A stretch of 64,000 bases of DNA, taken from NCBI GenBank assembly GCA_963971535.1, contig OZ020589.1, positions 77,659,328 through 77,723,327 on the forward strand, in the 5' to 3' direction. Of the stretch, positions 1 through 64,000 are shown one piece after another. The notes below the pieces were generated by a model that saw only the letters and a program-made list of their open reading frames with translations, was not told where the DNA came from and ran no database searches. A program made the position numbers and the translations under genes. The DNA comes from Notolepis coatsorum (Eukaryota; Chordata; Actinopteri; Aulopiformes; Paralepididae). Each line of letters opens with the position of its first letter. Positions within the stretch are counted from its first letter, which is position 1.

Positions 1-1975
1 CACTTAAAGTCATTGTTCAATGGTGTACACCCCCATGGATGGTACAGTATGCATCCTATGCAGTGTATATGGGCAGTGTATTGTATTAATTATTAAGTGC
101 AGAAAGTGTTGCTTCATGTCCGTATTTGATACACTTCATGTCCGTATTTGATACAGAGACCCCCCCTTCAACCTCCGCCACCCCTTATATAGAATAAGAC
201 TTATAGGATATATGAGTGCCTTTGCTTGGCGCATGATTCATGCACATTTTCATTTGCATGGCCGCCCTGAAGGTACCGTCACTGCCGGTTGGAATTCCTC
301 AAGGCTTATGGTGAAAACTGCCCATCATCACATCTTGCGGTGACCTTTTTTCAGTTTTATCTGTTATTCCACATGGTGCTCGGTGTTTGAAGTACATAGA
401 TGTGCAACCCATGAAAAAAGAGAATATTCTTTAGACTCATATATAATATGAGATCAATAGCTTATTCTTTGGGCTTATAACTGAGATACTATGTTATTCT
501 GTTTCCCCTTTAACATGCCCACGATATTCACCTTCATAAATGTGTATTGATCTTTATATTGTATTAGATACATTTTATATTCAAGACATCGACTTTGGTC
601 GCTAAACAACCCCTCGCTTGAATCCAGCCCTAAACATTTAAGATGAATCACAAACGTGTTGGTTAGAATATCCCAATTCTATTAATCATGTAAGTGGAAA
701 ATGTTTATCAGTTGTTGTTTCTTTTTCACTTTCCATCACTGAGAGAAAACCTTTATATGAACTTGTAAAACACTCCACCTGCCCACAAGGAGTCCCCAAG
801 CACCTTTTCAAGATTACCATACATTTTTATTTTTACGTCTCTTTCATCAAAATGTAAACTTCGAGATGAGTGGGGGTTGGAGTACTGCCATGGTGAGATC
901 CTGTCTCCTACTCCGGCAGCTCATCACTCCTAAAACAGCCTCTCTCGTCCGCTCCGGCCCCAACCGTTATTAATGTGCGCTGAATAATTTAGCAGGGTAA
1001 AATTACCATGCTCTTTTGAAAAGATTTTTGCCTACACAATTAAAGAGCATTATAGTGATTTTTAGTTGAACAAGAATTATGACTATTTTCCCTCCCCTCT
1101 GTCTCTGCTGCTACTGCTGCAGCTCTTGTTCGGCTGCCTTGTTTTTAAAGCGGTGGACGGCATGTGAGCTGGCGTTGTGTTGTGAAGAGGACCTGACTCT
1201 CCCTGCCTTGGTGCCAGGCTGCTAGGAAGGGTTTGCGGTCTGGCTCTGACCCTAACCACAATGAGCAGCTAATGGATAATGGATGAACTAGTATATGTTC
1301 AACTTCCGCAGAGCGGGACCCATAATGGTCTGCCCCCCCCACTAAACATAGGCCAAACATGGGCGCTTAAATAGTACAGGCTTTGTCAGTTAGCTTCACT
1401 TAGCATTAGAGAGGCCTGGCTTGAAAACAGCTTCACGGTACTTCCTGTGACTGCAGGGGTTCAAAGACATGGCTGTTTTTTAGGAGTTGTATGTATCTTG
1501 CACTTCTCTAAAGCTACACTCCAATATTGATTGCGCTTCCAAGGAGCTTCAGGATACGTCGAGATGATTGTCTCAACATGAAGGGTGAGCGATGGTAGTG
1601 GCGGGACATGTTGCAGAGGTAGAGTATTTCGAATATTGCATTGTTATACAATATCAGCGGGATGCGTTCACCAGGGCCCTCACTCTGTTCCAGGCGGACA
1701 ACTGTCCACATTTCAACCATGGGCCCAACAATTGGCAGTAATTGGCACGTTGCCTGGGCTGTCCTGGAGAGATCTGAGAGCGTGCGCGGCCACGGACAGC
1801 CTGCCCTTTCCACCAATTAGAGAACTGTCTCCCCGTGGGGCGGGGGCTGGGGGAGCCCTATCTCACCGCTACCTTGCCTCTTGATCAGATGGTTTTGCGG
1901 AGGAGATCCCTCTCTCTCTCTCCACTGCCTCCTCTACCTCCTTTCTATCTACCTCTCCCTCTCCCCTCAGTTCAG

Positions 1976-1979
<4 letters not shown>

Positions 1980-2041
<62 letters not shown>

Positions 2042-2070
2042 GTGTGCGTGTGCGTGTGTGTGTGTGTGTG
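1980..2070. repeat. (GT)n microsatellite
   Basis: About 90 bp of GT dinucleotides with a few GC interruptions near the right end. Open frames across it are artefacts of the repeat. Confidence 0.97.
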
Positions 2071-2295
2071 TAAACTGTTAGTGGGAGTCTTCTAGTCCAG
2101 GACCTCAGTCAACTGACAGGCTTCCCATCACCACCAGTCAGTAGGACACTCACATTAGAAAAGTTCTGACAGTCAAGACTGCGCTGGACATGACTCCAGC
2201 ACTGAGGAGGGCCCCACACTGCTCTGCTGCTGTGTTTCTCACAACATTGGCTGCTGTTTCTCTTCTCCTCGCTTTTCTTTTTGTTCATCAGTGGA

Positions 2296-2612
<317 letters not shown>

Positions 2613-3271
2613 GTGCTGCTGCTGCGGAATCCTGCTCAACATAAGCAGAAGTTACTGCCAATAGTTGAACTTGAGTTTTTCCTTTCTCATATTCATTACT
2701 TTTCTTCGTCAGTCCTTTTAGTTGTTGCTGTTGTTATGTCTCCAGGCATTTGTGCAAAGTGCATTATGGCTTCATGCCTTTGTCAGAGGGAGGCTTTGAG
2801 GCAATGAAACTTGTGCAGGCCACACAGCGTACCAGGGGACCCCGGTGCAAAGGATCACAGATCCCAGAGCACGCTACCGACGCTCCCCAGCTAATGCCAC
2901 TGGGAGGCCTGGGGAACCGTCCCTATACTCCTCTCCCTCTCCATCTCTCTTGTCCTCAAAGGCGCTGTCTCTCTGCATTTCACTTCAGTAAATATGAGGA
3001 GGCGAGGAGATGCTTCCTAAGCTCAGAAATATGTGTCAGGCTACTGGGTTATGTTGTGTTGCAGTTGTGATGTAGAAAGCAACAAAGCAAGGCACACAGA
3101 GAGACAGAGAGAAATACCCTTTACTCATTCTCTTTAATCCACCATGAGCTATGCAGAACTAGGTTATGTTATACCTTACAAGGCTTACATCACCCAATGC
3201 AAAACCTTTTTTTGAGTGTGTTGGTACTGTATATCACTATTTACATAGAAAGATTTACACACAGACACCAA

Positions 3272-3290
3272 CCCCCCCCCCCCCCCCCCC
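3272..3290. repeat. Poly-C run of 19
   Basis: Nineteen consecutive C followed by ACCCACCCC. The exact length is likely to be uncertain in any assembly. Confidence 0.95.
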
Positions 3291-4879
3291 ACCCACCCCA
3301 AAATCCTTTCATCAATCTTTTCAAACAATACATTTCATAAAGTGGCACGTGGTTTTCTGGCCGTTAACAATGGCAGTATCACAGGTGCAGGGGTGCCGGC
3401 CACTGCCACAGGTTGACAGGCGAAAGCGTAAGGCAGCTTTATTCCTCTGCAAGGACCTTCGCGAGGGGGGCCTACCTAATATGCTGTCTGGCCCCGGGGC
3501 CTGTGGGAGCGTGGTTGGATTATTATGTTAATGCATGTGCCTTCTGCCCTCCCCTCAGTCCCAGCTGGCCTCCCTGTCGTTAGGAAGTGCTTTGCTCCGA
3601 CAGAGGAGTAATATGCTCCATGATTGAGGGGCCAAAGGATCGAGCTCTAAAAGAGAGAGGCCACCGCTGATAAGCATATGATAAAAGTGCCATTGTATGC
3701 GAATGCCTCAGAGACATGGAAAGACGACTTAGCAATTCCTATGGATTTCAGTGGTAAGGTGAATATGTATAAGGGGGGGGTGTGTGGTCTTTTTGTGCGG
3801 CTGATTTTAATTGCCCATAGCATTATATCTTACGCCATACATTTTATTATACTTTTATTGCACAGGCTGTTTTATTGTGCCTGTGACATGTGCACCTGTA
3901 TGTATATATGATGGCTGAACGTGTGAGAGGTGTGACACTTTTTTTTAATCATACTGTTGGAATCAATCTGTGACTGAGAGCGGATGTCATTTAATTTGGC
4001 TCATAATGGAGATAAAGCACTCAGGTGATTTTATTTGGAGTCACGTCGGTGGAAACATTCGATCCAACGTACAATTTAGACTCTGAGCATTATGATAGGG
4101 TAGCTCCGGCGCCAGTATGTCTAGTTGCAGCAGTCACACCTAGTCCTAATATTAGTTAAGAAAGATGAGTTGGGTAAGTCAGCTTAACTCCGTCATAAGA
4201 AGTGATGAGTGTTCTGCCAGATGGCATTACCGTACAGATCTACGACACACTCTCTCATTTAACCGCTTAAGCCCTAGCCATATTTTCAGAAAATTCACCC
4301 AAAAGTACATACCCAAGTAAATGTAAGATTGCTCCATTTCTACAAGGTCCATTTGCATGTCCTTGGTATCTAGGGACATCTATGGACCTCAGGGAATGTA
4401 TTCCCAGTGTCAGCAACATTGTGTCTGTTACTATGCTTGAGTAAATTGTAATGAACCAAAGGAGAATATAAATGATTATTATTATTAGTTTCCCCCCCAT
4501 CTTTGACAGTGAATAACACCATGCTAACATTGACCAAAAGTAAAAAGTGACTGAGCTCTGAGCTCAAGTGTACTAAAAATCTAAGCAAATGAACAAAGGG
4601 CAGATGATTTACAGGTTTCTTTCTAGATACCATACTGAATTCTGCTATCCGGACACATGCCATTTGAAATATGAATATAGAATATAGAATATCAGGCCTA
4701 TACATGATCTTATTATGGCTGAGTCATACATCTATGGATCAGTCCAAATCTCCTCTTTCCAATGGCAGAGTTAAGTCTGGATTTAGTACCACCAGACGCC
4801 CGTTACAGGGCAGCAAAGACCGCAAATTAAATCTACTGTAAGTACAATTACTTTTGTATAATGTCCATAGCTCCGGCAT

Positions 4880-5200
4880 GCGTCTATGCCTTCTACAACG
4901 CTGTTCGGTTTCCGGGTTCCTCTGATTGGCCGCTGACCTATGCTAGCACGCCCCCCTTTACACTCTCGCACTGTGAAGCGCCAGCAGGGCGATGCGGTGG
5001 TTTCTCCCCGGCTTCCGTGCGCCGCCGCCGGCTTGACTCAGTCCAGCTCCAGCAGCAGCGGCCGTCTAACGCCACCTGCGGTATCCTCCCTCCGAGGCGG
5101 CTCGTTCTTATTATTATCCCCCATTGTTCAGGTCGACATGGTCGCAGAAACACCCGTTGGAGGAGTAGTGGGGGAGAAGAAGAGGAATATTTTTAAATAG
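4880..5200. other. CpG-rich patch, possible CpG island or captured exon
   Basis: The patch is clearly richer in G+C and CpG than its AT-rich surroundings (for example GCGCCGCCGCCGG near 5019). An ATG in a good initiation context at 5138 opens only 20 codons, rich in Lys/Glu/Gly, and stops at 5198-5200. It resembles a 5' leader plus a first coding segment, but no splice structure or family could be recognised. It lies inside the candidate TTAA-bounded element. Confidence 0.3.
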
Positions 5201-5299
5201 CAAGAATTATCGACTGGCAACTCTAGCAATTACAGAAGTTTTTCCTAGACATTCACAGAAAGGTAAAGAAACAATATACGTTGTATTTTATGGCAATAA

Positions 5300-5565
5300 C
5301 ATTGAGGTTTGTTCGACTGGTTGTTCATACTAACACAATTGGACAGTGTTAGAGGGTGGGAAAGCCGGTGGGTGGGGATTGGACGTTGTGGACAGAGACT
5401 CCTACAGGTCGGTTGGGTGACGCCGGTGCGACGGAAACAGGAAGTAGCGGGGCCAGCGTGAGCCTCCCACGCGTTACTCCTCGCCACTGAGAGTTCGAGC
5501 TGCTGCGGTGAGAAGATGCGACAGGCTGCCTCCTCGTGTACCGGAGCGGACACGTGATGCAAGGC
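5300..5565 (+). mobile_element. Teleost tRNA-derived SINE, body only
   Basis: Matches the body of the complete SINE at 11925-12306 (opposite strand). Shared blocks include CACAATTGG near 5337, AAGCCGGTGGGTGG near 5363, GACTCCTACAGGTCGGT near 5398, CTCCCACGCGTTAC near 5464 and a CGGAG…ACACGTGATG block near 5545. The tRNA-like head is not recognisable, so this copy is truncated or diverged at its 5' end. Confidence 0.65.
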
Positions 5566-6023
5566 TTGGATAATATTAAGAATTGGATAATACGAAATTG
5601 GGATGGGAGAAAAATAGAAAATGGGGAGAAAAAAGTGGATACAAAAAAATATTTGTCCAAAAACATGGTTGGACTACATTTGTATGCGCCTGGTGTGACC
5701 TGAGTAGTGTAGTTTCATGAAATTTAAACGATGAAACGATTTCATGATGGCTTCCTGTCCTTGCGTCTAAATCGTCCGTTTTCCGGTGCAATTTTTTTAT
5801 ACGTTTTTATAAGCTCATATTTCGCGGATAACACTTAAAAATTATTGGTAAACAAACGTAGTGCTGAAAATATACATTTTGACTGCTGTATTGATAGGGT
5901 TAGGGTCTTTACTCTTGGCTACATTTGAAAAAGAAACGCAACATCACTTAATACGGACTGTATTGATCTATTTGTGACTTGAAATTAATCTTGGCCCAGT
6001 ACCGATCAGGCTTAAGAGGTTAA

Positions 6024-7060
6024 TAAACTTGACACAAGTAAAAGGTGCAAGGGGGGTTCGTCATTGGACAAAACTTATTTTCACTTGTCAAGAATAAAAG
6101 AGAAAATCCAGGATGCTCAGTTTCAGTATCTGCACATAATTGTGTAAATATGTCAGGCGAAACAGAGGAAAGATATTTCCTTTTTAAACGCTTGTCTTTG
6201 TTTTTTTCCTATTTTCTTTTTCTTGCCTCCTTCTCATGAGTGCGTGTGGGTAACTGACACATTCGCTTTTTTTATGCGGGCCCCTCTCGCAACGTGTGCT
6301 GAGTGTTTGTGTTTGTTTTGTTTGCTCTTTAATCAAGCTCCATTTCCCTTTTCACCAACGTGAGGTCTGTGTCGTCTTTCCTCCTCTTCACGTCTGCATG
6401 GATTACGGTGTGTCTCTTTGGTGAGGAGTCTTCTGTGTTGTTGCTGTTTTTTCATTTTTTTTAATTTTTTTTATGGGTCCCATGCTCTAACGAGATGAAG
6501 GGCATCCGTGGGTAATTGGTGGGTAAATACTTTGCTGTGACTAAATGTCAGAGCAGGAGAGGTTGCAACGCAAGCAAGGTTGTTGTGCTCCAAAAAAAAG
6601 GATCTGGGCGAGGAGTGAAAGAGAGACAAAGAACAAAGATGTGCTTGATTTGGCTTCTCTTCCAGATCATCTGACTGAATTCCTGTGTTTCTGTTTCCCA
6701 TAGTTATCTTTATCTCATTCAGCGCCAGCGATTACCCTCATCCCTGTAGTCAATGGGCCACGCTAAAAGATAGGCATTTTCACTGTGCGTCACTATGTTT
6801 GCATATATTCTATATTATAGCTATGGAGACAATATTATGGCTCATTTGACAGTCACTATCTCTCGTCCAACATGTAAAAATCTTTCATGTATACGCTCAC
6901 GTGTTATCCCGTGGTGAATATTGTCTAGTTTCAGAGTGATCCGGGCTAATTCCTGGAAGCTGAATTATGGAGCGCTATGTGAATATTTTACTTTTTCTCC
7001 TCTTATTTTTCTTGTATTTTCCTCCCATCCCAATTGAGTCATTATGCCAATTCCCCCCTC
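6024..7060. other. Non-coding stretch, nothing recognised
   Basis: T-rich sequence with short homopolymers; no motif, repeat boundary or gene that I can support. Confidence 0.55.
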
Positions 7061-7065
7061 CCCTT

Positions 7066-7402
7066 TGTTAACAGATTTCGGCTATAGGGCGACAATAATG
7101 TGGTCAAGAGGCATGGTTTCTATCTTGAGCCTTAACTGGCGTGGTTTATTTATTCACATGAAGAGCAGCAGTAACATACAGGTCTCCTCTCTCTGAGAGG
7201 CTTGGGGGGAGAGAAAGAAGTGGGAGGAGACATATCTATTTATACTCGTCACCTGGTAGTACTCCTGAGTGTCTCCGCCTAGAGCGCCCTCTAGTGGAAA
7301 CAGCTATATATGCAGATAGGCAGTTACTAGTGTAAACAGTTATATATATATATGCAGTTAGACAGTTACTAACAATCCTACACAGAACCTCTGCCTTCAA
7401 CA
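7066..7402 (-). repeat. Copia-1 3' LTR
   Basis: 337 bp, bounded by TGTTAACA at the left and TTCAACA at the right on the plus strand. Nearly identical to 11584-11919; visible differences are GGCG/GGTG near 7139 and a one-base G-run difference near 7205. In the coding sense it carries TATAAATA-like and AATAAA-like motifs. The adjoining internal bases (AAGTGGGAG on the minus strand, 7403-7411) are the likely polypurine tract. Confidence 0.95.
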
Positions 7403-7607
7403 CTCCCACTTAGGGTTTAGCATACTGGCTGACTTCTTAGAAAAACATTTTACAAAGGAAATAATATAATCCCAAAAACATCAACAGGGTATGACAGTCA
7501 ATATCTTCACATTAAACATGACCCTTGCAAATCCCTTCAATTTTAATTTGAAACAGGTTTCCTCATAGTGTCTGCTACTCTGTCGTCCATTGGACAGTAA
7601 ACCGGTG

Positions 7608-8971
7608 TCATTCTTTCTTCTCTGATGACATATCTGATGAGATGATATTTTCTATAATGGCATGTCTACATCTATGTTGACACATTGGGTTCCTAGCAAT
7701 CACAATGGTCCCCTGGTTGCCCTCATAAACAACAGTCTCCATATATACACAATGTCCATCTTTTTTTTTAAATGGTGTTGACAGAACGCCACTCATCTTC
7801 AAAAACACTATCTTCGGTATAGAGGATACATTTCAATTACCTACTACATTTTGAGCAATATATTCATAATCTTATCTCCATCACTCCGAGCAGTTGTTCT
7901 AGATAAACACATTTTGCATTGTCATAGCTAGAAACATATACTCAGCTTCACAGGCTGATAGTATCACTGTGGGCTTTAAGCCTTAAACCTTTACTGTCTA
8001 TTCTGAAACACTGCTGTCCGTCTGCTGCACCTCTGGGATAACGAAAGACATATTTTTGATGTAGTTCAATGCTTCTCTGTGGGGTCAGCAAAAATACTGT
8101 GACACTCTTACTCACTACAAAACATAGGTCAGGGCGAGTACAGGTTGTCTAACCAAATGAAGCTACCCACAGTTTTTCTATACATCTCTTACTTTAGTCA
8201 AAACATCTCAGGATCTTTTCCACATATCTCTTCTGGGATATTTTACACAATTTTCAGACTGTTCGAAGTCTATACCTATAAAATGGTTTAACCTCCTGTT
8301 TTTTTTTCTTGTTGTCTGGTGCGATGATCAAATCCTCCACTTCTGTATTTAAACATTGTAAATCACCCACCTCTGTACTTAAACATGGAATTAAACATAA
8401 GATTCATTTCAGTATTTCAAACATGGTAACTCATCCACTTCTGTACTTAAACATGGTCTCTAGTGAGACATTCAAACCTGGATTCTACTCCTCCTTCAGC
8501 ATTTAAGCAATTTGTCACCCTTCTTCATTATTTAAACATGGGGTACCCTCCTTCAGCATTTAAGCAATCTTCTACTAACCATACTTTGTATTTGCCGTGG
8601 CCTTCAATACCCTCCTGGATTGAATACACCCATTTCCCTCCCACTGTCTGTCTGCCCTCTGGTAACTTGGTTGAATACACCCATTTCCCTCCCACTGTCT
8701 GTCTGCCCTCTTCGGGGGACAATGTGGCCTCTTTAAAGGTCGGGTTTACCCCACTGACTACCCTGTAGTAGTACTCAACAGGGGTAGGTGTATTGTCCTC
8801 CTCGTCACTCCCTTTCCTGGCATAGTCTGTCAGATATTTTGGGGGTTTGTGTTCCCTTGAGGGATACCTCCCACTGCTTGGGGCACTTGACGTCACCCTC
8901 GGGTGCTCCTCGTCATCGCCCTCTGGGGGTTGCTGACTGTCTGTCTGTCTGCACGACTGTACTAAGTACAC
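7608..8971 (-). pseudogene. Copia-1 integrase tail, RT and RNase H remnants
   Basis: From 8971 to about 8580 the frame continues the integrase tail (SGRYPSREHKPPKYLTDYA) and the entry to the RT domain. It contains a 51-bp in-phase tandem duplication (8621-8721) that repeats PEGRQTVGGKWVYS. The RT fingers and palm are then missing: Copia-2 14245-14640 corresponds to only about 250 bp of repetitive filler here. Scraps of the RT end (around 8210-8290), the connection (8060-8130) and RNase H (7608-7808, TVVYEGNQGTIVIARNP) are still alignable to Copia-2 but lie in different frames with stops. No RT active-site motif survives. Confidence 0.88.
8310..8575 (-). repeat. Degenerate short repeats replacing the Copia-1 RT core
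   Basis: Plus-strand motifs such as CTTCTGTA.TTAAACATGG and TTCAGCATTTAAGCAAT recur at about 35-70 bp intervals (for example 8339, 8369, 8437, 8498, 8534, 8552). The block sits where about 390 bp of RT coding sequence is present in Copia-2. It looks like a minisatellite-like expansion after deletion. Confidence 0.7.
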
Positions 8972-10685
8972 TGGGTTGATGTGTCTCTGTTTCTACACAC
9001 CTTACTCTGGAGTCCAGCTCTGGCTCCTCTGTCTGTGTCTCGCTCTCACATGTTGCCTTTGTGACAGACTTGACTAGCATGTGTTTCTGCACTCTCCCGT
9101 TACCGGGATGATACACTAGGAAAGCAGGGCTTCCTTTGTCGTGTCCTACGAAAAATCCTTTTACACCCTTGGACTTGGGTTTTCCCCTGTCCTGCAGGTA
9201 CGCATAACACACTGATCCAAAATGGTGCATTCTGGCTAGATTACACTTCTTTCCTGTTAGTGCTGTATACGGGGTGGTGCCCAAGTGCTTATTAAAGCTC
9301 CTGTTTCTGGTGTAAGCGGCTTCTTGCACTGCATAATGCCATAGGCTCTTAGGTAAGTTACTATCTGTTAGCTTACTCTTAGCCATTTTGAAAAGGGTAT
9401 GCCATTCCCTCTCTGCCACCCCGTTCTGGTGTGGGGGATATGGACGTGACGTCTCGTGTCTTATCTTATACTTTCTCAACAGTGATTGGAACTCTCTGTT
9501 TGTGAACTCGGTTTCGTGGTCGGACCTCAAGCATCCTACGTTACCATAAGGGGCTATGTCTGCCAGGAATTTCTCCGTGGCCTGGGGTATGTCACTCTTT
9601 GCTTTAAGAAAGTAGACAAACACTGCCCCTGTGCACACTTCTGTAAAAGACTGTACATATCTAAAGCCTTCTATGGACTCGTTGCTTACTGGGCCGGCTA
9701 GGTCCGTGTCAACTAATGCAAGTGGTATCCTTACTCTGTCTGTGGGATTTCTGTATCTCAATTGAGTAAACTTCCCTGTCTTGCACACTGCACAATTTTC
9801 GTCAGGTCTACGCTTTTCTCCTTCAATGTGCATGCCTTCTGACACTACTTGCAGTTTCAGTAAATCCTCGTAATTACAATGACCCATAATCTTGTGCCAT
9901 GTCTGAATATCGTGACTGGCCGTCCCGCTACACATATCATTATTATCATTACACTTGTCGTTGTCATTACACTCCGTTTTCAGATAATATATTCTCTGGT
10001 AAATTTTTATGTCAAACCGGGTACCGTCAAGTTCTACAAGAAAATGTTTACCTTTATCGAAGAATACCTTGGCACCGCTTGCAGTAGCAGCTATTACAGA
10101 GAATAGTCCTTGTGGGAACGATGGTACGTAGAGTGCGTTCTTTAACGTCACCGTACGCCGGCGCCCCTTACTGTCCGTGAGGCATACCTGTGCGTCTCCC
10201 CTCTCTTGCGCCAATTCGTAGGTGCGTCTCCCGTCCACCAGCTCCATGCTGTGCCTCTCCGGGTGGAAAGTGTCGTCAAAGTTCTTGAACCGACTCCTGT
10301 CGTTGATGATATGGGACGACGCACCTGTGTCCACGATCAGTCCCCTTCTCTGGCCCCGCTGCAGCTGGGCCGGTCCGGCGGTGCCCGCCGTCCGTGCCCC
10401 GAAAGCGCAGTCTTCTTGTCCCGTTATTCTCCGGGCGTCGTCTCGATCCGTCTCACGTCGACCGCCGCCGTCATCGTGTCCGCTGTCGTCATCCTGTCCA
10501 CAGCCGTCTTCTTGTCCGTAGCCGCCATTTTGTCCGTGGCCTCCGTCTCGTCCATGGCCGCTGTCTCGTCCGTAGCCGCCATTTTGTCTGTAGCCGCCAT
10601 TTTGACCGTGGCCTCCGTCTCGTCCATGGCCGTCATCTTGCCCATGCGCGTATCGCACGCTCTGGTCGTGTTTCTTCATGCACAC
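8913..10685 (-). pseudogene. pol: Copia-1 protease and integrase, longest intact frame
   Basis: A 590-codon open stretch. It starts inside the second zinc knuckle, followed by about 60 residues of low-complexity Gly/Asp/His/Gln repeats (GHGRDGGHGQNGGYG-like). The aspartic protease motif DTGASSH lies near residue 120 (about 10320). The integrase zinc domain is HKIMGH…CAVC near residues 262-300. The integrase core aspartates are in VDTDLAGP and RSDHETEF and the glutamate in NGVAEREWH; the usual SDNGTEF has become SDHETEF. The frame ends at 8913 because a (TGTC) run near 8935-8955 carries one extra tetranucleotide compared with Copia-2. It normally cleaves Gag-Pol and joins cDNA to the chromosome. 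Protease residues look intact, but the polyprotein is broken on both sides. Confidence 0.92.
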
Positions 10686-11432
10686 TCTGTCTGTGTGCCC
10701 TGTGGATTTGCAGAAGCTACACCAGACAGTCTTTGTGCAGTCGCTTCTCCGATGGCCTTTCTCTCCGCATCGCCAAAACGCCAGTTCCGTTGTGGTCCTG
10801 GTTCTCTCCCTTGGCGTCGCTCTCTCCCGCCTCCGCGGCGGCTGGGTGGGTATCTTCTGAGGCCTCGAAGTTCCTTAACTTAGCCTTGAACTGTCCGAAC
10901 GTCATGTCCGTTGAATTGTGTGTTACCAGGCGTGTGAACGGTTTGTCCAGCTCCGGTAGTCCTCTCATCATCATCGCCATCATTAGCCCATCGCTTGGTG
11001 CTTTTCCGGCACTCCTCAATGGCGTCGTGATCTGCTCCGCTCTGTTGACGTATTCGGTCACAGTCTCTGTGGTCCTCTTCCTCAGGCCCGTTAGTGCTAT
11101 GTAGAGGGCCACGACTCTGGGTCTTCCTCGCCCGATGTAATGCTCTCTCAACACCTCCAGGCTTTCTCGGCCTCGGTCTTTAGTGTCGCGGAATATCAGC
11201 CCCAGGCTGGTGTCGTCGAGCAGCGGCGCTAACTCACAGTACAGTACGCGTTTGTGTTACGCTGATCATCCAGGGCTTGCTCTTCCGCCGTCAGTTCTCC
11301 CGTGGGGGCTGCCAGGATCGTCTCCTTCAGTCCCGCACCGTGCATGCAGCATAGCATGCGCTCTTCCAAGAGCTCATAGTCCTCTGCTTTTCCATTGAAT
11401 GTCGGCCATTTGCCCCTTTTCTTGTTTTCCAT
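10686..11432 (-). pseudogene. gag: Copia-1 gag, frameshifted
   Basis: Gag coats the RNA in the cytoplasmic particle. The start ATG at 11432 begins a lysine-rich peptide containing KWPTFNGKAEDYELLEER. The frame fails near 11240, where TACTG is duplicated (5-bp insertion) relative to Copia-2, giving an early stop at about 11229. A second frame carries the core (LREHYIGRGRP…TVTEYVNRAEQI…RGLPELDKPF) from about 11154 to 10717, then shifts again just before the nucleic-acid-binding region. Two zinc knuckles follow. The first has lost its first cysteine (Phe instead, then WRCGEKGH); the second (CSFCKSTGH…C) is intact. Copia elements normally make one Gag-Pol polyprotein; this copy cannot. Confidence 0.85.
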
Positions 11433-11569
11433 CCTCTTTGTTGGTGGTAGGCTTAGCTTTTGCTCTTGTTGGCCTAGCGTCTAGCCACGCGGTGCTCCCG
11501 GCGCTAACCTAGCCTATACTTTAGCTAAGCTTGCTACAGTATACCCTTATTATTTTGCCCCGGCGTTAT

Positions 11570-11583
11570 CTGGGCCCATAACC
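11570..11583 (-). promoter_or_regulatory. Copia-1 primer binding site, internal tRNA-iMet
   Basis: Immediately inside the 5' LTR the plus strand reads CTGGGCCCATAACC. This is the anticodon stem-loop sequence of eukaryotic initiator tRNA-Met, so the element RNA is complementary to it. Priming from the middle of tRNA-iMet (a half-tRNA primer) is the known Drosophila copia mechanism. The same 14 bases occur at the same place in Copia-2. Confidence 0.85.
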
Positions 11584-11919
11584 TGTTAACAGAATTCGGC
11601 TATAGGGCGACAATAATGTGGTCAAGAGGCATGGTTTCTATCTTGAGCCTTAACTGGTGTGGTTTATTTATTCACATGAAGAGCAGCAGTAACATACAGG
11701 TCTCCTCTCTCTGAGAGGCTTGGGGGAGAGAAATAAGTGGGAGGAGACATATCTATTTATACTCGCCACCTGGTAGTACTCCTGAGTGTCTCCGCCTAGA
11801 GCGCCCTCTAGTGGAAACAGCTATATATGCAGATAGGCAGTTACTAGTGTAAACAGTTATATATATATATGCAGTTAGACAGTTACTAACAATCCTACAC
11901 AGAACCTCTGCCTTCAACA
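11584..11919 (-). repeat. Copia-1 5' LTR with promoter
   Basis: 336 bp. On the minus strand it contains TATAAATA (11754-11761), a plausible TATA box, and AATAAATAAA further on, a plausible polyadenylation signal. It is flanked on the right by the target duplication CCCTT (11920-11924). Confidence 0.95.
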
Positions 11920-11924
11920 CCCTT

Positions 11925-12306
11925 CCTGGTCGTTGCGTGCATTTGCCCCCTACTTGCCGGTCTAGGGAGCCCTGAAGTCTATCACATGCTTCCTCCGATA
12001 CATAGGAGACAGCCAGCAGTCTCTTTTCACATGGCAGTGAGGACTCTCATTGGGTGAGTGTAACGCGTGGGAGAGCACACTACCTCACCCAGATCCCTTC
12101 CTCGCTGTGCAGGCGCCCTGACCGACCTGTAGGAGTCACTGTTTACAACGACCAGATTACCACCCACCGGCTTCCCTCCCGCTGACACTGCCAATTGTGT
12201 CAGTATGACGACCGGCCAAGCCGGAGGCACCGCTGACAGCTGGATTCGATACCAGTGTCTCTGCGGTGGTAGACAGACGCTTAGTCCACTGCGCTACCCG
12301 GCCGCA
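11925..12306 (-). mobile_element. tRNA-derived teleost SINE, full head and body
   Basis: On the minus strand the head starts GCGGCCGGGTAGCGCAGTGG at 12305-12286 (Pol III A-box region). A B-box-like GGTATCGAATCC follows at about 12254-12243. Then comes the conserved body with CACAATTGG, AAGCCGGTGGGTGG, CCCACGCGTTAC and CGGAGGAAGCATGTG. The order head, A box, B box, body is that of a widespread fish SINE. It is non-coding and depends on a LINE for mobility. Its 3' end abuts the Copia-1 target duplication. Confidence 0.75.
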
Positions 12307-12808
12307 CCACTATGTGTATTTTGTGAAAGTCGTTCGTGTTGCTCGCCTGGACACGATATTATTTCCAAATCAAAGGTATATAATAGGTATTATGTTTCAT
12401 CATGAAGTCATCAAAGGGGGGTGGGTCGTTTTGTGATGCTCTGATCATCAGCAACGGCATACGTTTTGAATAATACATCAATATCCCAATTGTCTGATCG
12501 CGATTTCCAGTATTGATGTCCATCGGGTCCCTGACATGAAATGGCACAAAATATGCATCAAGTGTGCTGGACGCGTTCCATGTTGCTCGGATGAAGCGTT
12601 TCACTTGCCAGGGTCCAAATTCTCCGCCCGGACCATATAAAATGTAACACACAGTGTGAAATAAGGTTTCAAAGGGTAGGCGATACTGCCACCTAGCAGA
12701 ATTCGTCCGACATTGCACCCTCGAGGTCTCAGAATGAGTTCCAATGATAACACTGAGGTCCGTAAGAGTGTATAGAATATTAAAATAGAAAAAAATAAAA
12801 ACGGACCA
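12307..12808. other. Inter-element DNA, no recognised gene
   Basis: A 119-codon open frame on the minus strand (12359-12718) is rich in aromatic residues (RWQYRLPFETLFHTVCYILYGPGG), but I do not recognise a family. It may be chance or a fragment of the element whose ends are the palindromes at 12809-12877. Confidence 0.4.
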
Positions 12809-12890
12809 AATAACGAGTATACTCGTTATTGGCAGTCAAGCGATGGCGCCAATAACGAGTATACTCGTGATTGGCGCAGAAAGTGTTAAA
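12809..12890. repeat. Two nested perfect/near-perfect palindromes
   Basis: AACGAGTATACTCGTT is the core of a perfect 22-bp palindrome at 12809-12830. The same core recurs in a 32-bp palindrome at 12846-12877 (GCGCCAAT arms) with one mismatched pair. A TTAA follows at 12885-12888. The arrangement resembles subterminal repeats at the end of a TTAA-targeting (piggyBac-like) element on the minus strand, but I cannot find its partner end. Confidence 0.6.
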
Positions 12891-12921
12891 GGGGAATACA
12901 GCTAAATTCAAGCATGAACAT

Positions 12922-13202
12922 TGTTGACAGAGTCACCTGTGGAGCAACAATAACTTGGCCATGACGACAAGGTTCCTCTCTTTAGCCTTTGGCGTGGTTT
13001 ATTATTCACACATCATTATGTACATGAGACCTTCTCTCGTGAGAGGCGACGGAGGAAGAGACAGAGGGGGAGGGAACAATCTCTTATATACCCTCTCACC
13101 TGATTTCAGCTCCAATAGCTACGTCTCCTTGCGCCTATAGCGCCATCTTGTGGAAACAGTTAAGCAGTTAAATGCAATCATACATAACACATAACCTCAA
13201 CA
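12922..13202 (-). repeat. Copia-2 3' LTR
   Basis: 281 bp, nearly identical to 17322-17603. Visible differences are TTTATTATTC/TTTAATATTC near 13000, TGATTTCAG/TGACGTCAG near 13103 and CCATCTTG/CCCTATTG near 13144. No strong polypurine tract is visible next to it (AGCCATAAGT on the coding strand). Confidence 0.95.
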
Positions 13203-13318
13203 ACTTATGGCTGTCGTGTATACTGTACAACTTTTCCAAAAACATCTTCCAAAGAAAAGAATACAGTTCAGAACATCAAAAAGAATATGGCAGTCAATAT
13301 TACATAACAGGCAATATT

Positions 13319-13954
13319 TTACACACCAAACATGACCTCTGCAAATCTTCTCAATTTCAGTTTGGAGACAGGCTTTGTCATAGCATCTGCTACCATGTTG
13401 TCTGTAGGACAATAAACAAGTGTCATCCTTTCTTCTCTGATGACAGATCTGATGAAGTGATATTTTATATCCACATGTTTACACCTCTGTCGGCACACAG
13501 GGTTTCTAGCAATTGCAATGGTTCCCTGGTTGTCTTCATAAACAACAGTTTTCTTATATACATAGGTATCCATTCCTTCAAGCAGTTGTTCTAGATAAAT
13601 ACATTCCTGTATTGTCATAGCTAGAGCCATGTATTCGGCTTCACAAGTTGATAGTGCCACTGTGGGCTGTTTCTTTGTTTTCCATGAAACCAGTGAGCTG
13701 TCTGTGTTTAAACTCACACAATACCCTGTGGTACTTCTTCTGTCTGTGGCGTCTGCCGCTCAATCTGCATCACTGTAGGCTTTAAGCCCTAAGCCCTCGC
13801 TGCTCTTTCTGAAACAAAGCTGTTTATCTGCTGTGCCTTTGAGATAGCGAAAAACATGTTTTACTGTAATCCAGTGCTCCTCTGTGGGATCAGCAAAATG
13901 CTGTGATAATTTACTCACTACAAAACATAGGTCAGGGCGAGTACATGTTGTCAA
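13319..13954 (-). pseudogene. pol: Copia-2 RT connection and RNase H
   Basis: Segment 13954-13760 has TRPDLCFVVSKLSQH and HVFRYLKGT, the usual link between RT and RNase H, and ends in YSDAD followed by TGA (13762-13760) where Trp is expected. After the stop, 13717-13319 continues the RNase H fold: STCEAEYMAL (catalytic Glu), VYEDNQGTIAIARNP (catalytic Asp) and a KHVDIKYHFIR block near the end. RNase H removes the RNA strand after cDNA synthesis. One nonsense mutation is the only break inside this part. Confidence 0.92.
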
Positions 13955-14702
13955 ATAAATAAATAAATAAATGTTGTCTGTACATTTTTACATCTGTCAA
14001 TTTCTGAGCATCCTCTTGGTAGTCTAGTTTTTGATTGCATGGTGTTTCCCTTGTTCTACATTCTTGCATGTCAAAACGTATCAGGATCTTTTCCACATAT
14101 CTCTTCTGGGATATTTTTACACAACTGGCAGACTGTTCGAAGTCCATGCCTAGAAAATGCTTTAACCTGCCTAGGTCTTTCATTTTGAATCTGGTGTAGA
14201 GCATACTTTTCACCTGCTCTAGGTTTCTAGTGTTGTCTGCTGCGATGATCAAATCATCCACCCAAATCACAATTATCACTTTTCCTGACTCTTTTGACTC
14301 CCTTGAGTAAACACAGGGGTCTACTGGGTTCTGTATGAAGTGATCTTCAATTAGACACGTATGAAGCATCTCGTTCCAATTTCGCCCAGACTGTTTCAGG
14401 CCGTAAATGGATTTTTCTAGCTTACACACTAGCTTCTCTCCTTTCTTCTCGTAACCTTCAGGTTGTTCCATATATATCTCCCTATCGATGGGTGCGTGCA
14501 GGTAGGCTGTCTTCACATCCATCTGGTGTAAAATCAAACTGTCCTCAGCTGCTTTCTGCATCACTACCCGTACACTGGTCAGATTGGCTGTAGGTGAGAA
14601 TGTCTCACCGTAGTCTATACCTTCCCTCTGACTGTAACCTTTAGCTACAAACCTGGCCTTGTACTTGTCGTGGCCTTCAATACCCTCCTTGATTGAGTAC
14701 AC
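13932..14702 (-). pseudogene. pol: Copia-2 reverse transcriptase (RVT_2)
   Basis: 256 codons of Copia-type RT: KARFVAKGYSQREGIDYGETFSPT near the start, the first catalytic Asp in HQMDVKTAYLHA, the IYGLKQSGRNWNE motif, and the catalytic pair in WVDDLIIAA (usual form YVDD). It copies element RNA into cDNA in the cytoplasm, primed by half tRNA-iMet. The frame is lost upstream by a 1-base deletion and downstream by an (AAAT)n expansion at about 13952-13972, which diverts the end of the domain to HLFIYLFDNMYSP. Confidence 0.93.
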
Positions 14703-16228
14703 CCATTTCCTCCCACTGTCTGTCTACCCTCTGGTAACTTGGTTAGAGTAAAGGTGTGGTTGTCCTCTAGTGACCTCATCTCCTCATCCATTGCTCTCTC
14801 CCATTTTCTTGACTCAGGGGACACCATGGCCTCTTTAAAGGTCTGAGGTACTCCACTCACTACTCTGTAGCAGTAATCAATGCTCGTAAGTGTACTGTCA
14901 TCCTCGTCACTTTCTCTCTTGGCATAGTCTTTCAGATACTTTGGGGGTTTGTGTTCCCGTGAGGGATACCTCCCACTGCATGAGGCACGTGACATCACCC
15001 TTGGGTGCTTCCCGTCATCATCCTCTGGGGGTTGTTGACTGTCTGTCTGCCCGTCTGTGCTCAGTACACTAGGCTGAGGTGTCTCTCTTTCTTCACACCT
15101 TACTCTGGAGTACAGCTCTTGCTCCTCTGTCTGTGTCTCGTTCTCACATGTTGTCTTTGTGACAAATTTGACTAGCCTGTGTTTTTGCACTTTCCCTTTA
15201 CCGGGGTAGTAGACTAGAAAAGCGGGGCTTCCTTTGTCGTGCCCTACAAAGAGTCCTTTTTCACACCTGGACTCAAGCTTTCCTCTGTCCTGCTGGTAAG
15301 CATAACACACCGACACAAATTTGTGCATTCTGGCTAGATTACACTTCTTTCCTGTCAGTGCTGTATACGGGGTGGTGCCCGTGTGCTTATTAAAACACCT
15401 GTTCCTGGTGTAAGCGGCTTCTTGTACCTCATAATGCCATAGACTCTTAGGTAAGTTACCATCTATTAGCTTACACCTAGCCATTTCGAAAAGAGTGTGT
15501 CCTTCCCTCTCTGCTATCCCGTTCTGGTGCGGGGAGTAAGGACATGACGTCTCCTGTCTTATCTTGTTCCTTCTCAACAGTGATTGGAACTCTCTATTTG
15601 TGAACTCGGTTCCGTTGTCGGACCTCAAGCATCTTATGTTGCCATAAGGGGCTACATCTGCAAGGAATTTCTCCGTGGCATGGAATGTGTCACTCTTTGC
15701 TTTGAGAAAGTAAACAAACACTGCCCCTGTACACACATCTGTAAAATACTGTACATATTTACAGCCACCTATGGACTCATTTCTTACTGGACCGGCTAGA
15801 TCTGTGTTAACTAGCTCAAGTGGTATCTTTACTTTTTCCGTGGGACCTCTGTTCCTCGATTGAGTGAACTTCCCCTTTATACACACTTCACATTCCTTGT
15901 TAGGTCTATGCTTTTCACCGTTAATGTGCATGCCTACTGTCACCGCTTGCAGCTTCAGTATATCCTCGTAATTACAATGACCCATGATCTCATGCCATGT
16001 CTGGATATCATGACTGACAGTCACATTACACATATCATTATCATTACACTCTGTTTGTAGATAATACATTCTCTTGTACACCTCTATGTTAAATCGTGTA
16101 CCGTTAGGCTCTACAAGAACATCTTTACCTTCATTGAAGAACACTTTGGCACCGTTTGCAGTAGCAGATTTTACAGAGAATAGTTCTTGTGGGAATGAGG
16201 GTATGTAGAGAGCGTTCTTTAACGTCAC
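14645..16228 (-). pseudogene. pol: Copia-2 integrase region of pol
   Basis: A 527-codon open frame beginning MTLKNALYIPSFPQELFSV, which in Copia-1 lies about 90 residues after the protease DTGA. Those residues are absent here, so the protease is deleted. The integrase zinc-binding domain HEIMGH…CEVC lies near residues 79-117. Core residues are in VNTDLAGP, RSDNGTEF and QNGIAEREGH, all canonical. The C-terminal part continues to the RT entry (RKWERAMDEEMRSLEDNHTF) and ends after a 1-base loss near 14715 (VGGNGCT instead of VGGKWVY). It would join element cDNA to the chromosome; a functional enzyme would need protease supplied from elsewhere. Confidence 0.93.
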
Positions 16229-16251
16229 TGTACACCGGCGCCCCTCACTGT

Positions 16252-17178
16252 TTATGACTGGGTGACGTACGTTGTCTGCGCCCCGAAGATGAAGTCCTCT
16301 CGTCCTGCTGCTCTCCGGGCATCGTCTCGACTCGCCTCACATCCACCGTTGCCGCCATCTTGTCCACAGCCGCCATCTTGTCCATGCGCGTACCGAGCGC
16401 TCTGGTCACATTTCTTTCTGCACACTTTGTCTGTGTGCCCTGTGCATTTACAGAAGCTACACCAAACAGTCTTTGTGCAGTTATCTTTCCGATGCCCTTT
16501 TTCTCCCCATCGCCAACACGCCAGCTCCGTCGGGGGTCTGGTCTTATCTCTCGGTGCCGCCCAGGCCTTCAGCACCCTCTCTCCCGCCTCCTCTGCGACT
16601 GGGTGTGTGTCTTCTGAGGCCTCAAAGTTCCGCAGCTTGGCCTTGAACTCCCCCAGCGACATGTCCGCTGAACCGTGTGTCACCAGCAGTGTGAACGGTT
16701 TGTACATCTCCGGTAGTCCTCTCATAACCATCACCATAATTAGTCCATCGCTCTGTGCTTCTCCTGCACTCTTAAGCGCCGAAATGATCTGTTTAGCCCT
16801 GATGACGTATTCGGTCACAGTCTCTGTGTGCGCTTTCTTCAGCGCGGTTAGTGTTATGTAGAGGGATACGATCCTGGGTCTACCCCTGCCGATATAGTGA
16901 TCTCTCAACACTTTCAGGCTCTCTCTGCCTTCCGTGTCGCGGAATAGCAGCCCCAAGCTTGTGTCGTCTAGCAGTGGTGCTAGCTCGCAGTATGCGTCGG
17001 CATTTTGCTTGATATCCTGGGTTTGCGCTTCCGCCGTTAGTTCTCTCGTGGGGGCCGTCAAGATCGTTGTCTTCAGTCCCACCCCGTGCATGCAGCACAA
17101 CATTCACTCTTCCCAGAGCTCATAGTCCTCTGCCCTTCCGTTGAACAAGGGCCACTTGCTCCTTCCTCTTGTCGCCAT
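16252..17178 (-). pseudogene. gag: Copia-2 gag, one nonsense codon
   Basis: The start ATG at 17178 encodes MATRGRSKWPLFNGRAEDYE. A TGA at 17106-17104 replaces the Arg codon seen in Copia-1 (consistent with CpG decay). The frame then stays open for 283 codons to a stop at 16252. The core (GLLFRDTEGRESLKVLRDHYIGRGRP, TVTEYVIRAKQI, RGLPEMYKPF) matches Copia-1. Of two zinc knuckles, the first has Trp in place of its second Cys (CWRWGEKGH….C); the second, CSFCKCTGHTDKVC, is complete. The frame runs straight into a deletion that removes the protease, so Gag ends with an unrelated TTYVTQS tail. Confidence 0.9.
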
Positions 17179-17307
17179 CCTCTTTTTGATGGTAGGCGTA
17201 GCTTTAGCTCCTGTTAGCCTAGCCTTAGCCACGCGGTGCTCCCGGTGCTAACCTAGCCGATACTTCAGCTAAACTTGCTACCCTTGCTTATTTCGCTCCT
17301 GCGTGAT

Positions 17308-17321
17308 CTGGGCCCATAACC
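17308..17321 (-). promoter_or_regulatory. Copia-2 primer binding site, internal tRNA-iMet
   Basis: The same 14 bases as in Copia-1 (CTGGGCCCATAACC on the plus strand) lie directly against the 5' LTR and match the initiator tRNA-Met anticodon arm. Conservation between two diverged subfamilies supports half-tRNA priming as a lineage trait. Confidence 0.85.
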
Positions 17322-17603
17322 TGTTGACAGAGTCACCTGTGGAGCAACAATAACTTGGCCATGACGACAAGGTTCCTCTCTTTAGCCTTTGGCGTGGTTT
17401 AATATTCACACATCATTATGTACATGAGACCTTCTCTCGTGAGAGGCGACGGAGGAAGAGACAGAGGGGGAGGGAACAATCTCTTATATACCCTCTCACC
17501 TGACGTCAGCTCCAATAGCTACATTCTCCTTGTGCCTATAGCGCCCTATTGTGGAAACAGTTAAGCAGTTACATGCAATCATACATAACACATAACCTCA
17601 ACA
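17322..17603 (-). repeat. Copia-2 5' LTR with promoter
   Basis: 282 bp. On the minus strand TATATAAG (17490-17483) is a likely TATA box. An AATATTAAACC block near 17396 occupies the place of the polyadenylation signal, which in the other LTR reads AATAATAAACC. Confidence 0.95.
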
Positions 17604-18419
17604 AATATAATTATCCCTATAGCCCATGAAAGTCCAATCAAGAAAGAATTTAACCTCTTAACTGGCGCCCCCAAAATTGGCCATTTTAGTTTTCGTTTTT
17701 GAAGACTGCATACCTTTTTTGCTAACAAAAATACTATACTTTATACTTATACCACATGCATGAGCCTGGTCTCTTTTGAAAGATGACAGTCTGACAGTTT
17801 CTGATAGAATAAGGAAAACTCACCTTTAGTGCTAATGAAATAGAGTAACATTGGTCTGAACTTGAGTTGTAGAAAAACTTGTTACTCAAGTTTTCCTGCA
17901 GTAGTTGGTATTCTAGAAGTAGTTTCTCCCCAGAATGGCTGGAGGCTTAGAAAATTAGAGATCCATATCCTGAAGTCTTATGTAGTACATGTCCAAATTT
18001 CATAAAGATCCATTCAGAAATGAGTGATTAGGAGTGATTTTGGTAAACTGTGTACAAAAGAAAAGCTCAGTTTTCTCATAGACTTCAATTAATACAGCGT
18101 TTTTTCTCTTCCTGTTTTCGCTTGTGACTTTTCACCTAAATCCCTGATTCGTACATCCCCAACTGGGGTATCATTGGAAAGCCACACTCATTGGCTACAA
18201 CCCCGTCCAATGATTTTCGAGATTGCCAAATGATTGATGGAACTAGAACCCCAAGAGTCGGGAGTGGTATTTACGCAATACTGTGTACTTTGCGCAAGCC
18301 TCAAATATCGACAGGCAACACATGGGGCTTTAATTCGATATATATATTGCATTACAAAATATGCACACCCGAGCCACTAGTGGTCGCCAAAGTGCCGGTG
18401 CGTAAATCGTCCTCAAGAG
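17604..18419. other. Unassigned DNA, possible TTAA-type element end
   Basis: TTAACCTCTTAACTGGCGCC at 17651-17670 looks like the end of a piggyBac-type non-autonomous element, and phrases such as TATCATTGGAAAGCC (near 18167) are common in dispersed vertebrate repeats. No matching second end and no coding frame were found. Confidence 0.35.
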
Positions 18420-19190
18420 GGCCCACATGTGCACTGCAGGTTCTGGTCATTGCAGCGATGTGAGCGGAAAAGTTCAGCGGATCGTCAAGGACTATACCAA
18501 TTTCTTGGCGGTTGGGGACGAGGCCACGGCTACATTTTACACTATGATGGAAAGGTTGGTCAGCGGGGAGGATTTGGCCGGTGAAACAATTCTGTTTTGC
18601 TTAGGTTCAGTTTGAGGTGGTTGGTCATCATCCAGGTGGAGATGTCGGACAGACAGGCCAAGATTCGCTCAGAGACATGGATATCTGAGGGAGGAAGGGA
18701 AAGGAGAGGAAGGAAGAGTTGAGTATCATCTGCATAGCAATGATACGAGAAGGCATGAGACGTGATAAATTATGAAATAATGATAGAGACTTGGTGTAGA
18801 CGGAGATTTGGTGTAGACGGAGATTTGGTGTAGACGGAGAAGAGGAGGGGTCCAAGGACGGAGCCTGGGGGACACCCGTCCGAAAGGGGCAGGGGGGCCA
18901 CAGGGTCCCTCTCCATGATACTTGGTAGGAGCAATTGTCAAGGTAGAATGTCAGCCATGCCAGCACAGAGCCTGCCACTCCCATTCCTGCAAGGGATGCG
19001 AGGAGGATCTGAAATGAGAATCAGGACAGAGGAGAGGCCCTTTGCTTTTGCTAAGTGAAGAGCCTGTGTGACCGCTATGAAGAAGCCTGACTGATTAGAG
19101 TCTAGGAGGTCATTCTGTACGAGATAATCAGTACGTTGGTTGGATACAGCATGTGTTGGAGCCATAATGGACTTAAGTTGATTTGATTTA
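18420..19190 (-). mobile_element. L2-type LINE fragment, RT region
   Basis: Minus-strand fragments of a non-LTR reverse transcriptase in several frames. In order: QNDLLDSNQSGF, a MGVAGSVLAWLTFYLDNCSYQVSWRG block near 18980, a TGVPQ(A)xxLxPLLFSVYTKSL block near 18860, a CYADDTQLFLSF-like block near 18740 and a GIVLDDPLNFSAHIAAMTRTC block near 18440. This succession is typical of fish L2/CR1-group elements. A 17-bp unit (GGTGTAGACGGAGATTT) is tandemly repeated at about 18792-18840. The copy is truncated and frameshifted. Confidence 0.85.
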
Positions 19191-19503
19191 TTTTACTTGT
19201 GAAAAATGTAATTAAGAACATGGAAAATATGAATGTATTATATTATTATACTTACCTTAGTTATGGTTTATGTGTGGAAAGTATGTGTATATTGCTTATA
19301 TGTATATACCTAGGTATCTTATGCTTACCTTGCTCTGGCTCCCTCTTCAGGTAACTCTATTAATATAAATCTGTGTGATCGGTGAAACGCTTACCTGTCG
19401 AGGGCCTATATAATAATCAATGAAATGCCGCTCACCTGAGAAAGTCCTAGTTAGACTGGAAGCAAAACTGTTTTTGAACACACTCGCATTGGAGATACAT
19501 GAG
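19191..19503. other. AT-rich spacer, nothing recognised
   Basis: No motif or repeat boundary apart from the target duplication TACATGAG at its right end (19496-19503). Confidence 0.5.
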
Positions 19504-20677
19504 CAGTGATGCCAGTAACGCGTTACTAAGTAACGCGTTATTGTAATCTGATTACTTTTCCCCGAAAATAGTAATCTAACGCGTTAATCTTTAAAAGCCA
19601 GTAATCTGATTGCAGTTACTTGTCCAAGTGGCTGTGCATTACTATTTCGTTACTATCTCATCATAAATTCATAATGCAGGCGGAATGCAGTATTTTATTT
19701 CGTTTTCGACAGTCAAAAATACATTTTGAGCTGTTTTTCTTTTGGTAGTGACGTGGTGTGGCAGTGAAAGGGTTAAATACAAGAATGTGTCCCGCGGCGT
19801 GACTGGTCCCTCTGTCTGTGAGTGACTCTGCTTTTGTCCAATCACATTCCCCATCCACAGTCTGCGAATCAGAGGCAGAGTAGGGCGGGTCTTCACAGCA
19901 CGTCATGTGACATATGCGCCAATCGTGTGACAGCAGGGCTCCGTCGTCGGAGAATTCCACCCCAAAACGCTTGGCAAAATTAAAAGTTAAACCGCAAGAT
20001 GACTTTTGCGGTTTCTGTTCAGAATTCCACCCCAAAACGCTCGTCTAAACGTAGCCTCAGTCACTACTTCACGGCGGAGGAAACAAAATACTGTCTACCG
20101 CTAAAAACAGCACATCCAATTGCATTGAAAGCATCTGGAATCACAACACTAGCCGACGCTTCGACTAGGTACAGGAGGGTTGATGGTGGCAGAGCAAAAG
20201 CTCTTATTTGCCAGATTTACAGTTAATTTACATGTTAAAGAGAGACTGATTGTATGTTTATAGAGAGACATTTATAAAAACAATTTAATAGTTACAGTTG
20301 ATATAATTGAATAGTTCAGCCTGCATTTGTTAGATGTGATACACTGGTTTTGTAAAACCACTGGCTGGCTGCTCTAATGCTGTGAGCATCATAGACTGTT
20401 GCTTTACCATACTTGATTGTACAGAAGCTGAAGCACTAGTTTAACAATTTACGTTATGTGCAGAGAAACAAGTTAAAAACAATTTATGCACTTTCAATAA
20501 AGCGTTTAAAAAAAAACTGTTGGGGGAACGACGACGACTTCATAACCTAGTTACTTTCAAAGTAACTAAGTTACTCTGATAATCAAGTAATCAGTAAAGT
20601 AACTTAGATTACTTTTTAAAGGAGTAATCAGTAATCAGTAATCAGATTACTTTTACAAGTAATCTGTGGCATCACTG
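19504..20677. mobile_element. Non-autonomous hAT element
   Basis: 1,174 bp with inverted ends CAGTGATGCCA and a perfect 8-bp target duplication TACATGAG (19496-19503 and 20678-20685). The subterminal zones are packed with GTAACGCGTTACT and GTAATCTGATTAC-type repeats, the typical dress of a common fish hAT family. No transposase frame. Inside, a 21-bp stretch beginning AGAATTCCACCCC occurs at about 19951 and again at about 20020, and CCGCAA…TTGCGG near 19990 can form a hairpin. Confidence 0.9.
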
Positions 20678-20685
20678 TACATGAG

Positions 20686-20984
20686 GACTGTTGTATTCTG
20701 TTGAAAATGATGGTTAAAACCTTTCTTTGCATGTTGTGGTGTGGATTCAAATGTCTTTATTACCAGACCCCATTGATGCCTGTCTGAAGCTTCCCAGCTT
20801 GCTCTGAAAATGGCCAGAAGTCAGCTAATGGCTATGCATCAATTACACTACTGGCAAGTACTTCATACCACAACAAACCAATCCCAACTATCCCTTTAAG
20901 ACTTGAATACATTTGTTAGGCTATAGGGTTACCATGTTGTGATTTCCGAAAAAGAGGACACTCTGCCTCCAGCCTCAAGATACT
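20686..20984. other. Spacer, nothing recognised
   Basis: About 300 bp of low-complexity, AT-rich sequence between the hAT element and the L2 tail. Confidence 0.5.
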
Positions 20985-21660
20985 TACATTTACATTTAAA
21001 TTTACATTTAGTCATTTAGCTGACGCTTTTATCCAAAGCGACTTACAAGTTCTGTACGACAAGACAGCAAGAAGGGTACAACTCTATCAGCTGTGTAACA
21101 ATGTTCATCAAAGTGTTGCATGTTACAGTGTAGGTTAGTTTATTAGGACAAGTGCATGACAGTAAGGTTAGTTAGGGTTAGTTCGTTTTTTTTTTTTTTA
21201 TTAATTTTAAAAAAATTTATCATTTCAGATAATGGTTGAAGAAGTGAGTCTTTAGTTGACGGCGAAAGATTGGACGGGATTCGGCTGTCCTAACTGGGAT
21301 GGGTAGTTCATTCCACCATTGTGGGGCAAGGACTGAGAATAGGCGGCTTCTCTTTGATGACCCTCCGGGAGCTTGGATAGGAGTAGGTCTGAGGCGGCCA
21401 GAAGATGCAGAGCGTAGGGGTCTTGAGGGTGTGTAGTTAGAGACCATTGACCGGAGGTAGGCGGGAGCGGTTCCCTTTGCCGCACGGTATGCTAGGTCGA
21501 GGGCAGAGAGAGAAGTAGTATACGCACCCTGTCTCATTATGCAAAACACGCCCCGTTTTAGTTTGATTGGTTGAAGCCCGCCCCCTTTTTTGATTGGTCG
21601 AGGGGCACAATGGGGCGGGACTATAGGGGGAGGGACATTCTGAAGGCTGTCAAAGTGCAC
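20985..21660 (-). mobile_element. 5'-truncated L2-type LINE with 3' tail
   Basis: On the minus strand the frame 21660-21220 encodes the C-terminal end of a LINE ORF2 (LSALDLAYRAAKGTAPAYL, a run of SRPLRSASSGRL, APQWWNELPIPVRTAESRPIFRRQLKTHFF). It is followed by the 3' untranslated region ending in GTCGCTTTGGATAAAAGCG and a TAAATG-repeat tail (21060-20985), the standard 3' end of fish L2 elements. The same tail occurs at 23090-23275 and 63298-63490. Confidence 0.85.
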
Positions 21661-22182
21661 CTTCTCAGTATGCAGGATATCTCTCTGTCAGTCTGCAGCC
21701 CCATGCTGTTTTCAGCACAGGAGGCGGTACAAATGGATGAGGATAGCAAATCAGGGAAGTCTAAAGCTTCTGTCATTACCAGGGTAAGTATTGATTTACG
21801 ACTTGAGGGGGCCTTCAGAAGGAAGGGGTGTAAGTTCCGTTTTCTGCAGAACGTGTCAGAAAACTACTGTCACTGCCCCTATAAGGGACATAATAATTGA
21901 ATGATTTATGGCCCTAAGGTGTGTGTGTGTGTGTGTGTGATTATTCTTTAAGAAAATTACAAATGTAATGTGTCTATATTTTAGTTTCATGGAGAATGCC
22001 CCCATGGAAGAGTGTGTTTAAGCAATTCTCCTTCACATTTCTTTGTGGATTATATTGTATTATATATACTTGTTTTCTATATGTGTAAATAAAAGAAAAT
22101 ACAAGGTAAAGTGAATAATAGGCTGATTTGTTTGAAAAAGAATGATAAGTTGTAAACAGGGATTATAAGTAACCACACTAAG
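21661..22182. other. Spacer, no gene
   Basis: An open frame (21571-21900, plus strand) encodes no recognisable domain. A short (GT)n lies near 21918-21939. Confidence 0.5.
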
Positions 22183-22430
22183 TATGTATGTATGTATGTA
22201 TGTATGTATGTATGTATGTATGTATGTATGTATGTATGTATGTATGTATGTATGTATGTATGTATGTATGTATGTATGTATGTATGTATGTATGTATGTA
22301 TGTATGTATGTATGTATGTATGTATGTATGTATGTATGTATGTATGTATGTATGTATGTATGTATGTATGTATGTATGTATGTATGTATGTATGTATGTA
22401 TGTATGTATGTATGTATGTATGTATGTATG
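22183..22430. repeat. (TATG)n tetranucleotide microsatellite
   Basis: About 62 uninterrupted copies of GTAT/TATG (248 bp). All frames are open because the unit length is four, so the apparent proteins of repeated MYVC or THTYI residues are artefacts. Confidence 0.98.
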
Positions 22431-23089
22431 TCAGCTCTGCTGACCCGGGGGTTAGCAATTTGGGGGGCAAGGGTTGTGTTTAAGTTATATGCATGGAGGC
22501 TAGGTTCTCCTAGATGGGTGCGTCTCGGGGGGTGGGTTGAGGGGCTGATTACAACCACCCCAAGGTGTCGTAGTAATTAGGTTTCGGTGAAGCGGTTTAT
22601 TTAAAATAGATTCTTTTAAAAAAGGTTGCATTACCGTGTTTTGTATTATTGTTCACATTAAATTATTACAGTTAAAGATATGAATAGGTATAAAAAGTTA
22701 TATGTGATAGTTAGAGTTGTGCTGAAAATATAATGTTCAGAAAATATGTGTCTGTGTGGGTGTGTGTGTGTGTGTGGGGGGGTGTGAATTGGGCCCCCTT
22801 AGGTGTTAAAACACCCCATGATGGTTAGCAGTTTAGGGGAAGGGAAGGCCTGCATACGACCCTGTAGAGTTACAGCAGAAATCTGACATATTTTACAGGC
22901 ATCGTTCAAATACATATGGTTCATATTTTTGTAACATGTACAAGTATTGTATTGTAGAACCATATACTCATAGCATATTTTTTGTTCACACAATGGAAGG
23001 GGTCACATAACATAATTCTGTATAAAAGGATGCTATACATTTATGATGAACATTGTTTATAGCTGTTTATCTGTAACATAATCTGACCA

Positions 23090-23275
23090 TTGCCTAACTA
23101 ACCTTACAGTCAGGCATTTATCCTAATAAACTAACCTGCACTGTAACACGCAACACTTTGATGAATATTGTTACTCAGGTGATAGAGTTGTACCCTCCCT
23201 GATCACCTATCATACAGAACTTGTAAGTCGATTTGGATAAAAGCATCAGCTAAATGACTAAATGTAAATGATGTC
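23090..23275 (+). mobile_element. L2-type 3' tail in left arm
   Basis: AACTTGTAAGTCGATTTGG, then ATAAAAGC(A)TC.GCTAAATGACTAAATGTAAATG, is the 3' end of fish L2 elements. The upstream 100 bp matches the 3' untranslated region at 21060-21190. No coding part is attached, so it is a short insertion or a SINE sharing the LINE tail. Confidence 0.7.
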
Positions 23276-23364
23276 CAAGGGGTGGGGTGTCTGTATGCTG
23301 ACAGTTAGGCACACAGTGCAGACCATGCAATAGAGATAGCTGTAGTTATTATTTCTTAATACAC

Positions 23365-23488
<124 letters not shown>

Positions 23489-24619
23489 GTGTAAAACGAA
23501 TACATTGTATTAAGATATATTAGAGTCTTTGACAAGGTTAAGAGAATACATACCATAGAAAGACTTTTGTCATGTTTACATCAGAGTCCCCCATTTTCAA
23601 TTCATCAGGGCCTATATGACATACATGACATACAGATAGACAGTACTGCTACATCCATACATTTAGGACATAACAGATTTACAAATACAGCACTGTTTGT
23701 GATACAAAACAACAACAAAAATAGTGATAACTTGTAAGTGTGTGTATGGGTGGGTGTGTGTCTGTCCAAGCTGCTTTAACTGTTTCAATAGGGTATTTCA
23801 TATGTCTTAAATTAATCAATTAAGACTTATTTTTGGATATAGATCACTTCAAAGCATTCTGTATGCTAAAGTTAACTAACCGTCCATGAATGTCCATAGA
23901 CTGTTTCATGGGTAGACCTGTATTTATAAAACATTTATAGGTCAACTACCGTTTTTACCACGGTTCAAACCTCACCATCACATCAAACCCAATTTATATG
24001 TCACAGTATCCAGAAAATAGCACAGAGTTTGGGGAAAAGGCCTTCTCTGATAGCTCTGCCTGGAAAGGAGTTCAAAAAAATTAAAATGTGAATATGCAGG
24101 CCCTCAATAGCATAACTGATTTTAAAGTTCAAATTAAGGGCATTTTAAAGAATGAGACCATTCAGTATAGTTTGCTCCACCTCAAATGAAACCCCAGGGC
24201 CCACTTTGCCTTTTCTATGTCTCAGTATGCGTTCTGTGTATTTTAAGGTCTTTGTTTTTGCTGTCATTTGGGGACAAGGTCTAGCTAAAAAAAGGATCTA
24301 TGATCTCAAATTAATACCTGGTAAAATAAAAGGTAAAAATAAAATCTATGTTAAAAAAGGTATAGCATCTTTCATGCATGAATTGTAACTCTAATATGGT
24401 ACACACAAGTAAATCAGACATAACATTTGCAAATAGTATTGTTCTAAACAATGCAAGGCAAAAATATTTTTATTTACATATATGCATTTATATCAAGGTC
24501 ACATGAAAACATGTTTGCAGTATATTTAGCAGAAGCTAGTTTCCATCTGTACGCAGAGAACATGATATCACATAATCCTATTGAATTCTGAATATTTTGT
24601 TTATTGGTTGAGTGTCAAT

Positions 24620-25344
24620 CAGGGGCACTCGCCATACCTTGGCAAATTAAAAATAAAATAAAAATATTTCTTTTTATTTTTTATTTTTTTATAATAAATT
24701 TTTTTTTTATGTTGATTTAGAATTCGAATGTCAACATTATGAACGAAGCTTCGAACTATTCGGTACAGCCCTAGCATGTTTTGATATAGTCAATTATCTC
24801 ACTTTTACTAGGTGACTTTTACTACTAACTCAAATATGCCACAAAAAAAATTCAAATGGACATACAGACGTTTTTTAATCAAAGGGCAGCAGAGACAAGT
24901 GATACAGGGACACAGGTAAGGTCTTACAATGGCTTAGTGATTATAACAGTGCAGTTCAGCATTCTGTAACCCATACTTTTTGTGAACGTGTTTTTGATAC
25001 TACATTCTGTTGAACACACACCTCAAAACCGTACCTAAGGAAAATTGGCTCAATTGTAAGAAAAATAATAACAGTTATGATATTACATTCTGCATAAATT
25101 GTATGCAAAATATTGTGGTTCCCTGCTTTAGTCTGTTGACACATTTCTATACTAAAAATGCTTGTGTAGTCCTGTGTCATACCTAAATGTCATATAAGTG
25201 AATTGTATAGAAACAACTCACCAAAAGTGACTATTGCGCAACTGATTTGACAAAAAAAATCCACCATGGGGGAGGAACCCCCCCTTCAACCCCCCCCCCC
25301 TCCCTAATTGCCATACCTTGGCTTTTACTGAAATGACGCCACTG
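24620..25344. mobile_element. Non-autonomous hAT element, arm-specific
   Basis: 725 bp flanked by a perfect 8-bp duplication GTGTCAAT (24612-24619, 25345-25352). The ends begin CAGGGGC and, on the other strand, CAGTGGC; subterminal GCCATACCTTGGC occurs near both ends. The same site is unfilled in the right arm (near 60450) and in the related block near 29690, where GTGTCAAT occurs once. No transposase frame. Confidence 0.88.
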
Positions 25345-26048
25345 GTGTCAATGATACACTTAAAATAGACATATCAAATCATGAAACAGGTCGATACATG
25401 TAAAATAGACGTTTACATAATGATAAGAAAAAGGGTAAAAAACAAAGTGTTTCAATACAGATGTATTTTAGAAGTTTAGTACGGTGACCTGCATTACATC
25501 CTACAGTTACACACAGCATGAAATATTCAATCAACACAAAGATGACAGTTCTAGGGTAAATAAAATGTAATTCAGTCAACATATATATATATATATCTGA
25601 GTTAGTGGGGGCTAGGTGGTAGGTAATGTTCAGAAAATATGTGTCTGTGTGGGTCTGTGTGTGTGGGGGTGTGAATTGGGCCCCCTTAGGTGTTAAAAAA
25701 AACCCATGGTGGTGAGAAGTTTAACAGTTTAGGGGACCTGCAGAGTTAGAGCAGAAGTATGGAAGGGTTCACATAACATAATTCTGCATAAAAGAAAAGG
25801 AGGTAACGTTTATGAATGTAGCATAGAACCACTAGGATTCTTAATAGGACTAGTTGTTAAAGATCCCTAAATATTCAGCACAACAATTGAATGAGGTTGG
25901 AGTGGGGTGGAATTTGGCAATGATCACGTGATGATCACCAGTACGACACATCTTCAGTTGTGTTCCCCGACCTCATTGGGTGTTTCGGCCATTTATCACA
26001 ATACACCCTCTGCCGAGGTTGGCCCACCACAGGCTGATCAGGCCTGGG

Positions 26049-26779
26049 CAGGGCCGGACTGGGGAAATAATTCATACCGGGAGATATAGCGCGAAATATA
26101 TCCCCAGTCAGGCCTTTTTAAGCGGGGGGTCTGGGGGTCAGCCACCCAACCCCACCCCACCCACCCAACCTCCTCCAATGTACAGTTTCTACGTCAAATG
26201 TATATACACTCTTTTTCTGGACACTTTTGTATCACAAACAGTACTGTATTTGCAAATCTGATATGTCATACATGTATAGATGTAGCAGTACTGTCTATCT
26301 GTATGTCATGTATGTCTTATATGTTATGATGAATTGAAAATGGGGGACCCTGATGTAAACAAGACGAAAGTCTTTCTCTGGTCTGCATCCCCTTAACAAT
26401 TGTAGTCTATAGTATCCATGTGTATTTGTGTAAAGTATTTTAAAATCTTTTACCCAACATTATAATATAATATAAATGCTGTATTGTATGTATCTGTGTG
26501 TATGAGAGAGGGATATGCACATGTGTTTGTGCATAATGTGGGGACGGGGAGGACGGGAGGGATTGTTTTTGTGTAGTTATCCTATATAGGTTTAAGAGGG
26601 GAGGTCGCTTATAAGCCCTTGGGTTTTTTGACCTTTCCTGCACATTTTAACTGTTCTTCTTTTTACTTATTTTATTCCAGAATGTATATTTGTAAGTGCG
26701 AATAACAATAAACAAATAAACAATTGTATGTATTGAGCTGTACTGTACTGTACCCATTCTGCAATCTGTTAATACACTT

Positions 26780-26816
<37 letters not shown>

Positions 26817-27485
26817 GCTAACATCCACATGTTTATTTTTCTCACTGACTAACCTGCTGGTCCCTTGACTTTGGGCTTGGTGCAAGAAAACATTTGATAA
26901 ATGTTCCCGGATTTAGCAGCATCTCCTGATGCAAGGGCCTTTCTTTTGTTTGCTTTCTCCCTCTCTGATCCACCCTTTCTCTTTCTTCCACTGTCCATCT
27001 TGACATCAATGTTACTTTCGCTCTATCTCTCTCCCGAGTCCCCACTTCACTACCTGGCTCAGTGTAACCTCGTTCCCAGCTTTATCTCGTGAGAGTGCCA
27101 TCTCTGCCATTCCATTCGCCGTCTCCGCTGTCAATCAGTTGTATGGCCTGGTCCCGCCTCCACCAATCACATTCACCAATCACAGCACGGCTCCATTTGT
27201 GTGTGTGTGAGAATGCTCCGCGAGAGGGGGAGAGTCAACTCTGTCGCAGACAGTGAAATCCTGGTTGTTCCCCCACCCCACCCACCTATTATCTAACTAT
27301 CGCACCGCCGCAACTAGAAACAATGGCGTCTAAGTTCAGTGGCCTGACTGTGGGCAAAAAATATTATAATAATAATAATAAAAAAAAAAAAAAAAATGTA
27401 ATTATATAATTTTTTTTTTTTTTTATCTGTCCAGGTCAGGCCACCGGGAGAACTCCCGGTGCTCCCGATGGCCAGTCCGGCCCTG
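26049..27485. mobile_element. Non-autonomous hAT element with TIR CAGGGCCGGACTGG
   Basis: 1,437 bp with exact 14-bp inverted ends CAGGGCCGGACTGG and a perfect 8-bp duplication GGCCTGGG (26041-26048, 27486-27493). The empty site is preserved once at 33116-33123 in the second duplicated copy, so it landed after the duplication. Inside are a segment shared with the fold-back arms (26225-26395), an (AATC)n run at 26783-26817 and A/T homopolymers near 27380-27424. No transposase frame. Confidence 0.93.
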
Positions 27486-27520
27486 GGCCTGGGTGTGTGT
27501 CGCACAGTGGCACCACATGT

Positions 27521-27922
27521 TCATTTAGCAGCCCATGATGCGTCTCTACGTTTCAGCCACAACCAGTGACTGCTCCGTTCTGCTGCAGTGGCAAGTTCTT
27601 TGATTGCCTTTCGTTGGGCCTGTCCTCTGATCCCTACTTCCTTCAGGAGCCTTGTGGTGGAATTGGCTACAAAGCCTCTGCAGCCCACCTCCACTGGCCA
27701 CACCTTCACGTTCCAGCCCCGCCCCTCTGCTTCAGCTGCTAAGTTGGCATATCGCAGCGTCTTCCGTTCAAATGCCTCATCGATGGCTTCCTCCCATGGG
27801 GTCGTCAGCTCAACGATGAAGACACGCCGGCAAGATTTGGACCAGAAGACCAGGTCTGGGCGCAGGTTGGTCGCTGCAATTTCAGATGGGAAGGTAAGCC
27901 TCTGGCTGAGGTCTACCCGCAT
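27521..27922 (-). pseudogene. RPD…ELT open frame, copy 1 (nuclease-like fragment)
   Basis: 133 codons with NLRPDLVFWSKSCRRVFIVE and then LTTPWEEAIDEAFERK near the start, a PVEVGCRGFVANST block in the middle and a KAIKELATAAE…WLW block at the end. The RPD followed about 15 residues later by E.T resembles the active site of PD-(D/E)XK nucleases. Proteins with this wording occur next to reverse transcriptases in animal genomes, and restriction-like endonuclease domains (RPD…E) end R2/NeSL-type LINEs. I therefore infer the C-terminus of such an element. No reverse transcriptase is attached, so it is a fragment, absent from the right arm. Function not demonstrated. Confidence 0.5.
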
Positions 27923-28503
27923 TTCCCAATCCCGGGCTGCGTTCAGTGGGCCTGAGTTCAGAGGTGACGGCTTGGTCCGCCGTTTCTCCCCTTCCCGGAT
28001 GAAGGTTGTTTTCCGTGGGAAGGTAGTTTGGGCTTGTTATTGTGTAACAATAATGCACAAAGTATATTCAAGAGAACATGCAAATTATTTATTAATTTCA
28101 GACTACTTGTCTGAAAATTTGTCCTGTTCCCTGATAATTTGACAGTCGAAGGAAATTCAAGATATTGTATGAGGTGTTTTTAATGGGGCGAATGAACTAT
28201 TTTTACTAGATGAGTCAATAGTCAGAAGGATCTGCGTGTAGGAGGATAATGCTAATTTGTCAAGGGTTGACATATAACAACCCCCATGACACCTCACTCC
28301 TTTGTAAGACAAACAGCTTGATGTTGTAATTACAGTGATTAGACTCGTGTGCCTGTTTCCATTTTATCAGGATGTATGGGGATACAAAATCTATATAATA
28401 ATAAGCTGTATATGTATACCAACTGTCATGCAAGAAATGCAACTCTAATGTGCTACACAAGAGTAAAACAGACATAACATTTCCAAACAGCATTGTTCTA
28501 AAC

Positions 28504-29512
28504 CAGGGGTAGGCAACCCTAGGCTCGCGTGCCTGCATAGGCACACAGGGGCATTTTCATTGGCACAGGGGGCAGCATAAAAAAAAAAGAAAAAAAAAAG
28601 GAATTTAATATTATAGTGAACTATTTTGCACTGTTGTCGCATTTATCTTGTTGAAATCCTCCCACAGGTTCTTTTTACTACCACATATTTAATTGAGACC
28701 CTTTATTTGTTTATTATTTCAATTTAGCTGGAAATACATTGCTACATCATTCAGTAATATTTGCAGAGCCTTATAACAAAAACATTATTACGGTCACCAT
28801 TGTGACCAGTGGGATTAATCAACATTTTATTATTTATTTGTCTATTTCATTGAACATTGCACATGTTAAAAGCCATTTTTTTACTCTAAATGTGAGTATT
28901 ACCAAGTCAACTTGTGTTCTTAAAACAATGACAATAAACATAGTTTTATTAGGTTGAAATAATGTGGTTGTGTACTTATTTTTCTGTTAACTTATTATGG
29001 ATTGAAAACTGAAAACATTAATGCACAGTAACTGAACTCAATATTTTTAAGTTCTGGTAACTTATTATTATTTATTTTTTTACATTGTAGTCTTGCGATC
29101 AATCAAAACTTATTTATACGATATACCTCACATTCACCCTCCATTCACATCCTGGTGTTCTTCATTAGGCCTGTAGGTGGAGCTATGACAGCACACGTAC
29201 AGTACACACACAGATGGTGTGTGATGTGTCCAAAAATGAATGGGCAAATGTGAGTGAAATGGTCACACTGTATGCAGCTGTTTGTCTGCATTGCATCCCC
29301 CCCCCCCCAACTCAGATTTAGGGTTGATACAACCATCATAATAATATTGTTAATAATAACAATAACAATAATGATGTAATAATGTAAAAATTATCATTAA
29401 AAATACCTGATTATGAGAAAAGAAATTATGATGCATGGAATATTGTTGAGGCACACTAGTTACAACTATATTTCAAACAGGCACTCCATGTCAAAAAGGT
29501 TGCTGACCCCTG
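28504..29512. mobile_element. Non-autonomous hAT (Charlie-like), copy 1
   Basis: 1,009 bp; ends CAGGGGTAGGCAACC and, inverted, CAGGGGTCAGCAACC; perfect 8-bp duplication TTCTAAAC (28496-28503, 29513-29520). The related site at about 24450 and the right arm at about 60630 are empty. It contains poly-A runs and a C-run (29299-29308). No transposase frame. Confidence 0.9.
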
Positions 29513-31108
29513 TTCTAAACAGAGCAATGCAAAAATCTTTTATCTTTTTTTATCTACTATAGACAATTTGTATTTATATCAAGGTCACATGAAAACATGT
29601 ACATGGGTAAATGTACTTTGGTAAATGTAAAAAACATGATAGCACATAATCCTAGTGAATTCTGAATTTTTTGTTGATTGTTTGAGTGTCAATGATACAC
29701 TTAAAACAGACATATCAACCTAGTTTTTTTACCTGTTTACACAATGATAATAAAAGGGTCAAATAAAAAAGTGTTTCAATACAGATCTATTTTTAGAAGT
29801 TTAGTACGCTCAAGCCCCAAAGGTCTCTCTCATATGGCTGTTCTAAGATACATTATACAACAAATACATTTCTGAATTACTTTGCAGAACAGCATCTAGT
29901 TAAAATTGTTTTTTAGCTACACTAAATAATAAGAAAGCCCCCTGAGTACTAGTTTATGCTCTCAATATTTCGATATGCATTAAATCCTACAGCTACGCAC
30001 GATAGGAAATATTCAAACAGCTCAAAGATAACAGTTCTAAGGCAAATAAAAATGTAACTCACTCACCATAGTTGAGTTAATGTGTAGTATGGCTAACATG
30101 TATAAAAGTAACATAAAGCCGTTATTTATTAGAGTTTATTTATTAGAGTTAAGTATTTGTTGATACAATACTTCACATACAAGAGAACATAGCAATAAAA
30201 TGTTTATTATTTTTGCAGAATAAAGCAAAATGCAGAGTATTACCAGAGGAGGTTGTTTGCTCCTTGTCCGCAGACGATTGAAGGAAATTCACTTTAAGAA
30301 CCATTTAGCATGAAACACCTTAAAACAAAGATGAGTTTTATTCATTATAACCATGAAAATAATACAATGTTAGGTGTTGTCATGATTATCGTGGGCACAG
30401 ATAGGAATGTATCCAGGAAGGGTCCTTTATACATCAGTAACCCTGGACAGACTTGTGAAGTCAGAGACCATGATGTATCATTCACATTCAATTATCCAAA
30501 TGTACAGGATGTGGCTGATGCGTGTGCAAAACTTACCAGCACTATGCAGGGTTTTACATGGGCTACTAACAAAAACATTTCATATTGTTTCAGTGATGGT
30601 CTGCTTGATAGGTCTATTGTTGACATGTCTTATTTATACCTGAAAGTTTTGCTTCATTCACACAATAAAGATGCTGTTTGTGTAAAATAATGTATAATAT
30701 CTGGACTGATTCACTGTGCCACAGGTAGCGATAAACTGTACCCCGTTACAGGGGGTATAGTGGATCGATTATATTTTTGTATGAAACACCTTAAAACAAT
30801 GAGGCATTTCATTTATAATATCAAAACATGGAACTCTTATGTAGAATGATGTAAAAAAAAATAGTTCTACTAATATATTTCACTTAAAAACGTGTACAAA
30901 AAGATAAATACCCGACTCCTGCTATGGGAATTACATCTTTTCTATACATAACAAATGTGATGGTATGTTTTATTGTAACTGTTTCACTGTTTGGTTGTTT
31001 TATTGCAACACTGCTGTCAACGACATCTAAGAAGGGAGACCCCCCTTGAACAGGTCTTGGGTTATCTCCTCAACACTAGGTCTGAGATGCATTTTCTTCC
31101 TATTGATA

Positions 31109-31538
31109 AAAAAGGTTACAGCATGATCTGCAATATTCTTTAATACGTTTTTATAATATACCCAACTGCGTTTTTCTTCTACCTCAAGGTGTAATAATTG
31201 CTTTGAATGATTTTAAGTTCCTCCTTACAACAATAAAAATATTATCCAGTTGTGTAACTATCTTCAGCGCTGGGAATGGGATCCCTTTAAAACTTTGAGA
31301 TGTCAGCACTGTCTGTTAAATGTAATGCATGAAAACATTTTAACATTTGTTAGGACCATTATCAAATCAGATCATATTTATTTGTAAGGCCCTGCAACAC
31401 ACATTGATGTCCCCTTGGGGCAAACACATCTTCTTTAAACACTTCAAGAAGAAGTATCACAATAAATCATGAACAAGACAAAAATACCATAAACTCTAAA
31501 CAATTTAAAATAAATGAATGCAAAGGTATGTAAAAACC
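31109..31538. other. Spacer of the palindrome, copy 1
   Basis: 430 bp of single-copy-looking sequence separating the inverted arms (copy 2: 57141-57570, nearly identical). It contains CCCCTTGGGGCAAA and several short open frames, none recognisable. Confidence 0.8.
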
Positions 31539-32566
31539 TATCAATAGGAAAACAGCACCTCAGACCTAGTGTTGAGGAGATTACCCAAGACCCTTTCAAG
31601 GGGATCTCCCTTCTTAGATGTCATTGACAGCAGTGTTACAATAAAACAGGCAAACAGCCAACAGATAAGCAGTTACAATAAAACATACCATCACATTTGA
31701 TATGTATAGAAAAGGTGTAATTCCCATAGCAGGAGTCGGATATTTATCTTTTTTGTACACGTTTTTAAGTGAAATATATTAGTAGAACTCTTTTTACATC
31801 ATTCTACATAAGAGTTCCATGTTTTGATATTATAAAATGAAATGCCTCTTTCTTTTAAGGTGATTCATACAGAAATATATTCGATCCACTATACCCCTGT
31901 AACGGGGTACAGTGTATCGCTACCTATAGGCACTGTGAATCAGTCCAGATATTATACATAATTTTTTCACAAACAGCATCTTTATAGTGTGAACGATGCA
32001 AAATGTATCATGTAGAAATAAGACAAGTCAACAATAGACCTATCAACCAGACCATCACTGAAACAATATGAATTGTTTTTGCTAGTTGCCTATGTAAAAC
32101 CCTGCATAGTGCTGGGAACTTTCGCACACGCATCTGACACATCCTCTACATTTGGACAAATGAATGTGAATGATACATTCCTATTTGTGACCAAGATAAT
32201 CACGGTAAAACCTAACATTGTATTATTTTCATGGTTATAATGAATAGAATTCATCTTTGTTTTATGGTGTTTCATGCTAAATGGTTCTTAAAACGAATTT
32301 CCTTCAATCATCTGGACAGGGATCAACAATCTCTGTATATTGCTGGTAATACTCTGCATTTAACTTTTTTTCTGCAAAATTAATAAACATTTTATTGCTA
32401 TGTTCTCTTGTATGTGAAGTATTGTATCAACAACTCTAATAAATAATGGCTTTATGTTACTTTCATACGTGTTAGTCATACTACACACTAACTCAACTAT
32501 GGTGAGTGAGTTAAAATGTATTTGTCTTAGAACTATCATCTTTGAGCTGTTTGAATATTTCCTATC

Positions 32567-32591
32567 GTGTGTAACTGTAACAGTTACACAC
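32567..32591. repeat. Perfect palindrome at the tandem-duplication junction
   Basis: GTGTGTAACTGT, one central A, then ACAGTTACACAC. The left half is the end of the inverted arm in copy 1; the right half is the start of copy 2 (equal to 25503 onwards). Neither half is followed by the other anywhere else in the window. Confidence 0.9.
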
Positions 32592-33115
32592 AGCATGAAA
32601 TATTCAATCAACACAAAGATGACAGTTCTAGGGTAAATAAAATGTAATTCAGACAACATATATATATATATATGAGTTAGTGGGGGCTAGGAGGTAGGTA
32701 ATGTTCAGAAAATATGTGTCTGTGTGGGTCTGTGTGTGTGGGGGTGTGAATTGGGCCCCCTTAGGTATTAAAAAAACCCCATGGTGGTGAGAAGTTTAAC
32801 AGTTTAGGGGACCTGCAGAGTTAGAGCAGAAGTATGGAAGGGTTCACATAACATAATTCTGCATAAAAGAAAAGGAGGTAACGTTTATGAATGTAGCATA
32901 GAACCACTAGGATTCTTAATAGGACTAGTTGTTAAAGATCCCTAAATATTCAGCACAACAATTGAATGAGGTTGGAGTGGGGTGGAATTTGGCAATGATC
33001 ACGTGATGATCACCAGTACGACACATCTTCAGTTGTGTTCCCCGACCTCATTGGGTGTTTCGGCCATTTATCACAATACACCTTCTGCCGAGGTTGGCCC
33101 ACCACAGGCTGATCA

Positions 33116-33123
33116 GGCCTGGG
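33116..33123. other. Empty target site of the 26049-27485 hAT element
   Basis: GGCCTGGG occurs once here, with flanks identical to both sides of the filled site in copy 1. Confidence 0.92.
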
Positions 33124-33150
33124 TGTGTGTCGCACAGTGGCACCACATGT

Positions 33151-33552
33151 TCATTTAGCAGCCCATGATGCGTCTCTACGTTTCAGCCACAACCAGTGAC
33201 TCCTCTGTTCTGCTGCAGTGGCAAGTTCTTTGATTGCCTTTCGTTGGGCCTGTCCTCTGATCCCTACTTCCTTCAGGAGCCTTGTGGTGGAACTGGCTAC
33301 AAAGCCTCTGCAGCCCACCTCCACTGGCCACACCTTCACGTTCCAGCCCCGCCCCTCTGCTTCAGCTGCTAAGTTGGCATATCGCAGCCTCTTCCGTTCA
33401 AATGCCTCATCGATGGCTTCCTCCCATGGGGCCGTCAGCTCAACGATGAAGACACGCCGGCAAGATTTGGACCAGAGGACCAGGTCTGGGCGCAGGTTGG
33501 TCGCTGCAATTTCAGATGGGAAGGTAAGCCTCTGGCTGAGGTCTACCCGCAT
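33151..33552 (-). pseudogene. RPD…ELT open frame, copy 2 (nuclease-like fragment)
   Basis: Duplicate of the frame at 27521-27922 with six residue differences (for example VFWS to VLWS, ELTTPW to ELTAPW, VANST to VASST) and no stop or frameshift. Both copies stay open over 133 codons. That could mean selection or simply youth; with so few differences the two cannot be told apart by eye. Confidence 0.5.
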
Positions 33553-34882
33553 TTCCCAATCCCGGGCTGCGTTCAGTGGGCCTGAGTTCGGAGGTGACGG
33601 CTTGGTCCGCCGTTTCTCCCCTTCCCGGATGAAGGTTGTTTTCCGTGGGAAGGTAGTTTGGGCTTGTTATTGTGTAACAATAATGCACAAAGTATATTCA
33701 AGAGAACATGCAAATTATTTATTAATTTCAGACTACTTGTCTGAAAATTTGTCCTGTTCCCTGATAATTTGACAGTCGAAGGAAATTAAATATATTGTAT
33801 GAGGTGTTTTTAAAGGGGCGAATGAACTATTTTTACTAGATGAGTCAATAGTCAGAAGGATCTGCGTGTAGGAGGATAATGCTAATTTGTCAAGGGTTGA
33901 CATATAACAACCCCCATGACACCTCACTCCTTTGTAAGACAAACAGCTTGATGTTGTAATTACAGTGATTAGACTCGTGTGCCTGTTTCCATTTTATCAG
34001 GATGTATGGGGATACAAAATCTATATAATAATAAGCTGTATATGTATACCAACTGTCATGCAAGAAATGCAACTCTAATGTGCTACACAAGAGTAAAACA
34101 GACATAACATTTCCAAACAGCATTGTTCTAAACCAGGGGTAGGCAACCCTAGGCTCGCGTGCCTGCATAGGCACACAGGGGCATTTTCATAGGCACAGGG
34201 GGCAGCATAAAAAAAAAAAAAAAAAAAAAAGGAATTTAATATTATAGTGAACTATTTTGCACTGTTGTCGCATTTATCTTGTTGAAATCCTCCCACAGGT
34301 TCTTTTTACTACCACATATTTAATTGAGACCCTTTATTTGTTTATTATTTCAATTTAGCTGGAAATACATTGCTACATCATTCAGTAATATTTGCAGAGC
34401 CTTATAACAAAAACATTATTACGGTCACCATTGTGACCAGTGGGATTAATCAACATTTTATTATTTATTTGTCTATTTCATTGAACATTGCACAAGGACT
34501 TGTTAGTCTACAATGCCCTCAGAGGGGAGACAGGTTACTATATTCATTTGATTAATGGCTCTGTACCAAAGGGAATGAATGAAAAAATGTTGTTATCCTG
34601 CTTCCTACAAGTGACTTTTTATTACTTTTATTTTCATGAGTATATTATTATTATTTTATGAATTGAGAAGTTTTCCTTCTGTTGTAGTGGTTCTTTGCTT
34701 ATAGAATTTTGTGTTTGCTTTTGGCTTATTTAAGTTTCTGGTAAAAATTTGTTTGCAACATGCTACATTAACGAGTCCTTACTCTGGAGGTCAAAGTTCA
34801 CTAGCATTCCCAAGCTCACCTCTATGATGTCACTTCCTGCCCACATGGTATATAGCTCCCATTTTTACAAGCTATCACTGCT

Positions 34883-34938
34883 AGCCTATTACACTGAAGA
34901 TGGAACACCTGTTCCGAAACATGTCTGTACTATAGGCT
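34883..34938 (+). ncRNA. Type I hammerhead ribozyme motif, unit 1
   Basis: Core CTGAAGA (the CUGANGA box) at 34894-34900, helix II GGAAC/GTTCC with a 4-base loop, then GAAA at 34916-34919, a minimal helix III (C-G closed by AT), and TC giving predicted cleavage after 34925. Helix I pairs TACA with TGTA and AGCCTAT with ATAGGCT, separated by a 2-base bulge. One extra U lies between the core and helix II, unlike the minimal consensus. Very short helix III is typical of ribozymes in Penelope-like elements and retrozymes, which are reported to act as dimers. Confidence 0.62.
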
Positions 34939-35963
34939 GCCATTAAAAAAAAAAATTTTAAATCTGAGAGTGCTGGTCCGGCCTTCGGCTTTATTCTGCT
35001 TAAATGTTTGGGATTTCAGCACCCAGTGTCATATACTGAGAGCGCGGTCTAACTTGACTTTTGATACATAGCTACTTTGGTAGTTTAGAGACCTGCAGCT
35101 CCAGAGTTTACAGTCCACCCTGTCCCTAGTGGATTTACATCAGCTTTCGTAGCTACAACGATGGAGTCAAGAGACATCCTACTCCATGGCGTGACCCTTA
35201 TTAACGATTGGCAGGATGCCATCATCCTGAGGGGCCTGCTTTTTGCCAAGGCATGACATCGAGCGGCATAAGAGATGCGGGAGACGAGGAGACGAACGGG
35301 ACTATCTACACACTTGGTGCCTCCTGCACTTCTGCAGGCCTACCAGGCAGCCCAGAGACCGACCTAAGAAGGAGATGTATCCGCTGTGCTCCCTCCGTAG
35401 ATGATGTTTCCGGACGGCCACCATGGAGGAGTAAGCAAGACAGGATCATCGGTCCCGGAGATATACACATCTACTGACATTTCAAGTGTTTATTTGAGTG
35501 ATTAGCACCACTATGTCCTTGCTTAAGAGTGTACCGTATCTCTCTATTTTCTCCTAATGCAATCTTATTGTTTAAAGGACTTGTTAGTCTACAATGCCCT
35601 CAGAGGGGAGACAGGTTACTATATTCATTTGATTAATGGCTCTGTACCAAAGGGAATGAATGAAAAAATGTTGTTATCCTGCTTCCTACAAGTGACTTTT
35701 TATTACTTTTATTTTCATGAGTATATTATTATTATTTTATGAATTGAGAAGTTTTCCTTCTGTTGTAGTGGTTCTTTGCTTATAGAATTTTGTGTTTGCT
35801 TTTGGCTTATTTAAGTTTCTGGTAAAAATTTGTTTGCAACATGCTACATTAACGAGTCCTTACTCTGGAGGTCAAAGTTCACTAGCATTCCCAAGCTCAC
35901 CTCTATGATGTCACTTCCTGCCCACATGGTATATAGCTCCCATTTTTACAAGCTATCACTGCT

Positions 35964-36019
35964 AGCCTATTACACTGAAGATGGAACACCTGTTCCGAAA
36001 CATGTCTGTACTATAGGCT
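35964..36019 (+). ncRNA. Hammerhead motif, unit 2
   Basis: Identical to the unit 1 motif, 1,081 bp downstream. Confidence 0.62.
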
Positions 36020-37044
36020 GCCATTAAAAACAATTTTTTTAAATCTGAGAGTGCTGGTCCGGCCTTCGGCTTTATTCTGCTTAAATGTTTGGGATTTCAG
36101 CACCCAGTGTCATATACTGAGAGCGCGGTCTAACTTGACTTTTGATACATAGCTACTTTGGTAGTTTAGAGACCTGCAGCTCCAGAGTTTACAGTCCACC
36201 CTGTCCCTAGTGGATTTACATCAGCTTTCGTAGCTACAACGATGGAGTCAAGAGACATCCTACTCCATGGCGTGACCCTTATTAACGATTGGCAGGATGC
36301 CATCATCCTGAGGGGCCTGCTTTTTGCCAAGGCATGACATCGAGCGGCATAAGAGATGCGGGAGACGAGGAGACGAACGGGACTATCTACACACTTGGTG
36401 CCTCCTGCACTTCTGCAGGCCTACCAGGCAGCCCAGAGACCGACCTAAGAAGGAGATGTATCCGCTGTGCTCCCTCCGTAGATGATGTTTCCGGACGGCC
36501 ACCATGGAGGAGTAAGCAAGACAGGATCATCGGTCCCGGAGATATACACATCTACTGACATTTCAAGTGTTTATTTGAGTGATTAGCACCACTATGTCCT
36601 TGCTTAAGAGTGTACCGTATCTCTCTATTTTCTCCTAATGCAATCTTATTGTTTAAAGGACTTGTTAGTCTACAATGCCCTCAGAGGGGAGACAGGTTAC
36701 TATATTCATTTGATTAATGGCTCTGTACCAAAGGGAATGAATGAAAAAATGTTGTTATCCTGCTTCCTACAAGTGACTTTTTATTACTTTTATTTTCATG
36801 AGTATATTATTATTATTTTATGAATTGAGAAGTTTTCCTTCTGTTGTAGTGGTTCTTTGCTTATAGAATTTTGTGTTTGCTTTTGGCTTATTTAAGTTTC
36901 TGGTAAAAATTTGTTTGCAACATGCTACATTAACGAGTCCTTACTCTGGAGGTCAAAGTTCACTAGCATTCCCAAGCTCACCTCTATGATGTCACTTCCT
37001 GCCCACATGGTATATAGCTCCCATTTTTACAAGCTATCACTGCT

Positions 37045-37100
37045 AGCCTATTACACTGAAGATGGAACACCTGTTCCGAAACATGTCTGTACTATAGGCT
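37045..37100 (+). ncRNA. Hammerhead motif, unit 3
   Basis: Identical to the unit 1 motif, two unit lengths downstream. Confidence 0.62.
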
Positions 37101-38125
37101 GCCATTAAAAACAATTTTTTTAAATCTGAGAGTGCTGGTCCGGCCTTCGGCTTTATTCTGCTTAAATGTTTGGGATTTCAGCACCCAGTGTCATATACTG
37201 AGAGCGCGGTCTAACTTGACTTTTGATACATAGCTACTTTGGTAGTTTAGAGACCTGCAGCTCCAGAGTTTACAGTCCACCCTGTCCCTAGTGGATTTAC
37301 ATCAGCTTTCGTAGCTACAACGATGGAGTCAAGAGACATCCTACTCCATGGCGTGACCCTTATTAACGATTGGCAGGATGCCATCATCCTGAGGGGCCTG
37401 CTTTTTGCCAAGGCATGACATCGAGCGGCATAAGAGATGCGGGAGACGAGGAGACGAACGGGACTATCTACACACTTGGTGCCTCCTGCACTTCTGCAGG
37501 CCTACCAGGCAGCCCAGAGACCGACCTAAGAAGGAGATGTATCCGCTGTGCTCCCTCCGTAGATGATGTTTCCGGACGGCCACCATGGAGGAGTAAGCAA
37601 GACAGGATCATCGGTCCCGGAGATATACACATCTACTGACATTTCAAGTGTTTATTTGAGTGATTAGCACCACTATGTCCTTGCTTAAGAGTGTGCCGTA
37701 TCTCTCTATTTTCTCCTAATGCAATCTTATTGTTTAAAGGACTTGTTAGTCTACAATGCCCTCAGAGGGGAGACAGGTTACTATATTCATTTGATTAATG
37801 GCTCTGTACCAAAGGGAATGAATGAAAAAATGTTGTTATCCTGCTTCCTACAAGTGACTTTTTATTACTTTTATTTTCATGAGTATATTATTATTATTTT
37901 ATGAATTGAGAAGTTTTCCTTCTGTTGTAGTGGTTCTTTGCTTATAGAATTTTGTGTTTGCTTTTGGCTTATTTAAGTTTCTGGTAAAAATTTGTTTGCA
38001 ACATGCTACATTAACGAGTCCTTACTCTGGAGGTCAAAGTTCACTAGCATTCCCAAGCTCACCTCTATGATGTCACTTCCTGCCCACATGGTATATAGCT
38101 CCCATTTTTACAAGCTATCACTGCT

Positions 38126-38181
38126 AGCCTATTACACTGAAGATGGAACACCTGTTCCGAAACATGTCTGTACTATAGGCT
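38126..38181 (+). ncRNA. Hammerhead motif, unit 4
   Basis: Identical to the unit 1 motif, three unit lengths downstream. Confidence 0.62.
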
Positions 38182-39206
38182 GCCATTAAAAACAATTTTT
38201 TTAAATCTGAGAGTGCTGGTCCGGCCTTCGGCTTTATTCTGCTTAAATGTTTGGGATTTCAGCACCCAGTGTCATATACTGAGAGCGCGGTCTAACTTGA
38301 CTTTTGATACATAGCTACTTTGGTAGTTTAGAGACCTGCAGCTCCAGAGTTTACAGTCCACCCTGTCCCTAGTGGATTTACATCAGCTTTCGTAGCTACA
38401 ACGATGGAGTCAAGAGACATCCTACTCCATGGCGTGACCCTTATTAACGATTGGCAGGATGCCATCATCCTGAGGGGCCTGCTTTTTGCCAAGGCATGAC
38501 ATCGAGCGGCATAAGAGATGCGGGAGACGAGGAGACGAACGGGACTATCTACACACTTGGTGCCTCCTGCACTTCTGCAGGCCTACCAGGCAGCCCAGAG
38601 ACCGACCTAAGAAGGAGATGTATCCGCTGTGCTCCCTCCGTAGATGATGTTTCCGGACGGCCACCATGGAGGAGTAAGCAAGACAGGATCATCGGTCCCG
38701 GAGATATACACATCTACTGACATTTCAAGTGTTTATTTGAGTGATTAGCACCACTATGTCCTTGCTTAAGAGTGTACCGTATCTCTCTATTTTCTCCTAA
38801 TGCAATCTTATTGTTTAAAGGACTTGTTAGTCTACAATGCCCTCAGAGGGGAGACAGGTTACTATATTCATTTGATTAATGGCTCTGTACCAAAGGGAAT
38901 GAATGAAAAAATGTTGTTATCCTGCTTCCTACAAGTGACTTTTTATTACTTTTATTTTCATGAGTATATTATTATTATTTTATGAATTGAGAAGTTTTCC
39001 TTCTGTTGTAGTGGTTCTTTGCTTATAGAATTTTGTGTTTGCTTTTGGCTTATTTAAGTTTCTGGTAAAAATTTGTTTGCAACATGCTACATTAACGAGT
39101 CCTTACTCTGGAGGTCAAAGTTCACTAGCATTCCCAAGCTCACCTCTATGATGTCACTTCCTGCCCACATGGTATATAGCTCCCATTTTTACAAGCTATC
39201 ACTGCT

Positions 39207-39262
39207 AGCCTATTACACTGAAGATGGAACACCTGTTCCGAAACATGTCTGTACTATAGGCT
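39207..39262 (+). ncRNA. Hammerhead motif, unit 5
   Basis: Identical to the unit 1 motif, four unit lengths downstream. Confidence 0.62.
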
Positions 39263-40287
39263 GCCATTAAAAACAATTTTTTTAAATCTGAGAGTGCTGG
39301 TCCGGCCTTCGGCTTTATTCTGCTTAAATGTTTGGGATTTCAGCACCCAGTGTCATATACTGAGAGCGCGGTCTAACTTGACTTTTGATACATAGCTACT
39401 TTGGTAGTTTAGAGACCTGCAGCTCCAGAGTTTACAGTCCACCCTGTCCCTAGTGGATTTACATCAGCTTTCGTAGCTACAACGATGGAGTCAAGAGACA
39501 TCCTACTCCATGGCGTGACCCTTATTAACGATTGGCAGGATGCCATCATCCTGAGGGGCCTGCTTTTTGCCAAGGCATGACATCGAGCGGCATAAGAGAT
39601 GCGGGAGACGAGGAGACGAACGGGACTATCTACACACTTGGTGCCTCCTGCACTTCTGCAGGCCTACCAGGCAGCCCAGAGACCGACCTAAGAAGGAGAT
39701 GTATCCGCTGTGCTCCCTCCGTAGATGATGTTTCCGGACGGCCACCATGGAGGAGTAAGCAAGACAGGATCATCGGTCCCGGAGATATACACATCTACTG
39801 ACATTTCAAGTGTTTATTTGAGTGATTAGCACCACTATGTCCTTGCTTAAGAGTGTACCGTATCTCTCTATTTTCTCCTAATGCAATCTTATTGTTTAAA
39901 GGACTTGTTAGTCTACAATGCCCTCAGAGGGGAGACAGGTTACTATATTCATTTGATTAATGGCTCTGTACCAAAGGGAATGAATGAAAAAATGTTGTTA
40001 TCCTGCTTCCTACAAGTGACTTTTTATTACTTTTATTTTCATGAGTATATTATTATTATTTTATGAATTGAGAAGTTTTCCTTCTGTTGTAGTGGTTCTT
40101 TGCTTATAGAATTTTGTGTTTGCTTTTGGCTTATTTAAGTTTCTGGTAAAAATTTGTTTGCAACATGCTACATTAACGAGTCCTTACTCTGGAGGTCAAA
40201 GTTCACTAGCATTCCCAAGCTCACCTCTATGATGTCACTTCCTGCCCACATGGTATATAGCTCCCATTTTTACAAGCTATCACTGCT

Positions 40288-40343
40288 AGCCTATTACACT
40301 GAAGATGGAACACCTGTTCCGAAACATGTCTGTACTATAGGCT
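40288..40343 (+). ncRNA. Hammerhead motif, partial unit 6
   Basis: Identical motif in the truncated last unit, which ends 61 bp after it. Cleavage at all six sites would release five full 1,081-nt monomers. Confidence 0.62.
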
Positions 40344-40526
40344 GCCATTAAAAACAATTTTTTTTTAAATCTGAGAGTGCTGGTCCGGCCTTCGGCTTTA
40401 TTCTACATTGCACATGTTAAAAGCCATTTTTTTACTCTAAATGTGAGTATTACCAAGTCAACTTGTGTTCTTAAAACAATGACAATAAACATAGTTTTAT
40501 TAGGTTGAAATAATGTGGTTGTGTAC

Positions 40527-40967
40527 TGTTGTGGAAAATGTGTACACGGGGGTGGAGGTAGGAAAGGGGTTAGTCTTGACTAGTTTAATATAGGTCAACT
40601 AGCAGGGCTCAAAGACACTAGGGCGACAGTCTGGCTGATGTTCTTAAAACAGCCTCAAGATAGGCAGATGGACATTTCAGTACATCATATCGTGTGCTCT
40701 AATCTTGTGTCTTTTCTCTCTTTCATACATACACAGCACACACACACAGACACAGCACACACACACAGACACACAGACACACACATACACAGCACACACA
40801 CACAGACACAGCACAGACACACACAGTCACACACACACACACACAGACACACACAGTCGCACAGACATACACACCGACACACACACACACACACATTCCC
40901 TGTGACACAATACACACATACAATACACACACGTCTGTACACAGACGCACACACACACAGACACACA

Positions 40968-41001
<34 letters not shown>

Positions 41002-41437
41002 TCTCACTCTCTCTTCGATGTTCTTAATGTTTTACATCATATCGTGTGTGTACATCATATCTTGTTTATCTCTCTTCGATGTTCTTAATGTTTTTATCTA
41101 AATCTATGTTCTTCTTAATGTCTTTATCTCTCTTCATGTTCTTAATGTTTTTATCTCTCTCCGATGTTAAATCTACGTATCATCTTAATGTACGTCATGT
41201 CAGATCTGACATGATATGATACGTCATCATATCTGTCATGGGGGGGCAGGACTGAGAGGGGATTTAGGGGACAAGCAGAGGGATTGGGAGGTAGAGTGTT
41301 TTTTGTTCAAGCTGTGGTGATCCTCTGCTCGATCCATAGCTTTTGCTGTTAAGAACTTCTTTTCCTAAATAAATTACCTACTTGTTAAAATTGGAACTAT
41401 CGTCTCCTGCTGTGTTAAACAACCATCAGCCACAACA
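40527..41437 (+). repeat. ERV 5' LTR
   Basis: 911 bp, TGTTGTGG … CCACAACA. It contains a CA-rich block (40731-41000) with embedded CAGACAC and CAGTCAC variants, and AATAAA at 41368-41373, the probable polyadenylation signal. Relative to the 3' LTR it has a roughly 60-bp extra segment after about 41030 (a partial repeat of a CATCATATC block) and a shorter CA block. Confidence 0.95.
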
Positions 41438-41439
41438 TT

Positions 41440-41448
41440 TGGTGACCC
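41440..41448 (+). promoter_or_regulatory. ERV primer binding site, tRNA-Trp-like
   Basis: TGGTGACCC, two bases after the LTR, matches the first nine bases of the tRNA-Trp primer site known from avian leukosis-type viruses; the following bases (TTGACC) do not continue the match well. A different tRNA with a TGGTGACCC complement is possible. Confidence 0.6.
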
Positions 41449-41540
41449 TTGACCTGTAGACCGCCCTGCCGGGCCCCCTCACACGGCCAGCTCCGGACCT
41501 CTCCCGTAGAAATTCTGGCGGTGTCGACAAACAAACACAG

Positions 41541-41546
41541 GTGAGC
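41541..41546 (+). promoter_or_regulatory. Likely ERV major splice donor
   Basis: ACACAG followed by GTGAGC at 41541 is a strong vertebrate 5' splice site, about 100 bases after the primer site, the usual place for the donor that makes spliced env RNA. Confidence 0.55.
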
Positions 41547-42011
41547 ATTTTTGCTTTTGATTAGAATATCCGTAAGAGATTCTGAGGGAGGAAAAAGTTG
41601 AGCTGACTGTGTGACGAGGGTCTGGATGGACGGCTAAAACGAACACGACTGGTGAGGTGTTTACACTGGGGCGATTCCTCTTTTAACAGGCTATAAGTGC
41701 GCCACTAATCAATTTTAATTGCATGTTTTCGACCTCTGGTCAAATTTTTCTCCATCTCTTCAAACCTCTCCCCGACCCCTTTCCCTGATTTCTTTACGAC
41801 ACTCTCCACATACACACATAACTGTGCCTTCTGTCCTCTGTAGATAAGACTCTCAATTTTCAAAACAAAAACCGGTGCCGCTCTGCTGTTATTCAAAACA
41901 CACTATCACAGCTGGCATTCTCTGTGTCAAACTAATTACGTTTACGGATACACTATTGTTCGTTTTCTTATTGGCTTGTGAGGTTGTTGCTACAGAGAGG
42001 CTAGCTGTCCT

Positions 42012-42187
42012 ACACACACACACACACACACAGTCACACATACAATACACACACACACACGCACACACACACACAGTCACACACACGTACACACACACAG
42101 TCACACACACGCACACACACACAGTCACACACATAAACACACATACACAGTCACACACACACACACACACACACAGTCACACATACA

Positions 42188-42226
<39 letters not shown>

Positions 42227-42725
42227 CACACATACAATACATACACACAGTCACACACACGACACACACACACACAGTCACTACACACAGACACACACAC
42301 ACACACAGACACACACACACCGACACACACACACACATTCCTGTGTCCCGGTAGACAGCGGGTTGTGACGCACACACACACCGACACACACACACACACA
42401 CACACATTCCGGTGTCCCGGTAGACAGCGGGTTGTGACGCACACACACACAGTACACACACACACACACAATCACACACAAACACACACACACACCGACA
42501 CACACACAGAAACACACACACACACAGTCACTACACACAGACACACACACACAATACACACATACAATACACACACGTCTGTACACAGACGCACACACAC
42601 ACAGACACAAACACACACACACACACACATACATCTCACTAAATCTTTATCTCTCTCTCTCTCTCTTTCTTTCGTACATGTATAGAAGATAACTCATTCT
42701 GGGCGTAGAGCCAGCTAGCCAAGAG

Positions 42726-42790
<65 letters not shown>

Positions 42791-42969
42791 GGGTTTGCTG
42801 ACCCCTGTTGGTGGGCCAAGGTGTAGCATACAGACTCATCACATCTCTTTCTCTCTTGGGTTTGCTGACCCCTGGTGGTAGAAAACACACACACACACAA
42901 CCACACACACACACACACACAGTCACGCACACATACACAGTCACACACACACACACAGTCACACATACA

Positions 42970-43022
<53 letters not shown>

Positions 43023-43318
43023 CACACATACAATACACACACACAGTCACACACACGACACACACACACACAGTCACACACACACACAGACACACACACA
43101 CACACACACAGACACACACACACACACACACACACATTCCTGTGTCCCGGTAGGCAGCGGGTTGTGACACACACACACACCGACACACACACACACACAC
43201 ACACATTCCTGTGTCCCGGTAGACAGCGGGTTGTGACACACACACACACAGTACGCACACACACACAGTCACACACACACACACACACACAGTCACACAC
43301 ACACACACACACAGCAAA

Positions 43319-43352
<34 letters not shown>

Positions 43353-43727
43353 GACACACACACACACACACACACATTCCTGTGTCCCGGTAGACAGCGG
43401 GTTGTGACACACACACACACAGTACGCACACACACACAGTCACACACACACACACACACACACAGTCACACACACACACACACACAGTCACACACACACA
43501 CACACACAGCAAAGACACACACACACACACACACACAGACACACACACACCGACACACACACACACACACACACATTCCTGTGTCCCGGTAGACAGCGGG
43601 TTGTGACGCACACACACACAGTCACACACACACAGTCACACACACACACACACACAATCACACACAAACACACACACACACCGACATACACACATACACA
43701 CACACACACACACAGACACACACACCG

Positions 43728-43758
<31 letters not shown>

Positions 43759-43782
43759 GTCACACACAGACACACACACACC
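42012..43782 (+). repeat. ERV leader: CA satellite with embedded 27-bp motif
   Basis: About 1.8 kb of CA repeats broken by CAGTCACA and CCGACA variants, a TC tract (42732-42788) and a twice-occurring TGGGTTTGCTGACCCCTG (42790, 42857). A complex motif, GTGTCCCGGTA…GCGGGTTGTGAC, occurs six times (starting 42343, 42412, 43142, 43211, 43382, 43581), always inside CA repeats. All frames are open artefacts of the repeats. This fills the place of a normal packaging leader. Confidence 0.93.
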
Positions 43783-43790
43783 GAGTTGTA

Positions 43791-44040
43791 GTAGCGTTGT
43801 AGTGGTAGATCTAGGTTAACTGTGTCCTGGGGTAGAGTAGTGGTAGATCTAGGTTAACTGTGTCCTGGGGTAGAGATTTAGGTTAACTGTGTCCTGGAGT
43901 AGAGTAGTAGTAGATCTAGGTTAACTGTGTCCTGGAGTAGAGTAGTAGTAGATCTAGGTTAACTGTGTCCTGGAGTAGAGTAGTAGTAGATCTAGGTTAA
44001 CTGTGTCCTGGAGTGGTAGTTGTAGAGTAGTAGTAGTTGA
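43791..44040 (+). repeat. ERV leader 38-bp minisatellite
   Basis: Six copies of a unit containing GGTTAACTGTGTCCTGG at 43814, 43852, 43881, 43919, 43957 and 43995; spacing is 38 bp except one 29-bp unit that lost TAGTAGTAG. It lies just upstream of the gag start. Confidence 0.93.
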
Positions 44041-44098
44041 AGTACAACCACACACACACATACACAACACAATAAACACACATACACACTAAACAACG

Positions 44099-46036
44099 AT
44101 GCATACAGCAGAGGACATACTGTTAGACCGGAACCCGCTCATAAAGAACCTAATTCTTAAGGTTGGTGTCCGGTGGCAGAGGCGTACAAAGGCCGGGGAC
44201 ACAAAATGGCCTTCCGGAGGTACTTTTGATCTCGACGTATGCGAAGAGATGAATGTAATGATTCGTAACCACAAGCCAGGCGACAGCAGCAAAAAGAGGT
44301 TGAAAAAGAGGACAGAAGAGTTGGGGGTAATGAAGCTCTACGCCCAGAAGGGGAGAGCATACAGGCAGGAAGCTTTAGCGCTAAATCAGAGAGAGACGGA
44401 TATAGGGAAACCAACATCCCCACCTTATGTCACGCAATTGCCGGTGGGCACTGTGACAATAAGAGGAGAATATGAGGAGACGGAATTAGGGACCCCCGCT
44501 AGGTCAGAAACCCCCGCTAGGTCAGAAACCTCCGCTAGATCAGAGACCTCCCTTAGGCGAGATACCCCCCCCAAACTGACCCCACAGGATCTCTATCCGA
44601 AAGTCCTGGCGGCATATGGCGAGACAGTACGTCGGAAGTTGTATGATGCAGAGGAAGAGGAGGTAGAGAACCTGGGCAGGCAGAGGGAGGGAGTCGGGAG
44701 GAAGATAGAGGAAGAGGCCCGTCAAAATATGGCACAGCAGACATCAGGGAAACACGGGGGGCGTGTGGCCACACCAAACTGTTGACTGATGAGGAAGATG
44801 AGAACGACACGAAACCAGCACAGGAGAAAGGAAACATTACAGGAACCCTGACTTTCGCCCCTACATTCCTGGGAAGTGTGACAAGTACAGGCCAGTTTCC
44901 CCTGCTAATAAAGGGGAACGATATCTTTCACATGCCATGGTCACCTCTAGACATCGATGGCATAATAGCAAGACTACCGGACCTTTCAGAAGGAGCCTCC
45001 AGGTGGATCACGCAGTTTGAGGAAAATACGTCATCTTTTCTGCTAGCAGTGGGTGACGTCAAATCCCTGTTGACGCGCTTGCTAGGAATTGGTGCCTGCC
45101 GGGACATCATGGGTGATACATCGATGCGAGTGGCATGCGACACGCAGGCCCATGATGGAGACATATTCAACGCGCATAGAGCGGCGTTGTGGTACAAACT
45201 CAGGAATCAATATCCATCACGTATTAATCCGGCAAAACTGGCGGGCAACCCCATAATGGAGACGGAAGGGCCTGGCACCTATGTGAACAAAATACTGAAG
45301 GAGTATTCTCTGGGCACCCCTAGTGATTACCCCCCTGGTTTCGGGGCCCTCCTGTCTCCCCCTGGTCGTGGGGCCCTTGTGACTCCCCCTGGCGCACGGG
45401 TCTTCCATACTCCGAGCCGGGACGGTATGGTATGGACACAACCCAGAAATAGACCCGTTGCAGAGGGCGATGTTTAGAGAAAGTGTGATGAGAGGGCTTC
45501 CAGAGGTGGTTAAGAATAGACTGGAAGACGTGGTGGGGTTAATGGACATGACTTATCCTTTGTTCTGTGCACATGTAACACATAGTGTGGAGAAGCAAAG
45601 GGCTCAGGAGCAGAAAGTCAGGGATCAGGATAGAAATGACTCAAGGAAGTTAACTCAGCAACAACTGCAGCCCCAAAGGAGGTTGCAGGCAGTAATGGTG
45701 TCATCTGCTACCTCTCCACCCATGCAGGACCAGGGACCCCCGCCTGCACCTCAGGTAGTGAGAAGCTATGGCTATAGTTCACAGAACCAGGCGTCCAGGC
45801 GGCAGGCAGGGAATGGGCAATCAGGCCCACGGTTTACACAGGGACCGGGGAACGAACAACAGTTTCCCCGTTTCCACTGTTGGAACTGCGGCATGCAGGG
45901 ACACAGGGAAATGAGATGTAGGCAACCATACCGTCCCGGCTCGGAGTATGGAAGACCCGTGCGCCAGGGGGAGTCACAAGGGCCCCACGACCAGGGGGAG
46001 ACAGGAGGGCCCCGAAACCAGGGGGGTAATCACTAG
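44099..46036 (+). pseudogene. gag: ERV gag, split into three frames
   Basis: Gag forms the virus particle. The first frame (ATG 44099 to TGA 44785, 228 codons) is a basic matrix-like region with SPPYVTQLP and a short repeat ARSETP. The reading then shifts by one base, most simply at the run of six G (44756-44761), into a frame covering the capsid N-domain (LTFAPTFLGSVTSTGQFPLL … LWYKLRNQYPSRINPAKLAG) that ends at 45477. The third frame (to TAG at 46034-46036) carries the capsid end (FRESVMRGLPEVVKNRLEDV) and the nucleocapsid knuckle CWNCGMQGHREMRC (45878-45919). Between the second and third frames sits a 127-bp inverted copy of the gag 3' end. No intact Gag can be read. Confidence 0.9.
45305..45431 (-). 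repeat. Inverted duplicate of gag 3' end, inserted copy
   Basis: Every one of 127 bases is the reverse complement of 45925-46051. It lies in the capsid C-domain coding region and coincides with the loss of reading frame, so this is the inserted copy. In the sense frame it reads as a Pro/Gly-rich stretch (PPGFGALLSPPGRGALVTPP) unlike capsid. Confidence 0.93.
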
Positions 46037-46051
46037 GGGTGCCCAGAGAAT
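45925..46051 (+). repeat. Source copy of the gag inverted duplication
   Basis: Nucleocapsid tail with GESQGPHDQGETGGPRNQGG and the gag stop TAG (46034-46036). It is in the normal position and frame, hence the source of 45305-45431. Confidence 0.93.
46034..46039 (+). promoter_or_regulatory. In-frame UAG readthrough signal between gag and pol
   Basis: The third gag frame ends CAC-TAG-GGG and the pol frame continues in phase without another stop. Gamma- and epsilonretroviruses make Gag-Pol by suppressing exactly such a UAG followed by a purine-rich context and a pseudoknot. A downstream pseudoknot was not worked out here. Confidence 0.7.
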
Positions 46052-46069
46052 GCGACGGGGGGAAATCAA

Positions 46070-49000
46070 ATGATTGTGGTTTCCAAGGGAGCTGAGCAAG
46101 AACCTATTCTGCAGGTCCTAGTGGAGGGCAAATTAACAGAGATGATGGCAGACACTGGAGCAGGTTTTTCCTGCATAAAGCAAAAATACGCCGCTCACTT
46201 ACCCCAGTCTGGACAGTATGTTCGGACGGTCGGATTCTCGGGAAAAACACAATTAATACCCACATCAGATCCAATCTCTATGACGTATAACAACAAGACC
46301 ATAACAATACCTGTATTAATTTCGGACAGCACCCCGCGCAATCTCTTGGGACGAGATGCAATGTGTAAACTAGGCTGTAAAATCCTATGTACGCCTGAGG
46401 GGATTCAAATTGAACAAGACGTGTACCAAATGATGCTACAAGGGACGGGGGAGAAAGAGGCCACTGTGTTCTGGCTGGGCAACATAGATGCAGAGCTGCA
46501 AAGGGTCTGTGACCCCTGGGAGCCATTTCTGAAAACCCAACTGCCTCAGTCTAGACAAACAAACATGGAGGCACATTGCACACTACAATATTTGACGAAT
46601 AGTGACCTAGTTAGGAACAAGGCATGGTTGCAGGGACAGCCCGAGCAGGTGCAGATTGACTCATCTACGATAATTGTAGGGAGACAGGGCGCGGCGTTGA
46701 GGGTTAACACGGGTAAGTATCTACGGGAACAACATAGACTAAGAGACGCCGCCCCACACATCACTCTGAGAATAAATCCTGGTTACGAATCCGAACATCT
46801 AGGTTCAATGATACAGGAATCCGAGACTCAAAGGTGGGTCTCCACGGAATCTCCGCTAATTTGGAACAGCGCAGATGGGAGTTTCATAAAAATAATGATT
46901 TCCTTTTCAGTTTTGGCAAAACCGCAAGTAATCAGATTACCAGGAGACCCTTGCGTTATTCCAGAGGCGGATGCTTTGCTGGAACAGGACATGTTGGCGC
47001 GCACCCCGGAACGGTTGTGGTCAAAACACGACACAGATGTGGGTCTAATATTGTCGGCACAGCCAGTGAAGGTCAGGTTAAAGAAGGGTTGTAGACCACC
47101 CTTTATCAGACAGTATACAATGAAGCCAGAGTCGGAGGAAGCTATATCACATCAGATTGAGGGACTGTTAAAGGGGGGAGTGCTCGTCCCTTTCAAATCC
47201 AGATGTAATACACCTATCCACCCAGTGCTAAAGGCGGACAGGGCTAGGTACAGACTGGTACACGATTTGAGGGCGGTGAACGACGTGGTGTCTGGACCAG
47301 AGGCGGAAGTCGCTAATCCACACACCCTCCTGACAAACATCCCGAGTAGCTCGCAGTACTATACGGTCATTGATCTCACGCAGGCATTCTTCAGTGTTCC
47401 ATTGGAAAAAGAGTCTCAGTATCTGTTTGCTTTTACCCACAGGGGGAAACAATACTCTTACACCCGGTTGCCACAAGGGTTCGCGCACTCGCCGCATTAC
47501 TTCTCGAAGGCGCTCAAGGAAGACTTGCAAGGAGTGTGCGACTCACTACTCAGCACGGTTTTACTGTATGCAGATGACATTCTAATCTGCTCGGATACAC
47601 GTCAGCAGTGCCATGAGGACTCCATCAAAGTTTTGAGTGGATTAGCCGTGGGAGGCCACAAGGCATCCCGTTCAAAACTGCAGTACTGCCAGCCAAAAGT
47701 TGAGTACTTGTCTCGCGTCATTCAAAAGGGCATAAAAAACATCTCACCCACGCAACTCGAAGCTGTATCCAAGGCACCTAGGCCATTGACGGTCCGACAG
47801 ATGATGACGTTTTTAGGGATGACTGGGTACAGCTCTGAGTGGGTGGAGGACTATACGATAGCGACAGCGCCGTTGAGGATGATGATAAAAGAGGCGGGTA
47901 CAGACAAGCTTCGCGCTCCCTTGACATGGACCGAGGAGGGGGAGGACGCGTTCATAAACATTAAGCGTCTGTTGTTACAGGCCCCTGCCCTGGCGCTGCC
48001 GGATTATGAGAAGTGTTTCCACCTATTCGTCTCACATAGAGCGCAGCATGCGACAGCTGTCCTGACTCAAACACAGGGGGGGAGTGGGAAAAAACAACCG
48101 ATAGCATATTACTCTAGAGCTCTTTCGCCGGTGGAGCAGGGTCTGCCACCTTGTTATCAGGCCCTGGCCGCAGCACATTTGATGTATGAGAAGGCAACGG
48201 CCGTGACAATGGGATATGACATTTGCATTTGGACACATCACAAATTGGCAAACTTGATTGAAAGAGGCAAATTTGTTCTGACCAGCCAACGGCAACAGGC
48301 TTACATGAGGCTCCTGCAGTACTCAGACGTTACGATAAAAACATGCCACGGCAGTAACCCGGCGGATCTGGTACCACTCCCGAGCGAGGGTCAACCGCAT
48401 GAGTGTGAGGTGGAGGTACAGGCTTTCGTGAAACTCCGTCCTGATTTGGGAGTCGACCCGCTCGCGATAGCAGAACTCTCACTTTTTGTGGATGGGTCCT
48501 GCTATCGGGAGGGGGAAAATTTAAGGTCAGGATACGCCGTCGTACAGTGCAAACCTAACGGAGAAACACTAACAAGAAAGGCCGGACAATGCATGCAACC
48601 ATGTTCGGCCCAGCTTGCAGAACTAATAGCACTAACAGAAGCATGCATAATAGCTAAAGATCGCACGGTTAACATCTTTACAGACTCTGCGTATGCGCAT
48701 GGCGTATGCCACCTATTCGCGGCCATTTGGAAGGCAAGAGGCTTTAAGAAATCGGACGGCTCACCGATCCTTCACCACAAGCAGGTTGTGGCGCTTATTC
48801 AGGCTGTAAAGTTGCCCAAAAGCATTGCTATCGTAAAGTGCCAGGCACACAGAAAAGACCTGTCCTTTGTGACGACGGGAAACAACGCGGCGGACGAGGC
48901 CGCGAAGGCGGCGGCTGCGGTGCCGTCCACGGCTGTTCTGATGTTTGCGGCCGAACTGACGACTGAGGTAACTGAGGATAATTTGAGTGATCTTCAGGAC

Positions 49001-50266
49001 TCAGCCACGCAGGCCGAGAAACAGTCGTGGACGGAGAGGGGGGCTGTAAGGGGGGCAGATGGTCTGTGGAGGAGTCATAACGGTTTGATAGTCGCCTCCA
49101 TCAATCTTCTGTCCTTAGTGATACCTGAGGCTCATGGTGTTGATCACTGTGGAAGAGCAGAGACCCTGAAACGAATCACGAAAATGGGATTTTGGTCCCC
49201 AAAGCTTCAGGCACAAATTGACGTTACACTAGCCAGGTGTTTAACATGCTTACAGGGCAATGTGCGCAAAGGAGTACCGACAGTGGCGGCTTACACACCC
49301 CTCCCTGAGGGACCATTCAGACATCTGATTATGGACTATACAGACATGATAACGCCAGTGCAGGGCAAACGATACCTCCTGGTAGTAGAGGACTGCTTTA
49401 GTCGCTGGATTGAGGCCATTCCATCTAAACACAAGAACGCGGACACAGTGATCAAGTTCCTGTGTCGCGAGGTCATTCCGAGATTTGGAATTCCCACGAT
49501 ATTACAAAGCGATAATGGCCGCGAGTTCATCGACAAGGTGGTTAAAGGGCTGATGCAGAAATTAGGTATAAGACAGCGCCTTTCCTGTGTCTATAGTCCC
49601 GGGTCGCAGGGGAAGGTGGAAAGGGCCAATCTGGTCATTAAAAACAAACTGTTGAAAATCTGTATGCAAACTAAGCTTAACTGGATTGATGCTTTGCCAC
49701 TTGCTCTGATGGCTATTAGAAGCAGCGTAAACCGCCAAACACAGCTAACACCGCATGAAATGCTTACAGGCCGCAGCATGCCAGCACCGCCATTTAGACA
49801 CCTGGCTAGGGGCCCGGCATTAGATATTTTTGAGCAAGATCTGAAAAAATATCTTCAGCAAGTGACTAAAATACATGAAGCTGTGTTTCGACAGGAGCAG
49901 AGAAAGGAGAGAAAGGGGGTGAAGGAGGCGGAGAAGGAAGCCACCAAACCGAGACTGATCCCTGGGGACCTGGTCTTCGTAAAGGTCCACAAGAGAAAGT
50001 GGTCATCACCCCGGAGAGAGGGCCCGTACGAGGTGATCCGATCGACTGGAACGGCAGTCCAAGTCAAAGGATCAGCGACCTGGTTCCACTTCAATCACTG
50101 CATAAAGGCCAGCGGCGATCTCTTGGGGGATACAATCGATCGCAGTTATGCAGAACCCGACATGGAGGGTCCGAGACGGCAACTGGAAGGTGCAGTGCCT
50201 GCTGATGCTCCCGCAGATGTTGGCAGCAGTGTGCGGACGGTCGGCCGGGCACAACGACGTCATTGA
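46070..50266 (+). CDS. pol: ERV Pol: protease, RT, RNase H, integrase
   Basis: 1,398 codons from the first in-frame ATG; the frame is open from the gag UAG at 46036, so the real protein probably starts as a Gag-Pol fusion. Protease: MADTGAGFS (Asp about 28) and NLLGRD (about 91-96). RT: HDLRAVND, first Asp in VIDLTQAF (435), LPQGF (467-471), catalytic YADD (500-503), where most retroviruses have Y(V/M)DD. RNase H: LFVDGS (about 805), ELIALTEA, FTDSAYA, NAADEAA. Integrase: GVDHCG…CLTC zinc site (about 1020-1060), core Asp in MDYTDM (about 1088), Asp in SDNGREF (about 1147), Glu in GKVERAN (about 1182), then GPYEV (about 1318). No stop or frameshift. It copies the RNA and integrates the DNA. 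It overlaps env by 119 bp. Confidence 0.95.
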   Translation: MIVVSKGAEQEPILQVLVEGKLTEMMADTGAGFSCIKQKYAAHLPQSGQYVRTVGFSGKTQLIPTSDPISMTYNNKTITIPVLISDSTPRNLLGRDAMCKLGCKILCTPEGIQIEQDVYQMMLQGTGEKEATVFWLGNIDAELQRVCDPWEPFLKTQLPQSRQTNMEAHCTLQYLTNSDLVRNKAWLQGQPEQVQIDSSTIIVGRQGAALRVNTGKYLREQHRLRDAAPHITLRINPGYESEHLGSMIQESETQRWVSTESPLIWNSADGSFIKIMISFSVLAKPQVIRLPGDPCVIPEADALLEQDMLARTPERLWSKHDTDVGLILSAQPVKVRLKKGCRPPFIRQYTMKPESEEAISHQIEGLLKGGVLVPFKSRCNTPIHPVLKADRARYRLVHDLRAVNDVVSGPEAEVANPHTLLTNIPSSSQYYTVIDLTQAFFSVPLEKESQYLFAFTHRGKQYSYTRLPQGFAHSPHYFSKALKEDLQGVCDSLLSTVLLYADDILICSDTRQQCHEDSIKVLSGLAVGGHKASRSKLQYCQPKVEYLSRVIQKGIKNISPTQLEAVSKAPRPLTVRQMMTFLGMTGYSSEWVEDYTIATAPLRMMIKEAGTDKLRAPLTWTEEGEDAFINIKRLLLQAPALALPDYEKCFHLFVSHRAQHATAVLTQTQGGSGKKQPIAYYSRALSPVEQGLPPCYQALAAAHLMYEKATAVTMGYDICIWTHHKLANLIERGKFVLTSQRQQAYMRLLQYSDVTIKTCHGSNPADLVPLPSEGQPHECEVEVQAFVKLRPDLGVDPLAIAELSLFVDGSCYREGENLRSGYAVVQCKPNGETLTRKAGQCMQPCSAQLAELIALTEACIIAKDRTVNIFTDSAYAHGVCHLFAAIWKARGFKKSDGSPILHHKQVVALIQAVKLPKSIAIVKCQAHRKDLSFVTTGNNAADEAAKAAAAVPSTAVLMFAAELTTEVTEDNLSDLQDSATQAEKQSWTERGAVRGADGLWRSHNGLIVASINLLSLVIPEAHGVDHCGRAETLKRITKMGFWSPKLQAQIDVTLARCLTCLQGNVRKGVPTVAAYTPLPEGPFRHLIMDYTDMITPVQGKRYLLVVEDCFSRWIEAIPSKHKNADTVIKFLCREVIPRFGIPTILQSDNGREFIDKVVKGLMQKLGIRQRLSCVYSPGSQGKVERANLVIKNKLLKICMQTKLNWIDALPLALMAIRSSVNRQTQLTPHEMLTGRSMPAPPFRHLARGPALDIFEQDLKKYLQQVTKIHEAVFRQEQRKERKGVKEAEKEATKPRLIPGDLVFVKVHKRKWSSPRREGPYEVIRSTGTAVQVKGSATWFHFNHCIKASGDLLGDTIDRSYAEPDMEGPRRQLEGAVPADAPADVGSSVRTVGRAQRRH

Positions 50267-52190
50267 GAACCGTCACGGTCGACCCGTCCTTGAGGATGAC
50301 GGGTTTGAGTGGGTAGGAGTCCCACGGGGTCCCGCTCAGGCTCAAGTACCAGCAGGCTTTCATGACCAGGCTCAGAATCAGGCGCCCCCTCTTCCCTCCA
50401 TCGAGGAAGGGGGGGAGAAGATAAGACTACAACCAAAAGGGGTGTTTCCCGTAGGACCGCAAGGGCATGTTTTTGATTTTGACCATTCCCCCGTTACAGG
50501 CGGGGATACTTACCATTATACTAACGAGGATCGGGTTGTGGGGGTAGATAGGAGGGTTGAGCCTGTCCCGAACCAATCACAGGGGACAGGGGTGAGGGGA
50601 AAAAGGGAGGTCAAGGACACTGAGTCGGAAGAGGTGGGGGGACAGGATATGTTCCAGAGGACAGCCGGAACGTTGAGGGACTCAGTGGGCTCACTCTGGG
50701 CCAGGTTGAGGGGTTTGCTTCCTTCCGGGGAACAAGATGGGGGCGACTATGACTATGACGAGGAAGACCCGGAGGCTGACCCGATGTATAGGGCGGCTTT
50801 AGGGAATGAGTGGTTTAAGTGGGTCCAGTACACGAGCACGCAGAATCAGATAGAGGATTGTTATGTCTGCTCCAAGGCACGTCCGGATAGGCTGCTGGTG
50901 AAGGGCACGAAGTTCAGTTGGGCTCAGTGTGACAGGGACGCAGAGGCATGGGAGGGGCCCCATAATAGTCGCCCTTGGTGCGAGGCAGAGTGTTTGGGGT
51001 TTCTCGGCTCTAGTCGTTTTAAGGCGGCAGGAAACGTCACGGATTTCAAGGATGTCACTATGCGGGAACGTTGTAGGAAATTGGATGTACGTGTGCAGGG
51101 GGTAGCGACGGGGTTGCCAATACCCAGAGGTGTCAAACTATGGCTGACCAAGGATTTCGAGTGCTTGCAAAAGGAGGGGACCCGGGATGTAGGGGAGGTG
51201 GCAGAGGGGCGGTGCACTACTATTTGGAGCATCACGACTAACTGCACGAAAGAAGGAAAGTGTGGACACGGGGTTGTGTTAAAGGGAGTGGATACCAACC
51301 CACGGCCTGTAGCTTGCCCTTTTCATGTCCAGGATATGGCACTGGCGGACCAATACTGGCTCTGCGGCGGTAGGAGGTTGAGGAATACACTTCCTTTAGA
51401 TTGGTCAGGTAGATGTGCCCGGGTTCAGGCGATCATGCCAATGGTGGTCCTACCATTATCAGTGACGGAAGGACCTTCTGAGTCTCCTATCTCTCGAACG
51501 AAGCGTAGCTACAAGGCAGACCCAAGGGTGTATCTGGACAGCATAGGACAGCCAAGGGGCATTCCAGCCGAGTTCATGGCTAAGAATGAGATTGCGGCAG
51601 GGTTTGAGTCTATTCTGCCATGGATATCGGTCAATAAGAACACCGGGTGGATCAACTATTTGTTTTACAATCAGCAGCGGTATCTCAACTACACCGAGGA
51701 GGCGTTGGATGCAATGGGGGACCAGATGCACGCGACCAGTACGGTGGCGTGGCAGAATAGACAGGCTCTGAACTGGTTAATGGCGGAGAAGGGTGGAGTC
51801 TGTTCCATGTTTGGACAGTACTGCTGCACATTCATTCCGACGAATGTGGGGCCAGGGGGAAAGTTCTCCGAGGCCATGGCTAAGCTGAAGGATTTGAGGG
51901 AGGAGTTGAGGGGGAATTCTGGCCGGAATGAAGAATGGTGGGGGAGTGGGGTGTTGGAAAGATTGGGACAGTGGGGAAGCATAGTGATGCAGACGGGGAT
52001 ATCCATTGGGGTGGCAGGGTTGATATTGGTTCTCCTTTTCTGTTGTGGTATGCCTCTCTTGGGTAGGCTGGTAACTTCACACGTAACGAGCCAAATGCTG
52101 ATGGTGGGACAGAAAGAGATTGAGCCACAAATCGGGCCATGTCCTCAGCTTTATGCTGCCTTAGAGGGAGACGAGGGGATAGAGGATTAG
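50148..52190 (+). CDS. env: ERV Env glycoprotein precursor
   Basis: 680 codons in a frame overlapping the pol end, translated presumably from spliced RNA. A modest hydrophobic stretch (VQCLLMLPQMLAAV, residues 15-28) may be part of the signal. A first basic site RGKR lies at 150-153, an acidic stretch (DYDYDEEDPEADP) near 200, and CYVC at 238-241. The furin-type site RTKR at 450-453 divides surface and transmembrane subunits. The transmembrane part has a QNRQALNWLMAEKGGVC stretch followed by the CX6CC motif (Cys 552, 559, 560), a membrane span at about 612-640 and a cytoplasmic tail of about 40 residues. CX6CC marks gamma/delta/epsilon-type Env, whose subunits are disulfide-linked. The frame is intact. 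Confidence 0.92.
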   Translation: MQNPTWRVRDGNWKVQCLLMLPQMLAAVCGRSAGHNDVIENRHGRPVLEDDGFEWVGVPRGPAQAQVPAGFHDQAQNQAPPLPSIEEGGEKIRLQPKGVFPVGPQGHVFDFDHSPVTGGDTYHYTNEDRVVGVDRRVEPVPNQSQGTGVRGKREVKDTESEEVGGQDMFQRTAGTLRDSVGSLWARLRGLLPSGEQDGGDYDYDEEDPEADPMYRAALGNEWFKWVQYTSTQNQIEDCYVCSKARPDRLLVKGTKFSWAQCDRDAEAWEGPHNSRPWCEAECLGFLGSSRFKAAGNVTDFKDVTMRERCRKLDVRVQGVATGLPIPRGVKLWLTKDFECLQKEGTRDVGEVAEGRCTTIWSITTNCTKEGKCGHGVVLKGVDTNPRPVACPFHVQDMALADQYWLCGGRRLRNTLPLDWSGRCARVQAIMPMVVLPLSVTEGPSESPISRTKRSYKADPRVYLDSIGQPRGIPAEFMAKNEIAAGFESILPWISVNKNTGWINYLFYNQQRYLNYTEEALDAMGDQMHATSTVAWQNRQALNWLMAEKGGVCSMFGQYCCTFIPTNVGPGGKFSEAMAKLKDLREELRGNSGRNEEWWGSGVLERLGQWGSIVMQTGISIGVAGLILVLLFCCGMPLLGRLVTSHVTSQMLMVGQKEIEPQIGPCPQLYAALEGDEGIED

Positions 52191-54114
52191 GGGTATGGTG
52201 AGGTAGGGACATTTTCTTTTTGTTGGTTCTTTCCTTTAAGAGTGACGGGGGATGGTCTGAGTGCAGTTTTGTTGGTTTATTCCTTTAACTAGGAGTTTTA
52301 GTCTGATTTTCTAATGATCCTTCGGCATAGAGATTGCAACCATTGAAAATCATTGCATTATTTTTAATTTTTTTTTATTATTTTTTGTTTATTTTACTCG
52401 TGGTCCTGGTCAAACCGGAATGGGAAGGGGCATCGGCAGAGTGTCGGTTCTGAGCCTGAGGAAGCATTGAGAAGAAGTGTTCTGGGGATCGGTTCTGGGG
52501 ACTGGAGGGACAAAGGGGGGGGCTAACGCAGTGGGCAAGATGGGCACCTCCCGTCGAAGATGGGGGACACGTGGTGAGGTCGGTACCAGCGCCTCCCGTC
52601 CAGGTATGGGGACACGCTTCTACGGGGACTGGAGGTGTGGCGTGGTGGTTGCTGTATTGGCAAAATGTGACTTTTGGCAATACGGTGAGGAGACTATGGC
52701 GTGGGCATGGAAGGGGGGCTGAGCGATGGACACTGGGACTCAATGTTATGGAAGAGACAATGTCATTTTTTTTTTGGGAGGGATGTTCTATGTTTAGTTC
52801 TGACGGTCAACTTCTCCTTTCCCTGATGAGAGTCGCGGTTTCCGGCCGGAACTGTGGCTCATTTGGTAAGCGGTGGAGGTTGGGGGGATTTGTCTGTCAG
52901 GTTAGGATTATAAATTGGGGTATTTTGTTGATGTTTTATTATTACTCTTGTTTGGAACGGTTTTGTGTTTTGGTTAGGGAGGGGATTAGGCACCCCGAAC
53001 CTCTAGCCAAAAACAGGCGGCAGTGGGCTCGCAAGAGTCTGGGCGCACGTTAAACACACACTATAGTGCTGGGGAGAAACTGAAGGCCCTCGTGCGTAAC
53101 GAGGTATGAAATAACATACCACTGTGGTACCGTCTAGTCGGCCCAGGAAACGTCGCACGTAAGTTGGTGTGGGCACTGGGTGGTACGTGGGCGACAGTCC
53201 ACACCTAGGAGCAGGGCGGTGCACCGTAGGGGGCACAGCTCCTGCCGTGAACAGGCAAGGCTGGCGAAAACGGTCAATATTTCCATGCCCGGAGCAAGCG
53301 GGGTGGGGACAAGACCGTCGGTTTCTAAACTGAGTGGCTGATAGGTACTACGGACAGTCAGCCGCTTGGGGTCCTGACTTGATGACGGACTATGAGGTCG
53401 CTATCGACTGGGTCGCCAGCCGGTTGGGAGAGCGTTATGACCCTGTTTATAGTCACAGACACGCGGGATGTGGGACCGTGAGTGACTGGACAACAGTGGC
53501 ATGAATGCACCTGGCTCAATGTACAGTCAGGCCACAGTAACCTTACTAACCGATACAGGGTTAGTAGGCGAGTTGTGCTTCTGTGATCAGCAGGTTTGAA
53601 AAGAACCACTGGGAAGCAGAAGGGTAAGGGGTGTCAATTCAGAGGAATCTGGATTGTCTCTCCTAAGGTTGGAAAGGGACCCAGCCTTAAACTGCACCTG
53701 AAGGTAAAATAAGGGGACTGCTTCCGTTCATGAGAGGAGACCTTACCGCCGGAAGTGGAGACCTGCATCTCTGTTGGGGGAGAGGGGCCGACGTCGGACA
53801 AGGCAGTCCTAAGAAAGGAGCTGGTTGTTGCGTCGTAGCGGACTGCCTAAACCTTACGGGGAGAGGTGCATCTAAGTAGGGGAAGGAGTGCATCCGAACG
53901 GGAGGAGGGTACTCTTAACTGGAAGGAGGTTAAAAGGGTCAAAGCAAAGAACGGTAGTCAGCCTTTGTTGGTCCGTTAGGGGTCCAGTGAATGAAGTAAG
54001 GTTTCTGGTTTAGATTAGGCATTTAAACTTTTATTATATAATTGTGGTTTCTCGTTTAGTTAGACGTTCACATTTTCTTGGTTATATGATTTGGGTGGGA
54101 CTAGGGATAGCCCC
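52191..54114 (+). other. Long ERV 3' region between env and the polypurine tract
   Basis: About 1.9 kb without a convincing gene. A 160-codon open frame (52571-53053) begins with GTG and shows no family signature; its first ATG codons are internal. Another reading on the opposite strand is Pro-rich and also unrecognised. Complex fish retroviruses carry accessory genes near their 3' ends, but nothing here resembles the cyclin-like genes of walleye viruses. Confidence 0.6.
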
Positions 54115-54125
54115 AAATGGGGGAA
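54115..54125 (+). promoter_or_regulatory. ERV polypurine tract
   Basis: AAATGGGGGAA lies directly against the 3' LTR; it would prime plus-strand DNA synthesis. Confidence 0.85.
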
Positions 54126-54588
54126 TGTTGTGGAAAATGTGTACACGGGGGTGGAGGTAGGAAAGGGGTTAGTCTTGACTAGTTTAATATAGGTCAACTA
54201 GCAGGGCTCAAAGACACTAGGGCGACAGTCTGGCTGATGTTCTTAAAACAGCCTCAAGATAGGCAGATGGACATTTCAGTACATCATATCGTGTGCTCTA
54301 ATCTTGTGTCTTTTCTCTCTTTCATACATACACAGCACACACACACAGACACAGCACACACACACAGACACACAGACACACACATACACAGCACACACAC
54401 ACAGACACAGCACACACACACAGACACACAGACACACACAGTCACACAGACACACACACACACAGACACACACAGTCGCACAGACATACACACCGACACA
54501 CACACACACACACACATTCCCTGTGACACAATACACACATACAATACACACACGTCTGTACACAGACGCACACACACACAGACACACA

Positions 54589-54629
<41 letters not shown>

Positions 54630-55003
54630 CTCACTCTCTCTTCGATGTTCTTAATGTTTTTATCTAAATCTATGTTCTTCTTAATGTATTTATCTCTCTT
54701 CATGTTCTTAATGTTTTTATCTCTCTCCGATGTTAAATCTACGTATCATCTTAATGTACGTCATGTCAGATCTGACATGATATGATACGTCATCATATCT
54801 GTCATGGGGGGGCAGGACTGAGAGGGGATTTAGGGGACAAGCAGAGGGATTGGGAGGTAGAGTGTTTTTTGTTCAAGCTGTGGTGATCCTCTGCTCGATC
54901 CATAGCTTTTGCTGTTAAGAACTTCTTTTCCTAAATAAATTACCTACTTGTTAAAATTGGAACTATCGTCTCCTGCTGTGTTAAACAACCATCAGCCACA
55001 ACA
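54126..55003 (+). repeat. ERV 3' LTR
   Basis: 878 bp, otherwise nearly identical to the 5' LTR. Outside the CA block and the 60-bp indel I see one substitution (ATGTCTTTATC versus ATGTATTTATC near 54688). AATAAA lies at 54934-54939. Confidence 0.95.
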
Positions 55004-57140
55004 GTACTTATTTTTCTGTTAACTTATTATTGATTGAAAACTGAAAACATTAATGCACAGTAACTGAACTCAATATTTTTAAGTTCTGGTAACTTATTAT
55101 TATTTATTTTTTTACAGTGTAGTCTTGCGATCAATCAAAACTTATTTATACGATATACCTCACATTCACCCTCCATTCACATCCTGGTGTTCTCCATTAG
55201 GCCTGTAGGTGGAGCTATGACAGCACACGTACAGTACACACACAGATGGTGTGTGATGTGTCCAAAAATGAATGGGCAAATGTGAGTGAAATGGTCACAC
55301 TGTATGCAGCTGTTTGTCTGCATTGCATCCCCCCCCCCCCCAACTCAGATTTAGGGTTGATACAACCATCATAATAATATTGTTAATAATAACAATAACA
55401 ATAATGATGTAATAATGTAAAAATTATCATTAAAAATACCTGATTATGAGAAAAGAAATTATGATGCATGGAATATTGTTGAGGCACACTAGTTACAACT
55501 ATATTTCAAACAGGCACTCCATGTCAAAAAGGTTGCTGACCCCTGTTCTAAACAGAGCAATGCAAAAATCTTTTATCTTTTTTTATCTACTATAGACAAT
55601 TTGTATTTATATCAAGGTCACATGAAAACATGTACATGGGTAAATTTACTTTGGTAAATGTAAAAAACATGATAGCACATAATCCTAGTGAATTCTGAAT
55701 TTTTTGTTGATTGTTTGAGTGTCAATGATACACTTAAAACAGACATATCAACCTAGTTTTTTTACCTGTTTACACAATGATAATAAAAGGGTCAAATAAA
55801 AAAGTGTTTCAATACAGATCTATTTTTAGAAGTTTAGTACGCTCAAGCCCCAAAGGTCTCTCTCATATGGCTGTTCTAAGATACATTATACAACAAATAC
55901 ATTTCTGAATTACTTTGCAGAACAGCATCTAGTTAAAATTGTTTTTTAGCTACACTAAATAATAAGAAAGCCCCCTGAGTACTAGTTTATGCTCTCAATA
56001 TTTCGATATGCATTAAATCCTACAGCTACGCACGATAGGAAATATTCAAACAGCTCAAAGATAACAGTTCTAAGGCAAATAAAAATGTAACTCACTCACC
56101 ATAGTTGAGTTAATGTGTAGTATGGCTAACATGTATGAAAGTAACATAAAGCCGTTATTTATTAGAGTTTATTTATTAGAGTTAAGTATTTGTTGATACA
56201 ATACTTCACATACAAGAGAACATAGCAATAAAATGTTTATTATTTTTGCAGAAAAAAGCAAAATGCAGAGTATTACCAGAGGAGGTTGTTTGCTCCTTGT
56301 CCGCAGACGATTGAAGGAAATTCACTTTAAGAACCATTTAGCATGAAACACCTTAAAACAAAGATGAGTTTTATTCATTATAACCATGAAAATAATACAA
56401 TGTTAGGTGTTGTCATGATTATCGTGGGCACAGATAGGAATGTATCCAGGAAGGGTCCTTTATACATCAGTAACCCTGGACAGACTTGAAGTCAGAGACC
56501 ATGATGTATCATTCACATTCAATTATCCAAATGTACAGGATGTGGCTGATGCGTGTGCAAAACTTACCAGCACTATGCAGGGTTTTACATGGGCTACTAA
56601 CAAAAACATTTCATATTGTTTCAGTGATGGTCTGCTTGATAGGTCTATTGTTGACATGTCTTATTTATACCTGAAAGTTTTGCTTCGTTCACACAATAAA
56701 GATGCTGTTTGTGTAAAATAATGTATAATATCTGGACTGATTCACTGTGCCACAGGTAGCGATAAACTGTACCCCGTTACAGGGGGTATAGTGGATCGAT
56801 TATATTTTTGTATGAAACACCTTAAAACAATGAGGCATTTCATTTATAATATCAAAACATGGAACTCTTATGTAGAATGATGTAAAAAAAAAAGAGTTCT
56901 ACTAATATATTTCACTTAAAAACGTGTACAAAAAGATAAATATCCGACTCCTGCTATGGGAATTACATCTTTTCTATACATAACAAATGTGATGGTATGT
57001 TTTATTGTAACTGTTTCACTGTTTGGTTGTTTTATTGCAACACTGCTGTCAATGACATCTAAGAAGGGAGACCCCCCTTGAACAGGTCTTGGGTTATCTC
57101 CTCAACACTAGGTCTGAGATGCATTTTCTTCCTATTGATA

Positions 57141-57570
57141 AAAAAGGTTACAGCATGATCTGCAATATTCTTTAATACGTTTTTATAATATACCCAACTG
57201 CGTTTTTCTTCTACCTCAAGGTGTAATAATTGCTTTGAATGATTTTAAGTTCCTCCTTACAACAATACAAATATTATCCAGTTGTGTAACTATCTTCAGC
57301 GCTGGGAATGGGATCCCTTTAAAACTTTGAGATGTCAGCACTGTCTGTTAAATGTAATGCATGAAAACATTTTAACATTTGTTAGGACCATTATCAAATC
57401 AGATCATATTTATTTGTAAGGCCCTGCAACACACATTGATGTCCCCTTGGGGCAAACACATCTTCTTTAAACACTTCAAGAAGAAGTATCACAATAAATC
57501 ATGAACAAGACAAAAATACCATAAACTCTAAACAATTTAAAATAAATGAATGCAAAGGTATGTAAAAACC
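57141..57570. other. Spacer of the palindrome, copy 2
   Basis: Near-identical duplicate of 31109-31538. Here it connects copy 2 of the left arm to the full right arm. Confidence 0.8.
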
Positions 57571-59035
57571 TATCAATAGGAAAACAGCACCTCAGACCTA
57601 GTGTTGAGGAGATTACCCAAGACCCTTTCAAGGGGATCTCCCTTCTTAGATGTCATTGACAGCAGTGTTACAATAAAACAGGCAAACAGCCAACAGACAA
57701 GCAGTTACAATAAAACATACCATCACATTTGATATGTATAGAAAAGGTGTAATTCCCATAGCAGGAGTCGGATATTTATCTTTTTTGTACACGTTTTTAA
57801 GTGAAATATATTAGTAGAACTCTTTTTACATCATTCTACATAAGAGTTCCATGTTTTGATATTATAAAATGAAATGCCTCTTTCTTTTAAGGTGATTCAT
57901 ACAGAAATATATTCGATCCACTATACCCCTGTAACGGGGTACAGTGTATCGCTACCTAGGGCACTGTGAATCAGTCCAGATATTATACATAATTTTTTCA
58001 CAAACAGCATCTTTATTGTGTGAACGATGCAAAATGTATCATGTAGAAATAAGACAAGTCAACAATAGACCTATCAACCAGACCATCACTGAAACAATAT
58101 GAATTGTTTTTGCTAGTTGCCTATGTAAAACCCTGCATAGTGCTGGGAACTTTCGCACACGCATCTGACACATCCTGTACATTTGGACAAATGAATGTGA
58201 ATGATACATTCCTATTTGTGACCAAGATAATCACGGTAAAACCTAACATTGTATTATTTTCATGGTTATAATGAATAGAATTCATCTTTGTTTTATGGTG
58301 TTTCATGCTAAATGGTTCTTAAAACGAATTTCCTTCAATCATCTGGACAGGGATCAAACAACCTCTGTATATTGCTGGTAATACTCTGCATTTAACTTTT
58401 TTTCTGCAAAATTAATAAACATTTTATTGCTATGTTCTCTTGTGTGTGAAGTATTGTATCAACAACTCTAATAAATAATGGCTTTATGTTACTTTCATAC
58501 GTGTTAGCCATACTACACACTAACTCAACTATGGTGAGTGAGTTAAAATGTATTTGTCTTAGAACTATCATCTTTGAGCTGTTTGAATATTTCCTATCGT
58601 GTGTAACTGTAGGATTTAATGCATATCGAAATATCGAGAGCATAAAGTAGTACTCAGGGGGGCTTTCTTATTATTTAGTGTGGCTAAAAAACAATTTTAA
58701 CTAGATGCTGTTCTGAAAAGTAATTCATAAATGTACTAGTTGTATAATATACCTTAGAACAGCTTAAAGAAAATACCTTTGGGGCTTGATCGTACTAAAC
58801 TTCTAAAAATACATCTGTATTGAAACACTTTGTTTTTACCTTATCATTGAGTAAACGTCTATTTTAACTGTATCGGTCAGTTTCATGATTTTAGATGTTT
58901 ATAATTTATGTGTATCATTGACACTCAAACAATCAACAAAAAATTCAGAATTCAATAGGATTATGTGATATCATGTTTTTACATTTACCAGTGTAGCTTC
59001 TGCTAAATCTGGTGCATCCATGTTTTCATATGACA

Positions 59036-59738
59036 ATGATAGGGAGGGAGGAGTCGGACTGTGATCACAGACGTTACTGTAGCCTTTAGTAGGCCTTGTG
59101 TTGTGTATGTATGTATGTATGTGACAAATAAACCTCTTGAATCCTGTCATATATTCAATCAGTTTCAGTAACTACAGAACACATAATAGTCAACTCACTT
59201 GTTGATGTAGTTGTGGTCCGGCCGTCTGCACAGCACATTCCATGATAAAAAAAAGTATCCATTTAGTTAGATAGATGATAGATCCAACACTGTCTACAGT
59301 ATCTCGTGATTATCTCCCACTCCTGTTCTGATATGACCGCAGCAGGCCGGGCGTTGCAGAGATAGTCCCCACCGCAGCAGCACCAGCAGCAGGTGTCAAG
59401 TTTGATTTGTGCCGTGCGTGCAGGCTGCAGCGCCGCCGCGCTCCGAATGGTAATTGCAAGAATAGCATGCATGTTGCCACCATAATACGTGTGTGAATTA
59501 GTGCGCAAATCATTAATCATACATCCAAAATAGCATACGTTTATTATTATACACGATGATGATACAGAAAATTACAGAAAAATGAGAAATGCATGGCAAA
59601 AGTAGCATTTATTTTCAGTAATTTAGAGACCCCCCAAAAATTCACAAATCATGTTTTCAGGGGAGCTGATGTCTGATCTAAGGGAGCCATGGCTGCCCCA
59701 GCTCCCCCGTGTATCGCACCCTGGGTGGTATACATATA
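59036..59738. other. Right-arm-specific segment
   Basis: No counterpart in the left arm. It contains GTATGTATGTATGTATG then ACAAATAAACCTCTTGAATCC (59104-59144), which resembles a LINE 3' end or a polyadenylation region, and a CpG/CAG-rich patch (59330-59470). No gene recognised. Confidence 0.5.
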
Positions 59739-61383
59739 CAGTTTATTATTATATAGATTATAGATTTTGTATCCCCTTACACCCTGATAAAAATGGAAAC
59801 TGGAAAACGAGTCTAATCATTGTAATTACAGCACCAAAGCTGTTTGTCTTAAAAAGGAGTGAGGTGTCATGGGGGTGATATATGTCAACCCCCTGACAAA
59901 TTAGCATTATCCTCCTACACGCAGAGATCCTTCTGACTATTGACTCAATCTAGTAAAAATAGTTCATTCGCCCCTTTTAAAAACACCTCATACAATATCT
60001 TGAATTTCCTTCGACTGTCATATGGTCTGGGAACAGGAAAAATTTTCAGACAAGTAGTCTGAAATTAATAAATAATTTGCATGTTCTCTTGAATATACTT
60101 TATGCATTATTGTTAGTTCTCTTGAATATACTTTATGCATTATTGTTACACAATACCAACTCTAGTGGTTCTATGTTACATTCATAAGCGATACCCCTAG
60201 CCCCTACTAACTCAGATATATATGTATGTTGACTGAATAACATTTTATTTACCCTAGAACTGTCACCTTTGTGTTGATTGAATATTTCATGCTGTGTAAT
60301 GCAGGTCACCGTACTAAACTTCTAAAATACATCTGTATTGAAACACATTGTTTTTACCCTTTTTCTTATCATTGTGTAAACGTCTATTTTACATGTATCG
60401 ACCTGTTTCATGATTTTATATGTTTATAATTTATGTGTATCATTGACACTCAACCATTAAACAAAAAATCTGAATTCAATAGGATTATGTGATATCATGT
60501 TTTTACATTTACCATAGTTTCTGCTAAATAACCTGCAAACATGTTTTCATGTGATAATGATATAAATGCATATTGTCTACAGTAGATACAGAAATAATAG
60601 ATTTTGCAATGCTCTGTTTAGAACAATAGTATTTCCAAATGTTATGTCTGATTTACTCGTGTGTACCACATTATAGTTGCAATTCATGCATGAAAGATGC
60701 TATACATATACAGTATGGATTTTATTTTTACCTTTTATTTTACCAGGTATTCATTTGAGATCATAGATCCCTTTTTTAGCTAGACCTGGGCCCCGTTCCC
60801 CGTACCTGGATAACTGAGTTAGCCGGATAACTTTCGGTTAAGTCTGACTTAAGCCGGACTTTCCGGTTCCCTGTACCTGGATTGTCCAAATCACCATGAC
60901 AACAGATCCAAAAGTTTGAGCCTGGTCGAAAGCAGAGTTTAAGTTCAAGTTAGCCGGATGAAGCACAGCCACGCCCCCGCAAAGAAAGTGACAGCTCGTT
61001 TCCTGAAATTATTCCCACAGTCTACGATCTGCATTATACCATTCTGAATTACGTTTTTGTGCTCCATTCTTCCAGAGGGGGCTTTTGAAATGTAAAATAG
61101 ACCCAAAATGCTGATACTAAATTCACTTTGTCCTAAATAATGCACGTTATATATACCGTGGCGCTCGCTCGGTGCGATGTACACATTATGTGGTTATTTT
61201 AATTGTAACTGGGATTAAGATGTCTGATGAGATGCGCTGTTTGACGGATTTGAGAAATTGAATGAGCCGTTGACGTCACATTAATGAATGAGGATAAAGA
61301 GTTAAAACTTCATTCAAAATAAAGAATATTCTAAACACGGGTCTCTCGTTCATTAATGTATAAACAATGAATTTATCCCATCT

Positions 61384-61453
61384 GGCACAGTGGCGCAGCG
61401 GTAGTGCTCAATCCTGGCAACCCAGCGACCGGTGTTCGAAACCCCGTGTTTCC
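61384..61453 (+). other. tRNA-like sequence inside the Harbinger-like element
   Basis: AGTGGCGCAGCGGTAGTG (A-box-like) and GGTGTTCGAAACC (B-box-like) are about 35 bases apart with a plausible anticodon arm between (CCTGG…CCAGC). The acceptor ends do not pair well. It is likely a tRNA-derived SINE head or tRNA pseudogene. Confidence 0.45.
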
Positions 61454-61613
61454 AATATAATTTTTTGGAATATAATATTAATGATTATACGCCAAAGTAG
61501 CCTAGTTGTAAGTTAAAATATTATAAATCTACATGCATTGAGGATGTCATTCTTTATATAGCTCTCAACGTGCACCAAATTGAATTATTCCTACATCGCA
61601 AAAAGAAGGAAAA

Positions 61614-61682
61614 GACTGGGTTTCGAACCCCGGTCGTCTGCGTGAAAGTCAAAAGAAGAACCCGTTAGACCACAGTGGAGAT
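61614..61682 (-). other. tRNA-Glu-like sequence inside the Harbinger-like element
   Basis: On the minus strand TGGTCTAACGGGTT (D arm), GACTTTCACGC (anticodon loop with TTC, Glu) and ACCGGGGTTCGAAACCC (T arm) are in tRNA order. The acceptor stem is poor. Most likely a decayed tRNA-Glu-derived sequence, not a working gene. Confidence 0.45.
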
Positions 61683-62980
61683 AAGTAAAAGATCGACCAT
61701 ACATCAATCAATGGGAAGAGAGCCGTATCGTTATTCTGTATAACAGTTCAACTAATTATTTTCGCTAGCAAGATCTCATTTGATTATTCAATCCAGCAGG
61801 CAAGTTTAAAGAAATATAATCTGATTGATTGAGGTAATGAGGGACTTAAAATTAGCCTATAGATAACGCATTTAACTTGTCGGCGAGGCGATTGAGCCGT
61901 ACTGCAATATGTTAATAAAGTTCTAAATCAATTAATCAATCAATGCCGCTAGAGAATCAGGATCTCTGCTATCGATAAGTGCTGGCTTTTCAACTGGAGC
62001 GGCCGCGCGCACTTATCCTGGGTCTCAAGTCTGGCTTGAGTTAACGAGACTGAATCCACCTTCGAGGAACAGGAAAATCCCGGCTTCAAACATCGGGTTA
62101 ACTGAATCTGGATAATGACATCTTGATCGACTTAGTTGAACCAGGTACGGGGAACAGGGCCCTGGCCCCCAAATGACAGCAAAACAATCATATAGAATAC
62201 ACAAAGAAACACAGACTGATACATACAAAAGGCAAAGTGGGCCTGGGGTTACATTTGAGGTGGAGCAAACTATATTGAATGGTCTCATTCTTTAAAATGC
62301 CCTTAATTTGAACTTTAAAATCAGATATGGTATTGAGGGCCTACAGTTTCAACGTTTTAAAAAAAAATCCTTTACAGGCAGAGCTAGCGGCGAACATGTA
62401 GGCCTTTCCCCCAAACTCTGTGCTATTTTCAGGGGTACTGAGACATATAAAATAGTCCTGGGATCGTAAGCTGTAAACTGGGTTTGATGTGATGGTGAGG
62501 TATGAGCCATGGTAAAAAGGGTAGTTGACCTATAAATGCTTTATAAATGAAGGTGTACTATTGAAACAGTCTAGGGTCAGTCATGGATAGCTAGTTAACT
62601 TTAGCATACAGAGTGTTTTGATGTGATCTATATCCAAAAATAAGTCTTAATTTATTAATTTAAGACATATGAAATACCCTATTGAAACAGTTAAAGCAGC
62701 TTGGACAGACACACACCCACCCATACACACACTTACAAGTTATCACTATTTTTTTGTTGTTTTGTATCACAAACAGTGCTGTATTTGTAAATCTGTTATG
62801 TCCTAAATGTATGGATGTAGCAGTACTGTCTATCTGTATGTCATGTATGTCATATAGGCCCTGATGAATTGAAAATGGGGGACTCTGATGTAAACATGAC
62901 AAAAGTATTTCTATGGTATGTATTCTCTTAACCTTGTCAAAGACTCTAATATATCTTAATACAATGTATTCGTTTTACAC

Positions 62981-63203
<223 letters not shown>

Positions 63204-63297
63204 GTGTATTAAGAAATAATAACTACAGCTATCTCTATTGCATGGTCTGCACCGTGTCCCTAACTGTCAGCATACAGACACCCCACCCCTTGGACAT

Positions 63298-63490
63298 CAT
63301 TTACATTTACATTTAGTCATTTATCTGATGCTTTTATCCAAAGCGACATACAAGTTCTGTACGATAGGTGATCAGGGAGAGTACAACTCTATCACCTGAG
63401 TAACAATATTCATCAAAGTGTTGCGTGTTACAGTGCAGATTAGTTTATTAGGATAAATGCCTGACTGTAAGGTTAGTTAGGCAATGGTCA
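63298..63490 (-). mobile_element. L2-type 3' tail in right arm
   Basis: Inverted partner of 23090-23275 with the same CATTTACATTTAGTCATTTA tail. It shows that this insertion predates formation of the inverted arms. Confidence 0.7.
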
Positions 63491-64000
63491 GATTATGTTA
63501 CAGATAAACAGCTATAAACAATGTTCATCATAAATGTATAGCATCCTTTTATACAGAATTATGTTATGTGACCCCTTCCATTGTGTGAACAAAAAATATG
63601 CTATGAGTATATGGTTCTACAATACAATACTTGTATATGTACATGTTACAAAAATATAAACCATATGTATTTGAACAATAAAATAAAAATAAAATATGTC
63701 AGATTTCTGCTGTAACTCTACAGGGTCGTATGCAGGCCTTCCCTTCCCCTAAACTACTAACCATCATGGGGTGTTTTAACACCTAAGGGGGCCCAATTCA
63801 CACCCCCACACACACACACACACCCACACAGACACATTTTTTCTGAACATTATATTTTCAGCACAACTCTAACTATCACGTATAACTTTTTATACCTATT
63901 CATATCTTTAACTGTAATAATTTAATGTGAACAATAATACAAAACACGGTAATGCAACTTTTTTTTAAATAATCTATTTTAAATAAAACGCTTCACCGAA

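Follow-up and report, generated by a model that had tools for sequence, protein, structure and literature searches.

Poseidon of Anolis carolinensis (PAc) is an autonomous Penelope-like element (PLE), whose protein is described as cutting and extending both strands and as starting at two adjacent internal sites, the spacing of which forms the 'tail' (PMC11167929). In the in vitro experiments presented there insertion was unimpaired by ribozyme mutants and the start sites were alike on both strands, and the authors concluded that the main substrate is unprocessed RNA (PMC11167929). For inverted copies of Adineta vaga Penelope families, self-priming on antisense RNA was favoured by the authors over two-strand priming (PMC3846280). 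As to animal retrozymes, a circular RNA template has been proposed, with PLEs as the proposed helpers (PMC7229834, PMC7761336); their RNAs measure ~170-400 nt according to the abstract of one account, circRNAs of 150 to over 1000 nt being given in its discussion (PMC7229834), and in a review the helper counts as unknown and what the PLE hammerhead does is called a mystery (PMC7761336).

The window, a stretch of 64,000 nucleotides of Notolepis coatsorum, contains a tandem array which is a single retro-insertion of a dispersed family, flanked by a target duplication of 10 bp. We consider it likely that the inserted element is young, derives from a PLE of Poseidon-type architecture, is non-coding and non-autonomous, and resembles a retrozyme with a unit of 1,081 nt, and that the array was produced by the mechanism proposed below. 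The sequence-only reading had placed the array at 34883..40343, which is right for its motifs, while the true array is longer (34495-40404); that it is one insertion with PLE-type ends, with many further copies in the genome, had been overlooked.

34485..34494, no strand: left target-site duplication, ACATTGCACA
34495..40404, + strand: whole insertion, 5 full 1,081-bp units and a 502-nt 3' partial (5.46 units)
34498..35578, + strand: unit 1, reference numbering, position 1 = 34498
35579..36659, + strand: unit 2
36660..37740, + strand: unit 3
37741..38821, + strand: unit 4
38822..39902, + strand: unit 5
39903..40404, + strand: 3' partial unit
40405..40414, no strand: right target-site duplication, ACATTGCACA

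Units 1 and 2 differ at four sites, every one in the A/T tract, and unit 3 has a single private change, at position 1036. The 3' terminus of the insertion, aligned to unit position ~500, is of end type A.

Six identical 56-nt hammerhead-like motifs recur in the array at a spacing of exactly 1,081 bp, which confirms the first observation.

34883..34938, + strand: hammerhead motif 1, by descriptor match and fold; predicted cut after 34925
35964..36019, + strand: hammerhead motif 2
37045..37100, + strand: hammerhead motif 3
38126..38181, + strand: hammerhead motif 4
39207..39262, + strand: hammerhead motif 5
40288..40343, + strand: hammerhead motif 6

The elements first read from the letters, namely CTGAAGA, GGAAC/GTTCC, GAAA, a TC cut site and an 11-bp bipartite helix I, were borne out by the sequence and by the minimum free energy fold, which contains both helix I and helix II as first read (-18.1 kcal/mol, z -2.69; an equally good fold was reached by 2 of 200 shuffles). 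Helix I consists of AGCCTAT/ATAGGCT (7 bp) and TACA/TGTA (4 bp), its 3' strand having a 2-nt bulge, helix II is GGAAC-ACCT-GTTCC, and GAAA is followed by CATG and then by the GTC site of the predicted cut after 34925, helix III being minimal. The extra base noticed between the core and helix II is real, and it is there because this T, between CTGAAGA and GGAAC, belongs to a relic ATG overlapping helix II. Further parts of the unit are listed next.

34849..34879, + strand: promoter-like TATATA (34849) and TCACT (34875), 20 bp apart, inside the repeated unit
34900..34935, + strand: relic ORF start, ATG overlapping the core and helix II, stop after 11 codons
34964..35000, + strand: from the motif CTGAGAGTGC to 3'-end site A (unit ~503), putative reverse-transcription start A
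35001..35063, + strand: 'tail' between end sites A and B, with a second motif, CTGAGAGCGC, at 35036
~35063, + strand: end site B (unit ~566), putative reverse-transcription start B

The predicted cut falls 26 nt from the A of the relic ATG, and starts A and B would lie ~75 nt and ~138 nt past it. By analogy with the Penelope pLTR of Adineta vaga, the TATATA/TCACT pair may serve as a promoter; a Pol III promoter was rejected, as there is no tRNA in 34400-36800 and no exact match to the B box consensus patterns. The sequence CTGAGAG[TC]GC stands 36 nt before end A and 27 nt before end B, but a duplication behind the tail is suggestive only, the local alignment of the two end regions being equalled by 48 of 2000 shuffles and their windows not being the best-matching pair within the unit; the repeat at the two starts of the Poseidon template is clearer (6 of 5000). 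An ORF for a telomerase-like reverse transcriptase and a GIY-YIG endonuclease is absent, the longest frame round the 1,081-nt unit having 90 aa. As in a retrozyme, we have a non-coding tandem unit with a hammerhead, retro-inserted, and it carries the hallmarks of a PLE pLTR: overlap of hammerhead and start codon, a pair of 3' ends with a tail between them, copies arranged head-to-head, and TSDs.

The unit is a young dispersed family, and the genome holds many more copies. Forty places, the best-scored of 2,483 candidates and so biased toward young, long copies, left 39 loci for comparison after L038 was dropped as the mirror of L037; the first piece of L020 and an extra piece of L029 were also left out of the tallies of ends, arms and flanks. 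The variant test, from which L029, L031, L038 and pieces under 60 nt were excluded, used masks (homopolymers, positions 84-95, 160-177 and 436-471, the last 15 nt at piece ends) that were widened after looking at the data, and under these masks non-CpG variants shared between loci were in all covering units in 57 cases and in a subset in 8, the private ones in 4 and 51 (Fisher 2.7e-20). An earlier pass, whose masks were narrower and uneven, had counts of 57 and 26 for shared, 4 and 67 for private non-CpG variants. Under the widened masks, CpG variants came to 10 and 4 for shared, 2 and 7 for private. Since non-CpG variants are mostly either array-wide or private to some units, insertions seem to pass through a one-unit bottleneck. 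Locus-private variants common to opposite head-to-head arms were seen at L022, L040, L034 (a CpG) and L028 (near an end), and at L016 and L026 such variants are not private to the locus. The unit-specific changes 35A>G (L013, L020) and 23C>T (L010) recur at other loci. At L020 the units are mixed for two linked variants present in every covering unit of L019, an observation that speaks against a strict one-unit template.

The same counts bear on an explanation that we regard as unlikely, in which the PLE-driven element is the same, an array already in place is transcribed into a long linear multimer that serves as template, and the ribozyme is a relic or an end-trimmer. Unprocessed RNA was used by Poseidon in vitro, with the ribozyme dispensable (PMC11167929), arrays that are already homogeneous would give homogeneous transcripts too, and L020 looks mixed; such multimers, however, would pass on unit-specific changes, and these are common within arrays but seldom shared between loci, 51 of the 55 private non-CpG variants being unit-specific and 57 of the 65 shared ones occurring in all covering units.

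The hammerhead reading itself is well supported by the anatomy: the motif combines a CUGANGA core, helix II, GAAA, an (N)UH site and a closed helix I, as does the minimal PLE-type type I hammerhead, and it may cleave itself. It is doubtful that the motif resembles a hammerhead only by chance or after decay and lacks ribozyme function, with the PLE-derived repeat alone being real. Such a view could draw on the minimal helix III, on activity being predicted from sequence and on the Rfam hammerhead models, where the original claim found no backing, with no match in the window at gathering score and none at E<=10 on the array or on motif 1 alone. The Rfam result says little, because a putative hammerhead-like motif next to a different PLE in this genome was likewise missed. 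Against a look-alike, a strict descriptor gave six matches on the + strand of the window and none on the - strand, and 200 dinucleotide shuffles, both strands included, gave none; the start-codon register is as in Poseidon (PMC11167929), and 98 of the 104 motif copies listed are identical, though youth also contributes to this and precludes any covariation signal. An exact 32-mer of the motif had no occurrence in viral contigs.

Single insertions ended in A at 11 loci and in B at 9, one being unscored owing to Ns. At 18 of the 39 loci the arrangement is head-to-head, and wherever both outer ends could be scored (16 of 16; two unscorable) one was A and the other B, for which random pairing gives p 1.1e-4. 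Arms measure 153-5,907 nt, 40 of 57 being longer than one unit, and inner ends do not pile up at the predicted cut (3 of 57 within 20 nt against 2.2 expected; KS p 0.19). Among 105 pieces crossing the cut, a difference within 10 nt was found in three, each time one substitution. A cleaved linear monomer was rejected as the template, because starts A and B lie past the cut and yet 55 of 57 arms cross it, the two others belonging to L015 and L040, where the outer end is missing. It is highly improbable that one unit was inserted and that unequal crossing over or gene conversion then built and homogenised the array in a satellite-like way, for although tandem units are near-identical and conversion between arms could make opposite arms alike, flank matches of at least 10 nt surround the array at 32 of 39 dispersed loci (12 of 569 mismatched flank pairs) and two 3' ends recur with scattered 5' ends, 18 loci being head-to-head; ordinary satellite DNA was rejected on the same flank duplications, fixed 3' ends and head-to-head arms.

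The pattern of insertions suggests that each new array is copied in repeated rounds from one unit of 1,081 bases, which may be a circle of RNA, and 1,081-nt circles made by the ribozyme are probably the insertion template. Pol II transcription would begin at the pLTR-like promoter that immediately precedes the hammerhead and continue across several units, and hammerheads, probably paired via the palindromic ACAUGU of helix III, would release 1,081-nt monomers to be ligated into circles. A PLE protein acting in trans may then bind the stretch after the ribozyme and cut the target with a stagger of 10-20 bp; reverse transcription, as the observed ends and TSDs indicate, would be primed at internal start A or B. 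Where both target strands prime, one would use A and the other B, as at all 16 scorable loci, and synthesis would pass the ribozyme site, often for more than one round of the template, and stop anywhere, after which two opposed cDNAs, or a cDNA and the other target end, might be joined into head-to-head or plain tandem arrays. The full version, with the ribozyme-made circle as the true template of rolling-circle target-primed reverse transcription and the two starts as a duplicated loading element, one subunit per target strand, is offered tentatively, at somewhat below an even chance.

Folded as a circle, the unit has a self-pairing z of -0.22 (30 shuffles), so that an unusual circle fold was rejected; this counts against the circle and is unlike the small animal retrozyme RNAs, which are called highly self-paired (PMC7229834). 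The Poseidon in vitro results on ribozyme mutants, start sites and RNA substrate likewise count against our main reading (PMC11167929), as do the Rfam result and the search for a partner: no autonomous element sharing the unit was found among the 150 of 297 candidates scored. The single GIY-YIG PLE family that was compared with the unit does not resemble it meaningfully, a two-ORF PLE at C3428/C10 was rejected as direct partner, having only insignificant matches, and the best comparisons reached E 0.19 (L061) and E 0.45 (L062) in blastn of the unit and E 0.083 in tblastn of the local PLE against it.

In this family a retrozyme-like element and the insertion marks of PLEs come together within one genome, and its dozens of young insertions are natural experiments. 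Three claims become testable: that the circle is the template, that each strand has its own start site, and what the ribozyme is for. If true, the circle-template reading would supply the role that the PLE hammerhead has so far lacked, and the PLE 'tail' would be a further start site, reserved for the second strand, doubly primed insertions being always A and B.

The sequence-only reading linked the array to retrozymes and Penelope-like elements, and anatomy supports this well, through the Poseidon-like ATG register and the TSD-flanked dispersed family. With Poseidon the unit shares a hammerhead that spans the start codon, the predicted cut lying 26 nt inside the ORF, two adjacent internal reverse-transcription starts (putative here, at +101 and +164, the main Poseidon start being 111-118 nt into the ORF), a tail between starts, use of both target strands and tandem copies; it differs in being 1,081 nt with an ORF of 11 codons at that ATG, and in a tail of ~63 nt against 30-40 (PMC11167929). 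The two align weakly. Start sites showed no difference by strand for PAc in vitro, whereas here A is paired with B in head-to-head insertions (PMC11167929). Shared with Adineta vaga Penelope families are inverted head-to-head pLTRs with a tail on one inverted end, TSDs (8-10 bp there), TATA and TCACT 20 bp apart and foreign sequence mobilised in trans, but those families carry an RT-endonuclease ORF (PMC3846280). Animal non-LTR retrozymes likewise have non-coding tandem units, type I hammerheads and TSDs, with RNAs mostly of 170-400 nt and fuller hammerheads (PMC7229834, PMC7761336); the claim that our unit is longer holds against the abstract of one account and is qualified by its discussion (PMC7229834). 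In the review no motif points to the retrozyme helper, and the ends described here are of PLE type (PMC7229834, PMC7761336).

We consider the array to be a real and recently mobile derivative of a Penelope-like element (PLE), non-autonomous and carrying hammerheads; its frames, read round the 1,081-bp unit, are all of 90 aa or less.

34495-40404: array of five complete units plus a partial one of 502 nt, flanked by two copies of ACATTGCACA
8913-10874, - strand: copia-like retrotransposon copy with integrase domain
14645-16336, - strand: second copia-like copy with integrase domain

The units of the array differ by one base outside an A/T tract (unit positions 438-469), and the unit is found at many places of the 3.42 Gb genome, with 155 matches in the best 40 of 2,483 candidates, mostly at 97-100% identity (the lowest among the matches listed is 93%). 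An endogenous retrovirus lies directly after the array (40527 to about 55000, + strand) and is a recent insertion, with near-identical LTR stretches (40527-40826 and 54126-54425, 99%; 41069-41368 and 54635-54934, 100%) that enclose long open frames. A near-identical pair of open frames, 27521-28142 and 33151-33772, stands 5.63 kb apart; Pfam gave no match for one of them (33151-33666, - strand).

The six identical hammerhead motifs that the sequence-only reading had placed at 1,081-bp spacing were borne out as 56-nt motifs in exact steps, from 34883-34938 to 40288-40343, and the predicted fold forms helices I and II as it described. Our descriptor asked for a helix I of 4 bp, CTGANGA with or without an extra base, helix II, GAAA and TH; it had six matches on the + strand of the window, none on the - strand and none in 200 dinucleotide shuffles. 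The extra base between core and helix II is indeed present, as the T of an ATG that spans both (CTGAAG-ATG-GAAC); ribozyme cleavage would fall 26 nt downstream of this ATG. The proposed check with Rfam hammerhead models turned out negative, with no match in the window at the gathering score and none on the array at E<=10. These models may simply leave out minimal PLE-type hammerheads, since they also missed a hammerhead-like motif, itself unproven, beside another PLE of the same genome. Helix III (ACAUGU) is self-complementary, with an octamer duplex of -6.0 kcal/mol, and a two-strand fold run without constraints settled on a form other than the hammerhead. Amphibian hammerheads with weak helix III are reported to be more active as dimers (PMC7229834, PMC6155905), which may also apply to PLE hammerheads (PMC7761336).

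Insertions were compared at 39 loci (39 places and the window, less L038, the mirror of L037). L037 and L038, on the small contigs C483 and C309, are mirror copies of one head-to-head insertion and probably haplotype duplicates. Outer 3' ends cluster at two sites. Site A covers unit positions 474-512 (most ends at 501-506) and lies about 75 nt past the predicted cut; site B covers 562-574 (most at 565-569) and lies about 138 nt past it. Inner 5' ends (n=57) are scattered along the unit (KS p 0.19) and are not enriched around this cut, where 3 fall within 20 nt and 2.2 would be expected. Arms, the stretches of one orientation, measure 153 to 5,907 nt and exceed one unit in 40 of 57. Target-site duplications, seen as flank matches of at least 10 nt, occur at 32 of 39 loci, including 17 of the 18 head-to-head ones, against 12 of 569 mismatched flank pairs. 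Among 21 single-orientation loci 11 end at A, 9 at B and one is interrupted by Ns, while all 16 head-to-head loci with both outer ends combine one A and one B (two others have lost an end); if 16 A and 16 B ends were paired at random, the chance of this would be 1.1e-4. In this sample the A/B rule holds.

With non-CpG variants of 37 loci (144 pieces, after masking), those recurring between loci were in all covering units 57 times and in a subset 8 times, and locus-private ones 4 and 51 times (Fisher 2.7e-20 for the contrast); the final masks were set after seeing the data, and an initial pass, whose masks were narrower and not uniform, had given 57/26 and 4/67. Three of the eight exceptions (L014, L040) resemble alignment effects, and 35A>G (L013, L020) and 23C>T (L010) may have arisen repeatedly or been inherited. 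One locus is a real exception.

L020:1951-4068: mixed-unit array, two linked variants confined to the full unit

Its full unit carries 500T>C and a 3-nt deletion, both absent from the neighbouring units and both present in every covering unit of L019; a template switch is perhaps responsible. Opposite arms have variants in common at L022, L028, L034, L040, L026 and L016. Because recurring variants are mostly in all units and opposite arms agree in variants at these six loci, each insertion appears to have been copied from one unit type, L020 being the one clear exception. The cut site is passed by 55 of 57 arms, and the template was therefore continuous there, either as a circle or as a multimer that is itself homogeneous. 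Of 105 pieces spanning the cut, three differ by a single substitution no further than 10 nt from it, and in that interval no piece has an indel. We consider an RNA circle the somewhat more likely template.

A GIY-YIG search of the genome for an autonomous partner of the unit gave 13 matches in the best 150 of 297 candidates, which comprise one host gene, SLX1-like by our reading (L048), and one PLE family.

L061 and L062 (G000:C10, C3428): other PLE, 735-aa then 742-aa RT-GIY-YIG frame, spacing about 7.6 kb

The 742-aa frame (GIY-YIG E 7.7e-7) lies downstream of the 735-aa one, and on C3428 the endonuclease domains are about 7.6 kb apart. Nine of the 13 loci have the long RT-endonuclease frame in common, with equal score at two more (L060 left out), and this family, taken from the best 150 of 297 candidates, bears no resemblance to the unit. 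The hammerhead-like motif of this PLE is at L062:2478, and ARAGORN matches to tRNA-Asp and tRNA-Asn fall within its repeat (L061, L062). We suggest that the unit has promoter function and that a PLE enzyme acts on it in trans.

PLE hammerheads, tandem PLEs, an inverted pair of pLTRs of which one bears a tail, and a proposal that PLEs mobilise retrozymes are already published (PMC11167929, PMC7229834, PMC3846280, PMC7761336). Titles and opening abstracts among the open-licence matches listed describe neither a retrozyme as large as this one that has PLE-type ends nor an A/B end rule. According to PMC11167929, the ORF of Poseidon of Anolis begins at stem II with the cut 26 nt past the start codon, and its protein cleaves both strands and extends them. 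Reverse transcription there has two adjacent internal starts, mostly at 111-118 nt of the ORF, and the distance between them equals the genomic tail. The unit is alike in its ATG across core and helix II, in the same 26 nt to the cut and in two internal 3' end sites (A about +101 and B about +164 from the ATG). However, the 16 scorable head-to-head insertions here are all A+B, whereas the Poseidon study detected no difference between the two strands in where synthesis starts. In Penelope of Adineta (PMC3846280) pLTRs occur inverted and one of them bears a tail; TATA and TCACT stand 20 bp apart, a pair that the unit carries at the same 20-bp spacing.
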